From NCBI RefSeq assembly GCF_009687865.1, contig NZ_BLAE01000021.1, forward strand, positions 62,001 through 126,000: a stretch of 64,000 bases of DNA. The letters are read 5' to 3'. This document shows, one piece after another, positions 1 through 64,000 of the stretch; the first letter of the stretch is position 1, and each line of letters starts with the position of its first letter. Source of the stretch: Acrocarpospora macrocephala. Its GTDB lineage: Bacteria > Actinomycetota > Actinomycetes > Streptosporangiales > Streptosporangiaceae. The notes under the pieces are model-generated. The model was not told the origin of the DNA. It did no database searches and worked only from the letters and a program-made list of their open reading frames with translations. Both the position numbers and the translations under genes were made by a program.

Positions 1-1498
1 GTGTGGCCTTCTTGGCGGCCCAGTTGACGCCGAAAGTCACCGGCAGCAGAGCGGCGTCGCTGAACGCGTCGAGGAACTCGTCGTCGCTGAACTCCGCGTA
101 GGTGGAACCACCCAGCAGCAGGTTGGAGAGACCACCTGCCTCAGCGCTCACGCGGGTGTATCTGGCACGCTTCTCCGGGTCGGGGTTGAAAGGATGCACC
201 TTGCCGATTTCAAGACGCTGGACATAAGCCTGGAAGTCGGCCTGCAACCGCTTGGCGGCGGCGGGGTCCAACATGAGCGCGCCAACAAAACGAGCCGCCA
301 CGTCCTCGTGCAGGCCCTTCCACACACCGTGCGGGACAATGCCCAGCTCAGGAGACGTCGCCTGAACTTGACCACGGGCCAGTTCGCCCAGATAGGGAGC
401 CAGCCGCTCTGCCAGCACCTTATTGAGCGAGGAGTCCCTGAATGAGGCGAAATGACCTGCAGGATCCTCCGCCCCGTCATAGCCGACCCCGTTGATCAGG
501 TTGACCCAGGCTCTCTCCCGCGTTGCCGCCGAGCCGATGCCCGGGTCCAGCGCGCGATCCAAGGCCGTGGCGAGCAGGGCAGGGAATTCACTAGTCCCAC
601 TGCCCCGGACCAACTCTGGCCGCAGCAACTGCCCAGCTATTTCCTTGTGCTCGGCCAGGAACTTCTGCAGGGCCACGGGGTTGGCGGTGTAGGCGCGGGC
701 CACCAGGACACTGTTCCAGTCCGGGCCCATCATGAGGGGTGCCGAACCTGTGGCGCGTGAGCCGAACTGGCGGACGCCGACCTCATTGAGGAATTCCTCG
801 GAAGGGCGGGCGAGCGCCACCATGGCCGACAGGGTGGCCGGATCGGCGCGCGACAGCACGTTTTCGCGCCAGCCCGCCGGAAGGCGGCCGGATGCCTCCG
901 CAGCGGTGAAGGCGATCGCCAACGCCCCGAGCGACTCCTGCGCCGTGTCCCAGATCTCCGCGCGAAGGCCGCGGCGCGGGCCCGCAGCGTGGAAATCCAT
1001 CCACTTCCCGAAGATCGTGTGCACGGTCTCGATTCCGCCCAGCGCGCGTAGGAACGCCGCCGCGTAGGCGGGATCGCGCGTCTGGTCGAGACCTGCGGCG
1101 GCCAGTTCCGCATCCACCTTCGCCCAGGACAGCGGTGTGTCCTCCGTCAGGTGAGCGGCCAGTGCGCCGGCCAACGCCATTCCCGCGCGCTTCCCCGCTG
1201 CCGCCGCCTGCTCCTGGCCCGCGAACGGCAGACTCACCGTCGCCAGCCCGAGCGGCCGATCGGGCAGCACCTGCTGCAGCACTTCCAGCCGCCATCGCAG
1301 GTCCGCCTGTGACTCATGAAAGAACGCCCACGCCCGGTGCATCGCCGTCACCCCGCCCGCACCGGCCCAATCCGCGCCCGCCTCGGCGATCGCGGCCTCC
1401 AACCCCGGCCGCACCCCCGCCAGAACGCTCTTCCCCGATTCCAGCCGCCGGATCAACGCTTGCACCCCGGCTGGGTCCATCCCCATGAACTCGGCCAC
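1..1498 (-). CDS. Partial hypothetical protein with WXG100-like N-terminus
   Basis: The reading frame is open from a GTG at 1496-1498 to the window edge (about 499 codons), so the C-terminus is missing. The GTG is preceded by GGGAGG six bases upstream, which decides the start. The first ~90 residues look like a helical hairpin of the WXG100/ESX type: they start MGMDPAGVQALIRRLESG and continue through a DWAGAG turn and an AFFHESQADLRWRLE helix. The rest is alanine-rich and mostly helical, with no catalytic motif I recognise. Such WXG-like N-termini occur on secreted or toxin-related proteins of Streptosporangiales, but no toxin domain is visible in the part present. Function is unknown; DUF6571-type proteins are one possible family, from memory only. 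Confidence 0.75.
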   Translation of the reverse strand, partial: MAEFMGMDPAGVQALIRRLESGKSVLAGVRPGLEAAIAEAGADWAGAGGVTAMHRAWAFFHESQADLRWRLEVLQQVLPDRPLGLATVSLPFAGQEQAAAAGKRAGMALAGALAAHLTEDTPLSWAKVDAELAAAGLDQTRDPAYAAAFLRALGGIETVHTIFGKWMDFHAAGPRRGLRAEIWDTAQESLGALAIAFTAAEASGRLPAGWRENVLSRADPATLSAMVALARPSEEFLNEVGVRQFGSRATGSAPLMMGPDWNSVLVARAYTANPVALQKFLAEHKEIAGQLLRPELVRGSGTSEFPALLATALDRALDPGIGSAATRERAWVNLINGVGYDGAEDPAGHFASFRDSSLNKVLAERLAPYLGELARGQVQATSPELGIVPHGVWKGLHEDVAARFVGALMLDPAAAKRLQADFQAYVQRLEIGKVHPFNPDPEKRARYTRVSAEAGGLSNLLLGGSTYAEFSDDEFLDAFSDAALLPVTFGVNWAAKKAT

Positions 1499-1639
1499 CG
1501 CGCCTCCCGCACCAGAGACTAATCAGCCAGGCCCTGGTGGTCCGCAAGACCAACGACATGGAGTCCCAGGTACTTAAAGAGTTGCTATGGGGCTACATGG
1601 GTGAGTCTGTGCCGGTCCGATCGTCTTCAACGCTTGCGA

Positions 1640-2707
1640 TCAAGCACCTGTGCGTCTCAGCATCCGAGAAACTCCGTCAACCTGGCCGTGCGGGGGGTTC
1701 CTGGTCAGGGTGGTGTAGCGGGTGGTTAGGTCGCGTTCGGCTTTTTCGGTGAGGGTGCCGAGGAGGCGGAGGCGGGAGAGGCCGCCGTCGGGGTAGATGT
1801 CGAGGCGGGCGTGGGTGATTTTGCGGGGGCTGTCTAGGCGGAAGCGGTGGGGGGTGTCGGGTTGGAGGCGGGTTTTGGGGAGGAGGGGGAACCATTTCGC
1901 GGTGGTGGGGGGGATTTCGGCGCGGGAGTCGGTGGCGGTGATGGCGGCCCAGCCGGGGGCGTTGAAGAGGAGGTTGGTGGTGTCGAGTTCGGCGATGGCG
2001 ACGCGGCCGGGGGCGGGGAGGCGGACGATCAGCCAGTCGTTGGCGTTGTCGCGGCGGCGGGCGGTTTCCCAGCCTTCTGACTGGTTGCGGGGCAGGCCGG
2101 GGGCGATGACGTTGGCGGGGGTGGAGTAGAACTCGTTGGAGCAGGCGACGATCGTGGCGCCGTTCTGGAGGGCGGCCAGGTCGATGGTGAGGCCGGTGAA
2201 GAAGCGGGGGTCGGGGACGACCTCGCCGTGGACGCGGAGGCGGGCGACGCCGCCGTCGGGGAAGATGTTCAGGCGGACGTGGGTGAAGCGGCGGGGGTCG
2301 GCGACCTCGAATTCGTGGGCCGTGTCGCCGTCGAGGGCGGCTTTGGGGACGATTTCTACCCAGTCGGTGAGTTCGACGGGGGCGAGGTGGCCGTCGGCGG
2401 CGCAGGCTTCGACGGAGGCGTACGGCGGGTAGTTGCCCTTGAACCAGGCGGTGTCGATCACGATGCCTTTGATCACGCCGGGGAGGCCGAGGCGGATGAT
2501 CGCCCAGTCGAAGCCGGGGGCGCGGCGGCGGCGGGTTTCCCAGCCGTCGTAGACCTGGCCTTTGGGGCCGAAGGTGTGGGCTTGGAAGAGCGGGTTTCCG
2601 GGGCGGATGAGAGCTTCGCGTTCGGCGAAGGATTCGTCGTTGGCGGCGATGACGGCGCCTCCATACGTCCGCAACGCCAAGTCTGGAAATTTCGTGAAAT
2701 CAGCCAT
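1640..2707 (-). CDS. alc: Allantoicase
   Basis: Hydrolyses allantoate to ureidoglycolate and urea, the step after allantoinase. The 355-residue protein has the two tandem jelly-roll (galactose-binding-like) repeats of the family: FDWAIIRLGLPGVIKGIVIDT with DGGVARLRVHGE in the first half, and NDWLIVRLPAPGRVAIAELDT with DGGLSRLRLLG in the second. The opening MADFTKFPDLA and the GNPLFQ and GWETRRRR segments are typical. The ATG is preceded by GGGAGG. It is the last gene of the minus-strand ureide cluster, separated from allB by a 400-bp tandem repeat. The final ~25 residues are basic and poorly family-like, so the C-terminus may be altered. Confidence 0.93.
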   Translation of the reverse strand: MADFTKFPDLALRTYGGAVIAANDESFAEREALIRPGNPLFQAHTFGPKGQVYDGWETRRRRAPGFDWAIIRLGLPGVIKGIVIDTAWFKGNYPPYASVEACAADGHLAPVELTDWVEIVPKAALDGDTAHEFEVADPRRFTHVRLNIFPDGGVARLRVHGEVVPDPRFFTGLTIDLAALQNGATIVACSNEFYSTPANVIAPGLPRNQSEGWETARRRDNANDWLIVRLPAPGRVAIAELDTTNLLFNAPGWAAITATDSRAEIPPTTAKWFPLLPKTRLQPDTPHRFRLDSPRKITHARLDIYPDGGLSRLRLLGTLTEKAERDLTTRYTTLTRNPPHGQVDGVSRMLRRTGA

Positions 2708-2722
2708 TGGTGCCTCCCAGGT

Positions 2723-3127
2723 TGGTCATGTCCGCCCAACCAAGTGCGGTCGTGATTGGTGCGCTGCGCCCGGCACTACAGCGGGCCGGGCGACAGTCCT
2801 GCGTGATCATGTTGGCTGGTCCAGAACGCGGCCGCCGTGAATGGCATGCTGCGCCCGAGCACGAAAAACAGGCACGACCATGGGTGACCACGTTGGCTGG
2901 TCCAGAACGCGGCCGTCGTGAATGGCATGCTGCGCCCGACCGCGAACGACAGGCACGACCATGGGTGACCACGTTGGCTGGCTCTGAGCGAGACAGTCGC
3001 AAATGGAGTGCTGCGGCCGAGCGCGAACGACGGGCACAGTTCTGCGTGATCATGGTGACTGTCCGGAGTGGGAGCTTCGCGAATGGCGCGGTGCGTGCGA
3101 ACGCCAGTGACGGGTCGTGATTTCGCG
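2723..3127. repeat. 81-bp tandem repeat between alc and allB (5 units)
   Basis: Unit boundaries at about 2723, 2804, 2885, 2966, 3047 and 3128 give an exact 81-bp period. Units begin TGATCAT or TGACCAC and carry a conserved core around GGCATGCTGCGCCCG. The middle two copies are nearly identical and the outer ones are diverged. The array starts at the allB stop codon (TGA in TCATGATCACG) and ends at the alc ribosome-binding site. Because 81 is a multiple of three, both strands show spurious open frames across it. I see no protein motif, so I treat it as non-coding. It fills the whole 423-bp alc-allB gap. Confidence 0.9.
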
Positions 3128-3130
3128 TGA

Positions 3131-4453
3131 TCATGATTGGTGGTGTGGAGAGAAGAGGAAATGGCCCTGTGCCTGGTCGTTGATGGTTTGGCCGCGTAGC
3201 CAGGTGGTTTGGACGATGCCGGTGAGTTTGTGGCCGTCGTAGGGGGTGACGGGGTTCTTGTGGTGGAGTTTGGTGGCGTTCACGGTGAACTCGCCGGTGG
3301 GGTCGAAGGCGACCAGGTCGGCGTCGTTGCCGATGGTGATTGTGCCCTTGGTGGGGAGGCCGACCAGGGTGGCGGGGGCGGCGGACATCCACTTGGCGAC
3401 GTCTGGGAGGTCGTACCCGCGGGAGAGGGCTTCGGTCCAGATGATGGGGAGGCCGAGTTGGAGGGAGGCGATGCCGCCCCAGGCGGAGGTGTAGTCGTGG
3501 GTGGTCAGGCCTTTGAGGTCGGCGGGGCAGGGGGAATGGTCGGAGACGATGCCCATGAGGGTGCCGGTGGCGAGGCCGTGCCAGAGGGTGTCGCGGTTGG
3601 TGGATTCCCTGATGGGAGGGCAGCACTTGAAGGCGGGGCTGGTGACGTCCTCGGCGCTGAGGGTGAGGTAGTGGGGGCAGGTTTCGGCGGTGACACGGAT
3701 CCCGGACTGCTGGGCGCGGCGGAGGGGTTCGACGCAGGATCCCGCTGAGATGTGGACGATGTGGGCGCGGCAGCCGGTCAGGGCCGCTGCGTCGATCACG
3801 CGTTCGACCGCGCGGAGTTCGGCGTCCTGGGTGCGTGAATCCAGGAATTCCGGATATGTCGGGCCGAGGGGGTCGGTGAGGGTGGCGGGGTCTTCCGCGT
3901 GGACGATCAGCAGGCCGTCGAGGGTGGCGAGGCGGCGCATCGCCTTGATGAGCTGGTCGGGGTCGAGGGCGGGGAACTCGTCGACACCTGACGGCGAGAG
4001 GAAACATTTGACGCCGAAGACGCCGGCACCGAGGAGGGGTTCGAGGTCGTCGAGGTTGGCGGGGATCGCGCCGCCCCAGAAGCCGACGTCCACGTGGCAC
4101 TGGCCCTCGGCGGCCTTCTTCTTGATCTCCAGGGCGGACACCGTGGTCGTGGGCGGGAGCGAGTTGAGCGGCATGTCGACGATCGTGGTGACTCCCCCGG
4201 CCGCCGCCGCCCGGGTCGCGGACGCGAAGCCCTCCCAGTGGGTACGGCCGGGTTCGTTCACATGCACGTGCGTGTCCACCAGGCCGGGCAGCAGCGCGAC
4301 CTCGCCGAGATCCACCGTCTCCCGCGCGGGCGGCGGCTCGTCGTAGTCGGCGAGGGCCGCGATCCGCCCATCCCGTACGGCTACCGCCAGCGCCCGCTCC
4401 CCATCCGGAAGAACCGCCCGCCGCGACCGCACAACCAGGTCGAACTCACTCAC
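3131..4453 (-). CDS. allB: Allantoinase
   Basis: Cyclic amidohydrolase opening allantoin to allantoate. The metal-binding signature DTHVHVNEPGRTHWEG lies near residue 60, followed by GGVTTIVDMPLNS, the carboxylated-lysine region GVKCFLSPSG, and histidines in LLIVHAED, AHIVHIS and SDHSPC. The length of about 440 residues fits the family. I place the start at the GTG 4451-4453 (protein VSEFDLVVRSRR), with GGGAG about six bases upstream. A longer ATG-type start at 4480 is less likely. Its first ~20 codons with their ribosome-binding site are tandemly copied three times upstream. Originally the gene probably overlapped the end of the glycerate kinase gene. Confidence 0.95.
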   Translation of the reverse strand: MSEFDLVVRSRRAVLPDGERALAVAVRDGRIAALADYDEPPPARETVDLGEVALLPGLVDTHVHVNEPGRTHWEGFASATRAAAAGGVTTIVDMPLNSLPPTTTVSALEIKKKAAEGQCHVDVGFWGGAIPANLDDLEPLLGAGVFGVKCFLSPSGVDEFPALDPDQLIKAMRRLATLDGLLIVHAEDPATLTDPLGPTYPEFLDSRTQDAELRAVERVIDAAALTGCRAHIVHISAGSCVEPLRRAQQSGIRVTAETCPHYLTLSAEDVTSPAFKCCPPIRESTNRDTLWHGLATGTLMGIVSDHSPCPADLKGLTTHDYTSAWGGIASLQLGLPIIWTEALSRGYDLPDVAKWMSAAPATLVGLPTKGTITIGNDADLVAFDPTGEFTVNATKLHHKNPVTPYDGHKLTGIVQTTWLRGQTINDQAQGHFLFSPHHQS

Positions 4454-4680
4454 CGATATCTCCCAACCGCCAGCGCCCAACCCGGGACAACCGCCCGCCG
4501 AGACCGTACGACCAGGTCGAGCTCACTCACCAATCCCCCAACCGCCAGAGCCCAACCCGGGAGAACCGCGCGCCGAGACCGTACGACTAGGTCGAGCTCA
4601 CTCACCAATCCCCCAGCCGCCAGCGCCCAACCCGAGAGAACCGCGTGCCGAGACCGTACGACCAGGTCGAACTCACTCAC
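4446..4680. repeat. Tandem copies of the allB start region (75-77 bp units)
   Basis: The motif TCACTCACC (minus strand GGTGAGTGA) recurs at 4446, 4523, 4598 and 4673, giving units of 77, 75 and 75 bp. On the minus strand each unit encodes a near copy of the allantoinase N-terminus: VSEFDLVVRSRHAVLSGW, VSELDLVVRSRRAVLPGW and VSELDLVVRSRRAVVPGW, against VSEFDLVVRSRRAVLPDG in allB. Each copy also carries a GGGGGATTG-like ribosome-binding site and a GTG. The 77-bp unit next to allB shifts the frame, so the copies are not fused to allB. The outermost copy overlaps the stop codon of the glycerate kinase gene. Confidence 0.92.
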
Positions 4681-5881
4681 CAATGTCCTCCAACCGGGTC
4701 GTGGCGATACGTACAGCGAGACGTTCCAATAGAGGACCTGGCGTGGTCATGCAGACCTGGACGTCGGGTTCGATGTCGGTCAGTGCGTACGCCTCTTCGA
4801 TGCCGGCCTTGCGGAGGGCCTCGTCTGAGATGGTGCGGCGGCCGCAGACGGCGACGACGGGGACGCCGTGGCGGGCTGCGGCGTTGGCGACGCCGATGGG
4901 GGCCTTGCCGCGCAGGGACTGGTCGTCGAGGGAACCCTCGCCGGTGATCACCAGGCGGGCGCCTTGGACGTGGTGGTCGAAGTCCAGCAGGTCGAGGAGG
5001 TATTCGATGCCTGGCCGGATCTCGGCGTGCAGGAAGGCGAGCGCCGCGAATCCGACGCCGCCGGCGGCCCCTGCTCCGGGCTGCCCGGCCACGCCCATGC
5101 TGCGGACGACGCCGTCATGCTCGATCGCCCCGGCGAGCCCGTGGGTGTGCGCGGCGACGGCCGCCAAGCGGGCCAGCCCGGCCTCCAGGACCTTCACCTG
5201 GTCCGGATCCGCCCCCTTCTGCGGCCCGTAGACGGCGGCGGCCCCGAACGGCCCGAGCAAGGGATTGTCCACATCGCTGGCGACCACGAACTCCAGCCCG
5301 GCGACGGCATCGCTCGCATGATGATGCCCACCCTCATTTCCCGAAATTTCGCGAATTCTCGCCATAAATCCGGAAATGTCGATGTGGGTGAGGTCGCGGA
5401 GCGCCCCTCCCCCGAACGGGAGCTCATTGCCAGTTTCATCCAGGAATCGTGCGCCGAGAGCCTGCGCCAGCCCGGCCCCTCCGTCCGTGCACGCGCTCCC
5501 CCCGAGCCCGAGCACGATCCTCCGCGCCCCACCCCGAACCGCGTGCGCGATCAGCTCCCCCGTCCCATAACTCGTCGCCGCCAGCGGCGCGAGCCCCCCG
5601 GACAACCTCCGCAACCCGGACGCGTCAGCCATCTCGATGACCGCCGTCTCCCCCTGAGTCGCGTACGAAGCCACCACCCGCTCCCCCGTCGGCCCCGTGA
5701 CCTCCACCTCTACCCGTACGAACCCACACGCCACGACAGCGTCCACGGTCCCATCGCCCCCATCCGCCACCGGAAGCAGCACGGCGGGCACCCCCAGTCC
5801 CGCGGCCACATGAGCGGCCACCTCCGGCGCGGTCAACGACCCCTTGAACTTGTCCGGCGCGATGACGACGTGATCTCTCAT
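4673..5881 (-). CDS. glxK: Glycerate kinase (GlxK/GarK type)
   Basis: Phosphorylates D-glycerate with ATP. In this setting it would assimilate glyoxylate released from ureidoglycolate, after conversion to glycerate. At 402 residues it has the family opening HVVIAPDKFKGSLTAPEVA, the PVADGGDGTVDA segment, GLGGSACTDGGAGLAQALGA and the C-terminal GEGSLDDQSLRGKAP and PVVAVCGR motifs. The stop codon TGA (4673-4675) lies inside GGTGAGTGA, which is also the first duplicated allB start. It belongs to the minus-strand purine cluster. No separate promoter is obvious in the 81-bp gap upstream. Confidence 0.93.
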   Translation of the reverse strand: MRDHVVIAPDKFKGSLTAPEVAAHVAAGLGVPAVLLPVADGGDGTVDAVVACGFVRVEVEVTGPTGERVVASYATQGETAVIEMADASGLRRLSGGLAPLAATSYGTGELIAHAVRGGARRIVLGLGGSACTDGGAGLAQALGARFLDETGNELPFGGGALRDLTHIDISGFMARIREISGNEGGHHHASDAVAGLEFVVASDVDNPLLGPFGAAAVYGPQKGADPDQVKVLEAGLARLAAVAAHTHGLAGAIEHDGVVRSMGVAGQPGAGAAGGVGFAALAFLHAEIRPGIEYLLDLLDFDHHVQGARLVITGEGSLDDQSLRGKAPIGVANAAARHGVPVVAVCGRRTISDEALRKAGIEEAYALTDIEPDVQVCMTTPGPLLERLAVRIATTRLEDIGE

Positions 5882-5962
5882 GACGGCGACCTCAGACTCG
5901 GCAGCGGATGGCCCCTCATCATCCCGCCCCCGGCGACGCCCGCCCCACCCAGCCCACCATGA

Positions 5963-7291
5963 TCAGTTCCCCAGCAGCCGCCGATGCGCCACCGCCCCCG
6001 CCTCGGCGGCGACCTGATCGCTCACGGTCCGCAGCTCCCCGTCCTCGACCACGGTCTTCCCCCCGACGATCAACCGAGCCAGCGGCGGCGTCTGCCCGTA
6101 CGCGAACGCGACCACCGGATCGTCGATCGCGGCATAGAACCCATCCACCCGCCACAACGCGACATCAGCGAGCTTGCCCGCCTCCAGCGATCCGATCTCG
6201 TCCGCCCGCCCGAGACACCGCGCCCCGCCCATGGTGGCCATCTCCAGCGCCTGCCGCGCGGTCAGCGCGTCCGGCCCGTACCGGGCGCGCTGGAGCAGCA
6301 TGGCCATCCGGATCTCCCCGGCCAGCGGCGTCATCTCGCTGGAGGCCGCGCCGTCCACCCCGAGCCCGACCGGCGCGCCCGCCCGCATCAACTCGCTCAC
6401 CCGGGCGATCCCCGCACCGAGGCGCCCGTTGGAAGACGGACAGTGCGCGGTCCCCGTCCCGGTCGCCGCGAAACGCCGGATGTCGTCATCGGTGAGGTGC
6501 ACGCAGTGCGCCAGCCACACATCAGGCCCAAGCCAGCCGAGCGACTCCAGATACTGCACGGGCAGCATCCCGAACTGCTCCTTGCAGTGCTCGTCCTCGT
6601 CCAGCGTCTCCGCCCCGTGCGTGTGCAGCCGCACCCCCATCGACCGCGCCAAATCAGCCGACTCGAGCATCAACTGCCCGCTCACCGAGAACGGCGAGCA
6701 CGGCGCGACCGCGATCCGCAGCATCGACCCGAACGACGGATCATGATATTTCCGGACTGCCGCCTCGGTGGCGCTCAGGATGTCGTCCATCGACTCGACG
6801 ACCTCGTCCGGCGGCAGCCCACCCTGCGACCGCCCCCGATCCATCGACCCCCGCCCCGGATGGAACCGCAGCCCCACCTCCCGCGCCGCCTGAATCTCCG
6901 CGTCGAAGAGATCCCCACGCCCCTTCGGAAAGATGTAGTGATGATCGGACGCCGTCGTGCACCCCGACTTCGCCAGCCACCCCAGCCCCGCCGTCGCCGC
7001 CCCGTGCACGACCTCGGCGTCCATCCGCCCCCACAGCCGGTAACTGGCCACCAGCCACTCAAACAACGTCCCGTCGGGCGTCACCCCCTGCGACGCCCAC
7101 TGGTACAGATGGTGATGAGTGTTGACAAATCCAGGCGTCGCCAGGCACCCCCGCCCGTCGACGCGTTCCCCTTCCCCCTCGTACGCCCCCGCGCCCACCG
7201 CCACGATCCGATCCCCATCAATGGCGATATATCCGGACGGAATCTCCGCCCCGGTCACCGGCACGACGTACACGTTCTCGATGACGATCAC
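5963..7291 (-). CDS. 8-oxoguanine deaminase (amidohydrolase family)
   Basis: COG0402 amidohydrolase of 442 residues. The metal-binding HxH is in GFVNTHHHLYQWAS near residue 57, with later ligands in RLHTHGAETLDEDEHC, LAHCVHLTDDD and GVDGAASSE. The length, the DHHYIFP segment and position beside urate-catabolism genes fit 8-oxoguanine deaminase, which converts 8-oxoguanine to urate. The gene overlaps the downstream end of the iron-sulfur subunit gene by ATGA (7288-7291), implying translational coupling. An alternative is another guanine/hydroxyatrazine-type deaminase, since substrate cannot be fixed from sequence by eye. Confidence 0.85.
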   Translation of the reverse strand: MIVIENVYVVPVTGAEIPSGYIAIDGDRIVAVGAGAYEGEGERVDGRGCLATPGFVNTHHHLYQWASQGVTPDGTLFEWLVASYRLWGRMDAEVVHGAATAGLGWLAKSGCTTASDHHYIFPKGRGDLFDAEIQAAREVGLRFHPGRGSMDRGRSQGGLPPDEVVESMDDILSATEAAVRKYHDPSFGSMLRIAVAPCSPFSVSGQLMLESADLARSMGVRLHTHGAETLDEDEHCKEQFGMLPVQYLESLGWLGPDVWLAHCVHLTDDDIRRFAATGTGTAHCPSSNGRLGAGIARVSELMRAGAPVGLGVDGAASSEMTPLAGEIRMAMLLQRARYGPDALTARQALEMATMGGARCLGRADEIGSLEAGKLADVALWRVDGFYAAIDDPVVAFAYGQTPPLARLIVGGKTVVEDGELRTVSDQVAAEAGAVAHRRLLGN

Positions 7292-7761
7292 GACGCGGCC
7301 TTCCTGGCGGCCGCCAGCCGCACCGCGTCAAGGATCTTCTCGTACCCGGTGCACCGGCACAGATTCCCCGCCAGCGCCTCCCTGATCTCCGCGTCCTCCG
7401 GCACCCCCGACGACGACGCGATCAGCGAGTGCGCCTGCACGATCAGCCCCGGCGTGCAGAACCCGCACTGCACGGCCCCGCACTCGACGAACGCGCGCTG
7501 CACCTGATCTAGATTGTCCCCGTCGGCCAGCCCTTCCACGGTGATCACGGACCGGCCTTCGGCCTGCCCGACGGCTACCAGGCAGGCACACACCGGCACG
7601 CCGTCCAGATAAACCGTGCAGGACCCGCATTCACCCTGCTCACAAGCGTTCTTCGCACCCGGAAGCCCCAGCCGCTCACGCAGCGCGTACAGCAGGCTCT
7701 CGCCCTCCCACACGTCGTCGGCGGTCATCGCCTCACCGTTGACGGTCACGTTCACCCGCAT
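7288..7761 (-). CDS. (2Fe-2S) subunit of xanthine dehydrogenase-type hydroxylase
   Basis: Small electron-transfer subunit of molybdenum hydroxylases (XdhC/PucE/CoxS type), 157 residues. The N-terminal plant-type ferredoxin cluster is in NACEQGECGSCTVYLDG and ends at the next cysteine pair region PVCAC. The second cluster motifs are GAVQCGFCTPG and GNLCRCTGYEKI. It overlaps the upstream FAD-subunit gene by one base and the downstream deaminase gene by four. It probably works in purine oxidation to urate. The large Mo-binding subunit expected with it is not in the window. Confidence 0.93.
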   Translation of the reverse strand: MRVNVTVNGEAMTADDVWEGESLLYALRERLGLPGAKNACEQGECGSCTVYLDGVPVCACLVAVGQAEGRSVITVEGLADGDNLDQVQRAFVECGAVQCGFCTPGLIVQAHSLIASSSGVPEDAEIREALAGNLCRCTGYEKILDAVRLAAARKAAS

Positions 7762-8615
7762 CAGGTCCCCCTGTATTCCGTCCAGGCCCAGCCAAGCGTG
7801 CGCCGCGCCATCACGGCCAGCGCGTGCACCCGGTAGTCGCGGGTCCCCCGCACGTCGTCGATCGGCGACGCCGCCTGAGCGACCAGCTCGCCGAACCGGC
7901 GCACGGTCTCCGGCGGAACCGGAGACCGCCCAGCCCAGTCCAGCTCACCCGCCAGGAACTCCTCGGCTTCCGGGGCCCGGCGCGGGGTCGGCGCGGCCGA
8001 GCCGATACCAGTCCCCACCGCGCGCCGACCCGGGTGCAGGGCGATCGCGAACGAGCAGACCGCGATCACCATCGCGTTCCTGGTGCCGATCTTGGAGAAG
8101 TACTGCGGCCCGCCCGCGTACGGCACCCGCACGGCGCGGATCAGCTCATCCGGTTCGAGCGCGTTGCGCTTGACCCCCGTGTAGAAGTCACCGATCCGAA
8201 TCATCCGGACACCCCGCACCGATTCCGCCTCAACGATCGCGTCCGAGGCCAGCAACGGCGGATGGCTGTCCCCGGCCGGGGAGGCCGCGCCCAGATTGCC
8301 CGCCACCGTCCCCCGATTACGGATCTGCGGCGACCCGACCGTGCGGGACGCCTGGGAGAGCCCCGGCAACCAGCCGCCGAGCTCGTCGATGAGCCGCGTG
8401 TAACTAACCCCCGCCCCGATCCGCAGCCAGCCGTCCTCGGACGTCCAGTCCCGGAGCTCGGCGATCGGGTTGAGGTCGAGCAGCGCGGCCGGACGCCCCT
8501 TGTCCAGGTTGATCTCGACCATGACATCGGTGCCGCCCTGGATAGGCGTGGCCTCCGGGCGTTCGGCCTTGACGGCCAGCGCCTCCGCCCAGGTGGTGGG
8601 TCGCAGGAAGTCCAT
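7761..8615 (-). CDS. FAD-binding subunit of xanthine dehydrogenase-type hydroxylase
   Basis: Medium subunit (XdhB/PucC/CoxM type), 284 residues. It has the FAD-binding segments ATPIQGGTDVMVEINLDK and TVGSPQIRNRGTVAGNLG near residues 22-110, followed by the CO_deh_flav_C-type C-terminus with KIGTRNAMVIAV. It transfers electrons from the 2Fe-2S subunit to an acceptor. It lies three bases downstream of the urate oxidase stop and overlaps the 2Fe-2S subunit gene by one base. With no Mo subunit adjacent, the catalytic partner must be encoded elsewhere, or this pair serves a different hydroxylase. Confidence 0.92.
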   Translation of the reverse strand: MDFLRPTTWAEALAVKAERPEATPIQGGTDVMVEINLDKGRPAALLDLNPIAELRDWTSEDGWLRIGAGVSYTRLIDELGGWLPGLSQASRTVGSPQIRNRGTVAGNLGAASPAGDSHPPLLASDAIVEAESVRGVRMIRIGDFYTGVKRNALEPDELIRAVRVPYAGGPQYFSKIGTRNAMVIAVCSFAIALHPGRRAVGTGIGSAAPTPRRAPEAEEFLAGELDWAGRSPVPPETVRRFGELVAQAASPIDDVRGTRDYRVHALAVMARRTLGWAWTEYRGT

Positions 8616-8618
8616 GGC

Positions 8619-9470
8619 CTACTCCCACGCCGGTCCGGCGTCGGGCGCGCCCTCGCGCAATACCGCACCCTCGATCAGCCCGTACGGACGATCGGCCGCG
8701 AAGAACACCTCACCGTCGTTGTCGAGCCCGAACGGCGACAGATCCGCCAGGAAGTGGTGCTTGTTCGGCAGTTCGAGCCGGACTTCGGCGATCTCGGGGC
8801 ATTCGGTGAGGACACGGGAGCCCATCGCGTACAAGGTCTGCTGCAGGGACAGGCTGTAGGTGTCGGCGAAGGCGGCCATCAGCGCTTGGCGCGCCTTCTC
8901 GTAGGACTTGTCCCAGTCCGACGTGCCGGAATGCCGCCACGTCGCCGTCACGGCCGTCGCCAGGATGCGGTCCCTGGTCTCCGGCAGGGTCGTGTACTCG
9001 TCCCGGACGAAACCCCAGAACTCGGAATTGGTGGTGTTGAGCAGCACCAGATCCTTCAGCCCGGAGACCACCCACGCCCGGTCGCCGTCGTAGTGCACGA
9101 CGCAGGTGCGGGTCTCCCGGCCGTTGCGGGCGAAGGAGTGGCCGCCCCGGCGGTCCCAGCCGTACTCGTCGATGGCCACCCGCGCCCGGTGGATCGTGGG
9201 CTGGGAGTCGACGAAATGCCGGGCCAGCAGCAGCGCGAAGTCCTCGGCCGCGCCGATGCCGTGCTTCTTGGCGAACGCGAACACCGTGTTCTTCTGCGTG
9301 TCGGTGGCCAGGATGGCGGCGTTGTCGCCGGACAGGTGCACGTCGGTCATGTCACCCGACAGCGCCGTGCTGACGTTGAGGTCCTTGATGTGGTGAGCGT
9401 CGCCGTGCTTGGTGACGCGGACCACCCGGGTCTCGGCCTTGCCGTACCGGTTCGGGCCCAGGACGAACAA
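8619..9470 (-). CDS. Urate oxidase (uricase)
   Basis: Cofactor-independent uricase, oxidising urate to 5-hydroxyisourate. The 283-residue chain has the tunnelling-fold motifs YGKAETRVVRV (catalytic Lys region), ILATDTQKNTVFAFAKKHG (catalytic Thr region) and LPNKHHFLADLSPF near the C-terminus. The start is a TTG (9468-9470) only two bases after the HIU-hydrolase stop. GGGGGAG precedes it by about six bases, which supports this unusual codon. Its neighbours supply the next two steps, HIU hydrolase and OHCU decarboxylase. Confidence 0.95.
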   Translation of the reverse strand: MFVLGPNRYGKAETRVVRVTKHGDAHHIKDLNVSTALSGDMTDVHLSGDNAAILATDTQKNTVFAFAKKHGIGAAEDFALLLARHFVDSQPTIHRARVAIDEYGWDRRGGHSFARNGRETRTCVVHYDGDRAWVVSGLKDLVLLNTTNSEFWGFVRDEYTTLPETRDRILATAVTATWRHSGTSDWDKSYEKARQALMAAFADTYSLSLQQTLYAMGSRVLTECPEIAEVRLELPNKHHFLADLSPFGLDNDGEVFFAADRPYGLIEGAVLREGAPDAGPAWE

Positions 9471-9471
9471 A

Positions 9472-9813
9472 CTAACTCCCCCGATATGTCGAGTAACCGA
9501 ACGGGCTCAGCAGCAGCGGGACATGGTGGTGGGCGGTGGCGTCGCCGATGGTGAAGACGATGCTGACCTCGGGGAAGAACGCGTCCTCGCCGAGGTAGCC
9601 GGCCGTGTCGAAGACCAGCCGGTAGGTGGCCTCGTCCAGCTTGCCGGTCCACTCCCGGCCGAGCGGCGACCACTCCCTGATCCGGCCGTCCTCGTCGGTG
9701 CGGCCCTCCGCCAGCGGCACGAACCCGTGCGCGGCCCGGCAGGACAGGCGGACGAACACATCCTTGGCGGGACATCCGCGCGCGGTGTCGAGCACGTGCG
9801 TCGAGAGTGTCAT
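9472..9813 (-). CDS. 5-hydroxyisourate hydrolase (transthyretin-like)
   Basis: Hydrolyses 5-hydroxyisourate to OHCU, between uricase and the decarboxylase. It has 113 residues, normal for the family. It begins MTLSTHVLDTARGCPA, with the catalytic His in STHVLD, and ends in the diagnostic C-terminal tetrapeptide YRGS. It starts inside the end of the upstream gene (ATGA at 9810-9813), and its own stop is two bases before the uricase start, so the three genes are tightly coupled. Confidence 0.95.
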   Translation of the reverse strand: MTLSTHVLDTARGCPAKDVFVRLSCRAAHGFVPLAEGRTDEDGRIREWSPLGREWTGKLDEATYRLVFDTAGYLGEDAFFPEVSIVFTIGDATAHHHVPLLLSPFGYSTYRGS

Positions 9814-10283
9814 CGGCCCTCCCACAGCTTGGCCAGCCGGAGCTTGACGATCTTGCCGAGCTCGTCTCTGACGATCTTCCGTTCCACGTCCGGGTCGTTG
9901 GCGAGGCGGGCCAGCAGCAGGTCGAGCATCTCCTCGGCGGGGCGGCCGGTGGCGCAGATCAGGTAGACGTGGCCGAACCGCCGCTCGTACGCCTCGTTGC
10001 CCTGGCGGAGCGCGCCCAGGATGGCGGCGTCGGCGTGCGCCGTGCCGGCCTGTTCCGAGCGGGACCAGGACGCCTCGCGATCGCCCCCGGCGGCGCGGTC
10101 CCCGATCCTGGGATGCGCGGCCAGCGCCTCCAGGACGTCCTCCCAGCTTAGCCCGGCCAGCGCCGCCTCCCCCGCCGCCGTCAGCTCCCCCGATGTCCGG
10201 TACGGCGCGAGCGCCAGCACCGCGTCGGCCCACCGCGGGGACGCGCAGCAGGCGAGCAGGTCAGGGCGGCCGAATTCGCGCAT
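9810..10283 (-). CDS. OHCU decarboxylase
   Basis: Decarboxylates 2-oxo-4-hydroxy-4-carboxy-5-ureidoimidazoline to S-allantoin. At 157 residues it is a usual length. Family motifs are LAAHPRIGDR (catalytic His), FGHVYLICATGRPAEEML and the ARLANDPDVE segment. It is the first gene of the minus-strand ureide operon. The ATG has no clear ribosome-binding site, and TCTACT lies seven bases upstream, so the transcript may be leaderless (inference). The divergent gene is endonuclease IV, 112 bp away. Confidence 0.93.
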   Translation of the reverse strand: MREFGRPDLLACCASPRWADAVLALAPYRTSGELTAAGEAALAGLSWEDVLEALAAHPRIGDRAAGGDREASWSRSEQAGTAHADAAILGALRQGNEAYERRFGHVYLICATGRPAEEMLDLLLARLANDPDVERKIVRDELGKIVKLRLAKLWEGR

Positions 10284-10395
10284 GGGAGCAAGTAGACACC
10301 GGACGGGCGGCCAGGGCTAGGAACCGGAACTCCGAGCCTGCGGCCCTGTCGCCTGGCCGGTTTTGTAGCTTGCTCCAACTACGCTGGAGCCCACT

Positions 10396-11229
10396 ATGAC
10401 GAACAATCGCATTGGCGGGCACGTGTCCGTCGCGGGCGGGCTGGCCACCGGCGGCCTGCGGTACGCGGCCGAGATCGGCGCCGAGACGATCCAGGTCTTC
10501 GTCACCAACCCGCGCGCGTGGGCGGTGAACGAGGGCATTCCCGCGGAGGACGCCAAACTCCGGGAGGCCGGACTGCCGGTTTTCGCGCACACGCCGTACA
10601 TGGTGAATTTCGGTTCGCCGACCGAGGCCACCATGACGGGCTCGGTGACGCTGGTCCGGCACACGCTGCGGCGGGGCGCCGAGATCGGCGCGCGAGGCGT
10701 GGTCGTGCACACCGGGTCCGCGGTCAGCCAGACGCGGGAGGCCGCGCTGCGGCAGGTGCGCGAGCAGTTGCTGCCGCTGCTGGACGAGATCCCGGACGAC
10801 GGGCCCGACCTGCTGCTTGAGCCGATGGCCGGGCAGGGGCAGATGTTGTGCGCGACCGTCCAGGATCTGGGGCCCTACCTGGAGGCGCTGGACTTCCACC
10901 CGCGGGCCTGTATCTGCCTGGACACCTGCCACATGTTCGCCGCCGGTCACGATCTGGCCGCCCCCGGCGGGGTGGCGAAGATGCTGGAGGAGCTGAACCA
11001 GGTGGCGCCCGGCCGGTTGAAGCTGATCCACGCCAACGACTGCAAGGACGTGTGCGGGTCGAAGAAGGACCGGCACGAGAACATCGGGGCCGGTCACATC
11101 GGCGCGCAGCCGTTCGCCGATCTGATGCGCCATCCGGTCGCGGCCGGGGTGCCGCTCTGCATCGAGACGCCTGGCAAGGCCGACAAGCACCGCGAGGACA
11201 TCGACCTGCTGAAGAAGCTGCGCGGGTGA
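10396..11229 (+). CDS. nfo: Deoxyribonuclease IV (AP endonuclease family 2)
   Basis: Xylose-isomerase-like TIM-barrel endonuclease of base excision repair, cutting 5' to abasic sites. At 277 residues it starts with IGGHVSVAGGLATG (metal His). It contains VFVTNPRAW, VVVHTGSA, LLLEPMAGQG, the CLDTCHMFAAGHD metal motif, LIHANDCKDVCGSKKDRHENIG and IETPGK. GGAG lies six bases before the ATG. It is a single gene, closed by a strong hairpin that begins at its stop codon. Confidence 0.94.
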   Translation: MTNNRIGGHVSVAGGLATGGLRYAAEIGAETIQVFVTNPRAWAVNEGIPAEDAKLREAGLPVFAHTPYMVNFGSPTEATMTGSVTLVRHTLRRGAEIGARGVVVHTGSAVSQTREAALRQVREQLLPLLDEIPDDGPDLLLEPMAGQGQMLCATVQDLGPYLEALDFHPRACICLDTCHMFAAGHDLAAPGGVAKMLEELNQVAPGRLKLIHANDCKDVCGSKKDRHENIGAGHIGAQPFADLMRHPVAAGVPLCIETPGKADKHREDIDLLKKLRG

Positions 11230-11305
11230 CGGGAACGCCCGCGGCCCTCGATCCGGCCTCCCCCCGTATGGCCGGATCGTGGCCGCCGCCGCGGGCGCTC
11301 CCGTC
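11228..11305. terminator. Large nested hairpin between nfo and the symporter gene
   Basis: An outer stem of 18 bp with one mismatch pairs 11228-11245 (GACGGGAACGCCCGCGGC) with 11288-11305. Inside it GATCCGGCC and GGCCGGATC form a 9-bp stem. The structure begins within the nfo stop codon. It lies between convergent genes, so it probably terminates from the plus strand and possibly both. There is no U-tract, as is common in actinomycetes. Confidence 0.75.
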
Positions 11306-11439
11306 GCGCCGCGCCGCCGTCCTACCCCCCCGAGTGAGGTCGGCGGCGCGGCTCGCGAGGCGAAACATTACGGCGAGTGATCAGAGGGGTGAAACCCGCT
11401 TCGGACGAGTGGTCGGAAGTTCGCGTTCTGCGGGTCCGG

Positions 11440-12942
11440 CTACCACGACGAGCGGCTTCCGGTGAGCGACGAGCGGTCGATTTCCGGAGTCGCGAGCTCC
11501 TCCGGCAGGTGCATCCTGGTCAGCAGCGCGGCCGTGCCCGCGGGCACCCGATGCCGCGTGACCAGCGAGATCGCCACCATGACCGCGAACGCGGCGGGCA
11601 CCGCGACCAGCGCGGGGTAACGCCAGAGGGGCGTGAAAGAGGGGCTGGCGAATCGCACGGCCACCAGCGCGGCCGTCACCCCCGCCCCGGTGAGCAGCCC
11701 GGCCAGCGCGCCCGGCACGGACAGGCCCCGCCACCACACGCCGAGCACCAGCAGCGGGCACAGCGTGGCCGCCGACAGCCCGAACGCCAGCAGCACCAGC
11801 AGGATCGACGCCCCCGGCGGGGTGGCCCAGACGAGCACGAGCGCGCCCCCCGCGACCAGCAGCGCCCCGCGCCGGAAGCCGCCCACGCCGCCGTTGAACA
11901 GGCTGGTGGAGAGCGTGCCGCCGACCGCCACCAGCACCCCGCAGGAGGTCGCCAGGAAGGCCGCGAAGGCCCCCGCCGCCAGCAGCCCGGTCAGCACATC
12001 CCCGAGCCATCCTGGGGCCATCAGGGAGGGCAGCAGCAGGAGCACCTGGTCGGTGGGGATCCGGGGCGGCGCGTACCAGCGGCCCAGCAGGCCGTACACG
12101 GCGGGCATCACGGAGAACACGCTCAGCATGGCCAGCACCCCCACCACGGTACGGCGAGCCGCCCGGCCATCCGGATTGGCATAGAAGCGCACCACGATGT
12201 GCGGCAACCCCATCACCCCCAGCGCGGAGGCCGTCAGCACGGTAACCAGGCCCAGCGTGGACGGATCACCGGCCCCCGCGAGCGTCTGCGTGACATAGAC
12301 CGGGCCTGACGGCGGGTGGCTCGGACGGTTCCACCAGATCACCCCGAGCACGGCCGCCACCCCGGCCAGCGAGCCGAGCTTGAACCAGAACTGCAGCGCC
12401 TGCACGCCGGTACTGCTGCCCATCCCGCCCGCCAGCGCCACCACCAGCACGACGACGGTGACGGCCAGCCAGCCGGTCCACGGCGGCAGGCCGGTCAGCA
12501 GCCGCAACACCAGCCCGGCCGCGTGCAGCTGAGCCACCAGATGGACCAGACCGATGAACAGGACGAGCACGGTCACCACCCGCCGCACGTGCACGGAACC
12601 CAGCCGCCACTGGGCGAAGTCGGCCAGCGTGTACGTCCCGGACCTGCGCAGCGGCGCCACCACCAGCACGAGCAGCACGACGAACCCGGCCGCGGCCCCC
12701 ACCGAATACCAGAGCATCGGCCGCCCGTGCGCCGCGATCAGCCCGACCAGGCCGAGATACACGGCGGCGGAGGTGTACTCCGAGCTGATCGCCGACGCGT
12801 TCCACCACGGCCGGACCGCGCGGGCCGCGACGTAGAAGTCCGCCGGGGTCGAATACCGCCGGGGCCGTATCGTGCCGACCACCACCGACGCCACCAGCAC
12901 GCACACCACCCCGCCCAGCGTCGCCGCCACGGCAGTCCACAT
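11440..12942 (-). CDS. Sodium:solute symporter family transporter
   Basis: An integral membrane protein of about 500 residues with roughly 13 hydrophobic segments, matching the SSS family (ActP/MctP-like). Recognisable pieces are STPADFYVAARAVRPWWNA, GTYTLADFAQWR, VALAGGMGSSTGVQALQFW and GVMGLPHIVVRFY. I use the ATG at 12940-12942 (MWTAVAATLGG). It overlaps the stop of the small upstream gene (TGATG) and is preceded by GGGAGGG. With that small membrane protein and the LytS/LytTR pair upstream it forms a four-gene unit. The substrate, plausibly a monocarboxylate, is inference. Confidence 0.85.
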   Translation of the reverse strand: MWTAVAATLGGVVCVLVASVVVGTIRPRRYSTPADFYVAARAVRPWWNASAISSEYTSAAVYLGLVGLIAAHGRPMLWYSVGAAAGFVVLLVLVVAPLRRSGTYTLADFAQWRLGSVHVRRVVTVLVLFIGLVHLVAQLHAAGLVLRLLTGLPPWTGWLAVTVVVLVVALAGGMGSSTGVQALQFWFKLGSLAGVAAVLGVIWWNRPSHPPSGPVYVTQTLAGAGDPSTLGLVTVLTASALGVMGLPHIVVRFYANPDGRAARRTVVGVLAMLSVFSVMPAVYGLLGRWYAPPRIPTDQVLLLLPSLMAPGWLGDVLTGLLAAGAFAAFLATSCGVLVAVGGTLSTSLFNGGVGGFRRGALLVAGGALVLVWATPPGASILLVLLAFGLSAATLCPLLVLGVWWRGLSVPGALAGLLTGAGVTAALVAVRFASPSFTPLWRYPALVAVPAAFAVMVAISLVTRHRVPAGTAALLTRMHLPEELATPEIDRSSLTGSRSSW

Positions 12943-13193
12943 CAGCCCTCCCGCTCCCGGGCCTCGGCGCGCTCCGCGCGGCGGACATGCCACCAGGCCA
13001 CCGCCACCCAGATCGGCGGCACGCCCGCCCCAAGGATCACCCAGGTCGCCGCGGACCCACGCGGGAGCACCGCCAGCAGCGCGGGCAGGGCCGCGAAGAC
13101 GCCCGCCACCACCGCCAGCGTGCGCAGCGCCTCGCGGAGCTGGCGGCGCATGATCGAAGCCGTCAGGGCGTCGTCGCGCTCGGCGGGAGTCAC
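12942..13193 (-). CDS. Small membrane protein linked to the symporter
   Basis: An 83-residue protein with a charged N-terminus (MTPAERDDALTASIMRRQLRE), two hydrophobic segments (LAVVAGVFAALPALLAVL and ATWVILGAGVPPIWVAVAWW) and an Arg/Glu-rich tail. Small two-helix proteins of this kind often precede SSS symporters in actinomycetes and may be accessory subunits. The start overlaps the response-regulator stop (ATGA, 13190-13193), and the stop overlaps the symporter start. Confidence 0.75.
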   Translation of the reverse strand: MTPAERDDALTASIMRRQLREALRTLAVVAGVFAALPALLAVLPRGSAATWVILGAGVPPIWVAVAWWHVRRAERAEAREREG

Positions 13194-13936
13194 TGCCCGT
13201 CCCCGCCGCGGTACTGGCGGACGAGCTGCTCGCGGACCTGGCGGGTGTGGCGGCGGCTGACCGGCAGGGTCTCGGTGCCCACCCGGAGCAGCGCCCGGCC
13301 CGCGTCGAAGCGCAGCTCGCTGACGTGCCGGGCGTTGACCAGCGTGCTGCGGTGGGCGCGGATGAAGCCGGAGCCGGCCCAGCGGCGTTCCAGCGCGCTC
13401 AGTGACATCCGCACCAGGAAGCCGCCGTCGGCGGTGTGCAGCCGCACGTAGTCGCCCTGCGCCTCCGCGTACCAGACCGCCTGCTGGGGGATGAAGCGGG
13501 TCCGGCCGCCCAGCTCGACGGGGATCACGTCCATGGCCGCCTCGTCGGCGCCGGGCGCGGCGATGGACGCGGACAGGCGGCGGACCGCTTCGGTCAGGCG
13601 CTCCGGACGCACCGGCTTGAGCAGGTAGTCCACCGCTTCGAGCTCGAACGCCTGCACCGCGCAGTCGTCGTGCGCGGTCACGAACACCAGCCGGGGCGGC
13701 GCGGGGAAGCCGCCGATCAGGCGGGCCAGGTCGAGGCCGTTCAGGCCCGGCATGCGGACGTCCAGGAAGACGCCGTCCAGCCGCTCCCCCGCGCCGATCA
13801 TCTGGACCATGTCCTGCAGCGCCTTCACGCCGTCGGGGGCCGTGGCCACATGCCCCACCCGGGCGTCCTCGCGGAGCAGGTAGGACAGTTCCGACAGCGC
13901 CGGCGCCTCGTCGTCAACGGCCAGAACACGCAGCAT
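13190..13936 (-). CDS. LytTR-family response regulator
   Basis: A receiver domain at residues 1-120 has the acidic pocket VDDE, the phospho-acceptor in VFLDVRMPGLNG and the Lys in DYLLKPV. A linker is followed by a C-terminal LytTR DNA-binding domain with WYAEAQGDYVRLHT and FIRAHRSTLVNARHV. I prefer the ATG at 13934-13936 (MLRVLAVDDE); a GTG at 13976-13978 would add 14 residues, and neither has a good ribosome-binding site. It pairs with the LytS kinase upstream and probably controls the symporter genes that overlap its end. Confidence 0.9.
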   Translation of the reverse strand: MLRVLAVDDEAPALSELSYLLREDARVGHVATAPDGVKALQDMVQMIGAGERLDGVFLDVRMPGLNGLDLARLIGGFPAPPRLVFVTAHDDCAVQAFELEAVDYLLKPVRPERLTEAVRRLSASIAAPGADEAAMDVIPVELGGRTRFIPQQAVWYAEAQGDYVRLHTADGGFLVRMSLSALERRWAGSGFIRAHRSTLVNARHVSELRFDAGRALLRVGTETLPVSRRHTRQVREQLVRQYRGGDGQ

Positions 13937-14001
13937 CTGCACACCGTGCCGCGCGCGCGGCGCGACCGCAAGCGACACGCCAACATTCAGTAATCATTTG
14001 G

Positions 14002-15111
14002 CTACAACGAGCCATGGGCTGGGCGATATTTCGGCACTCGCAGCCGGATCCTGGTGCCCTTCCCCGGCGCGGTCTCGACCACGAGCCCGTACGCCTGGCC
14101 GTAGATCTGCCGCAGCCGCGAGTCCACGTTGCTGAGCCCGATCCCGCCCTCGTGATCCTCGGCCAGCACGGCCTGCACGCGGCCCGGCTCCATGCCCACC
14201 CCGTCGTCCTCGATCGAGATGTGCGCCTCAGGACCGGCGTCCCTGATCACCACCCGCACCTCGCCCGGCATGCCGTGCTTGATCGCGTTCTCCACCAGCG
14301 GCTGCAGGCACAGGAACGGCACCGGCACCGCCAGCACCTCCGGCGCCACCTGCACGCTGAACCGCAGCCGGTCGCCGAACCTGGCCCGCTCCAGCAGCAG
14401 GTAACGGTCCACGCAGGTCAGCTCGTCCGCCAGGGTGGTGAAATCCCGGGCCCGGCGCAGCGAATACCGGGCGAAATCCGCGAAGTCCACCAGCAACTCC
14501 CGCGCCCGCTCCGGGTCAGTACGGACGAACGACGCGATCGTCGTCAGCGAGTTGTACACGAAATGCGGGGAGATCTGCGCCCGCAACGCCCGGGTCTCCG
14601 CGGCCATCGCCCGCCGCCGCGACTGATCCAGCTCGGCCAGCTCCAGCTGCCCCGACACCCAGCGAGCGACCTCGATCACCGTCCGCACCAGCGCCGCGGT
14701 GACCTCGGCGTCGGAGGCGACCAGCGCCCCCACCACCCGCCCGGCCACCACCAGCGGCACCACCACGCCCCCGTCCACCAGGTGGGTCCGCCCGCTCGCC
14801 AGCACCGCCCGCGCCCCCGCCAGCGCCTGCGCGTCACCCGGCCGCCGCTCCCCCGCCCCCGCGAGCACCTGGTCGGTCGAGGTCACCACCAGCGACGCCG
14901 TCCCCAGCAGGCACCGCAGATGCCGGACGGCCTTGCGCGCCGACTCACGGGTCAGCCCCGTACGCAACGAGGGCGCGGCCCGCCCCGCGACCCGCAACGT
15001 GGCGAACGCGGCCGGCTCACCCGCCGGAGGCCGGCGCCGGGAGACCCAGAACCCGGACAGGCCACAGAGCGCGCACACGAGTAACCACACGGTGACGGAC
15101 ACGCGGGCCAC
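14002..15111 (-). CDS. LytS-type sensor histidine kinase
   Basis: A 369-residue kinase with an N-terminal hydrophobic segment (VTVWLLVCALCGLSGFWV), a GAF-like middle (VVVPLVVAGRVVGALVASD) and a LytS/YehU-type kinase core. The phospho-acceptor His is in RAQISPHFVYNSLTTIASFV. The ATP-binding N box is in LCLQPLVENAIKHG, with G boxes EDDGVGM and GGIGLSNV. It starts at GTG 15109-15111. It is the partner of the LytTR regulator 65 bp downstream; BtsSR/YpdAB-like pairs sense carboxylates in other bacteria, so a nutrient-sensing role is inferred. Confidence 0.9.
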   Translation of the reverse strand: MARVSVTVWLLVCALCGLSGFWVSRRRPPAGEPAAFATLRVAGRAAPSLRTGLTRESARKAVRHLRCLLGTASLVVTSTDQVLAGAGERRPGDAQALAGARAVLASGRTHLVDGGVVVPLVVAGRVVGALVASDAEVTAALVRTVIEVARWVSGQLELAELDQSRRRAMAAETRALRAQISPHFVYNSLTTIASFVRTDPERARELLVDFADFARYSLRRARDFTTLADELTCVDRYLLLERARFGDRLRFSVQVAPEVLAVPVPFLCLQPLVENAIKHGMPGEVRVVIRDAGPEAHISIEDDGVGMEPGRVQAVLAEDHEGGIGLSNVDSRLRQIYGQAYGLVVETAPGKGTRIRLRVPKYRPAHGSL

Positions 15112-15130
15112 CGTAGCGGCAGGCGGCCCG

Positions 15131-15742
15131 CTAGGGCGGTCCCTCGCCCGGGTCCTCCTGGTATGAGTACCGCTGCTCCCGCCAGGGGTCGGCGATGTTG
15201 TGGTAGCCGCGCTCCTCCCAGAAGCCGCGCCGGTCCTCGGTCAGGTACTCGATGCCGCGCACCCATTTGACGCTCTTCCACGCGTACAGGTGCGGCACGA
15301 CCACCCGGACCGGGAAGCCCCGCTCGGGGCTCAGCGGCTTGTCGTCCAGGTCGGTGGCGAACAGGGTGGTCTCGCGGTCGAAGTCGCTCATGCGGAGGTT
15401 GGCGCTGTAGCCGTACTCCGCCCAGACCATGACATGCCGCACGCCGGGCGCGGGGGGCACCGCCGCCAGCAGGGCGCGCGCCGGGATGCCCGCCCACTCG
15501 TTGCCCATGATCGAGAACTTGGTCACGCAGTGGAAGTCGGCCATCACGGTGGTCCGCGGCAGGGCCGCGAACTCCTCCCACGTGTACGCGGGCGTCTGCC
15601 CGCCGGCCGTGGCGCCGAAGACCTGGAAGCGCCACGTCTGCGGCCGGAACGCCGGCACTCTGCCGTAGTGGATGACCGGCCTGCCGCGCGGAATGTACTG
15701 CCCGGGGGGCAGGCGGCTCTCCTCCTCAGGAAACTCCGGCAC
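15131..15742 (-). CDS. Sulfite oxidase-type molybdopterin oxidoreductase
   Basis: A compact 203-residue oxidoreductase of the sulfite oxidase/YedY fold. The Mo-ligand cysteine is in MADFHCVTKFSI, preceded by YTWEEFAALP and followed by GIPARALL, GYSANL, GFPVRVVVPHLYAWKSVKWV and a FWEERGYH tail. It lacks a twin-arginine signal and the dimerisation domain, so it is probably a cytoplasmic short form. The physiological substrate is unknown. It is on the minus strand beside the LytS gene with a 19-bp gap. Confidence 0.88.
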   Translation of the reverse strand: MPEFPEEESRLPPGQYIPRGRPVIHYGRVPAFRPQTWRFQVFGATAGGQTPAYTWEEFAALPRTTVMADFHCVTKFSIMGNEWAGIPARALLAAVPPAPGVRHVMVWAEYGYSANLRMSDFDRETTLFATDLDDKPLSPERGFPVRVVVPHLYAWKSVKWVRGIEYLTEDRRGFWEERGYHNIADPWREQRYSYQEDPGEGPP

Positions 15743-15843
15743 CCGCCCATCCTGCCATCCACCAGAAAGCGCTCACCCACCGGGTCATTTCCCGCCATCT
15801 CACACGTTGATCAACTCACTGGCCCGGGCCGGAGGGGGTGCGA

Positions 15844-15849
15844 TATATT
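15844..15849 (+). promoter_or_regulatory. Candidate -10 box of a leaderless aroF leader transcript
   Basis: TATATT lies seven bases before the leader-peptide ATG, the spacing seen for leaderless actinobacterial transcripts. No ribosome-binding site lies at a usable distance; GGAGGGGG is about 19 bases away. The -35 region is GC-rich and unconvincing. Confidence 0.5.
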
Positions 15850-15856
15850 TCCTTCC

Positions 15857-15928
15857 ATGCATAGCGTTTTCTCGTTTTGGTATGGCGACGGACCCGTGAG
15901 GACCGTTCGCCACCGCGTGTTGCGCTAG
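15857..15928 (+). CDS. Leader peptide of the aroF attenuator
   Basis: A 23-codon frame, [20 protein letters not shown] plus three residues, ending in TAG. Codons 5-9 read Phe-Ser-Phe-Trp-Tyr, so all three aromatic amino acids are sampled within five codons. The next gene is DAHP synthase, the first step of aromatic biosynthesis, and a strong hairpin lies between them. This is the layout of a ribosome-mediated transcription attenuator. The peptide itself is expected to have no other function. Confidence 0.85.
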
Positions 15929-15944
15929 CAGCCAACGGCGAACG

Positions 15945-15977
15945 AAAGCCCCGGGTCCGGATCGGACTCGGGGCTTT
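15945..15977 (+). terminator. Attenuator hairpin upstream of aroF
   Basis: AAAGCCCCGGGTCCG (15945-15959) pairs with CGGACTCGGGGCTTT over 15 bp with one G-U pair and a 3-base loop. Alternative pairings exist. CGGACCCG in the leader (15889-15896) is exactly complementary to CGGGTCCG (15952-15959) in the 5' arm. CGTTCGCC (15904-15911) pairs with GGCGAACG (15937-15944). The first would break the terminator, giving a plausible antiterminator. Confidence 0.8.
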
Positions 15978-15998
15978 CCGCGTATGAGGAGAGAAATC

Positions 15999-17033
15999 AT
16001 GGTCATCGTCATGGCCCCCACGGCCACCCTTGAGGACATCGAGGAGATCGTCTCCCTGGTCGGCACGGCGGGGGGTGAGGCGTTCGTGTCGCGCGGCGTG
16101 AGCCGTACCATCATCGGGCTCATCGGGGATGTGGAGCGGTTCACGGCGCTCAACCTGGGCGGGCAACGCGGGGTCGCCGAGGTGATGCGGGTGTCGACGC
16201 CGTTCAAGCTGGTGAGCCGGGAGAACCATCCGGAACGCTCGACGATCCGGGTGGGCGGGGTGCCGATCGGACCGGACACGGTCACGCTGATCGCGGGGCC
16301 GTGCGCGGTGGAGACGCCGCAGCAGACGCTTGAGGCCGCCCAGATGGCGAAGGCGGCGGGGGCGACGCTGCTGCGCGGGGGCGCGTACAAGCCGCGGACC
16401 TCGCCGTACGCGTTCCAGGGGCTGGGCGAGGCGGGCCTGCGCATCCTGGCGGAGGTGCGGGAGCAGACCGGGCTGCCGATCGTGACCGAGGTGATGGACG
16501 CCCACGACGTGCCGCTGGTGGCCTCCTACGCGGACATGCTCCAGGTCGGCACCCGCAACACGCAGAACTTCGCGCTGCTGCAGGCCGTCGGCAAGGCCGG
16601 GAAGCCGGTCATGCTCAAACGCGGCATGAGCGGCACGATCGAGGAATGGCTGATGTCCGCCGAGTACATCGCCCAGCGCGGCAACCTCGACATCGTCCTG
16701 TGCGAGCGCGGCATCCGCACCTTCGAAACCGCCACCCGCAACACCCTGGACGTCTCCGCCGTCCCCGTCGCCCAGCGCCTCTCCCACCTGCCGGTCGTCA
16801 TCGACCCGTCGCACTCCGGCGGCCGCCGCGACCTGGTCCTCCCGCTCACCCGCGCCGCCATCGCGGTCGGGGCCGACGGCGTCATCATCGACGTGCACCC
16901 GCACCCGGAGCAGGCGCTGGTGGACGGCCCGCAGGCGCTGGTCGACGGCGACCTGGACGAGCTCGCCGAGATCATGCGCGCGTTCCCGCCGCTGCTGGGC
17001 CGCACCCAGGTTTCGGACGTCCTGCCCGCGTGA
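15999..17033 (+). CDS. aroF: 3-deoxy-7-phosphoheptulonate (DAHP) synthase, type I-beta
   Basis: Condenses PEP with erythrose 4-phosphate, the entry reaction of aromatic amino-acid synthesis. Residues ~1-70 form the ferredoxin-like regulatory domain ([20 protein letters not shown] and GLIGDVER). Residues ~85-340 are the KDOPS-like TIM barrel with [43 protein letters not shown] and [12 protein letters not shown]. The ATG at 15999 is preceded by AGGAGAG. Regulation appears double: attenuation by the aromatic leader, and feedback through the N-terminal domain (known for the family). Confidence 0.95.
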
Positions 17034-17042
17034 GGATCCCTG

Positions 17043-17060
17043 GCCCCGCTCCGGCGGGGC
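17043..17060. terminator. Hairpin between convergent aroF and thiI
   Basis: GCCCCGC and GCGGGGC form a 7-bp stem with a TCCG loop, seven bases after the aroF stop region. It directly abuts the thiI stop codon and may serve both genes. Confidence 0.65.
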
Positions 17061-18257
17061 TCAGGCGTCGAGCTTGTACGCCTGGATGGAATCGGCGAGC
17101 TGGGACGCGAGTTCTTCGGCGTCCAGACGGCGTTCGATGAGCTTGAGGTCCTCGATCTTCGCGGCGAGTTCCGGGTTCCTGGCGGCCAGGAGGGTGCAGC
17201 AGTCCTCGTCCGGGAGTTCGGAGATCTCCAGGGTGCCGATGCGGCGGGCTTCGGCGATCACCTCGGATTTGTCCAGGCCGATGAGCGGGCGCAGGATGGG
17301 CAGGTCCACCGCGCTCTCCTGGGCGACGATGTTGGCCATCGTCTGGGAGGAGACCTGGCCGAGGGAGTCGCCGGTGATCAGGGCGCTGGCCTTGTGGCGG
17401 CGGGCCACCTCGGCGGCCGTCTTGAGCATCAGGCGGCGCTGGGCGATCATGGCCAGCCGGTCCTGGCCCGAGGCGCGGATCGACTGCTGGGCCTTGCCGA
17501 AGGGGACCACCCAGAGGCGGGACCTGCCCTGGAAGGCGTCCAGGCGGCGGACCAGCGCATACGCCTTGTAGATCGACTCCGAGGTGGTGAACGGGATGCC
17601 GGAGAAGTGCAGGAAGTCCACCCGCAGGCCGCGGCGCATCATCCGGTACGCGGCCACCGGGGAGTCGATGCCGCCGGACATCAGGACCAGGCCGCGGCCG
17701 CTGGAGCCGACCGGGAGGCCGCCCTGGCCGGGGCGGCCGTTGGTGTAGAGGAAGACCTCGTCGCGGTCGACCTCGATGGAGACGGTCAGCTCGGGGTGGC
17801 TGAGGTCGACGGGCAGGCCGTACGCGTCGTGGAGCTCGCCGCCGACGAGGCGGTCGAGCTCGCTGGAGCGCAGCGGGAAACGTTTGTCGCGGCGGCGGGA
17901 GCGGACCGCGAAGCGGGCCCTGCGGGCCACCTCGGGGGTGTCCCTGACCAGTTCGAGCGCGGCTTTGGTGACCACGGAGGGGTCCTTGGCGACGCGCCAG
18001 GCCAGGTGGACCAGGACAATGCCGGGGACCTCGCTGACCCGGGCCGCGACCGCCTCGGCGATCTCCACGCCGGTGCCCTCGGGCAGGAACAGCGCGACGA
18101 CGCCGTGGCGCTGCCGGATGTCGATCTGATAGTCCTTGAGCGCGAATTTGATGTTGGCCCGCAGTCGCTGCTCAAAGACCTCGCGGTTGCGGCCCTTGAG
18201 GATGATTTCGCCAAGCTTGAGGAGCACACAGGGCTCGCCCAGCGCGGTCATGGTCAT
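17061..18257 (-). CDS. thiI: tRNA 4-thiouridine synthase ThiI
   Basis: A 398-residue sulfur transferase. The N-terminal ferredoxin-like/THUMP region starts LLKLGEIILKGRNREVFEQR. The C-terminal PP-loop ATPase has LVLMSGGIDSPVAAYRMMRRG. It lacks the rhodanese domain of the E. coli enzyme, as is common outside proteobacteria; its EDCCTLLAAR segment is cysteine-rich. The ATG at 18255-18257 has GGAGGAA upstream. It lies 35 bp downstream of the NarL-type regulator on the same strand and may be co-transcribed. Confidence 0.92.
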   Translation of the reverse strand: MTMTALGEPCVLLKLGEIILKGRNREVFEQRLRANIKFALKDYQIDIRQRHGVVALFLPEGTGVEIAEAVAARVSEVPGIVLVHLAWRVAKDPSVVTKAALELVRDTPEVARRARFAVRSRRRDKRFPLRSSELDRLVGGELHDAYGLPVDLSHPELTVSIEVDRDEVFLYTNGRPGQGGLPVGSSGRGLVLMSGGIDSPVAAYRMMRRGLRVDFLHFSGIPFTTSESIYKAYALVRRLDAFQGRSRLWVVPFGKAQQSIRASGQDRLAMIAQRRLMLKTAAEVARRHKASALITGDSLGQVSSQTMANIVAQESAVDLPILRPLIGLDKSEVIAEARRIGTLEISELPDEDCCTLLAARNPELAAKIEDLKLIERRLDAEELASQLADSIQAYKLDA

Positions 18258-18292
18258 TGCTGCGTTCCTCCGGAGGGTGCGACCTTCCCACT

Positions 18293-18940
18293 TTAGTCCA
18301 GGTCGGCCAGGCCCTTTTCGATCGCGTATCGCACCAGCTCCACCCGGTTGTGCAGCTGGAGCTTGCTCAGCGTGTTCTGCACGTGGTTCTGGACGGTCCG
18401 GTGGGAGAGCACCAGGCGTTCGGCGATCTGCCGGTAGGAGAGCCCTTTCGCGACCAGCCGCAGGATCTCGGTCTCCCGGTCGGTGAGGCGCGGCCCGTCG
18501 TCCTCGGCGGCCTTGGGCTGGGCGGCCAGCCGCCGGTATTCGCCCAGCACAAGACCGGCCAGGCCGGGCGTGAACACCGCGTCCCCGTCCGCGGTCCGCT
18601 TGACCGCGTCCAGGAACTCCTCCCGGCTCGCCGATTTCACCAAATATCCGGACGCGCCTGCTTTGACGGCTTCGAGGACGTCGTCCTGCTCGCCGCTGGC
18701 CGACAACACCAGGACCCGAGGCGGATGCTCGGAAGCCCCCAGCCCGCGCGCCACCTCGACCCCGGGCAGATCGGGCAACTGCAGATCGAGGATCACCAGC
18801 TCCGGCCGGACCGCCGCCGCGATGCGCAGGGCCTGCCGCCCCTCCCCCGTGGTCGCGACGATCTCGTACCCGGCTTCGCCGAGGTCCCGCGCCACACCTT
18901 CGCGCCACATCGGATGATCGTCCACCACCATGACCCTCAT
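18293..18940 (-). CDS. NarL/FixJ-family response regulator
   Basis: A receiver domain (MRVMVVDDHPMWREGVARDL, phospho-acceptor in LVILDLQLPD, Lys in SGYLVKSA) is followed by a LuxR-type HTH (LTDRETEILRLVAKGLSYRQ and LSHRTVQNHVQNTLSKL) at the C-terminus. It has 215 residues. The ATG at 18938-18940 has no ribosome-binding site, and TAATAG lies just upstream, so a leaderless transcript is possible. It lies downstream of, and pairs with, the MacS-like kinase. The gap between them holds an 11-bp inverted repeat. Confidence 0.92.
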   Translation of the reverse strand: MRVMVVDDHPMWREGVARDLGEAGYEIVATTGEGRQALRIAAAVRPELVILDLQLPDLPGVEVARGLGASEHPPRVLVLSASGEQDDVLEAVKAGASGYLVKSASREEFLDAVKRTADGDAVFTPGLAGLVLGEYRRLAAQPKAAEDDGPRLTDRETEILRLVAKGLSYRQIAERLVLSHRTVQNHVQNTLSKLQLHNRVELVRYAIEKGLADLD

Positions 18941-18951
18941 GCCCGTCACTA

Positions 18952-19041
18952 TTAACAAGAAAACCGTCCCATAGCCAGCCGCATCACCGCCGATCAGACG
19001 ACTCACTGTGGCGGCCGTCCAGATCACGCCTTTCTTGTTAA
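18952..19041. promoter_or_regulatory. AT-rich inverted repeat flanking the kinase-regulator gap
   Basis: TTAACAAGAAA (18952-18962) and TTTCTTGTTAA (19031-19041) are perfect 11-bp inverted copies 68 bp apart. One lies just upstream of the response-regulator start and the other overlaps the kinase stop codon. In DNA this GC-rich such a match is unlikely to be accidental. It may be a looped operator or a paired regulator site. Confidence 0.5.
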
Positions 19042-20186
19042 AACGGCACCGACATCTCGATCTCGGTGCCGTCCGACGAAGAAAGGATGGTGACACTCCC
19101 GCCGAGGTCGGCGACCCGGCCCCGGATCGACTGGGAGACCCCGAGCCGCCCGTCGGCCGCCGCCTCCGCCAGCCGCCCTTCGGGGATGCCGGGCCCGTCG
19201 TCGCGGACGGTCACGATCACCCGGTCCGGTTCGCTCTCCACCAGGATCCAGGCGCGGGCGTGCTCGCCGCAGTGGCGGCGCACGTTGTCCAGCGCGTTGC
19301 CGACGGCGGCGGTGAGCTCGTCCACGGCGCGCGGGGAGAGCGGCACCGGGTCGGCGGGGGTGGCCACGGTGACCTGGGCGGAGCCGTACCGGCGCAGGGC
19401 GTCGCCCAGGTCGGCGCGGTCGGCCGGAGCGCGGCGGGCGGGCACGAAACGGCGGCGCGAGCGCAGGGAGCGGTCGGGGCGAGGTCCGGAGCGGATGAGT
19501 TCGCGCAGCACGGCCTCCTGCTCCCCGGCCAGGCGGCCCAGGTCGGCCGCCTCGCCGCCGATCTCGGCGCCGCGCCGCTGGACCAGCGCCAGCACCTGGA
19601 GCACCGAGTCGTGGATGCCCCGGGCCAGCCGTTCCCGCTCCCGTCCGGCGGCCTCGATCTCGATGGCCCGCTGCATGCGCTCCTCCGCCTGCTTGGCCAG
19701 CCGGGCCACGTGGCCGATCACGATCCCGGCCAGGAACAGCAGCACCGCGCCGTTGACCGGCACCGCGGCCAGGTCGAAGCCGCGCACGCCGCGCAGCCAC
19801 AGGTCGGCCACCGACATCACGGCCGCCGCGACGCCCCCACCGCGACGCCCGGAGTACACGCCCCAGGCCAGGACCGGCGCGGCCACCCAGGTGGCGGTGA
19901 CCGGCATGGTGTTCGCGGTGGCCTGGGGCCCCTGGACGTACACGGTGGACAGCAGGCAGGCGGCGCTGAGCAGCAGGTCGAGCGTGAGCAGCGGCCAGCC
20001 GCGCAGCGCCTCGACGGAGTAGGCGTAGGTCGCGGCGGCGGTCCAGACGGCCATCACCCCGAGGACGATCCACCCGGTCACCGGGTGGGCGTAGCCGCCC
20101 GACTGCAGCAGCAGGATCGCCGCGTATCCCAGCGACGCGATCCGGAAGACCGCGATGGCCCGCCAGAAAGGCCCTTCGATCCCCAT
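19038..20186 (-). CDS. MacS-family sensor histidine kinase
   Basis: A 382-residue kinase. The N-terminal half has about five membrane segments (starting MGIEGPFWRAIAVFRIASLG, typical of MacS). The HisKA_3 dimerisation region has the phospho-acceptor His in RERLARGIHDSVLQVLALV. The HATPase domain has VGNALDNVRRHCG and VRDDGPGIPEGRL. I place the start at the ATG 20184-20186, with GGGAG eight bases upstream; 17 further residues are possible. It forms a two-component system with the NarL-type regulator downstream. The stimulus is unknown. Confidence 0.88.
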   Translation of the reverse strand: MGIEGPFWRAIAVFRIASLGYAAILLLQSGGYAHPVTGWIVLGVMAVWTAAATYAYSVEALRGWPLLTLDLLLSAACLLSTVYVQGPQATANTMPVTATWVAAPVLAWGVYSGRRGGGVAAAVMSVADLWLRGVRGFDLAAVPVNGAVLLFLAGIVIGHVARLAKQAEERMQRAIEIEAAGRERERLARGIHDSVLQVLALVQRRGAEIGGEAADLGRLAGEQEAVLRELIRSGPRPDRSLRSRRRFVPARRAPADRADLGDALRRYGSAQVTVATPADPVPLSPRAVDELTAAVGNALDNVRRHCGEHARAWILVESEPDRVIVTVRDDGPGIPEGRLAEAAADGRLGVSQSIRGRVADLGGSVTILSSSDGTEIEMSVPF

Positions 20187-20361
20187 CGCCACGCTCCCAA
20201 TGTACGGCTCCGACAGATCATCCAAACAAACCGACAATGATCACATAAAGGCGTGGACATCATTTGTCGCCGAGAAGTATGACAAACCGTAATCAATCAC
20301 AGCGATATTCGGCACTTTCGGCTGACATAATCCAAAATTCAACCGTACAAAAGGAGCATGT

Positions 20362-21204
20362 ATGTCACATATCAACCACTTTGCACATGGGTGGGTGACG
20401 CCCGTGCTCGCCTACCTGATGTCCGTGGTTGGATCGCTCCTAGGACTCATGCTGACCGCGCGGGCGCGATCGGCCGAGGGCTCGGCGCGGGTGCGCTGGC
20501 TGATCGGCGGCGCGCTCTCGATCGGCGGCACCGGGATCTGGGTCATGCACTTCATCGCGATGATGGGCTTCGACGTCCCGGGCACCCTGATCCGCTACAA
20601 CGTCCCGCTCACGATCGTGTCCTTCGTGATCGCCGTCGCGGTCGCCTTCGGCGGCCTGCTGGTGGTCTCGCGCGGCGGCGGCCGGGCGCTCCCGCTGCTG
20701 GTGGGCGGCCTGATCACCGGCGTCGGCGTGGCCGCCATGCACTACACGGGCATGTTCGCGATGAACATGTCCGGCCAGGTGAACTACGACATCCTGGTCG
20801 TGGCGATCTCCGTGCTGATCGCCGTCGTGGCCGCGACCGTCGCCCTCTGGTTCACCCTGCGCGTCGAGGGGGCGCTGGCCACCATCGGCGCGGCCCTGAT
20901 CATGGGCGTCGCGGTGAACGGCATGCACTTCACCGGCATGTACGCGATGAGCGTCCGCCTCCAGGAAGGCCTGTCCACCGGCGGCGCCGAGGCGATCGAC
21001 TTCCTGCTCCCGCTCCTGGTGGGGATCAGCCTGCTGACCGTGGGCCTGCTGCTCGCGGTGCTGCTGTCCCCCTCGGCGGCGGAACTGCGCGAGGACGCCG
21101 CCATCCTGGCCCGGCTGGAGAGCCGCCGCCAGAACGGAACCCTACCGCCGCCGGTCCAGGAACCCGCGCGCAACGACTCGTTCTTCACACCCAGGAACCA
21201 GTAG
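20362..21204 (+). CDS. MHYT-domain membrane sensor protein
   Basis: A 280-residue protein with about seven transmembrane helices and three copies of the MHYT signature: WVMHFIAMMGF, AAMHYTGMFAM and NGMHFTGMYAM. These are proposed to bind copper and sense small gases in other bacteria. Here the domain stands alone, with no GGDEF, EAL or kinase output; a short charged tail follows the last helix. The ATG at 20362 is chosen because AGGAG sits six bases before it. It is divergent from the MacS kinase gene across 175 bp of AT-rich DNA, so it may be a target or input of that system. Confidence 0.9.
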   Translation: MSHINHFAHGWVTPVLAYLMSVVGSLLGLMLTARARSAEGSARVRWLIGGALSIGGTGIWVMHFIAMMGFDVPGTLIRYNVPLTIVSFVIAVAVAFGGLLVVSRGGGRALPLLVGGLITGVGVAAMHYTGMFAMNMSGQVNYDILVVAISVLIAVVAATVALWFTLRVEGALATIGAALIMGVAVNGMHFTGMYAMSVRLQEGLSTGGAEAIDFLLPLLVGISLLTVGLLLAVLLSPSAAELREDAAILARLESRRQNGTLPPPVQEPARNDSFFTPRNQ

Positions 21205-21207
21205 GCC

Positions 21208-21228
21208 CGCGCCCGCCAACCGGGCGCG
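21208..21228. terminator. Hairpin between convergent MHYT and pfk genes
   Basis: CGCGCCCG and CGGGCGCG pair over 8 bp with a CCAAC loop, right after the MHYT stop codon. Confidence 0.65.
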
Positions 21229-21243
21229 AGCCGTGTGTTCGAT

Positions 21244-22269
21244 CTAGCCGAAGAAGACCTCGGCCTCCTCGTAGCGGTGCGGCGGAACCGTCTTGAGCTC
21301 GGCCGTCGCGGCGTCCAGGCCCACCCGGACGATCTCGGTGCCCTGCAGGCCGACCATCTTGCCGTAGTCGCCGTCGTGCACGGCGGTGATCGCGGCCAAG
21401 CCGAAGCGGGTGGCCAGCACCCGGTCGTACGCGGTGGGGGTGCCGCCGCGCTGGATGTGGCCGAGCACGGTGGTCCTGGCCTCCTTGCCGGTGCGGCGCT
21501 CGATCTCCTGGGCCAGCCGCTCGCCGACGCCGCCCAGCCGGACGTGCCCGAACGCGTCGAGGTCGCCCGTCTGGACCGCCATCTGCCCCTCGATCGGGTG
21601 CGCGCCCTCGGCCACCACGATGATCGGCGAGTAGCGGGTCTTGAAGCGGGACTCCACGTATTCGCAGACCTTGTCGATGTCGAACGGCTTCTCCGGGATG
21701 AGGATCACGTTCGCCCCGGCGGCCATGCCGGCGTGCAGCGCGATCCAGCCCGCGTGCCGGCCCATGACCTCGCAGATCAGCGCGCGGTGGTGGGACTCGG
21801 CGGTGGTGTGCAGGCGGTCGATGGCCTCCATCGCGATGTTGACGGCCGTGTCGAAACCGAAGGTGTAGTCGGTCGCGTTCAGGTCGTTGTCGATCGTCTT
21901 GGGCACGCCGACGACCTTCACGCCCCGGTCGAAGAGCTGCTTGGCGACGCCGAGCGTGTCCTCACCTCCGATGGCGATCAGCGCGTCCACTCCGTGGGTC
22001 TCAAGGTTTTCCTTGATCCGCTCGACGCCACCCTCGATCTTGATCGGGTTGGTCCGCGACGATCCCAGGATCGTGCCACCGCGCGGCAGGATGCCGCGCA
22101 CCGCCTGGACGTCCAGCGTCATCGTGTCGCCTTCCAGGGGACCTCTCCAGCCGTCCCGGAATCCGACGAACTCGTGACCGTAGACGCCGGCCCCCTTCCG
22201 CACCACCGCGCGGATCACCGCGTTCAGGCCGGGACAGTCCCCACCACCGGTGAGCACTCCAATACGCAT
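21244..22269 (-). CDS. pfkA: 6-phosphofructokinase, predicted PPi-dependent
   Basis: Interconverts fructose 6-phosphate and fructose 1,6-bisphosphate. The 341-residue group III PFK starts MRIGVLTGGGDCPGLNAVIR; GGAGG lies eight bases before the ATG at 22267-22269. The phosphoryl-donor signature is GGEDT where ATP enzymes usually have GGDGS, and the PKTIDNDL motif has Lys. Asp at the E. coli position 104 and Lys at 124 are the residues associated with pyrophosphate use, as in Amycolatopsis methanolica. Substrate sites MGRHAGWIALHAG and HIQRGG are present. A DasR-like operator lies in the shared upstream region. Confidence 0.9.
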   Translation of the reverse strand: MRIGVLTGGGDCPGLNAVIRAVVRKGAGVYGHEFVGFRDGWRGPLEGDTMTLDVQAVRGILPRGGTILGSSRTNPIKIEGGVERIKENLETHGVDALIAIGGEDTLGVAKQLFDRGVKVVGVPKTIDNDLNATDYTFGFDTAVNIAMEAIDRLHTTAESHHRALICEVMGRHAGWIALHAGMAAGANVILIPEKPFDIDKVCEYVESRFKTRYSPIIVVAEGAHPIEGQMAVQTGDLDAFGHVRLGGVGERLAQEIERRTGKEARTTVLGHIQRGGTPTAYDRVLATRFGLAAITAVHDGDYGKMVGLQGTEIVRVGLDAATAELKTVPPHRYEEAEVFFG

Positions 22270-22349
22270 GTCGGGTTCCTCCATATGGATAACGCGGCCA
22301 GACTAGTCGGGACGCTGACGGGAGGCATTCTGCCTCCTGGTGACAACAA

Positions 22350-22361
22350 TGGTCTAGACCA
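22350..22361. promoter_or_regulatory. DasR/GntR-type operator (dre-like)
   Basis: TGGTCTAGACCA is a perfect 12-bp palindrome identical to the core of the Streptomyces DasR-responsive element. It lies 14 bases before the glpK GTG and 80 bases before the pfk start. It would block the glpK promoter when bound. Just upstream GGAGGCA-TTC-TGCCTCC (22321-22337) is a second, perfect inverted repeat. Confidence 0.7.
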
Positions 22362-22375
22362 AAAAGTGAGGCTCC

Positions 22376-23809
22376 GTGGGTGTTTTGGCGATAGACGCTG
22401 GCACGACCGGGGTCACCGCCCTCGTGGTGACCGAGGATGGGCGAATCGACGCCCGCGGGTACGCGGAGTTCGCTCAGCACTTCCCGGAACCCGGATGGGT
22501 GGAACACGCCCCCGAGGAGATCTGGCAGGCGACGCTGGCAGCCTGCCGTACCGCCCTTGACCAGGCAAGTACCCCGCCCCGGTGCGTCGGAATCACCAAC
22601 CAGCGGGAGACCGCGGTGCTCTGGGACCGGCGCTCGCTGGCCGCGCCGCGGCGGGCGATCGTGTGGCAGGACCGGCGATCTTCGGCGATCTGCGCGCGGC
22701 TGCGGGAGGCCGGGCACGAGCCTCGTGTGACGGAACTCACGGGGTTGCGGCTCGACCCTTACTTCACCGGGACCAAGCTCACGTGGCTGGCGGAGAACGA
22801 TCCGGTCGACGGGGATCCGGCGATCGGGACGGTGGATTCCTACCTGATCGCCCGGCTCACGGGCGGCGCGCGGCATGTGACCGATCCGTCCAACGCGTCC
22901 AGGACCCTGCTGTACGACATCGTCGCGGGCGCCTGGTCGCCGGAGCTGTGCGAGCTGTTCGGGGTGCCGATGGGCGCGCTGCCGGAACTGGTCCCCAACT
23001 ACGGGGAGATCGGCCGGACCGATCCGGATTCGTTCCTGGGTCTCGACCTGCCGATCAGCGGTCTTGCCGGCGACCAGCAGGCGGCCCTGTTCGGGCAGAC
23101 GTGCTTCACCCCGGGCGACGTGAAGTGCACCTATGGAACGGGCTCCTTCATCCTGGTCAACACCGGCGACCAGGTGGTCAGGTCGGACGCGGGGCTGCTC
23201 ACGACGGTCGCCTGGGAGGACCCTTCCGGCAACCGGACGTACGCCCTGGAAGGTTCGATCTTCGTCACCGGTTCGGCGATCCAGTGGCTCAGGGACGGGC
23301 TCGGAATCCTGGACACGGCGGCCGAATCGGAGGCCGTGGCGGGGTCGGTGCCGGATTCCGGCGGGGTGGTCTTCGTGCCCGCCCTGACCGGCCTCGGCGC
23401 GCCGCACTGGGATCCGGAGGCGCGCGGCACGATCTTCGGCCTGACCCGGGGGACGACGAAGGCGCATCTGGTCCGCGCCACCCTGGAGGCGATCGCGTTC
23501 GAGGTGCGCGACATCGTGGCGACCATGGACGTCAGGGTCATGAAGGCCGACGGCGGGGCGAGTGCCAACGATCTGCTCATGCAGCTGCAGGCCGACCAGC
23601 TGGGCATCCCGGTCGAACGCCCGGTCATCCAGGAGACGACCGCGCTCGGCGCGGCCTTCCTGGCCGGGCTCGGGATCGGCGTCTGGGCCTCCCCCGAGGA
23701 GCTCCGCAAGACCTGGCACCTGGACCGGCGCTTCGACCCCGGCGCCGACGACGGCACGGCCTACGCCCGCTGGCGGCGCGCCGTGGACCGCTCACGCGCC
23801 TGGGCCTGA
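22376..23809 (+). CDS. glpK: Glycerol kinase (FGGY family)
   Basis: A 477-residue FGGY kinase starting VLAIDAGTTGVTALVV. Glycerol-kinase motifs are GVWQ-type pieces CVGITNQRETAVLWDRR and AIVWQDRRSS, the TGLRLDPYFTGTKLTWL segment, FGQTCFTPGDVKCTYGTGSF and ADGGASANDLLMQLQAD. It is slightly shorter than the ~500-residue norm. The GTG at 22376 has GAGG upstream. A DasR-like palindrome sits between the divergent pfk gene and this start. Its end overlaps the convergent propeller gene by 18 bp. Another FGGY substrate is possible but less likely. Confidence 0.88.
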   Translation: MGVLAIDAGTTGVTALVVTEDGRIDARGYAEFAQHFPEPGWVEHAPEEIWQATLAACRTALDQASTPPRCVGITNQRETAVLWDRRSLAAPRRAIVWQDRRSSAICARLREAGHEPRVTELTGLRLDPYFTGTKLTWLAENDPVDGDPAIGTVDSYLIARLTGGARHVTDPSNASRTLLYDIVAGAWSPELCELFGVPMGALPELVPNYGEIGRTDPDSFLGLDLPISGLAGDQQAALFGQTCFTPGDVKCTYGTGSFILVNTGDQVVRSDAGLLTTVAWEDPSGNRTYALEGSIFVTGSAIQWLRDGLGILDTAAESEAVAGSVPDSGGVVFVPALTGLGAPHWDPEARGTIFGLTRGTTKAHLVRATLEAIAFEVRDIVATMDVRVMKADGGASANDLLMQLQADQLGIPVERPVIQETTALGAAFLAGLGIGVWASPEELRKTWHLDRRFDPGADDGTAYARWRRAVDRSRAWA

Positions 23810-24724
23810 CCCCACCACGCAACTCGGCGACCCCAGGAGGATCACCGCGCCGGTCGGCTCGGGCACACCATCGACCAGCCGGAACTCGGCCACTTCGCCG
23901 GAGTGCTGGTTGGCGACGTAGAGCTTCCCGTCGGCGAACGCGAAGTGCCGCGGCCAGGTCCCTCCGCTCGGCACCTCGGCGACCAGCTCCAGGGTCTCCG
24001 GATCGAACACGGAGATCGTGTTCGGCCCCCGGTTTCCGACGTAGAGGTGCTCGCCGTGCAGTTGCAGGTGCGAGGGGTGGTTCTGGAGGTCGGTCCGGGT
24101 CGCGGGGGTCCGCGCGAGTTCCTTCCAGTCCGTGTCGTACGCCCTGACCACCCCGTCCAGTTCCCCCACGAGATACCACCGGTCGTCGCGGCAGTCCATG
24201 TGCCGGGGTCCCGAGCCGGGGGTGAGCCGCACCGGCGGCAGCACCTCGACCTCGTCGTCCACCTGGTAGCGCCGGATCTCGTCGGTGCCCAGGTCGCTGA
24301 CGTGCAGGATGTTGTCGGGGTCGAAGACGGCCTGGTGGGCGTGCGGGCCGAGCTGCCGGTCCAGGTCGGGGCCGGAGCCGTGGTGCGGGAACTCCAGGGC
24401 GGGGCCGTCGAAGCGGCCCTCGGCGTCGAGGCGGTGCAGGCTGAGCACGCCGTCCATGTAGTTGGACACGGCCAGCCAGGCTCCGGCGGGGTCGACGGCG
24501 GCATGGCAGGGGGAGGCGCCGCCGCTGGACCGCGATTCGATGGTCTCGAAGCCCTGGACGACGGAGATCCGACCGTCGTCGATCTCGCTCACCACGTACA
24601 GCAGGGGAAGTTTCGGATGCGCGGCCAGGAACGAGGGAGCGGTCACCGGGATCTCCCCGACGACGGCGAGCTCGCCGTCCACCACGGAGACCTTCGACTC
24701 ATAACCACCGACATACACACCCAC
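23792..24724 (-). CDS. Lactonase-like seven-bladed beta-propeller protein
   Basis: A 310-residue protein resembling the 6-phosphogluconolactonase (Pgl/YkgB, lactonase_7_bladed) family. Blade motifs recur: FLAAHPKLPLLYVVSE, CHAAVDPAGAWLAVSNYMDG, GPHAHQAVFDPDNILHVSDL, GSGPRHMDC, NHPSHLQLHGEHLYVGNRG and GTWPRHFAFADGKLYVANQ. The His/Glu/Arg residues in these loops are those expected of the family. It could act in the pentose phosphate pathway, but the exact lactone is not established by sequence. It converges on glpK. Confidence 0.82.
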   Translation of the reverse strand: MGVYVGGYESKVSVVDGELAVVGEIPVTAPSFLAAHPKLPLLYVVSEIDDGRISVVQGFETIESRSSGGASPCHAAVDPAGAWLAVSNYMDGVLSLHRLDAEGRFDGPALEFPHHGSGPDLDRQLGPHAHQAVFDPDNILHVSDLGTDEIRRYQVDDEVEVLPPVRLTPGSGPRHMDCRDDRWYLVGELDGVVRAYDTDWKELARTPATRTDLQNHPSHLQLHGEHLYVGNRGPNTISVFDPETLELVAEVPSGGTWPRHFAFADGKLYVANQHSGEVAEFRLVDGVPEPTGAVILLGSPSCVVGSGPGA

Positions 24725-24786
24725 GCAGAGCTCCTTGTTTCAGCCGACAGGCCCGCACATTAGCCCACTGGGGCAATCCAGGCTAT

Positions 24787-24803
24787 CGTTGCCTAAGGCA
24801 ACG
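24787..24803. promoter_or_regulatory. Palindromic operator for the MarR-type regulator
   Basis: CGTTGCC-TAA-GGCAACG is a perfect 7-bp inverted repeat of the TTGCCTNAGGCAA kind bound by many MarR proteins. It lies 19 bases upstream of the MarR-GNAT start and 63 bases upstream of the divergent propeller gene, suggesting autoregulation and perhaps control of both. Confidence 0.65.
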
Positions 24804-24821
24804 GATTCGTTGAGGAGAGCA

Positions 24822-25721
24822 ATGGATATGATCGCCGAGGTACGGGCCTTCAACCGCTTCTACACGGCGGTGATCGGGATGCTCCGGTCTGGAATGCACG
24901 ACTCGCCCTACTCGCTCACCGAGGCGCGGGTGCTGTTCGAACTCAACCGGTCCGCCGGAGACGTCGAGGTGGGCGAGATCAAGCGCTTACTGGGACTGGA
25001 CGGCGGCTACCTCAGCCGGGTGCTGGCCCGGCTCGAAGGCGACGACCTGGTCCGGCGCGAACGGTCGGCAGCCGACGCCCGCCGCCAGGTGGTCACCCTC
25101 ACCGCCCAGGGCCGCGACACCTTCGCCCACCTGGACGAACGTTCCGACGCCGAGGTCAGCGCCCTGCTCGACGCCCTCCCCGAGCGCGACCGGGCCCGTC
25201 TGGTGGCCAGCATGGGCACGATCCGCGAGGTCCTGGGCGAGAAAACCGACAAAGCCCCCTATGTCATCAGACCTCCGCGCCCAGGCGATCTCGGCTGGGT
25301 GGTCGCCCGCCACGGCGCCGTCTACGCCCGCGAGTACGGCTGGGGAGCCGACTTCGAAGCCCTCGTCGCCCGCATCTGCGCCGACTTCCTGGACAACCAG
25401 TCCGACCCCGGCCAATCCGGCTGGATCGTCGAAGTCGACGGCCACCGCGCGGGCTGCGTCTTCTGCGTGCGCAAGGACGCCACCACCGCCCAGCTCCGCC
25501 TACTCCTGGTCGAACCCTCCGCCCGCGGCCTGGGCATCGGCTCCCGCCTGGTCGAGGAATGCCTCCGCTTCGCCCGCGACACCGGCTACCAGACCATCAT
25601 GCTCTGGACCCGCGACCCCCTCACCTCCGCCAGAAGGATCTACGAATCCGCGGGCTTCAAACTCACGGCCGAGGAGCCCGGCAACGGCTTCATGGAGCAG
25701 TTCTGGGAACGTCCGCTCTAA
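24822..25721 (+). CDS. MarR-GNAT fusion regulator/acetyltransferase
   Basis: About 300 residues. Residues 1-150 are a MarR winged helix (SLTEARVLFELNRSAGDVEV, GLDGGYLSRVLARLEGDDLV, RRQVVTLTAQG). Residues ~165-298 are a GNAT acetyltransferase with the acetyl-CoA loop VEPSARGLGIGSRLVEECLR and the ARRIYESAGFKL ending. I use the ATG at 24822 with GAGGAG six bases upstream. Such fusions are known in actinobacteria; the acetylated substrate is unknown. A palindrome just upstream is its likely operator. The ABC importer downstream is 42 bp away. Confidence 0.88.
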   Translation: MDMIAEVRAFNRFYTAVIGMLRSGMHDSPYSLTEARVLFELNRSAGDVEVGEIKRLLGLDGGYLSRVLARLEGDDLVRRERSAADARRQVVTLTAQGRDTFAHLDERSDAEVSALLDALPERDRARLVASMGTIREVLGEKTDKAPYVIRPPRPGDLGWVVARHGAVYAREYGWGADFEALVARICADFLDNQSDPGQSGWIVEVDGHRAGCVFCVRKDATTAQLRLLLVEPSARGLGIGSRLVEECLRFARDTGYQTIMLWTRDPLTSARRIYESAGFKLTAEEPGNGFMEQFWERPL

Positions 25722-25746
25722 TTACCATCTTTACAGATAGGAATTA
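25719..25746. promoter_or_regulatory. AT-rich imperfect palindrome before the ABC importer
   Basis: TAATTACCATCT and AGATAGGAATTA match at 10 of 12 positions around a TTAC loop. It starts at the MarR-GNAT stop codon and ends 17 bases before the permease ATG. Downstream TACGCT (25752-25757) is a plausible -10 box for a leaderless start. It could be an operator or a weak terminator. Confidence 0.4.
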
Positions 25747-25763
25747 GGGGATACGCTCCCCGT

Positions 25764-26567
25764 ATGCGGTTCGCCTTTCGCGCTGACCCTCGCCGCGGCA
25801 TGACCGCGAAACCGGCCATGCTCCGGGCCGGAGCCGTCCTGGTCCTGCTCGCCGCCTGGCAACTGATCGCGATGGTCCGGATCTGGCCGCCCGTCTTCGT
25901 CCCGGAACCGGCCGCGGTCTGGCGGCAGCTGGTCCGCACCTCGACCGAGGGCTACAGCGGCTACACCCTCGCCGAGCACCTCCTGGTCAGCCTGCGCCGC
26001 ATCCTCCTCGGCTGCCTGTACGGCGTGACCGGCGGCATCGCCCTGGGCCTGCTGATCGGCATCGTCCCGACCGTGCGCACGCTGCTCGGCCCGCTGGTCA
26101 CGTTCGTGCGGACGCTGCCCCCGCTGGCCTACCTGAGCCTGCTCGTCATCTGGTTCGGCATCGAGGAGGAGCCGAAGATCTGGCTGCTGCTGCTCGCCTC
26201 GCTCCCCCCGGTGGCGGTGGCCACGGCGGAAGCCGTCCGCGGCGTGCACGAGGACTACCTGAACGCCGCCAGGTCGCTGGGCGCGAGCCGGTGGGAGGTG
26301 CCGTTCCGGGTGGTCCTGCCGAGCGCGCTACCGGAGATCATCACCGGCATCCGGGTCGCGGTCGGCGTCGCGTACACCACGGTGGTGGCCGCCGAGACGG
26401 TGAACGGGGTGCCGGGCATCGGCGGCATGGTCAGGGACGCCCAGCGCTACAACCAGACCGACGTGGTGATCCTCGGGATCGTCGTGATCGGTCTTTCCGG
26501 CCTGCTCATCGACTTCCTGCTGCAAACGCTCGACCGCCGCCTCGTGCCCTGGCGCGGGCGCGGCTGA
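25764..26567 (+). CDS. ABC transporter permease (TauC/SsuC type)
   Basis: A 267-residue inner-membrane permease with about six helices. The EAA loop YLNAARSLGASRWEVPFRVVLPSALP and the upstream VRTLPPLAYLSLLVIWFGI place it in the nitrate/sulfonate/taurine importer family. The ATG has no ribosome-binding site, and TACGCT seven bases before it suggests a leaderless transcript. An internal ATG at 25800 is possible. It is the first gene of a three-gene importer operon. Confidence 0.88.
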   Translation: MRFAFRADPRRGMTAKPAMLRAGAVLVLLAAWQLIAMVRIWPPVFVPEPAAVWRQLVRTSTEGYSGYTLAEHLLVSLRRILLGCLYGVTGGIALGLLIGIVPTVRTLLGPLVTFVRTLPPLAYLSLLVIWFGIEEEPKIWLLLLASLPPVAVATAEAVRGVHEDYLNAARSLGASRWEVPFRVVLPSALPEIITGIRVAVGVAYTTVVAAETVNGVPGIGGMVRDAQRYNQTDVVILGIVVIGLSGLLIDFLLQTLDRRLVPWRGRG

Positions 26568-26584
26568 CCCCGGAGGAACCCCCT

Positions 26585-27613
26585 GTGAAACCCTTACTCA
26601 AAGCCCTGGCCCTCGTCGCCGTCCTGGCCGTCTCCGCGTGTGGATCGGGCGGCGAGGAGGCCGCGGCCCCGGGCACGCCCGCGAAGTTGCGCATCGGCTA
26701 CCAGCTCATCCCGAACGGCGATCTGATCGTGAAGGATCAGCGCTGGCTGGAGCAGGCGCTGCCCGGCACCGAGATCGTGTGGAGCAAGTTCGACTCCGGC
26801 GGCGACGTGAACACCGCGATGATCTCCGGGGCGATCGACATCGGGCTTGCGGGCAGCAGCCCGGTCACGCGGGGTCTGTCCGCGCCGCTGAACATCCCGT
26901 ACCAGATTCCGTGGATCTTCGATGTGATCGGGGACAACGAGGCGCTGGTGGTGCGGAAGGAGATCACCGAGGCGAAGGCGCTGGCCGGCAAGACGATCGC
27001 GACGCCGTTCAGTTCCACCTCGCACTACAGCCTGCTGGCCGTGCTCGCGGAGGCGGGTCTGGCCGAGTCCGACGTGAAGATCGTCGATTTGGAGCCGCCG
27101 GACATCCAGGCGGCCTGGCAGCGCGGCGACATCGACGGCGCGTACGTGTGGACGCCGATCCTGGCCGAGCTGGAGAAGGACGGCGCGGTGCTGGTCACGA
27201 GCAGGGAGCTGGCGGGGCGGGGCAAGCTCACCGCCGACCTGGCGGTGGTCAGGACCGAGTTCGCGCGGCAGTATCCGGAGGCGTTGAAGGTCTGGCTGCG
27301 GCAGCAGGACCGGGCGGTCAAGCTGGCCAGGACGGACAACGCGGCGGCCGCGGCGGCGATCGGGCGGCAGCTCAACCTGAGCCCGGCGGAGGCCGGCCGG
27401 CAGCTCGGCCAGCTGGTGCTGCTGGACGCGGCCGAGCAGCGCGGGCCGGACTACCTGGGCACGCCCGAAGCTCCCGGCAAGTTCGCGGAGAACCTCCACA
27501 GCGCCGCCGAATTCCTGAAATCTCAGCAGAAAGTGGATGCGGTCCCTGAGTTGAGCGTGTTCCAGAAGGGGCTGGCCACGAGGGAACTCGCGGATGCCTT
27601 CGCCGGGAGCTGA
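26585..27613 (+). CDS. ABC substrate-binding lipoprotein (TauA/SsuA type)
   Basis: A 342-residue binding protein. The N-terminus KPLLKALALVAVLAVSACGS is a lipoprotein signal with lipobox VSAC. The mature part has the family pattern LRIGYQLIPNGDLIVKD, SGAIDIGLAGSSPVTRGLS, ALAGKTIATPFSSTSHYSL and GDIDGAYVWTPILAEL. I take the GTG at 26585, with GGAGG ten bases upstream. Similarity to TauA suggests taurine or another sulfonate, but the ligand is not certain. The ATPase gene overlaps its end by 20 bp. Confidence 0.9.
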   Translation: MKPLLKALALVAVLAVSACGSGGEEAAAPGTPAKLRIGYQLIPNGDLIVKDQRWLEQALPGTEIVWSKFDSGGDVNTAMISGAIDIGLAGSSPVTRGLSAPLNIPYQIPWIFDVIGDNEALVVRKEITEAKALAGKTIATPFSSTSHYSLLAVLAEAGLAESDVKIVDLEPPDIQAAWQRGDIDGAYVWTPILAELEKDGAVLVTSRELAGRGKLTADLAVVRTEFARQYPEALKVWLRQQDRAVKLARTDNAAAAAAIGRQLNLSPAEAGRQLGQLVLLDAAEQRGPDYLGTPEAPGKFAENLHSAAEFLKSQQKVDAVPELSVFQKGLATRELADAFAGS

Positions 27614-28370
27614 GGCCGTCGAGGTCCGCGGGGTGACCCGGTCGTTCCGGGGGAAGCGCGCGCTGGGGCCGGTGGATCTGGTGGTCGAACCGGGGGCGTT
27701 CGTGACGCTCGTCGGGCCGTCCGGGTGCGGGAAGAGCACGCTGCTCGGGTTGATCGCCGGGTTCGCGCGCCCGTCCGACGGATCCCTGCGGGCCTTCGGG
27801 GAGCCCGTCGGCGGGCCCGATCCCTCGCGTGGGGTGGTGTTCCAGGAGCCCCGGCTGTTCCCCTGGCTGTCGGTGGCGGCCAACGTGGCGTTCGGGCTGC
27901 GGTCGCTGCCGAAGGCCGCGCGGCGGGAGCGGGTGGCCGAGTTGCTGGAGTTGACCGGGCTGGCGGAGGCGGGGCGGCTGCGGCCGTACGAGCTGTCGGG
28001 CGGGATGCGGCAGCGCGCGGCGATCGCCCGCGCGCTGGCGCCCCGGCCGCGGCTGCTGCTGATGGACGAGCCGTTCGCGGCGCTGGACGCGTTCACCCGG
28101 GAGCGCATGCAGGACGAGGTCCGGGCCCTGTGGCAGCGGACCGGGACGACAGTGCTGTTCGTGACGCACAGCGTGGACGAGGCGGTCTACCTGGGCACCC
28201 GGGTGGTCGCGCTGAGCGGGTCGCCCGGGGTGATCGTGCTGGACGAGCGGTCGAAGTTGCCCGCGCTGGAGCATCCGCGCGCCGATCCGGGCTTCGCGGA
28301 GCTGCGGGAGCGCCTCACCGAGGTGGTCCGGGCGGCGGCTCAGGTGCGGAACGGGCCGGTGACCTCGTAG
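27594..28370 (+). CDS. ABC transporter ATPase (TauB/SsuB type)
   Basis: A 258-residue nucleotide-binding subunit. It has Walker A GPSGCGKSTLLGL, Q-loop VFQEPRLFPWL, signature LSGGMRQRAAIARAL, Walker B LLLMDEPFAALDAF and switch His in LFVTHSVDEAVYL. It starts 20 bp inside the binding-protein gene, so it is translationally coupled. The end overlaps the convergent PhoX-like gene by 31 bp. Confidence 0.93.
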   Translation: MPSPGAEAVEVRGVTRSFRGKRALGPVDLVVEPGAFVTLVGPSGCGKSTLLGLIAGFARPSDGSLRAFGEPVGGPDPSRGVVFQEPRLFPWLSVAANVAFGLRSLPKAARRERVAELLELTGLAEAGRLRPYELSGGMRQRAAIARALAPRPRLLLMDEPFAALDAFTRERMQDEVRALWQRTGTTVLFVTHSVDEAVYLGTRVVALSGSPGVIVLDERSKLPALEHPRADPGFAELRERLTEVVRAAAQVRNGPVTS

Positions 28371-29512
28371 GTGACGCCGGAGCGGTTGGAGCCGGTGGTG
28401 CCGCGCTGGGAGGAGAAGTAGAGGCGGTCGCCGTCGGGGGCGAAGGCCAGGCCGGTTATCTCGGATCTGCCGTGGCCGACCAGGCGGAGGAACGGGGCGA
28501 CCTCGCCGTCGGCGGTGATGATGTTGATCTCCATGTTGCCGCCGTCCTCGGCCACGAACAGGTCGCCGGAGCGGGAGACGTACACGTTGTCGACGCCCTT
28601 GAGGGGGGCGTTGGCGTCGTAGAGGATGGAGAGTTCGCGGGCGGCGGCGTCGTAGGCCCAGACGCGGTTGTCGCCTTTGGTGGTGAAGTAGCAGAAGCCG
28701 CCCGAGTAGTAGCAGCCCTCGCCGCCGTTGAAGCGGATCGCGTTCTCGACCTGGTCGCGGGTGGGTTCGTACGACGCGGACGGGTTGGGGATCCGCCGCC
28801 ACCGGACCGGACCTGGGCCGTCGCCGACCATGACCTCCAGGACGCCGGTGGTCAGATCGCCCCAGTCCTGCGGGCGGAACCGGTAGAAGCAGCCGTCCGG
28901 CTCGTCCTCGGTCAGGTAGACGACCTCACGGTCGGGGTCGCAGGCGGCGGCCTCGTGCTTGAAGCGGCCCATGGCGAGGCGGGGGGCGGCGGCGCGGTAG
29001 CCGTACGGGTCGCATTCGAAGACGCGCCCGCGGACGGTCTCCTCGCAGGACAGCCAGGTGTTCCAGGGGGTCGCGCCCCCGGCGCAGTTGCGGTCGGTGC
29101 CGGACAGGATGCGGTAGCCCGTCTTGATCGTGCCGTCGGGCCCGAAGCGGAGCGCGGAGACGCCGCCGACCACGGGGACCTCGGAGTTGGAGACGTAGAT
29201 CCAGCCGTCGCCGTCGGCGAAGCAGGCCCCGCCGTCGGGGGCGGGATGCCAGGTCAGGCCGCCGACGCGCTGCCCGGAACGGCCGACCACGCGGCTGGTG
29301 AACCCTTCCGCCAGGGCGATGGCGTTCTTGTCGGGTTTGGCCAGCGCGCCGTAGGGTCCCTTGCTGCGTACGGGGCGGGCCGCCGCCGTGGGAGCGGGCG
29401 ACGGGACGGCCGAAGGCGTGGCGGCGGGGGCGGGCGCCGCGCAGGCGGACCGCCAGAGTGAGCCGGTGAGCGCGGCCAGGGCCCCCGAGCGGACGAACGT
29501 GCGGCGCAACAT
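28340..29512 (-). CDS. PhoX/DUF839-family secreted protein
   Basis: A 390-residue protein with an N-terminal twin-arginine-like signal (MLRRTFVRSGALAALTG) and a proline/alanine linker. It is followed by a propeller of the PhoX (DUF839) family: VGGLTWHPAPDGGACFADGD, NCAGGATPWNTWLSCEE, FKHEAAACDPD, VYLTEDEPDGCFYRF and LFVAEDGGNMEIN. PhoX proteins are calcium-dependent alkaline phosphatases; the SCEET and EDEPDG motifs are the conserved metal-site regions. GGAGGAG precedes the ATG. Extracytoplasmic location is inferred from the signal. Confidence 0.85.
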   Translation of the reverse strand: MLRRTFVRSGALAALTGSLWRSACAAPAPAATPSAVPSPAPTAAARPVRSKGPYGALAKPDKNAIALAEGFTSRVVGRSGQRVGGLTWHPAPDGGACFADGDGWIYVSNSEVPVVGGVSALRFGPDGTIKTGYRILSGTDRNCAGGATPWNTWLSCEETVRGRVFECDPYGYRAAAPRLAMGRFKHEAAACDPDREVVYLTEDEPDGCFYRFRPQDWGDLTTGVLEVMVGDGPGPVRWRRIPNPSASYEPTRDQVENAIRFNGGEGCYYSGGFCYFTTKGDNRVWAYDAAARELSILYDANAPLKGVDNVYVSRSGDLFVAEDGGNMEINIITADGEVAPFLRLVGHGRSEITGLAFAPDGDRLYFSSQRGTTGSNRSGVTYEVTGPFRT

Positions 29513-29591
29513 AATCTCCTCCCACTACGGCACGCTACGCGCGACGGGTCTCGCCAGTCGATCGAACGCGCATGAACGCCCGGGGAATCCG

Positions 29592-29626
29592 CACGGTTCT
29601 TGCGCTCAAACTTTGCGCAAACCGTG
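29592..29626. promoter_or_regulatory. Inverted repeat upstream of the KAP gene
   Basis: CACGGTTCTTGCGC and GCGCAAACCGTG pair with a 2-base bulge around a short loop, 64 bases before the KAP start and 80 bases before the divergent PhoX start. It may be an operator or a transcript hairpin. Confidence 0.4.
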
Positions 29627-29689
29627 GCCACCCCCCTGGTGAACGGCCCTTACAGTGATCGTCGCCATGCATTACCGCGGAGCGCCGAG

Positions 29690-32584
29690 ATGACCAGCGC
29701 CATCACCGACAGAACCAGCTCGCCCACCATCACCAGGCGGAAGGCGCTGGTCTTCCTCGACCCCGACGAGCCCGGCCGGCGTGCCCCGGAACCGGCGCGG
29801 CGGCTGGTGAGCGCGCTGCGCGGCTGCGGGTTCGAGGTGGACGCGCCGCAGAGCCTGGACAGCCGGGACCACCAGCGGCTGAGCGCCTTCCTGGACGAGG
29901 GCGCGCCCGGCGACCTGCTGCTGGTGCGCTGGCCGCGCACGGCGCTGTGGAGCGGCAGCGACTTCACCACGCTGATCCGCGGCTTCGGCGCCAGGGCCGG
30001 GGACTCGGCGGCCTCGGCGCTGCTGATGGTGGTCGACTTCGGCTGGATCGGCGGCGCCGCCGCGGACGAGCCCACGGTCAGCACCCTGCTCACCCCGCCG
30101 GGCGTGGCCGCCGCCGCCCTCACCACGGGCCTGGCCATCGGCGCCGAGGTGCGGCCGGGCGGCCTCTCGCTGACCGAGGTGGTGGCCACCGGCCTGCTCG
30201 ACGGCGCGACCGACCTGGACCGGGACGGGGTGATCTCGGTCGGCGACCTGCTGGCGCACGCGCTGGCCGTGTTCGGCGAGGACGCCGAGTTCCAGCCGCG
30301 CCTGCTCACCTCGGCCGAGGGCCTGGAGATCCCGGTCGCGCTCACCCCGCCCGCCCCCGGCTCCGGCATCCCGCCCGAGCTCGCGCCCGCCCGCGACCGG
30401 GTGAGCGGCCGGCCCACGTCCGCTGAGCGGCTGGTCGGCATGGTGTACGACGAGTATCTGGGCGCGGACGCCCAGGCGCTGCTGCGGCGCGGCTCGCTGC
30501 TGGCCGACGACGAGGAGCTGACGCCGGAGGTGGCCGGGCTGCTGACCGGCCGCCCGGAGGCGCGGGCCGAGCTGGCCGAGTGGCGGCTGCTCGGCACGGG
30601 CACGCCCTTCGTGCATCCGAGCGTGGCGGAGGCCGGTCGGGCCCGGCTCACGGCGGCCGAGCTCGACGAGGTGCCCGGGGTGCTGCGCCGGTGGCGGGCC
30701 GGACGCCGGACCGTGCAGCCCCGGGCCCGGCTCACCCCCGACCGCTGGACCATCGACGACGACCTCGGCCATCGGGTGTACGCGGAGGCGATCGCCGCGT
30801 TCGTCCGCCATCCGGAGACCAGGCCGCCGCTGACGATCGGCATCAAGGGGCCGTGGGGCACCGGCAAGACCTCGCTGATGCGGATGATCCAGAACGATCT
30901 GGACCCGGGGGCCGCGACGGGGAACCCGGGGCCGATCCAGCTGCCCAGGCCGCTGCCGGCCCGGCGTCCGTCGCGGCTGCTCACGCTGATGGGACGGCTG
31001 TGGCCCGGCCCCGACCGGGTGACCAACGCGGAGGTCCGCAACTGGGCGAAACGGCCGCCTGAACCACCGCCCGAGGCGGTGCCCGGGGCCAGCGGGTGGC
31101 GGCCCACGGTGTGGTTCAACCCGTGGATGTACCAGAACGGCGAGCAGGTGTGGGCCGGTCTCGCGCACGAGATCATCACCCAGGTCACCGCGCGGCTGCC
31201 CCGGGCCGAGCGGGAACGTTTCTGGCTGCGGCTCAACCTGGCCAGAATCGACCGGGAGGCGGTCCGGCGCCGGGCCTACCGGCTGGCGGCGCTGCGCCTG
31301 GTGCCCGCCGCGCTCGGCCTGGCCATGGCGCTGCTGCTGGCCGGCGCGTCCCAGCTGGCCACGCCGCTGCTCCCGGCCCTGGAGGGCACCGCCGCCGCGA
31401 TCTCCTCGGCGGGCGCGCTGGCCGCGGTGGCCACCGGCTGGGTACGGCTCGCGCGTTTCTTCACCGAATCCGCCGACACCGCCTTCACCACCCTGGTACG
31501 CCCGCCCGACCTGTTCGCGCCCCCACCGGAGACGGGCGACCTGCTCGCCGAGCCCGGATACAGCGCCAGGACCGGCTTCCTGCACCTGGTCCAGACCGAC
31601 ATGCGGCACGTGCTCGGCCTGGTGGCGACGGAGGAACGCCCGCTGGTGGTGTTCGTGGACGACCTGGATCGGTGCTCGTCCGGCACCGTGGCCCAGGTGA
31701 TCGAGGCGATCAACCTGTTCCTGGCCGGGGAGTTCCCCGACTGCGTCTTCGTGCTGGCCATGGAGCCCGAGGTGGTGGCCGCCCACGTCGAGCTGGCCTA
31801 CCGCGACCTCACGGAGTCGATGCCGGAGAGCCTCCGCCAGGGCATCGGCTGGCGGTTCCTGGAGAAGATCGTGCAGCTGCCGCTGTCGGTCCCGCTCCTG
31901 GCCGACGACACCCGCCTACCGGCATATGTCCGAGCTTTGATGGGAATTTCGGACACACCACGCATGCCCGAAATGCGGGTACCGCAGCAGCAGCCGCAGA
32001 ACCTCGACCAGGAGCTGGTGGCCCGGCTCGAGCACGCGATCCGCGCCCGGCGGCCCCAGGCCGACACCCTCGACTCGATCGCCAGGGCCACCCAGCACGT
32101 CGTCGGCGCGCCCGCCGAGACCGCGGGGACGCTGGGCGGGCTGTGGCGGGAGACGCGCGCCGCGGCCGACCGGGTCTTCGACGACCTGTACAGCGACGAG
32201 AACGCCTACCGCGCGATCGAGGTGGCGCTGCCCGCCCTGTCGGCGAGCAACCCGCGCGAGCTCAAGCGCTACGTCAACGTGTTCCGCTTCTACTCGTTCG
32301 TCACCTACCGCCAGCGCCTGGCCGGGGAGCGCCCGGCGAGCGACGCCGAGGTGGCCAAGCTCTCGGCGCTCACCGTGCGCTGGCCGCAGCTGCTGTCCCT
32401 GCTGACCCGGGACTGCCCGGTGCGGAACGAGACCACGCTCGGCCTGCTCGAACAGGCCGCGCGTGCGGACGACTGGGCGGAGACCGCCCAGCTGGTCGGA
32501 GTGCCGGCGGAGGCGAGCGCGCCCCTCAGGGCGCTGCTCGCCTCCGGCCCTCCGGTCGCCGATCTGGCCAGGCGCCTGCTCTAA
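29690..32584 (+). CDS. KAP-family P-loop NTPase with caspase-like N-terminal region
   Basis: A protein of about 964 residues from the ATG at 29690 (GGAG eight bases upstream). Residues ~15-215 resemble a caspase fold: KALVFLDPDEPG, LLMVVDFGWIGG where active caspases have the catalytic Cys, and LDRDGVISVGDLLAHAL. No His-Cys dyad is visible. The KAP core follows: Walker A GIKGPWGTGKTSLM near residue 385, two transmembrane helices at ~537-585, and Walker B PLVVFVDDLDRCSSGTVAQV near 650. KAP NTPases are membrane-associated, and some act in phage exclusion. A conflict or signalling role is inferred. Confidence 0.82.
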   Translation: MTSAITDRTSSPTITRRKALVFLDPDEPGRRAPEPARRLVSALRGCGFEVDAPQSLDSRDHQRLSAFLDEGAPGDLLLVRWPRTALWSGSDFTTLIRGFGARAGDSAASALLMVVDFGWIGGAAADEPTVSTLLTPPGVAAAALTTGLAIGAEVRPGGLSLTEVVATGLLDGATDLDRDGVISVGDLLAHALAVFGEDAEFQPRLLTSAEGLEIPVALTPPAPGSGIPPELAPARDRVSGRPTSAERLVGMVYDEYLGADAQALLRRGSLLADDEELTPEVAGLLTGRPEARAELAEWRLLGTGTPFVHPSVAEAGRARLTAAELDEVPGVLRRWRAGRRTVQPRARLTPDRWTIDDDLGHRVYAEAIAAFVRHPETRPPLTIGIKGPWGTGKTSLMRMIQNDLDPGAATGNPGPIQLPRPLPARRPSRLLTLMGRLWPGPDRVTNAEVRNWAKRPPEPPPEAVPGASGWRPTVWFNPWMYQNGEQVWAGLAHEIITQVTARLPRAERERFWLRLNLARIDREAVRRRAYRLAALRLVPAALGLAMALLLAGASQLATPLLPALEGTAAAISSAGALAAVATGWVRLARFFTESADTAFTTLVRPPDLFAPPPETGDLLAEPGYSARTGFLHLVQTDMRHVLGLVATEERPLVVFVDDLDRCSSGTVAQVIEAINLFLAGEFPDCVFVLAMEPEVVAAHVELAYRDLTESMPESLRQGIGWRFLEKIVQLPLSVPLLADDTRLPAYVRALMGISDTPRMPEMRVPQQQPQNLDQELVARLEHAIRARRPQADTLDSIARATQHVVGAPAETAGTLGGLWRETRAAADRVFDDLYSDENAYRAIEVALPALSASNPRELKRYVNVFRFYSFVTYRQRLAGERPASDAEVAKLSALTVRWPQLLSLLTRDCPVRNETTLGLLEQAARADDWAETAQLVGVPAEASAPLRALLASGPPVADLARRLL

Positions 32585-33048
32585 CGCTGGGCCTGGATCA
32601 TCCAGTGGTGCTTCTCCAGGTCCCGGGTGAGACCGATGAGGAGATCCTGGGTGACCGGGTCGGGCCGCTCGGTGGCGTCGATCCGCTTCCGCATCCGCCG
32701 GATGATCGACTCCAGGATGTCGGTCATCGCGGCGATGACCTTGCCGTCCTCGATCGGCCCGGCGTCCAGGTGCGGCACCTGGCTGTCGTTGGCGATCGTG
32801 GTGGCGCGCCCGTCCGGGCTGACGCCGATGGCGACGGCCCGCTCGGCGACGAGGTCGGCCGTCTTCCTGGCCATCTTGACGATGTCGTCGAGCTGCAGGT
32901 GGATCGAGCGGAAGAAGCGCCCGGTCAGGTTCCAGTGCGCCTGCTTGCCCACGAGCGACAAGTCGAGGAGGTCGAGCAGGGCGCCCTGCAACGCCTCCCC
33001 GGTGATCTTCTTGTTCTCGGCGGTCAGAAGGCTGGTAATTGGAGCCAT
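32581..33048 (-). CDS. dps: Dps-family ferritin-like protein
   Basis: A 155-residue four-helix protein of the DNA-protecting, iron-storing Dps family. The ferroxidase signature is split as expected: GKQAHWNLTGRFFRSIHLQLDD on helix A-B, with further acidic residues on the next helices. The ending DLEKHHWMIQAQ is typical. The ATG at 33046-33048 is chosen because AAGGA lies seven bases upstream. It converges on the KAP gene with a 4-bp overlap. Confidence 0.93.
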   Translation of the reverse strand: MAPITSLLTAENKKITGEALQGALLDLLDLSLVGKQAHWNLTGRFFRSIHLQLDDIVKMARKTADLVAERAVAIGVSPDGRATTIANDSQVPHLDAGPIEDGKVIAAMTDILESIIRRMRKRIDATERPDPVTQDLLIGLTRDLEKHHWMIQAQR

Positions 33049-33205
33049 GCTTGTTCCTTCCATCGAGATTGAGGGTTATTCGAAAGGAGCCCGGCGCGGT
33101 TCAACGAGTCGCGCCGACCTGCTGGGACGCCACGAGGGCGAACTTTTGAATAATCCTCATTGACCTATTTCGGTCAACCCGAAAAGAGTCGACCCTGTTC
33201 CGTAG

Positions 33206-33236
33206 TTGACACTGTCATCGTGACAGTGTCACTGTT
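33206..33236 (+). promoter_or_regulatory. MerR-type promoter/operator
   Basis: -35 TTGACA (33206-33211) and a -10-like ACTGTT (33231-33236) are separated by a long 19-bp spacer filled by the perfect palindrome GACACTGTCA-TCG-TGACAGTGTC (33208-33230). Long spacers with a central palindrome are the hallmark of MerR-activated promoters. The ATG of merR lies five bases after the -10, so the transcript would be leaderless. Confidence 0.7.
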
Positions 33237-33241
33237 GAACC

Positions 33242-33853
33242 ATGAGCGAGACCTGGACCATCGGCGAGCTGGCCGAGCGCGCGGCCGGCGCGCTCGGTTC
33301 CGACGCGCGCGTCAACGGGCGGGTCAGGGACATCCCGAACGAGCGCCTCATCCGGTGGTACGCGACGATCGGCCTCCTCGACCCGCCCCTGGCCCGGCGC
33401 GGCCGAGTCGCTCTGTACGGGCCGCGTCACCTGCTGCAACTCGTCGCGATCAAGCGCCGCCAGGCCGCCGGTCGCTCGATCGCGGACATCCAGATCGAGC
33501 TGGCCGGAGCCCCCGACTCGGCCCTCCAGAACATCGCCCTCATCTCCCCATACCCAGCCGAACCCGAAAATTCCTCCCCTGAGCCCGAACATTCCTCCCC
33601 CGAGCCCGCCCGCGCCCGCTTCTGGGCCGCCACCGGTGAGCGTTCAACCCCCACACCACCGGCCGGCCCACCGCCCGCCGCGCGCGTGCACGGCGTGCGG
33701 ATCGCCCCAGGAGTGGCTCTGGTGCTGGACGCCGCCGACCGGGCACCGTCGGACGCGGACCTGGTCGCGCTGGCGGCGGCGGCCCAGCCCTTGCTGGCGG
33801 CGCTGAGCGAACTCGGCCTGATCACCATGAAATCGGAAGGGACACCGTCATGA
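33242..33853 (+). CDS. MerR-family transcriptional regulator
   Basis: A 203-residue regulator with an N-terminal MerR winged helix (WTIGELAERA, NERLIRWYATIGLLDPPL, YGPRHLLQLVAIKRRQAAGR). This is followed by a proline/serine-rich linker with a repeated NSSPEPEHSSPEP stretch and a C-terminal alanine-rich domain with no recognisable ligand motif. It overlaps the VIT/VWA gene by ATGA, so it is probably both the regulator and first gene of that operon. A palindrome in its own promoter suggests autoregulation. Confidence 0.88.
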   Translation: MSETWTIGELAERAAGALGSDARVNGRVRDIPNERLIRWYATIGLLDPPLARRGRVALYGPRHLLQLVAIKRRQAAGRSIADIQIELAGAPDSALQNIALISPYPAEPENSSPEPEHSSPEPARARFWAATGERSTPTPPAGPPPAARVHGVRIAPGVALVLDAADRAPSDADLVALAAAAQPLLAALSELGLITMKSEGTPS

Positions 33854-36321
33854 CCGTTCCCATCACTCCGCTGCGGCCGGAGGAGTACGCGCCGGTGCCC
33901 GACTCCGGGTTCGGCGCCCTGGAGACCGAGAAGGGCAACCTGCCGCTGGAGAGCGTGGCGGTGACCGCGCACCTCAGCGGCCTGACCGCGGGCGTGGAGG
34001 TGGCGCAGGGCTTCCGCAATCCCTACGACGTCTCGCTTGAGGCCACCTACGTGTTCCCGCTCCCGCCCCGGGCCGCGGTCACCAAGTTCACCCTGGAGGC
34101 CGACGACCGGGTGGTCGAAGGGCTGCTCAAGGAGCGTGGCGAGGCCAGGGCCGACTACGACCGCGCGCTGGCGCAGGGTCAGCGGGCGGCGATCGCCGAG
34201 GAGGACCGGCCGGACGTGTTCACCATCCGGGTCGGCAACATCGTGCCCGGCGAGCGGGTCACCGTGCGGCTGACGCTCAGCCAGCCGCTGCCCTACGAGG
34301 ACGGCGCGGCCGAATTCCGCTTCCCGCTGGTGGTCGCCCCCCGCTACATCCCGGGCGTGCCCCTGGAGGGCGCGCAGTCCGGCGGCGGCGTGGCCGCCGA
34401 CACCGACGCCGTCCCCGACGCGTCCCGCATCACCCCGCCGGTCCTGCTCCCGGGCTTCCCCAATCCCGTACGGCTGTCGCTGGCCACCACCATCGACCCG
34501 GCCGGTCTGGACCTGCGCGAGATCCGCTCCAGCCTGCACACCGTGGACACCACCACCGGGGAGACCATCACCGTCGAACTCCGGCCGGGCGAGCGCCTGG
34601 ACCGGGACTTCATCCTGCGCCTGGCCTTCGACGCGTCCACGTCGCTGGCGCTGACCCCGGACGACGAGGGCCAGGAGGGCACCTTCACGCTCACCCTCAC
34701 TCCCCCGGCCGACGCGGCCGCCACACCGGCCCCCCGGGACGTGGTGCTGCTGCTCGACCGTTCCGGCAGCATGACCGGCTGGAAGATGGTCGCCGCCCGG
34801 CGCGCCGCCGCCCGGATCGTGGACACGCTGACCGCGCACGACCGGCTGGCCGTGCTGGCCTTCGACCACGACGTCAACCGGGCGTTCACCGGCGGGCTGG
34901 TGGCGGCGAGCGACCGGAACCGTTACCGGGCGGTCGAGCACCTGTCGCGGCTGGACGCGCGCGGCGGCACGGAGATCCTCGCGCCGATGGAAGAGGCGCT
35001 CCGGCTGCTCGATGATCCGAACAGGGACCGGGTCATGGTCCTGGTGACCGACGGGCAGGTCGGCAACGAGGACGAGATCGTCGAACGGGTCGGCGCGAAG
35101 ATCACCGGCGACTCGGGGATCCGGATCCACGCCGTCGGCATCGACCGGGCGGTCAACGCCGGGTTCCTCGGGCGGCTGGCCATGCTCGGCTCCGGCCGGT
35201 GCGAGCTGGTCGAGTCGGAGGACCGGCTGGACGAGGCGATGGAGCACATCCACCGCCGCATCGGCTCCCCGCTGGTCACCGACCTCACCCTGACCGCCGT
35301 GGACCTCGATCTGGTCGAGGACACGCTCACCCATGTGGGTTCCCTCTTCCCGGGGGTGCCGCTGGTCGTCTCCGGGCGGTTCCGGGGTCGTGGGGAGAGC
35401 CCGGCGATCGCCGTACGGGGAACGGCCGACGGCGAGCCGTGGGAGCGTACGGTCGAGGGCCGCGGGGCCGGCGCGCCCGCCGCGCGGGCGGTCTGGGCGC
35501 GGGCCGAGCTGCGCCGCCTGGAGGATCGGTACACGATCGGCGAGCGGGAGCTGGAGTCCCGGATCGTGGCGACCTCGCTGCGGTTCGGCGTGCTGTGCCG
35601 GTTCACCTCGTTCGTCGCGGTCGACTCGCGGGTGGTCGCCGACGGCAAGCCGCGGCACCACGTGATCCAGCCGGTCGAGCAGCCCAGCGGCTGGGAGATG
35701 CCGATGAACATGTCCGCCGTCGCGGCCGCCGCGCCGATCCGGATGGAGAAGGCCTCCTTCGCCATGGACGAGACCTTCGGCGGGGCGGCGCCCGGCGCGC
35801 CCGCGCCTCCGCCGCCACCCGCTCCGCGCATGATGCGGCGGACGCCCGCTCCGGACACGCCGTCCCAGCCGTTCGCCCAGCCGCCCGGCGCGCCGCCGGC
35901 GCCGATCCCGTCCCCCGGTCCGGGCGCGGGACCCCGGGCCCGCGGACGGAGCGTTTCGCCGGGACCGATGAGGCCCCACCCGGGCCGGGAGCGGCAGCCC
36001 AGCCTGGACAGCGTGCGCGCCCTGCTCGCCGAGGAGCTGGTCCGGCTGCGCGCGGCGGCCGGGCGGCCGGATCAGGAGCGCCGGCGCTACCTGTCCGACC
36101 TGGCCAGCCGCCTGCGGGTGATCGACCAGATGGCGGGCGGCCACGCCGACCTGGCGTCGCTGGCCGCCGAGCTGGAAGGGGCGGAGCGTGCCGACGCCGA
36201 CCTGGCCCGGCTCTGGCAGCGCGCCGTCGATCTGCTCGGCCGCCTCACCGGAGGCGCGGCCGACGCTCCCGCGCCGCCGGATTCGACCCGCGCCCGCCGC
36301 CCGTTCTGGAAGCGCACGTAG
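33850..36321 (+). CDS. VIT and VWA domain protein
   Basis: An 823-residue protein. Residues ~10-140 form a VIT domain (SVAVTAHLSGLTAGVEVAQG, ATYVFPLPPRAAVTKF, NIVPGERVTVRLTLSQPLPY). Residues ~295-460 form a VWA domain with an intact MIDAS motif in LLLDRSGSMTGW. A long proline-rich linker (~650-710) precedes a helical C-terminus. No signal peptide or membrane segment is seen, so it is likely cytoplasmic. Bacterial VIT/VWA proteins are poorly characterised scaffolds. It is coupled to merR by ATGA. Confidence 0.9.
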   Translation: MTVPITPLRPEEYAPVPDSGFGALETEKGNLPLESVAVTAHLSGLTAGVEVAQGFRNPYDVSLEATYVFPLPPRAAVTKFTLEADDRVVEGLLKERGEARADYDRALAQGQRAAIAEEDRPDVFTIRVGNIVPGERVTVRLTLSQPLPYEDGAAEFRFPLVVAPRYIPGVPLEGAQSGGGVAADTDAVPDASRITPPVLLPGFPNPVRLSLATTIDPAGLDLREIRSSLHTVDTTTGETITVELRPGERLDRDFILRLAFDASTSLALTPDDEGQEGTFTLTLTPPADAAATPAPRDVVLLLDRSGSMTGWKMVAARRAAARIVDTLTAHDRLAVLAFDHDVNRAFTGGLVAASDRNRYRAVEHLSRLDARGGTEILAPMEEALRLLDDPNRDRVMVLVTDGQVGNEDEIVERVGAKITGDSGIRIHAVGIDRAVNAGFLGRLAMLGSGRCELVESEDRLDEAMEHIHRRIGSPLVTDLTLTAVDLDLVEDTLTHVGSLFPGVPLVVSGRFRGRGESPAIAVRGTADGEPWERTVEGRGAGAPAARAVWARAELRRLEDRYTIGERELESRIVATSLRFGVLCRFTSFVAVDSRVVADGKPRHHVIQPVEQPSGWEMPMNMSAVAAAAPIRMEKASFAMDETFGGAAPGAPAPPPPPAPRMMRRTPAPDTPSQPFAQPPGAPPAPIPSPGPGAGPRARGRSVSPGPMRPHPGRERQPSLDSVRALLAEELVRLRAAAGRPDQERRRYLSDLASRLRVIDQMAGGHADLASLAAELEGAERADADLARLWQRAVDLLGRLTGGAADAPAPPDSTRARRPFWKRT

Positions 36322-36422
36322 ACTGCGATCATGACCATGCCGCGCCAGGGGTTCCGGGGAAGGCCATGTGGCCGGGCCCTGTCCCCTGGCGACGGGAGGG
36401 CATCCCGCGCACGGAATACGGC

Positions 36423-36446
36423 ACCGGCCGCCGCCCGGCGGCCGGT
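36423..36446. terminator. Hairpin between convergent VIT/VWA and plsC genes
   Basis: ACCGGCCGCC and GGCGGCCGGT form a perfect 10-bp stem with a GCCC loop in the 141-bp convergent gap. Confidence 0.7.
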
Positions 36447-36462
36447 CGCGGGCTCTGGGGTT

Positions 36463-37164
36463 CTAGCCGTGGACTTCGCGGGCCGCGCGGATCATTTCGA
36501 CCTTGGCGCTGGCGGCGTATTTATCGACATATTCCTGGCCGGAGAGCTCCATCAGCGCGTACATGATCTCGTCGGTGACCGCGCGCAGGACCAGGAAGTC
36601 GTTCTCCATGCCGTAGTAGCGGGAGAAGTCGAGGGGCTTGCCGTACTTGACGCCCGGGCGGATGCCGAACTTGGGGATCGGGCGGCCCGGCGGCATCATC
36701 TCGAAAGTGTTGATCATGGCCCAGGGGATGACGGGCGCGCGCGACTCCAGGGCGAGGCGGGCGACGCCCGTCTTGCCCTTGTAGAGGCGGCCGTCGGGCG
36801 AGCGGGTGCCCTCCGGGTAGATGCCCAGCACGCTGCCCTCGCCGAGGACGCGCAGGCCGGTCCGGAGCGCGGCCTCGCTGGCCTTCCCGCCGGAACGGTC
36901 GATCGGAACCGTGCCGACGCCCGAGAAGAACGCCCGGCTGACCAGGCCCTTTATGCCGCTACCGGTAAAATAGTCAGACTTGCCGAGCGAGATGACCTTG
37001 CGCGGCAGGAAGAGCGCCCCGAAGAAATGGTCGGCGAACGACAGGTGGTTCCCGGCCAGGATGACGGGCCCCTCCTTCGGCACGTTCTCCACCCCTTCCG
37101 CCCACGGACGGAACACGAAATGGAGGAACGGCCAGAGGATGGCCTTCACCACCCAGTAGAACAC
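36463..37164 (-). CDS. 1-acyl-glycerol-3-phosphate acyltransferase (PlsC family)
   Basis: A membrane-associated acyltransferase of phospholipid synthesis, about 233 residues. The catalytic motif is AGNHLSFADHFF (H-X4-D), with motif III YPEGTRSPDGRLYKGKTGVA and motif IV region PVIPWAM. The start is set at the GTG 37162-37164 (VFYWVVKAILWPF), because AAGGAG lies eight bases before it; an ATG 12 codons upstream lacks one. It is divergent from the esterase gene. Confidence 0.9.
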   Translation of the reverse strand: MFYWVVKAILWPFLHFVFRPWAEGVENVPKEGPVILAGNHLSFADHFFGALFLPRKVISLGKSDYFTGSGIKGLVSRAFFSGVGTVPIDRSGGKASEAALRTGLRVLGEGSVLGIYPEGTRSPDGRLYKGKTGVARLALESRAPVIPWAMINTFEMMPPGRPIPKFGIRPGVKYGKPLDFSRYYGMENDFLVLRAVTDEIMYALMELSGQEYVDKYAASAKVEMIRAAREVHG

Positions 37165-37278
37165 TCGGGGCTCTCCTTCGGTTGTTTTCAGTGGAGTCAT
37201 CTTCGCACGGCTGACCCTCTCGCACGACTGAGGCGTAACGTGCGACTATCGGGCAATCTTTCCGATTTTGGAGGAGAC

Positions 37279-38043
37279 ATGCCGCTGCTGCCGGGCGCTG
37301 AGCCGTACCACCACGAAGGCGGTCAGATCGGCGTGCTGCTCTGCCATGGTTTCACCGGGACGCCGCAGTCGCTGCGGCCCTGGGGGGAGTTCCTGGCCGA
37401 GGCCGGGATCACCGTCTCGCTGCCCCGGCTGCCCGGGCACGGCACCACCTGGCAGGAGATGAACCGCACCCGCTGGGAGGACTGGTACGCCGAGCTCGAC
37501 CGCGCCTTCGCCGAACTGAAGGCGACCTGCGCCGAGGTCTTCGTGATGGGCCTGTCCATGGGCGGCTGCATGGCCCTGCGCCTGGCCGAGGTGCACGGCC
37601 CCGCGATCCGGGGGCTGGTGATCGTCAACCCGTCCGTGGTGAACGACTCGCCGATCCTGCTGCTGGCCCCGGTGCTCAAGTGGGTGCTGCCGTCGGTGCC
37701 CGGGATCGGCAGCGACATCAAGAAGCCGGGCAGCGTCGAACTCGCGTACGACCGCACGCCCGTGCGCGCCGCCGCCACGCTGCCGCGGCTCTGGAAACTG
37801 GTCCAGTCCGAGCTGGACCGGATCGGCCAGCCGGTGCTGGTCTACCGGAGCACGCAGGACCATGTGCTGAAACCGGCTAACGTGGAGTTCCTCCGGACGC
37901 GTATGGGGGACAATCTGGAGGTCCGGGAATGCGTGGACAGCTATCACGTCGCGACCCTGGACAACGACGCTCCGGCCATCTTCTCGGGGAGCCTGGACTT
38001 CATCCGCCGTTACGCGTCTGTACCCTTGACGAAGGACTCTTGA
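37279..38043 (+). CDS. Alpha/beta hydrolase (carboxylesterase/monoacylglycerol lipase type)
   Basis: A 254-residue alpha/beta hydrolase. The oxyanion region is GVLLCHGFTGTPQSLRPW. The nucleophile elbow is FVMGLSMGGCMAL, the acid is likely in LVYRSTQDHVLKP, and the catalytic His is in CVDSYHVATLDND. It resembles the Est30/monoacylglycerol lipase group acting on lipid or short-chain esters. The ATG at 37279 has GGAGGAG upstream. It stands beside the acyltransferase gene, in keeping with lipid turnover. Confidence 0.88.
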   Translation: MPLLPGAEPYHHEGGQIGVLLCHGFTGTPQSLRPWGEFLAEAGITVSLPRLPGHGTTWQEMNRTRWEDWYAELDRAFAELKATCAEVFVMGLSMGGCMALRLAEVHGPAIRGLVIVNPSVVNDSPILLLAPVLKWVLPSVPGIGSDIKKPGSVELAYDRTPVRAAATLPRLWKLVQSELDRIGQPVLVYRSTQDHVLKPANVEFLRTRMGDNLEVRECVDSYHVATLDNDAPAIFSGSLDFIRRYASVPLTKDS

Positions 38044-38055
38044 CCTGGGATCGAT

Positions 38056-38517
38056 GTGACGCCACAGAGTGATGAGGACGAGGTCTGGCGTCAGATCGTC
38101 GCCTCTTATAACGACACACCCGACAACGGCTCGGCCGATCAGCCATGGCCGGATCGGGAGAACGTGCCGGCGAGTCCGGCGACCGTGGAGGTGGACGGCG
38201 AGTCCACCGGCGCGGTGGTGGCGGACGACGCGGCGGACACCGCGGCCGAAGCTCAGCCCGATGAGGACAACGACCACTACATCCCGCCGCCGCCTCCGCC
38301 GCTGCCCAAGACGGACGCGCTCACGAAGGCGTCCTGGCTGGCGCTGTTCGGCGGGCCCGCCTACCTGCTGCTGGCGGCGCTGCTGAGCTGGCCGATGGAT
38401 CCGTGGATCGTGTTCACCGCGGTCGCGGCCTTCATCGGCGGGTTCGTGGCGCTGGTGGTCCGGATGGGGGACGGCCCGCCGAACGACTCCGGCTGGGACG
38501 ACGGCGCCGTCGTTTAA
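38056..38517 (+). CDS. Hypothetical two-helix membrane protein
   Basis: 153 residues. The N-terminal ~90 are acidic and disordered (EDNDHYIPPPPPPLPKTD), followed by two hydrophobic helices (WLALFGGPAYLLLAALLSWPM and WIVFTAVAAFIGGFVALVV) and a short tail. It starts at a GTG 12 bp after the esterase and is probably co-transcribed. I recognise it only as a common actinobacterial protein of unknown function. Its end overlaps the convergent propeller gene by four bases. Confidence 0.7.
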   Translation: MTPQSDEDEVWRQIVASYNDTPDNGSADQPWPDRENVPASPATVEVDGESTGAVVADDAADTAAEAQPDEDNDHYIPPPPPPLPKTDALTKASWLALFGGPAYLLLAALLSWPMDPWIVFTAVAAFIGGFVALVVRMGDGPPNDSGWDDGAVV

Positions 38518-39644
38518 CGTTCCGCGACTGGACCGAAGGTTTCGACCAGGTCGCCGTAGCGGTTGGCTTTGTCCAGGACGTGGCCGACGGCCATGGTCAG
38601 GTCGCCGATCCGGGTCACGGCCTGAAGCCGGACCGTGCGCCGGCTGGTGGCGGGCTCGCCGCGCAGCGGTTCCCAGCGGCGGCCGGTGAACTTGAACAGG
38701 AACGCCTCGTCCGGGCGGGCCGGGTCGTGGCCGGAGGCCCAGTAGCCGCCCTCGCCGTCGCCGGTCACGCCGTAGAGCTCGGCCTCGGCGATCGGGAGCT
38801 CGTCCTTGGTCCAGCGTTTGCCGTCCCACCGCAGGATCAGCGGCTCGATGCCCTCGTCGCCGTGGAAGACCCCGCCGACCGCGACCGCCCGCTTGGCGCT
38901 CTGCAGGTAGACGTCCCGGAGATACCCGCCCTTGATCGCGGGCACGGACACGGATTTCCACCCGTTCCCGGTCAGCCGCATCACCAGCGGCCGGGACCCG
39001 GTGTCGCCCACCGCCCAGCCGTCCTTGCCGGACAGCGCCACCCCGTGCAACGCGCCCGCGGGCCCGATCGTGGCGGTCCAGCTGCCCGCGCCGGTCGCGA
39101 TCAAGCTGCGCCCGCCCCGGCTCCCGACCGTGACCACCCGCCCCGGCTGCGCCGCCACCGCCCGTAGCCAGTCCCCGCCCCGCACCGGCGGCACGATCAC
39201 CCGATCGAACCCGCCGCGCCCGCCTTTCCCGATGTACGGCACCCCGTCGTGCCCGTCCCCGACCACCCACAACTCGGTGGCCGACACCGCGCTGATCGAC
39301 CGCAACGGCCCGACGCCGGTGACGTCGCCCCTGGCCCCCACTTCGGTCCAGGCCCGCCCGTCCCACCGGGTCACCACGCCCCGGTTCTGCCAGACGTCCC
39401 AGATGCCCTCCTGCCCGACCGCCCACACGTCGGTTTCGGACAGCGCGGCCACATCGGAGAGCGAGCTCCCGTTGCCCAGGCGCGCGGACGTGGCCTGCCG
39501 CACGATCTCGTCGGCGACCGCCCTGGGGCGGGTGGGAGACGGCTGAGCGTGCGCGACCGATGTGACGTGAGGTAGTTGCCCGGCCAGAAGCCCGGTGAGA
39601 AGCCCACACAACGGCACCACGCGCCGAGTCAGGCAGCGGGTCAT
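38514..39644 (-). CDS. Secreted beta-propeller-like protein
   Basis: A 376-residue protein with a Sec signal (RRVVPLCGLLTGLLAGQLPH, cleavage near VAHAQ). Repeated blades of the kind ALSETDVWAVGQEGIW, AVSATELWVVGDG and LSGKDGWAVGDTG alternate with W-rich strands, as in bacterial Kelch/YncE-like propellers. No catalytic motif is seen. The ATG at 39642-39644 lacks a ribosome-binding site, but TACGAT stands just upstream, so it may be leaderless. Function is unknown. Confidence 0.75.
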   Translation of the reverse strand: MTRCLTRRVVPLCGLLTGLLAGQLPHVTSVAHAQPSPTRPRAVADEIVRQATSARLGNGSSLSDVAALSETDVWAVGQEGIWDVWQNRGVVTRWDGRAWTEVGARGDVTGVGPLRSISAVSATELWVVGDGHDGVPYIGKGGRGGFDRVIVPPVRGGDWLRAVAAQPGRVVTVGSRGGRSLIATGAGSWTATIGPAGALHGVALSGKDGWAVGDTGSRPLVMRLTGNGWKSVSVPAIKGGYLRDVYLQSAKRAVAVGGVFHGDEGIEPLILRWDGKRWTKDELPIAEAELYGVTGDGEGGYWASGHDPARPDEAFLFKFTGRRWEPLRGEPATSRRTVRLQAVTRIGDLTMAVGHVLDKANRYGDLVETFGPVAER

Positions 39645-39742
39645 AGGGGAATCGTACGGGCCGACCGCCCGTCCGGGGGCGAGAGACGCCATTTCCGCCC
39701 CCGAAAAGCGACAGTTCGATCCGCCCGAATCCTCACGCGAGG

Positions 39743-40441
39743 TCAAGCGGACCGTGAGATCTCCGCCGCCACCGGCCGGTGGTCGGTGGCGGCGCGCAGG
39801 TCCTCGAAGGCGGGGATCACGTCGGCGTCGCCGCAGGCGTGCACGGTCAGGCCGGGGCCGGCGAAGATGGCGTCGATGCGTTTGTCGGGTTTGCCCGCGT
39901 GGTAAGTGAAGCCGTCGCCGCGTGGGGCCACCGCATAGCCGTCGGTGAAACGGCGGGACAGGTATCGCCAGGCCGGTTCGGTGGGCTGCTCGTTGAAGTC
40001 GCCCGCCAGGACGGGGAAGGCGTCGTGTTCGGCGGCGGCGGCCTGGATCCGGGCGGCCACCTCGGTGATGTGCCACATCCGGGCGCCCGAGTGGAGATCC
40101 AGGTGGACCGAGCCGACGGCCAGGCGGGTTCCCTCGACCTCCACGATGGCGATGGCCATGGCTCGCCATTCCAGCCCGAAGAACCACCGCAGCCGGTGGT
40201 GCTCGACGTGCGCGACGCGGGCGCGGGGGCCGACCAGGACGGCCACGCCGCTGGTACGGCCACCCGCCGCCAGCCGCATTCCGGTGACCCGGGGCAGGGC
40301 GCGCCGCCGCCGCCACAGGTAGAAGGGCGGGACTTCCTGAACGCACAGCACGTCGGAGCGGAGGACGGAGATGACCCGGGCCAGCGCCCTCTGATCGTCG
40401 CGCAGCGCGCGCACGTTGTAAGACGCGACCCTGATCACCAA
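39743..40441 (-). CDS. Endonuclease/exonuclease/phosphatase family protein
   Basis: A 232-residue protein of the EEP (DNase I-like) superfamily. Motifs are VASYNVRAL, VLCVQEVP (metal Glu), VGSVHLDLHS, PVLAGDFNEQP (Asp-Asn) and a terminal ATDHRPVAAEI (Asp-His). No signal peptide is seen. It could act on nucleic acids, inositol phosphates or phospholipids. It lies downstream of the glucokinase gene, across a short duplication of that gene's end. Confidence 0.85.
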   Translation of the reverse strand: MVIRVASYNVRALRDDQRALARVISVLRSDVLCVQEVPPFYLWRRRRALPRVTGMRLAAGGRTSGVAVLVGPRARVAHVEHHRLRWFFGLEWRAMAIAIVEVEGTRLAVGSVHLDLHSGARMWHITEVAARIQAAAAEHDAFPVLAGDFNEQPTEPAWRYLSRRFTDGYAVAPRGDGFTYHAGKPDKRIDAIFAGPGLTVHACGDADVIPAFEDLRAATDHRPVAAEISRSA

Positions 40442-40447
40442 TCCACG

Positions 40448-40533
40448 CTAACCCGCGCTCAGGGCATGCGGGCGCCGCTCGGCGGCCTTACCGCTTTGGC
40501 GCTGCAAGCTGACCCGCGCTCACGGCATGCGGG
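40448..40533. repeat. 60-bp duplication of the glucokinase 3' end
   Basis: GCTGACCCGCGCTCACGGCA (40508 on) contains the glk stop codon. It recurs as GCTAACCCGCGCTCAGGGCA 60 bp away (40448 on), with similarity continuing through GCATGCGGGC and TCGGCGGCC-like sequence. The extra copy lies after the gene in the direction of transcription, filling the gap to the next gene. Confidence 0.75.
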
Positions 40534-41464
40534 CCAGGTCGGCCGCCCCCACCAACCCCGCGGAAGGCCCGAGCTCGGCGGTCCTGATGTCGGCGAGCGG
40601 GCGATGCCCCCGGCCGGTCAGGCGTTCGGCGAAGGACTCCTTCACGCCGTCCAGCCACAGGTCGGCCGCCGCGGAGACGCCGCCGCCCATGATGAAGCAG
40701 CCGGGATCCAGCACCGCCGCCAGGTCCGCGAGGCCCTGGCCGATCCACCCGGCCAGCCAGGCGTAGGCTTCGAGCGCGACCGGGTCGCCCGCCCGGGCCG
40801 CCTCGGTGATCTCGCGGCCCTCGATCCGCTCGGGCGTGCCGCCGGCGATCTCCAGCAGGACGGACGCGCGGCCAGGGTCCATGGCGGCCAGGCGGCGGGC
40901 CTCGGCGACCAGGGCGTTGCCGCTCGCGTACTGCTCCCAGCAGCCGAGGTTGCCGCAGCCGCAGCGTTTGCCGTCGGGCACGCTCTGGATGTGGCCGAGT
41001 TCGGCGCCCATCCCCCAGCGGCCGCGATACAGCGCGCCGCCGACCACGACGCCGCCGCCGATGCCGGTCCCGACCGTGACGCACACGACATGCGTCTCGC
41101 CGCGCCCGGCCCCGAAGCGGTATTCGCCCCAGGCGGTCGCGTTGGCGTCGTTCTCCACCACCACCGGCAGCCCGACCAGATCGGCGACCTTCTTCTGCAG
41201 CGGCTCCTCGCGCCAGGCCAGGTTGGGGGCGAACCGGACGACCGACCGGGTCTCGTCCACGAACCCGGCCGCGCCGACGCCCACCGCCTCGACCTCGTGC
41301 CGGGAGGCCAGCTCTTTGATCGCCTCCGCCACGACGCCCGCCACCAGCTCGGGATTGTCAGCGGGGGTGGGCCGGAGCAGGCTTTCGACGATCTTCCCGT
41401 CGTCGTCCACCACCCCGGCCGCGACCTTCGTTCCGCCGATGTCGATGCCGATGGTCAGCGTCAT
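40520..41464 (-). CDS. glk: ROK-family glucokinase
   Basis: Phosphorylates glucose with ATP. At 314 residues it starts TLTIGIDIGGTKVAAGVVDD (ATP loop) and has PVVVENDANATAWGEYRFG (catalytic Asp). It also has VTVGTGIGGGVVVGG, the ROK zinc site CGCGNLGCWEQYASGNAL and the GGGVSAA loop. Its gene order with a DUF5304-like protein, ArsA-like ATPase, SRPBCC, metallophosphoesterase, acyl-CoA ligase and PimB' is one I recognise from other actinomycetes. In Streptomyces this kinase also mediates carbon repression. Confidence 0.95.
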   Translation of the reverse strand: MTLTIGIDIGGTKVAAGVVDDDGKIVESLLRPTPADNPELVAGVVAEAIKELASRHEVEAVGVGAAGFVDETRSVVRFAPNLAWREEPLQKKVADLVGLPVVVENDANATAWGEYRFGAGRGETHVVCVTVGTGIGGGVVVGGALYRGRWGMGAELGHIQSVPDGKRCGCGNLGCWEQYASGNALVAEARRLAAMDPGRASVLLEIAGGTPERIEGREITEAARAGDPVALEAYAWLAGWIGQGLADLAAVLDPGCFIMGGGVSAAADLWLDGVKESFAERLTGRGHRPLADIRTAELGPSAGLVGAADLARMP

Positions 41465-41482
41465 GCCGTCCCTCTTCCGGTC

Positions 41483-41896
41483 TCAGCCCAGATCGATGTG
41501 CTCTACTCGCGAGTCATCGTGCCGCCGGGACGTGGCCGGGCGCTGCAGGGAGTCGACCGCCTGCCGGAAGGCGGCGAGGAGCTCGCCACCCGCCGCGATC
41601 AGGTGGTCGGCGACGTCGCCGCCCGACTCCCTGCGCGCGGCGATCACCCGGCAGACCGGGCAGGCCCGGCAGATGTACTCCTCGTGATCATGCCCGGAAA
41701 CCGCCTCCCCCCACACATCCTGCTGCCTGCCGCGGCTCCCGCCGCCGCCGAACGCGTTGCCGATCCCGCTCCCGGCGCCCTTGACGAACCCTTTGCCGAG
41801 CTCCCGGCCCACCCGCTGCTGCAGCGAGTCGAGAAACTTCATCGCCTCTTCAGCGGCGGAACCGAGCGGATCCGGCCGATCATTGCTTTCCGTCAT
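41483..41896 (-). CDS. DUF5304-like protein
   Basis: 137 residues with an N-terminal helix (DPLGSAAEEAMKFLDSLQQR), a glycine-rich middle (GAGSGIGNAFGGGGSRGR), a CRACPVCRV cysteine motif (CxxCPVC) and a helical segment before a basic tail. It resembles the small actinobacterial DUF5304 proteins found beside glucokinase. Function is unknown. The start overlaps the ArsA-like gene by ATGA (41893-41896). Confidence 0.75.
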   Translation of the reverse strand: MTESNDRPDPLGSAAEEAMKFLDSLQQRVGRELGKGFVKGAGSGIGNAFGGGGSRGRQQDVWGEAVSGHDHEEYICRACPVCRVIAARRESGGDVADHLIAAGGELLAAFRQAVDSLQRPATSRRHDDSRVEHIDLG

Positions 41897-43041
41897 ATCT
41901 CGAACGTTACCCGGAGGTGGCCGTCCTGGAGCGCCGCCGAGGCGACCGTCCGGCGGGCGAGGGCGGCCGGGAGCGCGATGACCCGGCGGTAGGAGCCCGC
42001 GGTGACGATGAGCTCGTCGCCCTTGCGGGCCAGATCGACGTCGGATTTGTCGGCGAGGGGGAGCCAGAGGGTGAGTTCGTCGGCGCTGATGCGCATCGGG
42101 GGTTCGCCGGTGGGGGCGGCGAAGGGGTCGTGCTCGCCGTACAGGGCGTCGCCGACCTCGGCCAGCGCGTCGACGCCGACCGGTTCCGCGGGCAGGTACG
42201 GCACGGTCAGGATGGGCAGCGGCGCGAACGAGGCGTGCACGTCGGCCAGCTGCCTGGTCTGGGCTTCGACCCAGCGGGCGCGCCATTCGTCGGCGCCGCC
42301 GGCGGGGAAGACGCGGTTGGCGATGACGGCGTCCACGCGGTAGCCGTACAGGCTGAGGGAGGTGAGGGTGCGGCGGGCCTCGGCGACGACGACGGCCTCG
42401 GGGGTGAGCACCAGGCGGACGGAGGCGTTGTCGCCGGTGAGGAGTTCGCGGACGGCCAGCAGGCCGCGGTGCAGGCGTTCCCCGGCCGAGAGCACGCTCT
42501 CCTCGGGCGCGCTGACCTTGGCGACGTGCCGGACGAGGGGGCCGAGCGCCTTCAGCAGCCGCCGCCCGATCGGCAGCAGGCGGCTGACGTGCCAGTCCAG
42601 CGCCTCCGGCAGGGCCAGCAGGCGGAGCGTCTCGGCGGTCGGCGCGCAGTCCACGACGATCACGTCCCACCGGCCGGTGCGGGCCTGCTCGCGCAGTTCC
42701 AGCAGCGCGATGATCTCCTCGGCGCCGGGCAGCACGGTCACCTCCTCGGAGGTGATCTCGTCCAGGCCGAGCTCGTGGAAGGCCGACCTGGCGTAGTCCT
42801 GCAGCTCGCCCCAGTGCCGTTCGAGCGAGCGCTGGGTGTCGACCTGCTGCAGGTAGAGGCCGGGCGCGGCTTCGACCGGTTCGCCGGAGGGCGGCACGGC
42901 CAGCGCGTCGGCCAGGGAGTGCGCGGTGTCGGTGGACACGACCAGCGTCTTGAGGCCGCGCCTGGCGGCGAGCGTCGCCGTGGCCGCGGCGGCGGTGGTC
43001 TTGCCGACGCCGCCCTTCCCCGTGAAAAGCAGGATCCTCAT
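41893..43041 (-). CDS. ArsA/GET3-family ATPase
   Basis: A 382-residue P-loop ATPase of the SIMIBI class. It has P-loop LLFTGKGGVGKTTAAAATAT, switch I VVSTDTAHSLADAL, switch II VIVVDCAPTAETLRLL and a C-terminal small Hsp20-like ArsA_HSP20 domain (LTLWLPLADKSDVDLARKGD). No arsenite cysteines are apparent, so arsenic transport is unlikely; membrane-protein or lipid-linked chaperoning is conceivable. It is coupled by 4-bp overlaps to both neighbours. Confidence 0.88.
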   Translation of the reverse strand: MRILLFTGKGGVGKTTAAAATATLAARRGLKTLVVSTDTAHSLADALAVPPSGEPVEAAPGLYLQQVDTQRSLERHWGELQDYARSAFHELGLDEITSEEVTVLPGAEEIIALLELREQARTGRWDVIVVDCAPTAETLRLLALPEALDWHVSRLLPIGRRLLKALGPLVRHVAKVSAPEESVLSAGERLHRGLLAVRELLTGDNASVRLVLTPEAVVVAEARRTLTSLSLYGYRVDAVIANRVFPAGGADEWRARWVEAQTRQLADVHASFAPLPILTVPYLPAEPVGVDALAEVGDALYGEHDPFAAPTGEPPMRISADELTLWLPLADKSDVDLARKGDELIVTAGSYRRVIALPAALARRTVASAALQDGHLRVTFEI

Positions 43042-43472
43042 GCGCCCTCGACGCGTTTCTTCAGCCCTTTCAGAGCGGTGTCGATGATGACCTTCTCGGC
43101 CTTGCGCTTGATCATGCCGATCATCGGCACCTTGAGGTCCACCGCCAGCTCGTAGGTGACCTCGGTGCCGCCGCCCCGCTCGGCCAGGCGGTAGCTGCCG
43201 GTGAGGCCGGACACCATCCGGCCGCTGTCGACGATGTGCCAGCTGACGGCGGCGTCGTCCCAGTCGTAGGCCAGCGTGTACTCATCGCTGATCACGCCCG
43301 CGTCCAGGACGAACCTGACGGTCCGCGGCCGGCCCTCCGCGTCGTCGCTCAGGACCTGCGCCGACTTCACCTGGCCGGCCCATTGGGGGTACGCCGCGAA
43401 GTCGGCGATCACGGTCATGATCGTTGACGGGTCTGCGCCGATCGTGATGCTCGACGTGGTGCGATCAGCCAT
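43038..43472 (-). CDS. SRPBCC (START-like) family protein
   Basis: 144 residues of the polyketide cyclase/lipid-binding fold. It starts with SSITIGADPSTIMTVIADFA and YPQWAGQVKSAQVL, then LAYDWDDAAVSWHI, and closes with a long helix IGMIKRKAEKVIIDTALKGL. It probably binds a hydrophobic ligand. It overlaps the ArsA-like gene by ATGA and follows the metallophosphoesterase by 14 bp, consistent with one operon. Confidence 0.88.
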   Translation of the reverse strand: MADRTTSSITIGADPSTIMTVIADFAAYPQWAGQVKSAQVLSDDAEGRPRTVRFVLDAGVISDEYTLAYDWDDAAVSWHIVDSGRMVSGLTGSYRLAERGGGTEVTYELAVDLKVPMIGMIKRKAEKVIIDTALKGLKKRVEGA

Positions 43473-43486
43473 GGGCTAACCGTACT

Positions 43487-44254
43487 TCACCATTCGAGAG
43501 TGAACGGCGTCCCGCGACCCCGGAAATGCCCGACATTTACGCATTCGGTGCGGCCGATTCTGGTGCGGCGGGCCAGTGGCTGGTGCACGTGGCCGAACAG
43601 CGCGAACCTGGGCTGGATGCGGCGGATGGCGGCCAGGGTGGCCTCGCTGCCGCGTTCGAACCGCCGGGCGACGGTGTCGTACAGGAGCTCGGGGACGGCC
43701 GGGGGGATGTGGCTGCAGAGCACGTCCACGTGGCCGAGCGCGTCGACCTTGCGCGCATACTCCTCGTCGTCTATCTCGTACGGCGTGCGGTAAGTGGTGC
43801 GCAACCCGCCGCCGACGAACCCGAAGGTCAGCCCGCCGATCTCGGCCGTCTGGCCGTCCAGGATCTGGTGCCCCGGGCGGGCGTACTCCGTCCAGAGACC
43901 GGGCAGGTCCACGTTGCCGTAGGTGAGGTAGGCGGGGGTGGGCATGGCGGCGAATATCTCCGCGTACTGCGCCCGGACGGCGGTCTCGATGTGCTCGCGC
44001 GGGTCGCCGCCGCGCTCCGCCCACAGGGCGGCCGACAGGGCTCTGGCCTCGTCGAACTGCCCGGCCGTGCGCAGACCGACGTATTCGCTGGCCCGGGCCG
44101 CGCCGAACAGGTCGGGGAAGATGCCCTGCGAGTGGTCGGCGTAGTCGACGAACAGGAGCAGATCCCCCAGGCAGATCAGGGCGTCGGCGCCCTCGCCCGC
44201 GCGGGCCAGCGCGTCGGCCCGCCCGTGGACGTCGCTGACGACGTTGATCCGCAT
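43487..44254 (-). CDS. Calcineurin-like metallophosphoesterase
   Basis: A 255-residue phosphoesterase. Metal-binding motifs are INVVSDVHGRADAL (D-x-H), ICLGDLLLFVDYAD (GD), TYGNVDLPG (in place of GNHD), CSHIPPA and LFGHVHQPLA (GHxH). All are in the usual order. The ATG at 44252-44254 has AGGA eight bases upstream. It heads the minus-strand operon that runs to glk. The substrate is unknown. Confidence 0.88.
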   Translation of the reverse strand: MRINVVSDVHGRADALARAGEGADALICLGDLLLFVDYADHSQGIFPDLFGAARASEYVGLRTAGQFDEARALSAALWAERGGDPREHIETAVRAQYAEIFAAMPTPAYLTYGNVDLPGLWTEYARPGHQILDGQTAEIGGLTFGFVGGGLRTTYRTPYEIDDEEYARKVDALGHVDVLCSHIPPAVPELLYDTVARRFERGSEATLAAIRRIQPRFALFGHVHQPLARRTRIGRTECVNVGHFRGRGTPFTLEW

Positions 44255-44449
44255 GCCCGCAATCCTAACTAAACGCTTGGCTCCGGGCCTCGACCCGGCT
44301 TGGGCCTGCGCGTCGCAGCCATGATCCATATTCAGGCTGATAGCGTGAAATCGCCCGGATAACGCCTGGGTGACGGACCTACCAACGCGTAACTTCTCGG
44401 GGTAGCGTCCGGTGCAAAACTTACCCAGCGGTGTCCCAAAGGAGTGACC

Positions 44450-46197
<1,748 letters not shown>

Positions 46198-46198
<1 letters not shown>

Positions 46199-46600
46199 CG
46201 CCAGGAGACGCCAGAGCGACAGCCCAGGAGGAGACCGGCGAAGCGAGTAGCCATCTCGTTCCAGGTCCACTCACGTTCAATCCAAGCGCGGCCACGTTCG
46301 CCCACGGCCCGGCGGTGGCGGAATCTAGGAACAGGGCGGCAAAACAGGCGGCCACCTGGTTCCAGGCCCAGCCGCGTTCGATGAACTGCACGTCTCCTCA
46401 CGCCAGGAGACGCCAGAGCGACGGCCCAGGAGGAGACCAGCGAAGCGAGTGGCCACCTCGTTCCAGGTCCACTCACGTTCAATCCAAGCGCAGCCACGTT
46501 CGCCCACGGCCCGGCGGTGGCGGAATCTAGGAACAGGGCGGCAAACAGGCGGCCACCTGGTTCCAGGCCCAGCCGCGTTCGATGAACTGCACGTCTCCCG
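46198..46600. repeat. Two ~201-bp tandem copies derived from the pimB 3' end
   Basis: ACGCCAGGAGACGCCAGAGC recurs at 46198 and 46400, and a close variant at 46601 is the real gene end, giving 202- and 201-bp periods. On the minus strand each copy encodes relics of the PimB' C-terminus twice over: GERGRAWIEREWTWNEMATR-like and FIERGWAWNQVAACFAALFL-like, against the gene's GERGRAWIEREWTWNQVAAR. So each unit is itself two diverged half-copies. The array fills the whole gap between the convergent fadD and pimB genes. Confidence 0.9.
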
Positions 46601-46603
46601 ACG

Positions 46604-47728
46604 TCAGGAGACGCCAGAGCGGCGATCCAGGAGCAGGGTGGCGAAACGGGCGGCCACCTGGTTCCAGGTCCATTCGCGTTCGATCCAGGCGCGGCCGCGT
46701 TCGCCCATGGCGCGGGCGGTGGCGGGGTCCTGGAGCAGGGTGAGCAGGGCGGTGGCGATGGCGTGGGGTTCGGTGCCGTCGACGACGAGGCCGGTCTCGC
46801 CGTGGCGGACGGCGTCGGGGGCGCCGCCGGAGGAGCCGGCCACCACGGGGAGGCCGGTGGCGGAGGCTTCCAGGTAGACGATGCCCAGGCCTTCGACGTC
46901 GATGCCCGCCAGGCGGGTGCGGCAGGGCATGGCGAAGACGTCGCCGGCGTCGTAATGAGCGGGCAGCGCGGACCAGGGCACGGCTCCGGTGATGACGACG
47001 CTGTCGCGGTGCCCGGCGGCGGCGCGATCCAGGGATTTGCGGGCGGGGCCGCCGCCGACGAGCAGCAGGGCGGCGTCCGGGACCCGGGCCAGGACGTGGG
47101 GCCAGGCTTTGATCAGCATGTCCTGGCCCTTGCGCGGGACCAGGCGGGAGACGCACACCACCACCGGGCGGCCGGTCAGGCCGAGGTTCGCCCGGACCTG
47201 GGCGCCACCCGCCCCCGGGCGGAACAGGGCGGTGTCGACGCCGGGCGCCAGCCGCACCAGCTTGGCCGCGGGGATCTGCGTGCTGAGCCGCGCCCGGGTG
47301 TACGCCCCCAGGTAGGTGACGATGTCGGCATGCTCGCCGATCCGGCGCAGGAGATCACGGGCGATCGGCAGCCGCGCCCAGGACGCCTCATGCCCATGCG
47401 TCAGCATGATCACCCGCTCGGCTCCAGCGGCCCGGAGCGCGGGACTGAGCAGGCCCAGCGGGGCGGCTGCCCCGAACACCACCGTGGTCCCCGGCTCCAC
47501 CAGCCGCGCCGCCCGCCGCGCCACATCCCGGGTCGGCAACATCAACTTCCCCGGATGCCGCACCACCTCGTACGGCTGCCGCGCGTCGAACTCCCCATCC
47601 CCCGCCCACCGCGGCGCGTACACCACCACCGAGCCAGGCGGCCGCCGAGACGCGAGCGCGTGCACAAACGACTGAATACCCCCGGGCCGCGGCGGAAAGT
47701 CATTAGTGACAATCAGCGTCCGACCCAC
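46604..47728 (-). CDS. pimB: GT4 mannosyltransferase, PimB'-like
   Basis: About 374 residues from the GTG at 47726-47728. GT-B fold: RTLIVTNDFPPRPGGIQSFV at the N-terminus, MLTHGHEASWARLPIARDLL, LAPGVDTALFRPG, VCVSRLVPRKGQDMLIKAWP, FAMPCRTRLAGIDVEGLGIV (E-x7-E region) and SSGGAPDAVRHGETGLVV. These match PimB', which adds the second mannose to phosphatidylinositol monomannoside. The frame stays open for 112 codons upstream through a tandem repeat, so the start is uncertain. Both gene ends are bordered by tandem copies of themselves. Confidence 0.88.
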   Translation of the reverse strand: MGRTLIVTNDFPPRPGGIQSFVHALASRRPPGSVVVYAPRWAGDGEFDARQPYEVVRHPGKLMLPTRDVARRAARLVEPGTTVVFGAAAPLGLLSPALRAAGAERVIMLTHGHEASWARLPIARDLLRRIGEHADIVTYLGAYTRARLSTQIPAAKLVRLAPGVDTALFRPGAGGAQVRANLGLTGRPVVVCVSRLVPRKGQDMLIKAWPHVLARVPDAALLLVGGGPARKSLDRAAAGHRDSVVITGAVPWSALPAHYDAGDVFAMPCRTRLAGIDVEGLGIVYLEASATGLPVVAGSSGGAPDAVRHGETGLVVDGTEPHAIATALLTLLQDPATARAMGERGRAWIEREWTWNQVAARFATLLLDRRSGVS

Positions 47729-48079
47729 GCGGACCCCCGTCCAGCAGCGGCGGGTGAAGGGCAGGGGCGCGGTCCAGCCCACGCGAGCACCCGTCCGATG
47801 GCGGCAGGTGAAGGGCAGAGGCTCCAAGACGGCCCCACCCACGCGGCCTCCCATCCGATCGCGGCAGGTAAAGGGCGAAAGCGCGGCCCTGCCGACGCGG
47901 GCACCCATCCGATGGCGGCAGGTGAAGGGCAGAGGCTCCAAGACGGCCCGGCCCACGTGGGCACCCGTCCGATGGAGGCAGGTGAAGGGCAGGGGCGCGG
48001 CCCAACCCACCCGGACTCCCATCTGATGGCGGCGGGTGAAGGGCAGAGGCGCGGTTCGGCCCACGTGGGCCCCCGTCCT
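47729..48079. repeat. Alternating 54/60-bp tandem repeat at the pimB 5' end
   Basis: Units start at 48022, 47968, 47908, 47854, 47794 and 47740 on the minus strand, so the period alternates 54, 60, 54, 60, 54 bp, with a further partial unit near 48079. Each unit reads like TGARVGWTAPLPFTRRCW or MGARVGRAALSPFTCRDR, and the last one runs into TGVRVGRTLIV, the real start of pimB. The units are in frame with pimB, so a product with up to ~112 extra residues is formally possible. Confidence 0.88.
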
Positions 48080-48095
48080 GTGCCCTTGGCCGGGG

Positions 48096-49349
48096 TCACG
48101 GTTCCTTGACGCTGTTCAGGAGGGCCCAGGAGCGCGCCATGGCGATGCGCTGGGGAGCCGTTGGGTGCGAGACGTAGAGCACATATTCCAGGATGTCCGG
48201 GGACAGGTCGGAGATGTTTCTGGTGGCCAGGCGTTTCTGCATGGCGGTGAAGGTGACGGGGTCCCGGGTGAGTTCCAGGGCGTGGGCGTCGGCGCGGGCC
48301 TCGATGTGTCTGCTCACCAGGTTTTGCGCGGGTCCGGATAGGAACGTGCCGAGGGAGATGAGCCCGACCAGCAGGCCGACCGCCCGGGGATCCCCGAGGG
48401 CGGGAACCTCCGTCCGGCGGCGCAGGCCCTGGGCCACGAGGAACAGCAGGCAGGTGCCGAGGGCGGCCCCGAGGCCTCCGACGAGCGTGCCGTAGAGGAC
48501 GTCACCGTTCTTGGCGTGGCCGAGCTCGTGGGCGACGATCAGCTCGGTCTCCTTCGCGGGTTCCTTGAGCAGGTTGTCGTACACCACGATCCTGCGCGTC
48601 GCCCCGAACCCGGACACGTACGCGTTGAGCGCGGTGGTCCGCCGGGACGCGTCCGCGACCAGCACATCGTTCACCGGAACGCCGTCCCGCTCCGCCATGG
48701 CGAGCAGATCGGTGCGCAGCTGCCCGGCGGGGAGCGGCGCGAAGTCGTTGAACACGGGCTCGACCAGCACCGGATACGCGAACGACAACCCGACGGTGAG
48801 CACGAAGGCGCCCGCCGAGGCCGGAATCCACCAGCGCCTGGGCCACTTCCTGGCCAGCGCCACCACCACGAGAATCATGATCGCCGAGAGCGCCACCTGC
48901 AGACCGAAGTTCTTGAGCCGGTCCCCCGTCCAGGCCGCCCACGTCTGGGTGGACAGGCCATACTCCCGGAGAACGGTCTCGGCCCACATGCCGAGCGGCC
49001 ATTTCAGCGCCAGTGAGACGCCGTAGACGGCGACCACCCCGCTCAGGACCCGCACCCACCACGGGCCTCTGAGCCGGGCCAGCGCCCGGGTGCCGAACGG
49101 CGTGAGCACCAGCACGCCCGCCACCAGCAGCGTCACGCCCAGCGACAGGTAGGACGGCACGCTGGTCGCCGCGTCGAAAGCCTGAGCGCGGGCGATCTCC
49201 TGGGCACTGAAGTCCCGCGCCGGATCCGGCTCCGCCGCGGGCGCGCCGGAGAGCACCTGCCACGGCGTCGTCACCGCGACCACCGCGATCAGCAGGACGC
49301 CCAGCCCCGCCAGCGCGAAGGCCGCCCCCCGCGTCCCCGACCGTTCCAC
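48096..49349 (-). CDS. M48-family membrane metalloprotease (Ste24-like)
   Basis: About 417 residues with several membrane helices before the protease domain (peptidase_M48_N-like). The zinc motif is in LIVAHELGHAKNGDVL (HExxH), and the third ligand Glu is in HIEARADAHALEL. The segment VYDNLLKEPAKETE and the terminal SHPTAPQRIAMAR are typical of CAAX prenyl protease 1-like enzymes. The GTG at 49347-49349 follows GGGGGAGG by seven bases. It probably acts in membrane protein quality control; the substrate is not known. Confidence 0.9.
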   Translation of the reverse strand: MERSGTRGAAFALAGLGVLLIAVVAVTTPWQVLSGAPAAEPDPARDFSAQEIARAQAFDAATSVPSYLSLGVTLLVAGVLVLTPFGTRALARLRGPWWVRVLSGVVAVYGVSLALKWPLGMWAETVLREYGLSTQTWAAWTGDRLKNFGLQVALSAIMILVVVALARKWPRRWWIPASAGAFVLTVGLSFAYPVLVEPVFNDFAPLPAGQLRTDLLAMAERDGVPVNDVLVADASRRTTALNAYVSGFGATRRIVVYDNLLKEPAKETELIVAHELGHAKNGDVLYGTLVGGLGAALGTCLLFLVAQGLRRRTEVPALGDPRAVGLLVGLISLGTFLSGPAQNLVSRHIEARADAHALELTRDPVTFTAMQKRLATRNISDLSPDILEYVLYVSHPTAPQRIAMARSWALLNSVKEP

Positions 49350-49381
49350 CGGCCACCTCCCCCGACTCGCAGACCTTCGTA

Positions 49382-50212
49382 TCACACCGGCCCGACAAGC
49401 TGCCGCCGCACGTACTGACGCCAGCCCTTGGTGAAATCCCCCATGTTCCCCCCAAGGGTGCGTGCCATCGCGGTGTCCGGATCGCCGTCCCGCGCGGCCC
49501 GGTAGAGCGCCACCAGCCGTTCCGCCCCGTAACGCTCGGCGATGTAACGGCATGCCAGCCAGGCTTCCTCGTACACCTGCGCGATCCGCGCGGAACCGGC
49601 CTCGAAGGCGTCGCGGCCCGGCAGCTCCCGGGGCAGGACACCGGCGCGCACTTCCTCGGCCAGTTCGGCCGCGGCCACGCGCGGCGAGAGCCCGCTGTCC
49701 AGATATCCGACATAGTCAGCGAATCCCTCCACCAGCCACATCGGCATATCCCCGCTCGTCGCCGCCCCTGTCGCGACATGGGTGAGCTCGTGGGCCAGCA
49801 CGACCCGCCGCCCCACCTCGGAGAGCCGCCCGAACCCCTCCGGCTCGATGATCACGTGATCCACGTCCGCCAGCGCGGCCATCCCTCGTACTCCGGCGGG
49901 TTCGGCCAGCACCGCCGCGTCCTGCGTCGATCGCGGCACCAGGACCACCGCCTCCGCTACCTTCCACACCCGGTTGACCGCCCGGCGGGCCCGCTCGACC
50001 TCCTCCGCGAGCGCCGCCGCACCGGGGGCGCCCCGCGCGATCAGCAGCAGCGATCCGCCCGTGCGAATAATCGTGGCGTCCGTCCAGAACCGGGGATGTT
50101 CGCGGGCGATCGCGCGGGCCTGGACGAGCAGGTCGTCGGGGGGCGCGGCGGCGGACGCCGTCAGCAGGGCCGCCAGCAGGGCGGCGGTCAGCCGTACACG
50201 CATGGCAGGCAT
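49382..50212 (-). CDS. Secreted gluzincin-like metallopeptidase
   Basis: About 276 residues with a signal peptide (RVRLTAALLAALLTASAAAP) and a zinc motif in VVLAHELTHVATGAATSGDM (HExxH), with the downstream Glu in WLVEGFADYVGYL. This resembles peptidase MA-like/DUF-type zinc peptidases of actinomycetes. Start choice is uncertain. The first codons are duplicated (MPPMRVRLTSA, then MPAMRVRLTAA, 48 bp apart), and starts at 50260, 50212 or 50203 are possible. I prefer 50212. Confidence 0.8.
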   Translation of the reverse strand: MPAMRVRLTAALLAALLTASAAAPPDDLLVQARAIAREHPRFWTDATIIRTGGSLLLIARGAPGAAALAEEVERARRAVNRVWKVAEAVVLVPRSTQDAAVLAEPAGVRGMAALADVDHVIIEPEGFGRLSEVGRRVVLAHELTHVATGAATSGDMPMWLVEGFADYVGYLDSGLSPRVAAAELAEEVRAGVLPRELPGRDAFEAGSARIAQVYEEAWLACRYIAERYGAERLVALYRAARDGDPDTAMARTLGGNMGDFTKGWRQYVRRQLVGPV

Positions 50213-50289
50213 TGATCCAGCCGAATCGGCAGACGTCAGCCGTACGCGCATGGGAGGCATGCTATGCGCGGCCAGGACCTGGGACGGCT

Positions 50290-50315
50290 CCGCCCAGCTC
50301 TGGGGAGCTGGGCGG
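50290..50315. terminator. Hairpin downstream of the 50495-50929 gene
   Basis: CCGCCCAGCTC-TGGG-GAGCTGGGCGG forms a perfect 11-bp stem with a 4-base loop. It lies in the 282-bp gap between two minus-strand genes, where it can end transcription of the upstream one. The rest of that gap shows nothing I recognise. Confidence 0.65.
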
Positions 50316-50494
50316 CTGTCCGCTACGCGACGATTCCGCGGGTCATCCGGGGACGCGGTGGTCCGGCAAAGGCGGCGCCTATCCGCGGTCGGCCAGTGCG
50401 GCGGCGGTCCCGACGAATCCGAAACGGTTCCTGATCATGCTGAGCGGAGGTTCCTTCGTCACCGATCGCCTCCTTCGGTCACAGGGTTATTCGG

Positions 50495-50929
50495 TTAGGG
50501 CACGACCACGTGGAAGGGGACATCGTGGGCGCCGCCGGTGGTGTAGCCGGTGCCGACGAAGACATGGCGTCCAGTGCCGCACGCGGTGTTGCCGGAGTAG
50601 ACCAGGACGGTGGCGCTCCAAGGGGCGCCCCACATCTTGGTGGCGACCGGGATCGTCTTGGTGGCGTCGATGTTGGGCTCGAGGTAGACGCAGTACTGAC
50701 CGGTGGCGATCCTTCGTACGGCGGTGACGCCGGTGGAGCGCACCACGGCGCCGTTGGCCTTGACGACGGCCGCGGCGGTGGCGTGGGGAGTGATGGCTCC
50801 CCCGATCGTGGCGCGGACGGTGGTCTTGGGGGTGCTGTCTCCCCCGATCGCGGCGTTGGCGGCGACGCCCGCGCCGATGCCCAGAGCGGTGGCGGCGGTC
50901 AGCATGAGGACGGTGGTCTTGTTCGGCAT
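50495..50929 (-). CDS. Secreted hypothetical protein
   Basis: 144 residues with a signal peptide (MPNKTTVLMLTAATALGIGA, cleavage near ANAA). The mature domain is rich in Thr/Ala/Val, with two cysteines in GQYCVYLEP and GNTACGTGRHV that may form a disulfide. It looks like a small beta-rich exported domain. AGGAGG lies six bases before the ATG. I do not recognise the family. Confidence 0.75.
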   Translation of the reverse strand: MPNKTTVLMLTAATALGIGAGVAANAAIGGDSTPKTTVRATIGGAITPHATAAAVVKANGAVVRSTGVTAVRRIATGQYCVYLEPNIDATKTIPVATKMWGAPWSATVLVYSGNTACGTGRHVFVGTGYTTGGAHDVPFHVVVP

Positions 50930-51284
50930 GACGATCCTCCTGATGTGGGGGACGACCGGCCCGGCCAGACGACATTGGACCGATCCAGTTCACTACTCAG
51001 AATAATCAGTCGACTACTCTCAGTAACACTACCCGAATGGTGAGGCGACCGTCGCCCTACCTTGCTCGCCATTCGCCCTGCTCAGGAGGTTAAGAACTAC
51101 TCGCCGTCAAAAAGATCAAGGATCATGGGTGGCCCTCTCACCGACTCTTCGCTTCCTTGCTGGGTCGGCCCAGCGACGCCCGGACTCGGGCCGATCACTC
51201 AGGACGGCAGGGCGATGGATGCTGCTTCACAGCGACCGCGCCCCGCTACCGGACCCGTCTCGCGTCCCACCGGAAACGGACGCG
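50930..51284. other. 355-bp gap without a recognisable gene
   Basis: Upstream region of the 50495-50929 gene and downstream region of the oxidoreductase gene. AT-richer sequence around 50990-51060 could hold the promoter of the secreted protein. I see no tRNA, conserved RNA or repeat here; the open frames crossing it on the plus strand lack family motifs. Confidence 0.5.
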
Positions 51285-52277
51285 TTACGGGAGGACGACG
51301 ATGCGCCCGCAGGGGCGGTGCGGCTCGGCGCCTTCTTGGAGGCGGTGGGATCGGGCGGCCTCGGTGAGCGGCAGCCGTGTCCCGATTCGGGAGACCAGGG
51401 TGCCGCGAGCCAGGAGATGATTGATCGCCGTAGCCGCCGCGGCGAGTTCAGCTACGGTGGCGTTGCTGATCACAAAGCCCCGGAGGCTGGCGTTGCGCGT
51501 GTAGAGCTGTCCGACCGGCAGCACAGGGGTGGCGCCGAGACCAGCCAGGATGATCATCCGGCCACCGTGGGCGAGCAGCGGGACGGTCTGCTCCAGGTGG
51601 TGCTGGCCGGCGGAGTCCCAGAACACGTCCACCCCGCCGGGAGCGAGTTTGGCGATCTTCACGTACATATCCGGGTCGTGGTAGTCGACGACTTCGTCGG
51701 CGCCGCACCGCCGGCACCAGTCGAAGTCGTCCGGGCGTGCGGTCGCGACGACCCGCGCCCCCGCGGCCGCGGCGAGTTGAACGGCGGCGGTGCCGACCCC
51801 GCCGCCCGCACCGGTCACGACGACCGTCTCCCCGACCCGCAGGCCCGCCTCCTTGAACAGGCCGATGTACGCGGTGGCGGCGGTGTGCAGGGAGGCGACC
51901 GCGTTCTCCGGATCAACGCCGCCGGGCAGGAGGTAGAGCCGGTCTGCGGGCACGGCGGCGTACTCGGAGAAGGACCCCTGGCGACCGTCGAACCCCAGGC
52001 TGTTGCACCACACCGTGTCGCCGGGAGCGAACCCCGTCGCCGCCGTGACCACGGTCCCCACCAGGTCACGGCCGATGATGAACGGGTACGGCAGGCGTGT
52101 CCGGTAGGCGCCGGAACGGACGAAGGTGTCGACGTGGTTGACCGCGAGTGCCCGCACCTTCACCAGCACCTCCGACGAGCCGAGCTCGGGCACCTGGAAC
52201 CGGCCGATCCGTATCTCGTCCGCCGAGCCGGGTCGCGTGATGTACGCCGCGGTCATGGTCTCCTGGTCGCTCGTCAT
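51285..52277 (-). CDS. Quinone oxidoreductase-like MDR protein
   Basis: A 330-residue medium-chain dehydrogenase/reductase. The N-terminal GroES-like domain has VLVKVRALAVNHVDTFVRSG and IIGRDLVGTVV. The Rossmann domain has VVVTGAGGGVGTAAVQLAAA. The zinc-ligand cysteines of alcohol dehydrogenases are absent, so it groups with NADPH:quinone reductases. It overlaps the upstream flavin-type gene by ATGA, forming a two-gene operon. Confidence 0.88.
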   Translation of the reverse strand: MTSDQETMTAAYITRPGSADEIRIGRFQVPELGSSEVLVKVRALAVNHVDTFVRSGAYRTRLPYPFIIGRDLVGTVVTAATGFAPGDTVWCNSLGFDGRQGSFSEYAAVPADRLYLLPGGVDPENAVASLHTAATAYIGLFKEAGLRVGETVVVTGAGGGVGTAAVQLAAAAGARVVATARPDDFDWCRRCGADEVVDYHDPDMYVKIAKLAPGGVDVFWDSAGQHHLEQTVPLLAHGGRMIILAGLGATPVLPVGQLYTRNASLRGFVISNATVAELAAAATAINHLLARGTLVSRIGTRLPLTEAARSHRLQEGAEPHRPCGRIVVLP

Positions 52278-52741
52278 TCCTCTTCCAGGTCAGCGAGGTA
52301 CGTACGCGCCCACGCCTGCCTGAGATCACCCTCGTCGGCGCCGCCGAAGGTGTAGGCCGGAGACAAGATCGGCAGCGCCCTCTCCACGTGCACCAGAATC
52401 GCGCGAATGGCGGGATAGCCGGGACCGTTCAGGTCGAGCAGCCACGCGTGCAGCCACTCGTACACAGGATCGCCAGGCTCGCGGAACTCCGCGGTGCCCT
52501 TGAACCGGTAGCCCCGCCTGCGGAGAAAGTCGATCGAGTTGATCTCGATACGCGGATCGCGTTCGAGGTTGCCGACCGTGTTCGGGGACGCGATGTCCAT
52601 GAAGGCGATGTGCTCATCGTCGTAAACCCGCATCGATCCCTTCGGCGAGAGATTCGGCGAGCCATCGGAACACACGGTGGCCACAAAGGACAAGCGCGAG
52701 TTCTCCACGATCAGGCGCATATCATCATCGATTGTCTTCAT
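52274..52741 (-). CDS. Pyridoxamine 5'-phosphate oxidase-family flavoprotein
   Basis: About 155 residues of the FMN-binding split barrel. Typical segments are LSFVATVCSDGSPNLSPKGS, HIAFMDIASPNTVGNLERDP and RYRF-type KGTAEF. It probably binds FMN or F420, with a redox or detoxification role suggested by the linked quinone reductase gene. Two adjacent ATGs are available (52741 and 52744). I use 52741, which has GAAGG about seven bases upstream. Confidence 0.82.
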   Translation of the reverse strand: MKTIDDDMRLIVENSRLSFVATVCSDGSPNLSPKGSMRVYDDEHIAFMDIASPNTVGNLERDPRIEINSIDFLRRRGYRFKGTAEFREPGDPVYEWLHAWLLDLNGPGYPAIRAILVHVERALPILSPAYTFGGADEGDLRQAWARTYLADLEEE

Positions 52742-52997
52742 CATCTCCCCTTCAGTGAGGCCCAAGCTTCGCCCTCAGGGAGGAGGTCAGGTTCCACACT
52801 TCCCGCGCAGGTCACGCCTTGATCGGTCGGATGACGAACGATCACCCACACCGGTTACCTGCCCAGCTCAGCTCTCCATCAAGCCAACGCGGCCGCCCGC
52901 CAGGTCGCGCTCACCCTGCTGCCGCCTCCGCTCGCACCAAATGGATCAGACCGTTCTTTCCCGCGCGAATTCCCCCTGCGCGGAGCACCATGGACGG

Positions 52998-54419
52998 GTG
53001 ACGGAAATCGAGCCGCACGACGCGCGGGCCCTCGCCGAGAGCCTGCGCCAGGTGTACGACGCGGTCGCCCAGCGCATCACCGAGGACAACGCCAGCTCTC
53101 CGCTGGTGACCAAGGTGACCGAGCACCTGGGCTGCCCACTGAGCGACGTGGTCGTGGTCGAGGAGAAGTACCGCCTCTACGAGCACGTCGCCCTGCAGAC
53201 CGGCGCCGACCGCTACCTGCGCGCGCACACGCCGGACGCGCGCTGGTTCGGGGTCGTCGGCGGCGAGCGGCGCTGGGAGAGCATGATCAACATGCTGCTC
53301 GGCGCCATGCGGGACGGCAGCCGCCTGCTCGGCCTGCCCGACTACGGCACCGCGCCGGTGGACCATGACGCGACCATCGAGGTCCTCCAGCTCGGCCTGG
53401 TCGCCACGCACGCCCCCGACGGCACGCCGGTGATCCTCGGCATCAGCGACCGCGAGGACTACAGCAAGTTCTGCCTGATGACGGTGATCGCGGCCGACCG
53501 GGCGGCAGCGGGAGCCGTACGGGACGAGGTGGACCGGCTCAAGCGCGAGCACGACCCGTTCCGGGGAAAGGTGCTCAGCTTCGGCTTCAGCGAGCACCGC
53601 GAGAACGAGCTGCTGACCTTCCTGCCGCGCCCCGAGCTCACCCAGGACGAGGTGGTCCTGCCCAGCGGGCGCCTGGAGGCGATCGAGGAGCACGTCGTCG
53701 GCATCGCCCGGCAGGCCGGGCAGCTACTGGAGGCAGGCCAGCATCTGCGGCGCGGCCTGCTCCTGTACGGCCCGCCCGGCACCGGCAAGACCCACACCAC
53801 GCGCTACCTGATCGGCGCGCTGAAGGACCACACCGCGATCCTGATGACCGGCCCGGCCATGCGGTACGTCGACTACGCCGTGGCCCTCGCCCGCAAGCTC
53901 GCGCCGTCGGTCATGGTGATCGAGGATGTGGACCTGATCGCCGAGGACCGCAGCCACCACGAGACGTCGCCACTGCTGTTCTCGCTGCTCGACGCCATGG
54001 ACGGGATCGCCGGCGACGTCGACGTCACGTTCGTGCTCACCACCAACCGGGTGGAGTCGCTCGAGAAGGCCCTCGTGCAGCGGCCCGGCCGGGTGGACCT
54101 GGCGGTCGAGGTGCCCAAGCCAGACGCCGACGCCCGGGAGCGGCTGATCCGCCTGTACGCCCGCGGCCGCGCGATCGAGGCCGACGTCACGAAGGTCGTC
54201 GCGGCCACCGACGGCGTGACGGCGTCGTTCGTCAAGGAGCTGCTGCGCCGGGTGGTCCTGATCGCGCTGCGCGCGGAGGAACGGGCCTTGACCGACGACC
54301 ACTTCGACACCGCCCTGCAGGCCATGTCGGGCGACGCCCAGGCCCTCACCCGGGCCCTCCTCGGCGGCACCCCCGCCGGTCAGGAGCGCACCCCGACGCG
54401 TCTGAATCCTCCCTGCTGA
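52998..54419 (+). CDS. AAA-family ATPase (FtsH/CDC48-like module)
   Basis: A 473-residue protein with an N-terminal region of ~230 residues of unknown fold. It is followed by an AAA module: Walker A LLLYGPPGTGKTHTTRYL, Walker B SVMVIEDVDLIAED, sensor/arginine-finger region VLTTNRVESLEKALVQRPGR, and a helical lid. No protease or helicase domain is attached, so it may be a chaperone-type unfoldase. The GTG at 52998 has only a weak upstream GGAG, so the start is provisional. Two hairpins follow it. Confidence 0.85.
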   Translation: MTEIEPHDARALAESLRQVYDAVAQRITEDNASSPLVTKVTEHLGCPLSDVVVVEEKYRLYEHVALQTGADRYLRAHTPDARWFGVVGGERRWESMINMLLGAMRDGSRLLGLPDYGTAPVDHDATIEVLQLGLVATHAPDGTPVILGISDREDYSKFCLMTVIAADRAAAGAVRDEVDRLKREHDPFRGKVLSFGFSEHRENELLTFLPRPELTQDEVVLPSGRLEAIEEHVVGIARQAGQLLEAGQHLRRGLLLYGPPGTGKTHTTRYLIGALKDHTAILMTGPAMRYVDYAVALARKLAPSVMVIEDVDLIAEDRSHHETSPLLFSLLDAMDGIAGDVDVTFVLTTNRVESLEKALVQRPGRVDLAVEVPKPDADARERLIRLYARGRAIEADVTKVVAATDGVTASFVKELLRRVVLIALRAEERALTDDHFDTALQAMSGDAQALTRALLGGTPAGQERTPTRLNPPC

Positions 54420-54441
54420 TCCAGCGGTAGGGGGATGCGCC

Positions 54442-54478
54442 GACGTCTCGGACGCTGGCCCTTCACGTCCGAGACGTC
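54442..54478. terminator. 13-bp perfect hairpin after the AAA ATPase gene
   Basis: GACGTCTCGGACG and CGTCCGAGACGTC pair perfectly around an 11-base loop. A second hairpin, GCCTGGCG with CGCCAGGC (54502-54509 and 54521-54528), follows. Both lie in the gap to the convergent zinc-ribbon gene. Confidence 0.75.
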
Positions 54479-54566
54479 TCATCTCCCTGAGCTTGTGATG
54501 TGCCTGGCGCCGAGCACGGACGCCAGGCGAGACAACGCATCGCGCTCTTCATTCACGGAGCCGCGA

Positions 54567-54875
54567 TCAATCCGAATAGGTGGTGGGAGGAATGGTTTCG
54601 TACTCCGGTGCCTCTCCGCTGGAGAGGGCTCTCTTCTCCTCCGTGGTAACGCTTTCACCCCAGTCGGGCACGCTCACGCGGGAGAAGAAGATTCCCTTCC
54701 TGCAGTTGTCGCACCAGAATTCCGCCCAGCCGACCGACCGATCCGTCCTATGGACATTGAACAGCAGTCGAAGGCCCGGCCGACCACAGCTGGGACAGGG
54801 CCGGGTCCTCAAGGATCGAGGATCATTGAACACCCGGCCGTACTCCCGGAGCCATTTCTCGTAGATTTCACTCAT
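54567..54875 (-). CDS. Small zinc-ribbon-like protein
   Basis: 102 residues with two cysteine pairs, RPCPSCGRPGL (near residue 27) and FWCDNCRKGI (near 55), spaced as a zinc ribbon. A charged C-terminal tail follows (SVPDWGESVTTEEKRALSSG). It lies 29 bp downstream of a truncated Rhs/YD gene on the same strand, the position where polymorphic-toxin immunity genes sit. That role is inference and the protein is not one I recognise. Confidence 0.65.
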   Translation of the reverse strand: MSEIYEKWLREYGRVFNDPRSLRTRPCPSCGRPGLRLLFNVHRTDRSVGWAEFWCDNCRKGIFFSRVSVPDWGESVTTEEKRALSSGEAPEYETIPPTTYSD

Positions 54876-54904
54876 CGGCGTTCAGTAACTCATGTTCTTC
54901 GGGT

Positions 54905-55480
54905 TCAGGCTGCGCCGGTCAGCAACTCGATCTTCCACCCCAGATCCGGGATGGTCTTGTAGGTGCCGGAGGTGCGATCCTTGACGATCTGCGCGGACCT
55001 GCCGTCCACGTTCAGCACCAGCTCAGACTGGGTCAGATCGTTGGTGGAGTCACCGTCGTTGAGATCGGGAGACTCCCAGCAGACGTGGTTGCCGCCGTCG
55101 GCGGTCTCCGCGACCCAGATCTGGTTGGCTTCCTCGTCGTAGTAATAGACGTCGCAGCGACGGAAGCGTCGTTCGATGAAGCCCGCGTTCAGCTCCCAGC
55201 CGCGCCGACCACGCCGGACTGGTTCCTGCCCGTCGATGGACGAGGCGTCGTAGCTGAGGGACAGCCCGGGCCCGCTTCCGCCGGGTGATGGCGGTTCGGA
55301 GATCGGCAGGTCATAGGAGAACACGCCGCCCGAGGCCCCGGCCTGCCAAGTCCCGGACGGTTTGAGGTCGGTAGCGGCGAAACTGCCGTCCGGGCTGGTC
55401 AGACCCGCCGCCAGCAGGCACACGACGTCTGTGCCCGTCGTCGCCCTGCCGACTCTAGGCGAGCACGGTAGCTTTCTCAT
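54905..55480 (-). pseudogene. Truncated Rhs/YD-repeat protein, N-terminal fragment
   Basis: About 191 residues. The sequence SGTWQAGASGGVFSYDLPIS, then SGPGLSLSYDASSIDGQ and GWELNAGFIERRFRRCD, is the conserved N-terminal (SpvB-like) start of large actinobacterial Rhs toxins. The frame ends soon after the DLGWKIELLTGAA motif, where full-length proteins continue for over a thousand residues. The leading segment is also a poor signal peptide. I call it a remnant left after deletion. Its ATG lies inside an 18-bp inverted repeat. Confidence 0.75.
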
Positions 55481-55521
55481 CGGTGTTTCGCCCGTGAAAA
55501 GTAGGCGAAACACCGATGAGA
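55475..55521. repeat. 18-bp perfect inverted repeat
   Basis: TCTCATCGGTGTTTCGCC (55475-55492) and GGCGAAACACCGATGAGA (55504-55521) pair exactly around an 11-base loop. On the minus strand it would lie just downstream of the NlpC/P60 gene if the transposon were absent, so it is probably that gene's original terminator. It also contains the ATG of the Rhs remnant. The transposon target duplication starts 15 bases away. Confidence 0.8.
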
Positions 55522-55535
55522 CAGCGAGAATCTAC

Positions 55536-55540
55536 AACGG
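55536..55540. repeat. Left target-site duplication AACGG
   Basis: Five bases directly before the TGTAG terminus, identical to 62967-62971 on the other side of the element. Confidence 0.85.
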
Positions 55541-55730
55541 TGTAGCGTCCCGGCGTAACTGACATGTGGCAGCCCTGTGACCCGCATAGGTGCGGCTTGT
55601 CTCAGAGGGATGTCATCCCAGTTCGTCTCAACGCCATGACATATGGAGCTTGTGGACCGAAACCCCGGCCCCAGCCGCCTTGACCGATCACCACCCGTGA
55701 CCTGCGGCAGCGTTGTCGCCGCATCAGGGG
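55541..55730. other. Left transposon end
   Basis: 190 bp of non-coding DNA between the terminus and the tniQ stop. It holds TGTAGCGTCCC, then ACTGACATGTGG, GGGATGTCATCCC and CCATGACATATGG. These resemble motifs in the other end (TCTGAATGTCGT, GGATGTCGTC, GATGTCGT), so they are candidate TniA/TnsB binding sites. Confidence 0.6.
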
Positions 55731-58700
55731 CTAGGGACGCTCTTGGAGAAGACCCCTCGAGACGGCACGACGTTCGACTTCGTAGGTTGCGGCCCGGTGC
55801 CCGTCTGGGGTCAGGGTGTAGTAGGTGCGGCGGCGGCCCGGGCCGCATCCGTTCGGGGCGCGGTCGAGCCATGACTGATCGTCTTCAAGGCGGCTGGTTA
55901 ACCAGCGCGCTTGCTTCAGGCGGTTGAGGAGCGGATAGAGAGTGCCTTGGTCGAGGCCGGTCCGGGCACGGATTTGGGCTCCATAGAACTCTTCGCCCGG
56001 GTGGTCGAGAAGGTGGCGTAGGAGTGTGAGTGTGGAGGAGCCGACACGGATCCGTTCGACGGGGATGTCGTCGAACGGGACCATAGGCCCTGGTGGGCGT
56101 CGTGTGGTGAGGCTTTCTGTGGCTTGCGCCAGGACGGCAGAGCCGGGCATGGGCGGGATTGAGCTGCCGCGGAGTGCGGCGTTCATCGAAGCTTGGACAC
56201 GGTCGTTCTGCAGATCGTGGAGAAGAGCGTGGCCGCGTGTGGTCGGGCGCTGGGGCTTGGCGAAGGCGGATCGGTGGAACAGCGGCTCGCCGATGTCGTG
56301 TTCCAGTCGCTGGAGCTGTTTGACCAGGGCGTTTTGGTTGGCGTTGAGGTAGCTTGCGGCCGTTTTCTGGTTCGGGAACTGCATGGCGATCTGGAAGCGC
56401 CGCAAGCGATGCCAGCCGTGCAGGCTCCCTTCGACGGCCGCCCGGACGTCGGCCGGGATGTGCGGGGCCAGGACGGCGTTCATCTGCGGGAAACCGGCGA
56501 CGCCTTGCGGCCGTAGCGGGACGCCGAGGCGGCGCAGGGCCCGGTTGACGGTCATCTGCGTTGTCCCGAGTTCGGTGGCGATCTCGGCGGTGGAGCGGTG
56601 CCGGTCGCAGTACTGCTCGCGCAGCCAGGCTGGGTCGATGGGGAACGGGGTTGCCGCTTTGGCCAGGGTGATACCAGCCTGCTTGGCGAACCGCGCGATG
56701 GTTTTTCGGTCGAACCCGGTCTCCTCGGCGATCTCTTTCAGGCGGCGGCCGCGTTGGAGGTATTCGCGCTCGAAGAAGTCCCTGGTGAACAGCTGTGCGG
56801 CCTGTTGTTCGCGCAGCCAGGCGTTGGGGACTGCCCCCCTGCTCCACTGTCGTTGTGGCCGGTCCAGGCGTTCCAGCGCGATCCGGATGTGCTCGATATG
56901 GACGCCGAGGGCTACTGCGGCGTCGCCGAGAGGCCGGTGTTCGTCCACGACGAGGCGGCTGACCGTGTCCATGTCCAGCGTGTCGGTGTCGATGCCGGGC
57001 AGATCCACAAGGTCCTCGGCGAGTTCGGCAGGCGGCGACCAGGTCAGCGGTTCGGCGATGCCGAGATCGGCCAGAAGCGATGTTGCATGTGCCCGCAGCG
57101 CGCGGCGCAGAGCCGGGGTCAGTGAAACGGCGAAGTCGACAAAGCGGTTGCGGTCGCCGGGGTCGCGGAATGCCAGTTGGTGACGTCGGTCGGCGAGATC
57201 GGCGCCAGACAGCAATTGGTGCAGGTGCCGTTGGGCGTGCAGGTGACGCCCTTGATCGGGGCGGTCGCCCGGGTGAGCCCCGGCTGAGCAGGCCAGGGCT
57301 CGCCATTGATGCCAGCCGAGGGGCGCGGCCGGGATCTGCTCGCGGCGGCGCTGGTAGTCGATCGGCGAGCCGACCTCATCGAGGTAGTCGGCGATCCGGC
57401 AGAGCAGGGCGAGGACCTGGCTGTGGGATGATCCGGGCAGGTCGGCGAACCCCTGGAGAAGGCCGGAGATAATGTGGCTGCTGACCCGGGGGTTGAGGGG
57501 CGCGGCGACCCCGGCGAGATCGCGACGAGGATTCCCGGGAATCAGCAGGCAGGCACTGATCGCCGCGCGGAACAGCTCGGGGAGGAAGCCAGCAACAGGC
57601 AGAAGACGCCCCGACCAGTCGGGCCAGAACATTTGCGGGATCGCCCGGACCCGCCCGGTGACATCGCCGGTCGGGCGTGCGGCGGTGGCGAGGGCCGATT
57701 TCATACGCAACCGCTGCAGGGATGACAGGTCGGTGTCGGCGGCTCGCAGGAACCGGTTCGGGAACGTGGGTGCCAGGGAATTCCATCGCCGTGCCGACAT
57801 ACCCGGCGGCGGGACCCTTCTCCTGGTCTCCAGGCTCGACAAGACACTGCGTAGCGTGGCTGTGGCCCTGTCGCCATCAGGTCCGAGAATGGTTTGTGCG
57901 TGAATGAGGAGGGCCGCGGTCAACGGCGCGCCGGTGCGGGGCCGGCGCCCGGTGCCGCGGTCGGCTGTCAGCGTCTGCGGAAGTCCGCGGGCGAGGCGAT
58001 TCGCGGTGGTCTGGAGTTCACCGCGCTGATGGCGCAGCAGCCAGGAGACCACAACCGGGAGGTCGGCGAATAAGCTGCTGGCCGCGAGTCCGCCAGTTCC
58101 GGCGAGTTCGGCGATCAGTTGGTCGATCCAGTTCTGAACCTCCAGGACCGCAGATCCGGCCCGGTGCGCGGGCGCGGTCGTCAACTCCGCCCCGCAACGC
58201 CGGCGGGAGCCCTTGGGCAGATGCGTGCAGGTCGCCGGCGGAATCGGCGTGGCACCGCCAATGACCGTCCTCCTCGGCACGGCGCCGCAAGCCGGGCACC
58301 CATCATGGAGCAGCAGCAGGTGCCGGCGGCAGGCGACCGTCCAGTTCAGCCGCCAGGAAACCTGCCAGCCGTCATGGTCGGCCAGGCACCGTGGGCAAAA
58401 CCGTGATCCACCCGAGAGCAATGGAGTCACTACCGCGATCGCGTCGCCGACGGCGCTGTCCAACCGCCGCTCCTGCAAACCGGTGGCCTGCTCGACGCGG
58501 CGCCAGAGCGCCGGGTCGATTCCGTAGATCAGCCTGTTGGTGAAAGTGACGCGAGTGGGCGGGGGTAGTCCGAGGACCGGCAGCAGCGGACGCGGCGCGA
58601 TCTTGTGACGGCGGGCCAGCCTCTCGATCCACGAGTCGACGCTCTCCCCTTCGGCTATGCCGACGCGCAGCGGCAGCGTCCTGACCGCCGTCAGTGCGTG

Positions 58701-58751
58701 CTCCGTGCGAGGATGCCCGTCAGCCGGGCCCGCGGTGCGTAGCCCGGTCAC
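55731..58751 (-). CDS. tniQ: TniQ/TnsD-like target selector with extra DNA-binding domains
   Basis: 1006 residues. The N-terminal ~210 are TniQ: LPLRVGIAEGESVDSWIERL and a zinc-knuckle region with RFCPRCLADHDGWQVSW, CRRH and GCPACG. Several HTH-like segments follow: STAEIATELGTTQMTVNRAL, and a LysR-like TAASYLNANQNALVKQLQRL with EPLFHRS. The last ~115 residues resemble a PadR-type winged helix (EEFYGAQIRARTGLDQGTLY, TLTPDGHRAA). TnsD-type proteins bind the attachment site and recruit TnsC. The GTG start overlaps the tniB end by ATGA-type coupling (58748-58751). Confidence 0.85.
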   Translation of the reverse strand: MTGLRTAGPADGHPRTEHALTAVRTLPLRVGIAEGESVDSWIERLARRHKIAPRPLLPVLGLPPPTRVTFTNRLIYGIDPALWRRVEQATGLQERRLDSAVGDAIAVVTPLLSGGSRFCPRCLADHDGWQVSWRLNWTVACRRHLLLLHDGCPACGAVPRRTVIGGATPIPPATCTHLPKGSRRRCGAELTTAPAHRAGSAVLEVQNWIDQLIAELAGTGGLAASSLFADLPVVVSWLLRHQRGELQTTANRLARGLPQTLTADRGTGRRPRTGAPLTAALLIHAQTILGPDGDRATATLRSVLSSLETRRRVPPPGMSARRWNSLAPTFPNRFLRAADTDLSSLQRLRMKSALATAARPTGDVTGRVRAIPQMFWPDWSGRLLPVAGFLPELFRAAISACLLIPGNPRRDLAGVAAPLNPRVSSHIISGLLQGFADLPGSSHSQVLALLCRIADYLDEVGSPIDYQRRREQIPAAPLGWHQWRALACSAGAHPGDRPDQGRHLHAQRHLHQLLSGADLADRRHQLAFRDPGDRNRFVDFAVSLTPALRRALRAHATSLLADLGIAEPLTWSPPAELAEDLVDLPGIDTDTLDMDTVSRLVVDEHRPLGDAAVALGVHIEHIRIALERLDRPQRQWSRGAVPNAWLREQQAAQLFTRDFFEREYLQRGRRLKEIAEETGFDRKTIARFAKQAGITLAKAATPFPIDPAWLREQYCDRHRSTAEIATELGTTQMTVNRALRRLGVPLRPQGVAGFPQMNAVLAPHIPADVRAAVEGSLHGWHRLRRFQIAMQFPNQKTAASYLNANQNALVKQLQRLEHDIGEPLFHRSAFAKPQRPTTRGHALLHDLQNDRVQASMNAALRGSSIPPMPGSAVLAQATESLTTRRPPGPMVPFDDIPVERIRVGSSTLTLLRHLLDHPGEEFYGAQIRARTGLDQGTLYPLLNRLKQARWLTSRLEDDQSWLDRAPNGCGPGRRRTYYTLTPDGHRAATYEVERRAVSRGLLQERP

Positions 58752-59884
58752 GCTGTTCGCTTCTTAGGCTTGCTGGTCAGCTTTCCGGCGGCGAACGCGG
58801 TCTCGAGTTCGAGGCGGCCTTTCTCGGAGGCGGCGTCGATCTTGACCTGATCCAGGAGACTGACATCCAGGCGTTCGGTCCCGGTGCGGACGGCTCGTTG
58901 GCAGCCCCGGTTGATCAAGGTCATCAGGGAGCCGATGTGTCCCGTGCTGCGGGCGAACAGGTAGTCGGAGAGCTCATCGGCGATCATTCCTGGGAACTTG
59001 TCGGCCAGTACGACGCGTTGCTCGATCGCCAATAGGGTGTTGCGCCAGTTCGTGCGGCCTCCGTCGGTGTTGATGAGGAAGGGGTCCATGCCGAGCCGGG
59101 TGGTGCGGCGGCCGGTCTGGGCCAGGACCGCGTCCTCGTAGCTGTCGCCTTCCTCGAACAGTCCTCGCTTCTGCAGGCCAACGCCGATCATGAGCAAGGT
59201 AATGGGGAACTCGTTGGCGATGTATTTGAAGTGGTTGCTGACCTCGATGCCGTTCTTGCTCCTCCACCCCAGAAAGTGCAGGTCATCCACGATCAGCAGC
59301 TGCGCCTCGCTGGACAGGATGGTGTCCAGTGCGCGGAAGCCGAAGTCGGCGGCGGTGCCGCGGATACGGCCCGGGTGGCCGTAGAACTCCAAGATGGCGC
59401 GGTTGAAGTCCCGCATGCTGGTGTTGCTGGTCAACCCGACCCGGCAGACCGGCCATCGCTCGTCACCGGGCTCGGTGTACTCCCCCTTCTCCTCGATCTC
59501 GCGGCGATGCAGCTTCTTGGCGAAGGCCAAGACGGCGGTGGTCTTGCCGAGCCCGGGGAACGCGTCGATCGCGACCCCACCCTTGACCTTGTCGCCATCC
59601 TGGTCGTTGCTGTCGAAGATGTCCCACAGATCCTCGTGCAGCGCCGCCATCTGCGGTGTCTGGATCGGCCCCAGGTTCGCGTGATGCTTGCGGCGTCGTT
59701 TGTTGTACTCCGCGAGAGCCGGTTCACCCAGGTTGTTGAGCTGGCGGCGGGCGAGTTGCTCGGGCCGCTGCCGAGCAGGAGCCTCCACCAGGCGTTTGAA
59801 GCCTTCCTTGCGCGACAGCGTCAGATGATCCAGCTTGGACCGCAGATCATCGTCAGGCTTTTGGGGTTGGCGGCGCTCAGTCAT
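58748..59884 (-). CDS. tniB: TniB/TnsC-like transposition AAA ATPase
   Basis: About 378 residues from the ATG at 59882-59884. It has Walker A VAIDAFPGLGKTTAVLAFAK near residue 115, Walker B EAQLLIVDDLHFLGW, and an AAA-type sensor region with FPITLLMIGVGLQKRGLF. It links the target selector to the transposase. It overlaps tniA by eight bases upstream and tniQ by four downstream. Confidence 0.92.
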   Translation of the reverse strand: MTERRQPQKPDDDLRSKLDHLTLSRKEGFKRLVEAPARQRPEQLARRQLNNLGEPALAEYNKRRRKHHANLGPIQTPQMAALHEDLWDIFDSNDQDGDKVKGGVAIDAFPGLGKTTAVLAFAKKLHRREIEEKGEYTEPGDERWPVCRVGLTSNTSMRDFNRAILEFYGHPGRIRGTAADFGFRALDTILSSEAQLLIVDDLHFLGWRSKNGIEVSNHFKYIANEFPITLLMIGVGLQKRGLFEEGDSYEDAVLAQTGRRTTRLGMDPFLINTDGGRTNWRNTLLAIEQRVVLADKFPGMIADELSDYLFARSTGHIGSLMTLINRGCQRAVRTGTERLDVSLLDQVKIDAASEKGRLELETAFAAGKLTSKPKKRTA

Positions 59885-62081
59885 CGACGTCCTTGAGTGC
59901 GGTCGCGTAGAAGTCGTCCTCAAAGTCGCTCACCGGATCGCCCATACCCTCGGTGCCGTCGGAAGTCCGATCCGGCGGGGCCAGGTCGAGTTCGTCGGCG
60001 TCGTCATCGTCGCCGGCCTCCTGCGCCGGTGGCGGCTGCGACTGGTCGCCTGCCTCGGCCGGACCGCCGAGTGCCTTGCGGACCGAGGCCGGCGACGGCA
60101 CGGGGTCGGCGTCCAAGTCGGGCAGTTCGACGGCAGCTTGTTCACGTGACAGCCGCAGGGCCATCCGCCGCTCCGTCCGGCTCATCTCCAGCCCGAGATT
60201 CCAGCGTTTGAGGAGGTCCGCGAGGGCGAGCTTGTCGTCGGGGTAGGTGTACTTCGCCGCGGCGAGCCTGCGGGAGAACTCCAATGCCTCCAGGCTGAAG
60301 GGCATATCCAGCATCGGCGCGTGCTCCCAGTCCAGCGCGTGCCACTGGCGTGTGTCGGGATGCCGGAAGTAGATCTTGGTGATGTCGTCGATGTTGACGT
60401 GGAAGGGCCAGCGGCCCTTGGCCGCACCCAGGAAAGGGCTGGTCTTGCCTCGGAAGTCCTCCAGCACGTCGCCGTTGTAGCGGCAGCGGTTGATCTCCAC
60501 CCCATAGTGATGGACCGGCAGGTACTCCACTTTCAGGAACTCAAAGCCCAGGTCCGGGTTCCGCGGCACCTCCACGTAACCGGACCGGGCGACTCCGTGC
60601 TCGAACATCATCGCGGGGGACAGCTTCAGCCCCGGCATGTGCGGGTCGACCAGACTGCGGTGCGGCCTGTGGTGGTAGACCACCGCGATCCACTTGGCGA
60701 TGATCGCCTCGAGTTCGTCCAGGAACAAGAACGCCTGCCCCTCGGGGTCAAGCCCCCGGGAGTAGACATCGGGGCCCTTGTAGCCAGGCAGCCGCTCCAG
60801 CAGGCCCTGCCGCAAGGTGCGGAAGAATCGCTCGATCGGGCCCTTGTCGCGGCCGGTGCGCAACCTCGCGGGCTGGATCGAGATCCCCAACCGACGGCAG
60901 ACACTGGTCACGTGCGCCGACGCGAACACCTTGCCGTGGTCGATCACAATGGTCTCCGGAACCCGCGGCGCCACCGCAGCCGCACGGACTGGTGTCGAAG
61001 TGAAAGCGTCCACGTCCATCAGCACGCCTCTGGGAAGGCCATGCTCGGGCCAGACGGCGTGCGCCGGCCAGTTCTTGCCCACCGGGCGGGGTCGGAAGGT
61101 CTGGTAGAGGATGCCGCCAACGTCCACGGCCTTGGTCGACACCGGCGTCACCCGCAGCCCGGTGATGGCCCGGTCATACCAGTCCATAGCGACGGTGATT
61201 TCGGCCTGCACCCACCGCAGCGTGATCGGATCCAGTGCAAACACATCCGACCGGGTGGTGTCCAGCAGCACATACTCGCCGGGCCGTGTCGGCCGAAGCC
61301 GCCCGTAGGCGGTCTTCGGCCGGTCAGCGCTTTCCCGGCGCCGCTTGGAGCTGCCGTGAAACGTCGGAACCCTGTGGTCCAGCTCTTCCAGATATCGGTA
61401 AGAGCTCGCACGGCTGGGCATCTTCACCACATCCGCCCCGTAACGGGCCTGCAGCCGGGCTGCGGTCTGCTCGGCGACCAGAGCCATGGTCGGCTGGGAC
61501 TCGCTGGTGTACTCAGCCATCACCTCCAGAGCCATCTCGACCCAGCGGGGATCGGCCTGGCCCAACCGCCCGGCTCCGTGCGGTTCCATCCCTTCGGCCA
61601 GACCGGCCTGGTGGAACCGCCTGTAGTCGTGGACCCAACGCTCGACTGTCCTGGGAACGACCCCCAACTCCTTCGCCTTGGCCGCATATCGTGTGCCCAG
61701 CGGCAGATCCGGGTCATACTCGGCTCTGGGCTCACCTGGCCCTACCAGCTCCTCGCTGCCGGAGCGATAGCCGGTCAGTACCTCTTCCAGATGCGCTGCT
61801 CGCTCAGCCACCCGTGCGAGTTGTGCGGGAGTCAGTCGGCCCAGAACTGTGCCAGCGGTCTCATACGGATCATCGGGTTCCGGCCCGTCGACGTCCGGGA
61901 TCACCCTGGCCCGGTCGGAAAACAGCAGCTCCCGTTGGGACATACGCCGTCTCCCGCCGCGCATGTCCTTCACGATGACCTCGTTGCCCGCTTTCGTCGC
62001 CACCAGTTCGACGATCTCGACCGTCTCACCGTCCAGTACCAAACGGGTCCCGACCCCGAACCGCACCCCGGCCCAGCTCAT
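59877..62081 (-). CDS. tniA: TniA/TnsB-like DDE transposase
   Basis: About 734 residues. The N-terminal part has HTH segments (GVVPRTVERWVHDYRRFHQA). The rve catalytic core carries DDE: Asp in EYVLLDTTRSDVF, Asp in ETIVIDHGKVFASAHV and Glu in DKGPIERFFRTLRQG. A Mu-type C-terminal beta-barrel follows, and an acidic tail (EAGDDDDADELDL) probably contacts TniB. GGAGAG lies six bases before the ATG at 62079-62081, which overlaps the tnsA stop. Confidence 0.93.
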   Translation of the reverse strand: MSWAGVRFGVGTRLVLDGETVEIVELVATKAGNEVIVKDMRGGRRRMSQRELLFSDRARVIPDVDGPEPDDPYETAGTVLGRLTPAQLARVAERAAHLEEVLTGYRSGSEELVGPGEPRAEYDPDLPLGTRYAAKAKELGVVPRTVERWVHDYRRFHQAGLAEGMEPHGAGRLGQADPRWVEMALEVMAEYTSESQPTMALVAEQTAARLQARYGADVVKMPSRASSYRYLEELDHRVPTFHGSSKRRRESADRPKTAYGRLRPTRPGEYVLLDTTRSDVFALDPITLRWVQAEITVAMDWYDRAITGLRVTPVSTKAVDVGGILYQTFRPRPVGKNWPAHAVWPEHGLPRGVLMDVDAFTSTPVRAAAVAPRVPETIVIDHGKVFASAHVTSVCRRLGISIQPARLRTGRDKGPIERFFRTLRQGLLERLPGYKGPDVYSRGLDPEGQAFLFLDELEAIIAKWIAVVYHHRPHRSLVDPHMPGLKLSPAMMFEHGVARSGYVEVPRNPDLGFEFLKVEYLPVHHYGVEINRCRYNGDVLEDFRGKTSPFLGAAKGRWPFHVNIDDITKIYFRHPDTRQWHALDWEHAPMLDMPFSLEALEFSRRLAAAKYTYPDDKLALADLLKRWNLGLEMSRTERRMALRLSREQAAVELPDLDADPVPSPASVRKALGGPAEAGDQSQPPPAQEAGDDDDADELDLAPPDRTSDGTEGMGDPVSDFEDDFYATALKDVDD

Positions 62082-62833
62082 CGTGCTCTCTCCAGCACGT
62101 GATCGCCTGACAGCACAGCCGTCAGATCCACGCGATAGACCTGCGTCCAGAGCAGGTGAAGTAGGTGAGAACGAGTAAGCCGCTGCGGCCACCCGGTGAC
62201 GGCCCCCAGGGCCTCGCGCAGCGTGCGTCCTGCGAGATCCGAGCTGATCAACGCTTCGAGCAGATCGGGGTTGAACAGCCAGCTCCGGCGGAATCCCGCC
62301 AGCAGCCTCAGATTCGCCAACTCCGCTGTGGGGGGTTCGGACCACACCTCATACCGCCAGTTGCGGTCTTCGACGACCTCCCTAGCCCACGCCAACGTGA
62401 ACGCGACCTTCTCCTTCTCCAGCCGCTCACGAGGTTTGACGTCCACCACCACCGGCCCTGCATCTGTGAACAGCAGAAAGTCCGGCACATGCCGTCGGAT
62501 CTTCCCTTCGACCTGCGCAGTGAGCAGGAACGGCTGAGCCTTGATCCAGGCCACGCCCAGGTCGAAATCGGCGTACAACAGCCTCGCCAGCTCCAGCCGA
62601 GACTCATAGATCACAAGGTCGAACATCGTGACAGACCAGTAGAAACCAGGGAAATGCTGCTGCCCGTGATGCCAACGGAACGTCCGCCATGGTGTGGCCG
62701 CCTGCAAACGTTCAACGCTCACAAGCGGCCACTCCAGGCCGTCCTCGTTGGTTCCGTCCTGGGCACGCACAGACACCGTCGCCGACGTGTATGACAACTT
62801 CGAGACAGCCGATCCACTGATCACAATTCGCAC
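62078..62833 (-). CDS. tnsA: TnsA-like endonuclease
   Basis: A 251-residue restriction-like nuclease. The catalytic pattern is FDLVIYESRLELARLLYADF (Glu), RRHVPDFLLFTDAG (Asp) and VVVDVKPRERLEKEK (V-D-V-K), followed by a helical C-terminal domain that in Tn7 binds TnsC. TnsA cuts the 5' ends, giving cut-and-paste movement. A GTG at 62833 or 62824 may start it. It is the gene nearest the right end, 133 bp from the terminus. Confidence 0.9.
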   Translation of the reverse strand: MRIVISGSAVSKLSYTSATVSVRAQDGTNEDGLEWPLVSVERLQAATPWRTFRWHHGQQHFPGFYWSVTMFDLVIYESRLELARLLYADFDLGVAWIKAQPFLLTAQVEGKIRRHVPDFLLFTDAGPVVVDVKPRERLEKEKVAFTLAWAREVVEDRNWRYEVWSEPPTAELANLRLLAGFRRSWLFNPDLLEALISSDLAGRTLREALGAVTGWPQRLTRSHLLHLLWTQVYRVDLTAVLSGDHVLERAR

Positions 62834-62966
62834 TCTTACATAAGCAAAGAGTGATTGGTGGTGAAACCGCTAAGATCACCCGAAGATCCACGACATCGGC
62901 TGGGACGCCGACGACATCCAGACGACAAGATCCTTGAGAATACGACATTCAGATTGAGAACCTACA
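62834..62966. other. Right transposon end and tns promoter region
   Basis: Read inward from the terminus on the minus strand it has TGTAGGTTCTC, TCTGAATGTCGT, TTGTCGTC, GGATGTCGTC and GATGTCGTGG. The TGTCGT-type motif thus recurs four times within 75 bp, typical of transposase binding sites. Further in, TTTCAC and TATGTAA-like sequence could drive tnsA. Confidence 0.6.
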
Positions 62967-62971
62967 AACGG
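62967..62971. repeat. Right target-site duplication AACGG
   Basis: Five bases directly after the CTACA terminus and directly next to the NlpC/P60 stop codon (62972-62974). Confidence 0.85.
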
Positions 62972-63583
62972 TCAGAGACCGGGTCTTACCGCACCGACGA
63001 AGGTGCGCTTGCGGTAGGAGTTCAGCTTGTCGATGCGAACGCGGGCTCCGCTGTGCGGGGAGTGGACCATCCTGCCTTTGCCGACATAGATGCCCACATG
63101 ACCGCCGCCGCTGGTGAAGATCAGGTCTCCGGGCTTGAGGTTCTTCCAGGAGATCTTCTTCTTCACCGCGCGACGCTGGGAATAGGTGGTTCGCGGGAGC
63201 TTCACGCCTGCCTTGCGCCAGGCGAACACGGCCAGACCGGAACAGTCGAACGCGCCGGGACCGGTGGCTCCCCACCGGTACGGATCGCCGATCTGTTCCT
63301 TGGCCACCGCGACGGCCCGCCGAGCCTTGGACCGCTGGCGTGCGGCCTTGCTCATCGTGGCGCGTTGCTTCACCGAACTCTTGGCCCGGCCGGCGGCCGG
63401 AAGATCGGAGCTGGGAACGTTCCCAGTGGTGGCCTGGTCGGCCGTTTCGGTCTTCGTGAGGGTGACTGTCGTCGTGTCAGCCGCCACGGGCTGCGCCGCG
63501 AACACTCCGACCGAGGCCGTGAGAGCGACGCCGCCCAGGGAGAGACGGGCAAGACGGGACAGACATGCGGGGGTGGTTGACAG
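62972..63583 (-). CDS. Secreted NlpC/P60 cell-wall hydrolase
   Basis: Peptidoglycan endopeptidase. The catalytic Cys is in GAFDCSGLAVFAWRKAG, the His in SGGGHVGIYVGKGRMVHSPH. The canonical GTG at 63503-63505 would cut the signal peptide in half. An in-frame CTG at 63581-63583, six bases after AGGAG, gives STTPACLSRLARLSLGGVAL and a normal signal ending near VAADT. I therefore place the start there. A c-di-AMP riboswitch lies immediately upstream and a Tn7-like element immediately downstream. The C-terminus appears intact. Confidence 0.85.
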   Translation of the reverse strand: MSTTPACLSRLARLSLGGVALTASVGVFAAQPVAADTTTVTLTKTETADQATTGNVPSSDLPAAGRAKSSVKQRATMSKAARQRSKARRAVAVAKEQIGDPYRWGATGPGAFDCSGLAVFAWRKAGVKLPRTTYSQRRAVKKKISWKNLKPGDLIFTSGGGHVGIYVGKGRMVHSPHSGARVRIDKLNSYRKRTFVGAVRPGL

Positions 63584-63606
63584 GATCGCTCCTATGATCT
63601 TCCACG

Positions 63607-63755
63607 TACGCCTACCGGGTTAGCTGACGGATTCGGGCGGGGAAGTCGCCCTACGGTGGAATTCACACCGATTCACCCCTTGACTCCTGCGTACAGAGCC
63701 TTTTGGGTCCCCGGCTCCATGCCTCCTGACTGCATGGACTCGGCCGGTCGCATTT
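63607..63755 (-). ncRNA. c-di-AMP (ydaO/yuaA) riboswitch
   Basis: On the minus strand the conserved blocks appear in order: GAGCCGGGGACCCAAAAGG, GGGGTGAATCGG, CCGTAGGGCGACTTCC and GCCCGAATCCGTCAGCTAAC followed by CCGGTAGGCG. These match the ydaO riboswitch as I know it from Bacillus and Streptomyces. It ends about 25 bases before the NlpC/P60 start. In actinomycetes this element controls cell-wall hydrolase genes, where c-di-AMP lowers expression. Confidence 0.92.
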
Positions 63756-64000
63756 GTGACATGCGACACACGGATCTTTATGGAGACATCAGCGCATTCG
63801 GCTGACATGGTGGCGACGCCATGGCTTGTACGTCGCGGCCCAGAAGCTACCGAGCTTCACCACGTTTATGCAAAGCTTTCTCCAAAGATAAAGATCAGAT
63901 AACTAGATTTTATTTGCGAAAGCCCTGCATACACCGGCATTTCAATGCCCATTGTGACTCTGGTCACACTTCACGAAACAGAAGCTGAACACGGCACCAG
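63756..64000 (-). promoter_or_regulatory. Upstream region of the NlpC/P60 gene, with promoter candidate
   Basis: No gene is seen. The region is AT-richer than the rest. On the minus strand CATAAA (63865-63870), within TTTGCATAAAC, is a candidate -10 box. The small hairpin GAAGCT-CGGT-AGCTTC follows it near the expected start site. Confidence 0.4.
63953..63968. promoter_or_regulatory. CRP-type binding site
   Basis: TGTGACTCTGGTCACA is a perfect TGTGA-N6-TCACA palindrome, the consensus of CRP and its actinobacterial relatives. It lies about 95-100 bp upstream of the candidate NlpC/P60 transcription start. Confidence 0.7.

Follow-up and report, generated by a model that had tools for sequence, protein, structure and literature searches.

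We analysed a window of 64,000 nt from Acrocarpospora macrocephala (GCF_009687865.1, NZ_BLAE01000021.1, positions 62,001-126,000, forward strand). Direct reading of the window sequence placed an element of 7,426 bp with the genes tnsA-tnsB-tnsC-tniQ at 55541-62966. On its left side AACGG (55536-55540) is followed by TGTAG starting at 55541, and on its right side CTACA (62962-62966) is followed by AACGG (62967-62971) and then by TCA from 62972, the stop codon of an NlpC/P60 gene on the minus strand. The features of the locus are:

55471-55525, no strand: hairpin with 22-nt arms, probable terminator of the NlpC/P60 gene (from the sequence)
55536-55540, no strand: left target-site duplication AACGG (direct reading)
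55541-55730, no strand: left end of the element, TGTAGCGTCCC... (direct reading)
55731-58751, minus: tniQ/tnsD, 1006 aa, putative target selector (PF06527, 9.5e-15; full-length homologs)
58748-59884, minus: tnsC, AAA+ ATPase of 378 aa (AAA_22 and TniB above cut-off)
59877-62102, minus: tnsB, DDE-type transposase, 741 aa as used here (rve, rve_3, Mu-transpos_C; tblastn)
62078-62833, minus: tnsA, endonuclease subunit of 251 aa (PF08722, NF033179)
62834-62966, no strand: right end of the element, TGTAGGTTCTC when read starting at the NlpC side (direct reading)
62967-62971, no strand: right target-site duplication AACGG, CCGTT on the strand of the gene (direct reading)
62972-63592, minus: target gene, NlpC/P60 peptidase, stop codon 62972-62974 (PF00877, 1.7e-25; start uncertain)
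63026-63100, minus: putative recognition block of 25 codons, starting at the His of HVGIYVGKGRMVHSPHSG... (smallest spread in distance to the insertion)

The 5-bp duplication was exact at both flanks, and the terminal 11 bases of the two ends matched at 8 of 11 positions (TGTAGGTTCTC vs TGTAGCGTCCC). The original prediction had described a complete Tn7-like transposon with TGTAG...CTACA termini between two copies of AACGG, its right end against the NlpC/P60 stop codon and tnsA nearest to that end. This description held to the base, and the element is apparently intact. The predicted extent, 55541-62971, was correct at its start, but its end counted the right-hand duplication and the element stops at 62966.

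TnsA matched PF08722 above the cut-off and the NCBIfam model TnsA_like_Actin (NF033179) with 220.5 bits. For TnsB the matches to rve, rve_3 and Mu-transpos_C were all under the Pfam cut-offs, and among the best tblastn rows listed it was 58-62% identical to proteins annotated beside TnsA-like genes; the start of tnsB is uncertain, the open frame being 822 aa long and 741 aa from the point used. Motifs of catalytic appearance were present in the proteins of the element, and we take these to be the catalytic ones. The locus thus combines a TnsB-type DDE transposase and a TnsC ATPase with a TnsA subunit, a selector of the TniQ/TnsD family, a 5-bp duplication and inverted terminal sequences, as expected of a Tn7-like element. 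Since the four reading frames occupy about 7.1 of 7.4 kb, no sizeable space is left for cargo. Judged by space alone there is no place for tnsE beside the four genes; the element likewise has no room for cas genes and contains no repeat array, which sets it apart from CRISPR-associated transposons.

The TniQ protein carries its TniQ domain at 27-148, weak helix-turn-helix matches at about 660-745, a LysR-type HTH_1 domain at 781-840 and a MarR/PadR-type winged helix at about 901-1000 in the C-terminal part. HTH_1 and MarR_2 scored above the cut-off and PadR just under it (26.7 vs 27). A structure prediction of TniQ, run with two sequences, gave a mean pLDDT of 37 and was not used. TniQ may contact the attachment DNA directly, with one or more of the helix-turn-helix parts as candidates for this contact, and the window copy may still be active today.

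The same NlpC gene was found without an element in four other genomes of the genus (G004, G003, G002, G001), all of which keep the sequences that flank the element on its two sides in the same order. In G004, G003 and G002 the joined flanks of the window aligned over the junction with small spacer indels. Empty sites had been expected in relatives as a single joined sequence around one AACGG; the sites are there, although owing to the spacer indels the joined sequence was not found letter for letter. The inverted repeat expected beyond the junction corresponds to the hairpin at 55471-55525, which the element splits from the NlpC/P60 stop codon. This hairpin is probably the terminator of the NlpC/P60 gene, because in element-free relatives the stop codon of this gene is also followed by a hairpin or inverted repeat. 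The left flank of the window (TGTAGATTCTC) was considered as a relic of an older insertion, and this was dropped, element-free G003 being partly similar there.

Relatives of the element occur in several actinobacteria and on their plasmids. Of 11 plasmid records, 10 have a homologous TniQ at the predicted kind of site, an NlpC/P60 gene, as do three further genomes (G734, G927, G210). A Nocardia member of the clade is a counter-example: it adjoins the stop codon of a virB4-like gene and is a tenth mapped site; none of the ten is glmS, the site of Tn7 sensu stricto. A scan of genome contigs gave one relative (L070), and none was found in the viral contigs searched. For L070 and another clade member, L111, the contigs end at the element, hence they have no mapped target. 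Nine distinct NlpC/P60 insertion sites were mapped, each with an exact 5-bp duplication. The duplication, the distance from the stop codon and the distance from the His codon of the block to the duplication were:

Window: CCGTT, 0 bp, 129 bp
L035: GCAGG, 17 bp, 128 bp
L036: ACTGA, 17 bp, 128 bp
L037: ACTTG, 18 bp, 129 bp
L071: TCTAT, 15 bp, 129 bp
L040: GCTTG, 21 bp, 132 bp
L039: CCACC, 2 bp, 125 bp
L123: CCCGG, -9 bp, 129 bp
L157: GGTCA, 9 bp, 126 bp

The Pfam domain NLPC_P60 was present in all seven target genes scanned; the L071 target and the L123 remnant, outside these seven, were assigned from sequence. L123, on a contig of 3.95 kb, has lost an internal part of the element, and the first base of its His codon, at an odd junction, is assumed. 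The nine sites are not fully independent, as four of the target genes are related Rhodococcus hydrolases.

Related hydrolase genes on several Rhodococcus plasmids, and the recurrence of the pDK1 and pDK3 insertions in three sister strains, could suggest a single insertion beside an ancestral NlpC gene that was then carried along. We give such common descent almost no credence. It is already contradicted by the nine duplications, which all differ, and by two strains that each carry base-identical elements at two different NlpC/P60 genes (L036/L037, 7033/7033; L040/L071, 7036/7036). The window backbone, moreover, comes from a different lineage, and empty sites exist at the same loci: the one predicted for L036 was identical to pRHL1 at 600 of 600 bases and full-length in four further records, that of L071 was found in three records (two of the same strain) and that of L040 in ten. 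For L035 no record covered 80% of the predicted empty site. The left flank of L035 resembles a decayed older element.

Over the nine sites the stop-to-duplication distance ranged from -9 to +21 bp, and the distance from the His codon, which we take to be that of the catalytic His, ranged from 125 to 132 bp. The standard deviations were 10.2 and 2.0 (F = 26, p = 6e-5), and with the sites collapsed to six hydrolase lineages the same test gave F = 20 and p = 0.0025. By alignment column, over eight sites with L157 left out, the spread was 1.9 for the block, 4.8 for the GD motif, 7.9 for the Cys and 13.6-19.1 for the C-terminus; six columns in which L123 is plainly misaligned gave 29. L157 was discovered once the distance rule had been drawn, and it fits the rule. 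The insertion distance is constant from the DNA of the catalytic-His block and not from the stop codon. It had also been inferred that TniQ recognises the 3' end of the NlpC/P60 gene, which the recurrent NlpC/P60 sites support; contact with the stop codon, however, is peculiar to the window, where the first base of the block lies 129 bp before the duplication.

A selector that reads the stop codon or the sequence just beyond it (terminator, 3' UTR), with the NlpC domain incidental, would account for duplications that start 0-21 bp beyond the stop codon in eight of nine sites, for the hairpin that follows in the window and for the Nocardia relative, also at a stop codon though of another gene. 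Such a selector is improbable, however, with the stop distance five times more variable than the His-block distance and tail length and stop distance compensating each other (r = -0.98). At L123 the insertion even precedes the stop codon, yet its distance from the block is again 129 bp. No likeness is seen by eye in the stretches that separate block and insertion.

In the TnsC tree the other NlpC elements form a backbone that excludes the window (split 100/100), and in the TniQ tree the window falls among these elements (split 100/100). Forced agreement of the trees was disfavoured (AU p = 8.7e-6 and 2.3e-4). TnsABC and TniQ of the window thus differ in ancestry, and the target goes with TniQ. 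At dnaB we found eleven siblings that carry other TniQs (L114 and L160 among them), inserted 32-39 bp from the SRFVDM codons. They share with the window element related tnsABC genes, TGTAGG-type ends and insertion just beyond a conserved gene, but differ in the target and in TniQ, where the profile match ends no later than about position 845 and does not reach the PadR-like tail. For a Tsukamurella dnaB element the left end was not found by exact pattern in 49.6 kb. That TnsABC, or a TnsC preference for local DNA, rather than TniQ sets the NlpC site would agree with eight of nine sites being on one TnsABC backbone, an assignment made by tree for four, by identity with these for two and, for L157 and L123, only by best protein match (TnsA alone for L123). 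We regard this as very unlikely, because the window element occupies such a site while its TnsABC belong to another backbone, whose other members carry other TniQs and sit, where the gene was resolved, at dnaB.

We therefore consider it very probable that this is a cargo-free Tn7-like transposon whose TniQ selects the His-block DNA of NlpC/P60 genes, with insertion about 128 bp downstream. The element would be a cut-and-paste transposon of actinobacterial type, in which the long, TnsD-type TniQ acts as target selector and binds the DNA coding for the HVGIxxGxGxMVHAPxxG block near the 3' end of peptidoglycan-peptidase genes. TniQ would then have TnsC position the ends, bound by TnsAB, some 128 bp downstream, the tnsA side facing the gene. 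In eight of nine mapped sites the insertion lies beyond the stop codon and the enzyme remains whole.

Tn7 with TnsD at attTn7 resembles the window element in its tnsABC genes with a TniQ/TnsD selector, 5-bp duplication, fixed orientation and insertion just beyond a conserved gene. According to passages of PMC2918618, TnsD reads codons of the active site of the glmS enzyme, as TniQ of the window may do at its own target, and binds the 36 bp at the 3' end of glmS, some 25 bp away from the insertion, whereas the block in the window spans about 129 to 55 bp ahead of the duplication. The window element further differs from Tn7 in targeting the NlpC/P60 domain family instead of glmS, in having no room for tnsE and no cargo, and in its TniQ of 1006 aa with LysR- and PadR-type parts. 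In Tn6022 at comM, the selector TnsF is anchored on the codons of the Walker B catalytic motif, as described in part of PMC10293859, a further likeness to the putative anchoring of the window element on catalytic-motif codons. In Tn6022 the TnsF is separate, with a short TniQ, and comM is inactivated, as stated in passages of PMC11406308; the window type has a single long TniQ, and its target gene is whole in eight of nine sites.

It is an even question to us whether this selector has a domain family, not a single gene, as its attachment site, so that both a conserved safe site in the chromosome and the wall-opening hydrolase in plasmid transfer clusters are reached through the His-block codons. 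One TniQ would then cover the tasks of both TnsD and TnsE of Tn7, as a module that has passed between TnsABC backbones and kept its address. This reading is weakened because 10 of the 11 plasmids were typed non-mobilizable. Parts of a 2021 survey (PMC8649781) describe an Actinobacteria-dominated clade 2 without a tnsE homolog and without an experimentally characterised member. The window element resembles this clade in being actinobacterial and Tn7-like; the passages concerned name no attachment gene for the clade, in contrast to NlpC/P60 here. They leave open how elements without tnsE enter plasmids, with undiscovered plasmid target selectors as one possibility. The NlpC/P60 elements are a testable candidate for such entry, and their native empty sites are mapped to the base. 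The natural exchange of TniQ, with the address moving along, bears on selector swapping for genome engineering, and the long lever of about 128 bp from block start to insertion is a geometry that needs explanation.

Part of PMC11406308 names few attachment genes of Tn7-like elements (glmS, comM, tRNA genes, parE and yhiN). In the open-access literature, without preprints, no paper joining NlpC, Tn7-like and TnsD was found; supplementary tables may list such a site. NlpC was absent among the two-term matches listed, no title or abstract start among the other matches listed was about such a site, and neither PMC10293859 nor PMC8649781 contains the word in its main text. Nor did the open-access literature yield a paper joining Tn7-like, dnaB and attachment site. 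An NlpC/P60 landing site was thus not found described in the open-access literature searched, and the element is otherwise of a known Tn7-like kind.

A motif model built from seven other sites was rejected as an explanation of the choice among paralogs, as the gene in the window scored 42.5, below the NlpC paralogs L015, L027, L033 and L131 of the same genome (48-62), though far above the paralog L132 (-2.9). Other NlpC genes of the genus scored up to 68, identical blocks being merged in the list.

The termini of the window element, the AACGG on both its sides and the gene order with tnsA nearest the NlpC/P60 gene, all part of the original prediction, were read directly in the sequence. The element is 7,426 bp long (55541-62966, flanked by AACGG at 55536-55540 and 62967-62971) and carries tnsA, tnsB, tnsC and tniQ in one direction. 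As these four frames take up about 7.1 kb, the element is without cargo. Catalytic-looking motifs, which we take to be the catalytic ones, were found in TnsA, TnsB and TnsC. No second copy was found in the same genome, where three other TniQ matches cover the PadR-like tail only. The NlpC gene was present in all five genus genomes (own included) with 82-99% identity. The predicted empty site was also found: in the four other genomes the sequence continues past the NlpC stop codon without an element, sequences from both sides of the element keep their order, and the joined flanks can be aligned through the junction with three of them (G004, G003, G002), with small spacer differences. A hairpin on the left flank (55471-55525) resembles the one that follows the NlpC stop codon in these relatives. 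The element therefore occupies a conserved and presumably chromosomal locus, where it probably separates the NlpC gene from its terminator, the hairpin. About 4.4 kb at the far left (51086-55540) had no aligned counterpart at the syntenic position in G004; this stretch contains a short frame that weakly matches SpvB (54905-55513).

A tblastn search with the window TniQ gave matches in 58 of 72,556 plasmid records, and 11 of these cover 96-98% of TniQ, PadR-like tail included. In 10 of the 11 the element lies with its tnsA end towards the 3' end of a gene for a peptidoglycan hydrolase with a terminal NlpC/P60 domain (identified by Pfam for five genes, from sequence for L071, and via accessions shared with L036 or L037 for the other four). 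The expectation that homologous TniQs would be found at the same stop codon thus held for the target gene in these records, but the distance to the stop varies, and on the Nocardia plasmid L038 (4937) the stop codon at which the element ends belongs to a virB4-like gene. This gene matches VirB4-like conjugation ATPases below curated cut-offs and adjoins an SCO6880-family gene. The L038 TniQ is 44% identical, as if the selector had moved to another transfer-cluster gene. The L039 copy carries cargo, since a methyltransferase gene sits between its right end and tnsA.

The TniQ clade was rare in whole genomes. In the class search 12 of 394 genomes matched at 1e-40, with the own genome and G210 (partial) as clade members. 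At 1e-60, matches were found in 18 of 301 genomes of family f4 (full-length in G757, G776, G793 and G734) and 19 of 180 of family f18 (full-length only in G927), while one of 35 genomes of family f17 matched, not at full length. In the own family 62 of 200 genomes matched at 1e-3, many by the tail only, and the window was the only full-length one. Judged by coordinates, G757 and G793 apparently belong to strains whose plasmid records are in the count above. L112 (G734) has the same site as plasmid pDK1, and L157 (G927; on an 8.4-Mb contig, its tnsB in two frames) and L123 (G210) are further NlpC sites beyond the plasmid set. For L111 (G776) and the Amycolatopsis element L070 the contigs stop at the element, with the target side outside. 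L123, on contig 49, is an internally deleted NlpC-homing element; a tnsC-end-like piece (by eye) lies upstream of its NlpC remnant, so this contig is rearranged or misassembled.

Ends and duplications were fixed at nine distinct NlpC/P60 sites:
window, L035, L036, L037 (with L112), L071, L040, L039, L123, L157

The L036 empty site was found as the full-length joined sequence in five records, one of them identical (600/600). Three records at about 90%, two from one strain, represent the empty site of L071, and ten (91.7-98.2%) that of L040; none was found for L035 among the records searched. For L157, one of 70 genus genomes (G869) gives a short, gapped alignment through the junction, and the match of the other listed ones stops near the gene end or soon after. 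Within one strain, the L036 and L037 elements lie at different NlpC genes, each on its own plasmid, and agree at all 7,033 bp; the same holds in another strain for L040 and L071, which agree at all 7,036 bp. We read both pairs, from their sequences, as the outcome of recent site-specific transposition from one NlpC gene to another. At L037 and L112 a short piece (a few hundred bases, TGTAGGTTCTC and GAGAACCTACA at its ends) lies just left of the duplication, directly behind the full element; it is too small to hold transposase genes. The left flank of L035 resembles a decayed version of it. These pieces suggest repeated homing and non-autonomous copies.

At the nine sites the end of the stop codon ranged from 21 bp before to 9 bp beyond the duplication start, whereas the first base of the His codon, presumably that of the catalytic His, lay 125-132 bp upstream of the duplication (mean 128.3). 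The standard deviation was 2.0 for the His-codon distance versus 10.2 for the stop distance (F=26, p=6e-5, n=9; F=20, p=0.0025, n=6 when each hydrolase lineage is represented once), and tail length correlated with stop distance at -0.98. Over eight sites, without L157, column spread was smallest (1.9) across the block of 25 codons starting at the His, with larger values at the GD motif (4.8), the Cys (7.9) and the C-terminus (13.6-19.1); columns upstream cover seven sites, and the six in which L123 is misaligned had a spread of 29. The L123 insertion precedes the stop codon, yet lies 129 bp from the His codon (one His-codon base assumed). L157 turned up after the rule was drawn and gave 126 bp. 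The block is conserved as protein sequence, so this conservation says nothing on DNA contacts, and a motif model failed to distinguish the target gene of the window from the NlpC paralogs.

The window's TnsA, TnsB and TnsC share 53-67% identity with the L073, L076 and L077 proteins, and 38-51% with the proteins of the other NlpC-clade elements (L035, L040, L038, L039, L070). The window TniQ shares 53-55% identity with Rhodococcus and Amycolatopsis TniQs, 43-44% with L038 and L039, and 29-32% with L073-L077. Trees concur with these split affinities at full support, and AU tests reject both alternative topologies. Together these comparisons argue that TniQ has been exchanged between backbones, the NlpC address having moved along with it. 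By analogy with TnsD, a selector that binds active-site codons (PMC2918618), TniQ would bind the codons of the conserved active site and recruit TnsC, which would set where TnsAB inserts and in which orientation. The DNA reader is likely the long C-terminal part of TniQ, with its HTH, LysR- and MarR/PadR-type matches.

Plasmid pRHL3 was typed mobilizable (MOBP) and the other 10 of the 11 records non-mobilizable (MOB-suite), which speaks against naming these plasmids conjugative on this evidence. The site on pRHL3, the one plasmid examined in this way, is surrounded by AAA_10 and FtsK/SpoIIIE ATPase genes and an M23-transglycosylase-NlpC hydrolase. The NlpC hydrolases at plasmid sites may serve conjugation. 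If so, a single TniQ would reach both chromosome and plasmids, whereas Tn7 divides these targets between TnsD and TnsE (PMC11406308). A survey (PMC8649781) described plasmid insertions without tnsE and listed unknown plasmid selectors among the possible explanations.

Related tnsABC genes with other TniQs were found in 25 sibling elements (17 + 8, one without upstream listing), and in 11 of them the end lies 32-39 bp beyond the SRFVDM codons of the dnaB 3' end:
L113, L114, L116, L074, L124, L158, L159, L160, L161, L162, L164

The gene was identified by Pfam (DnaB_C) for L074 and by the common C-terminus for the others, some of which are close relatives of one another. By tree or best match, TnsC of 10 of the 11 is nearest the window's side, and L113 is placed on the opposite side in the TnsC tree. 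No NlpC signature was seen by eye in the listed upstream frames of the remaining 14. The dnaB gene is apparently a second attachment site of related actinobacterial elements. Neither an NlpC nor a dnaB site was found in the open-access literature searched, main texts as available, in keeping with the original prediction of an unfamiliar NlpC/P60 target; the Tn7-like family is already known, and the NlpC address and its geometry appear to be new.

Only L160 among the dnaB siblings has its left end and duplication fixed; behind it lies another tnsA-like gene, which suggests tandem elements. On the Tsukamurella plasmid of L074/L156, mercury, arsenic and other metal-resistance genes lie behind the dnaB-homing relative, and an IS21-type element sits between two tnsB pieces. 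In L121, tnsA begins near the 3' end of a gene with a glyceraldehyde-3-phosphate dehydrogenase-like C-terminus (by eye).
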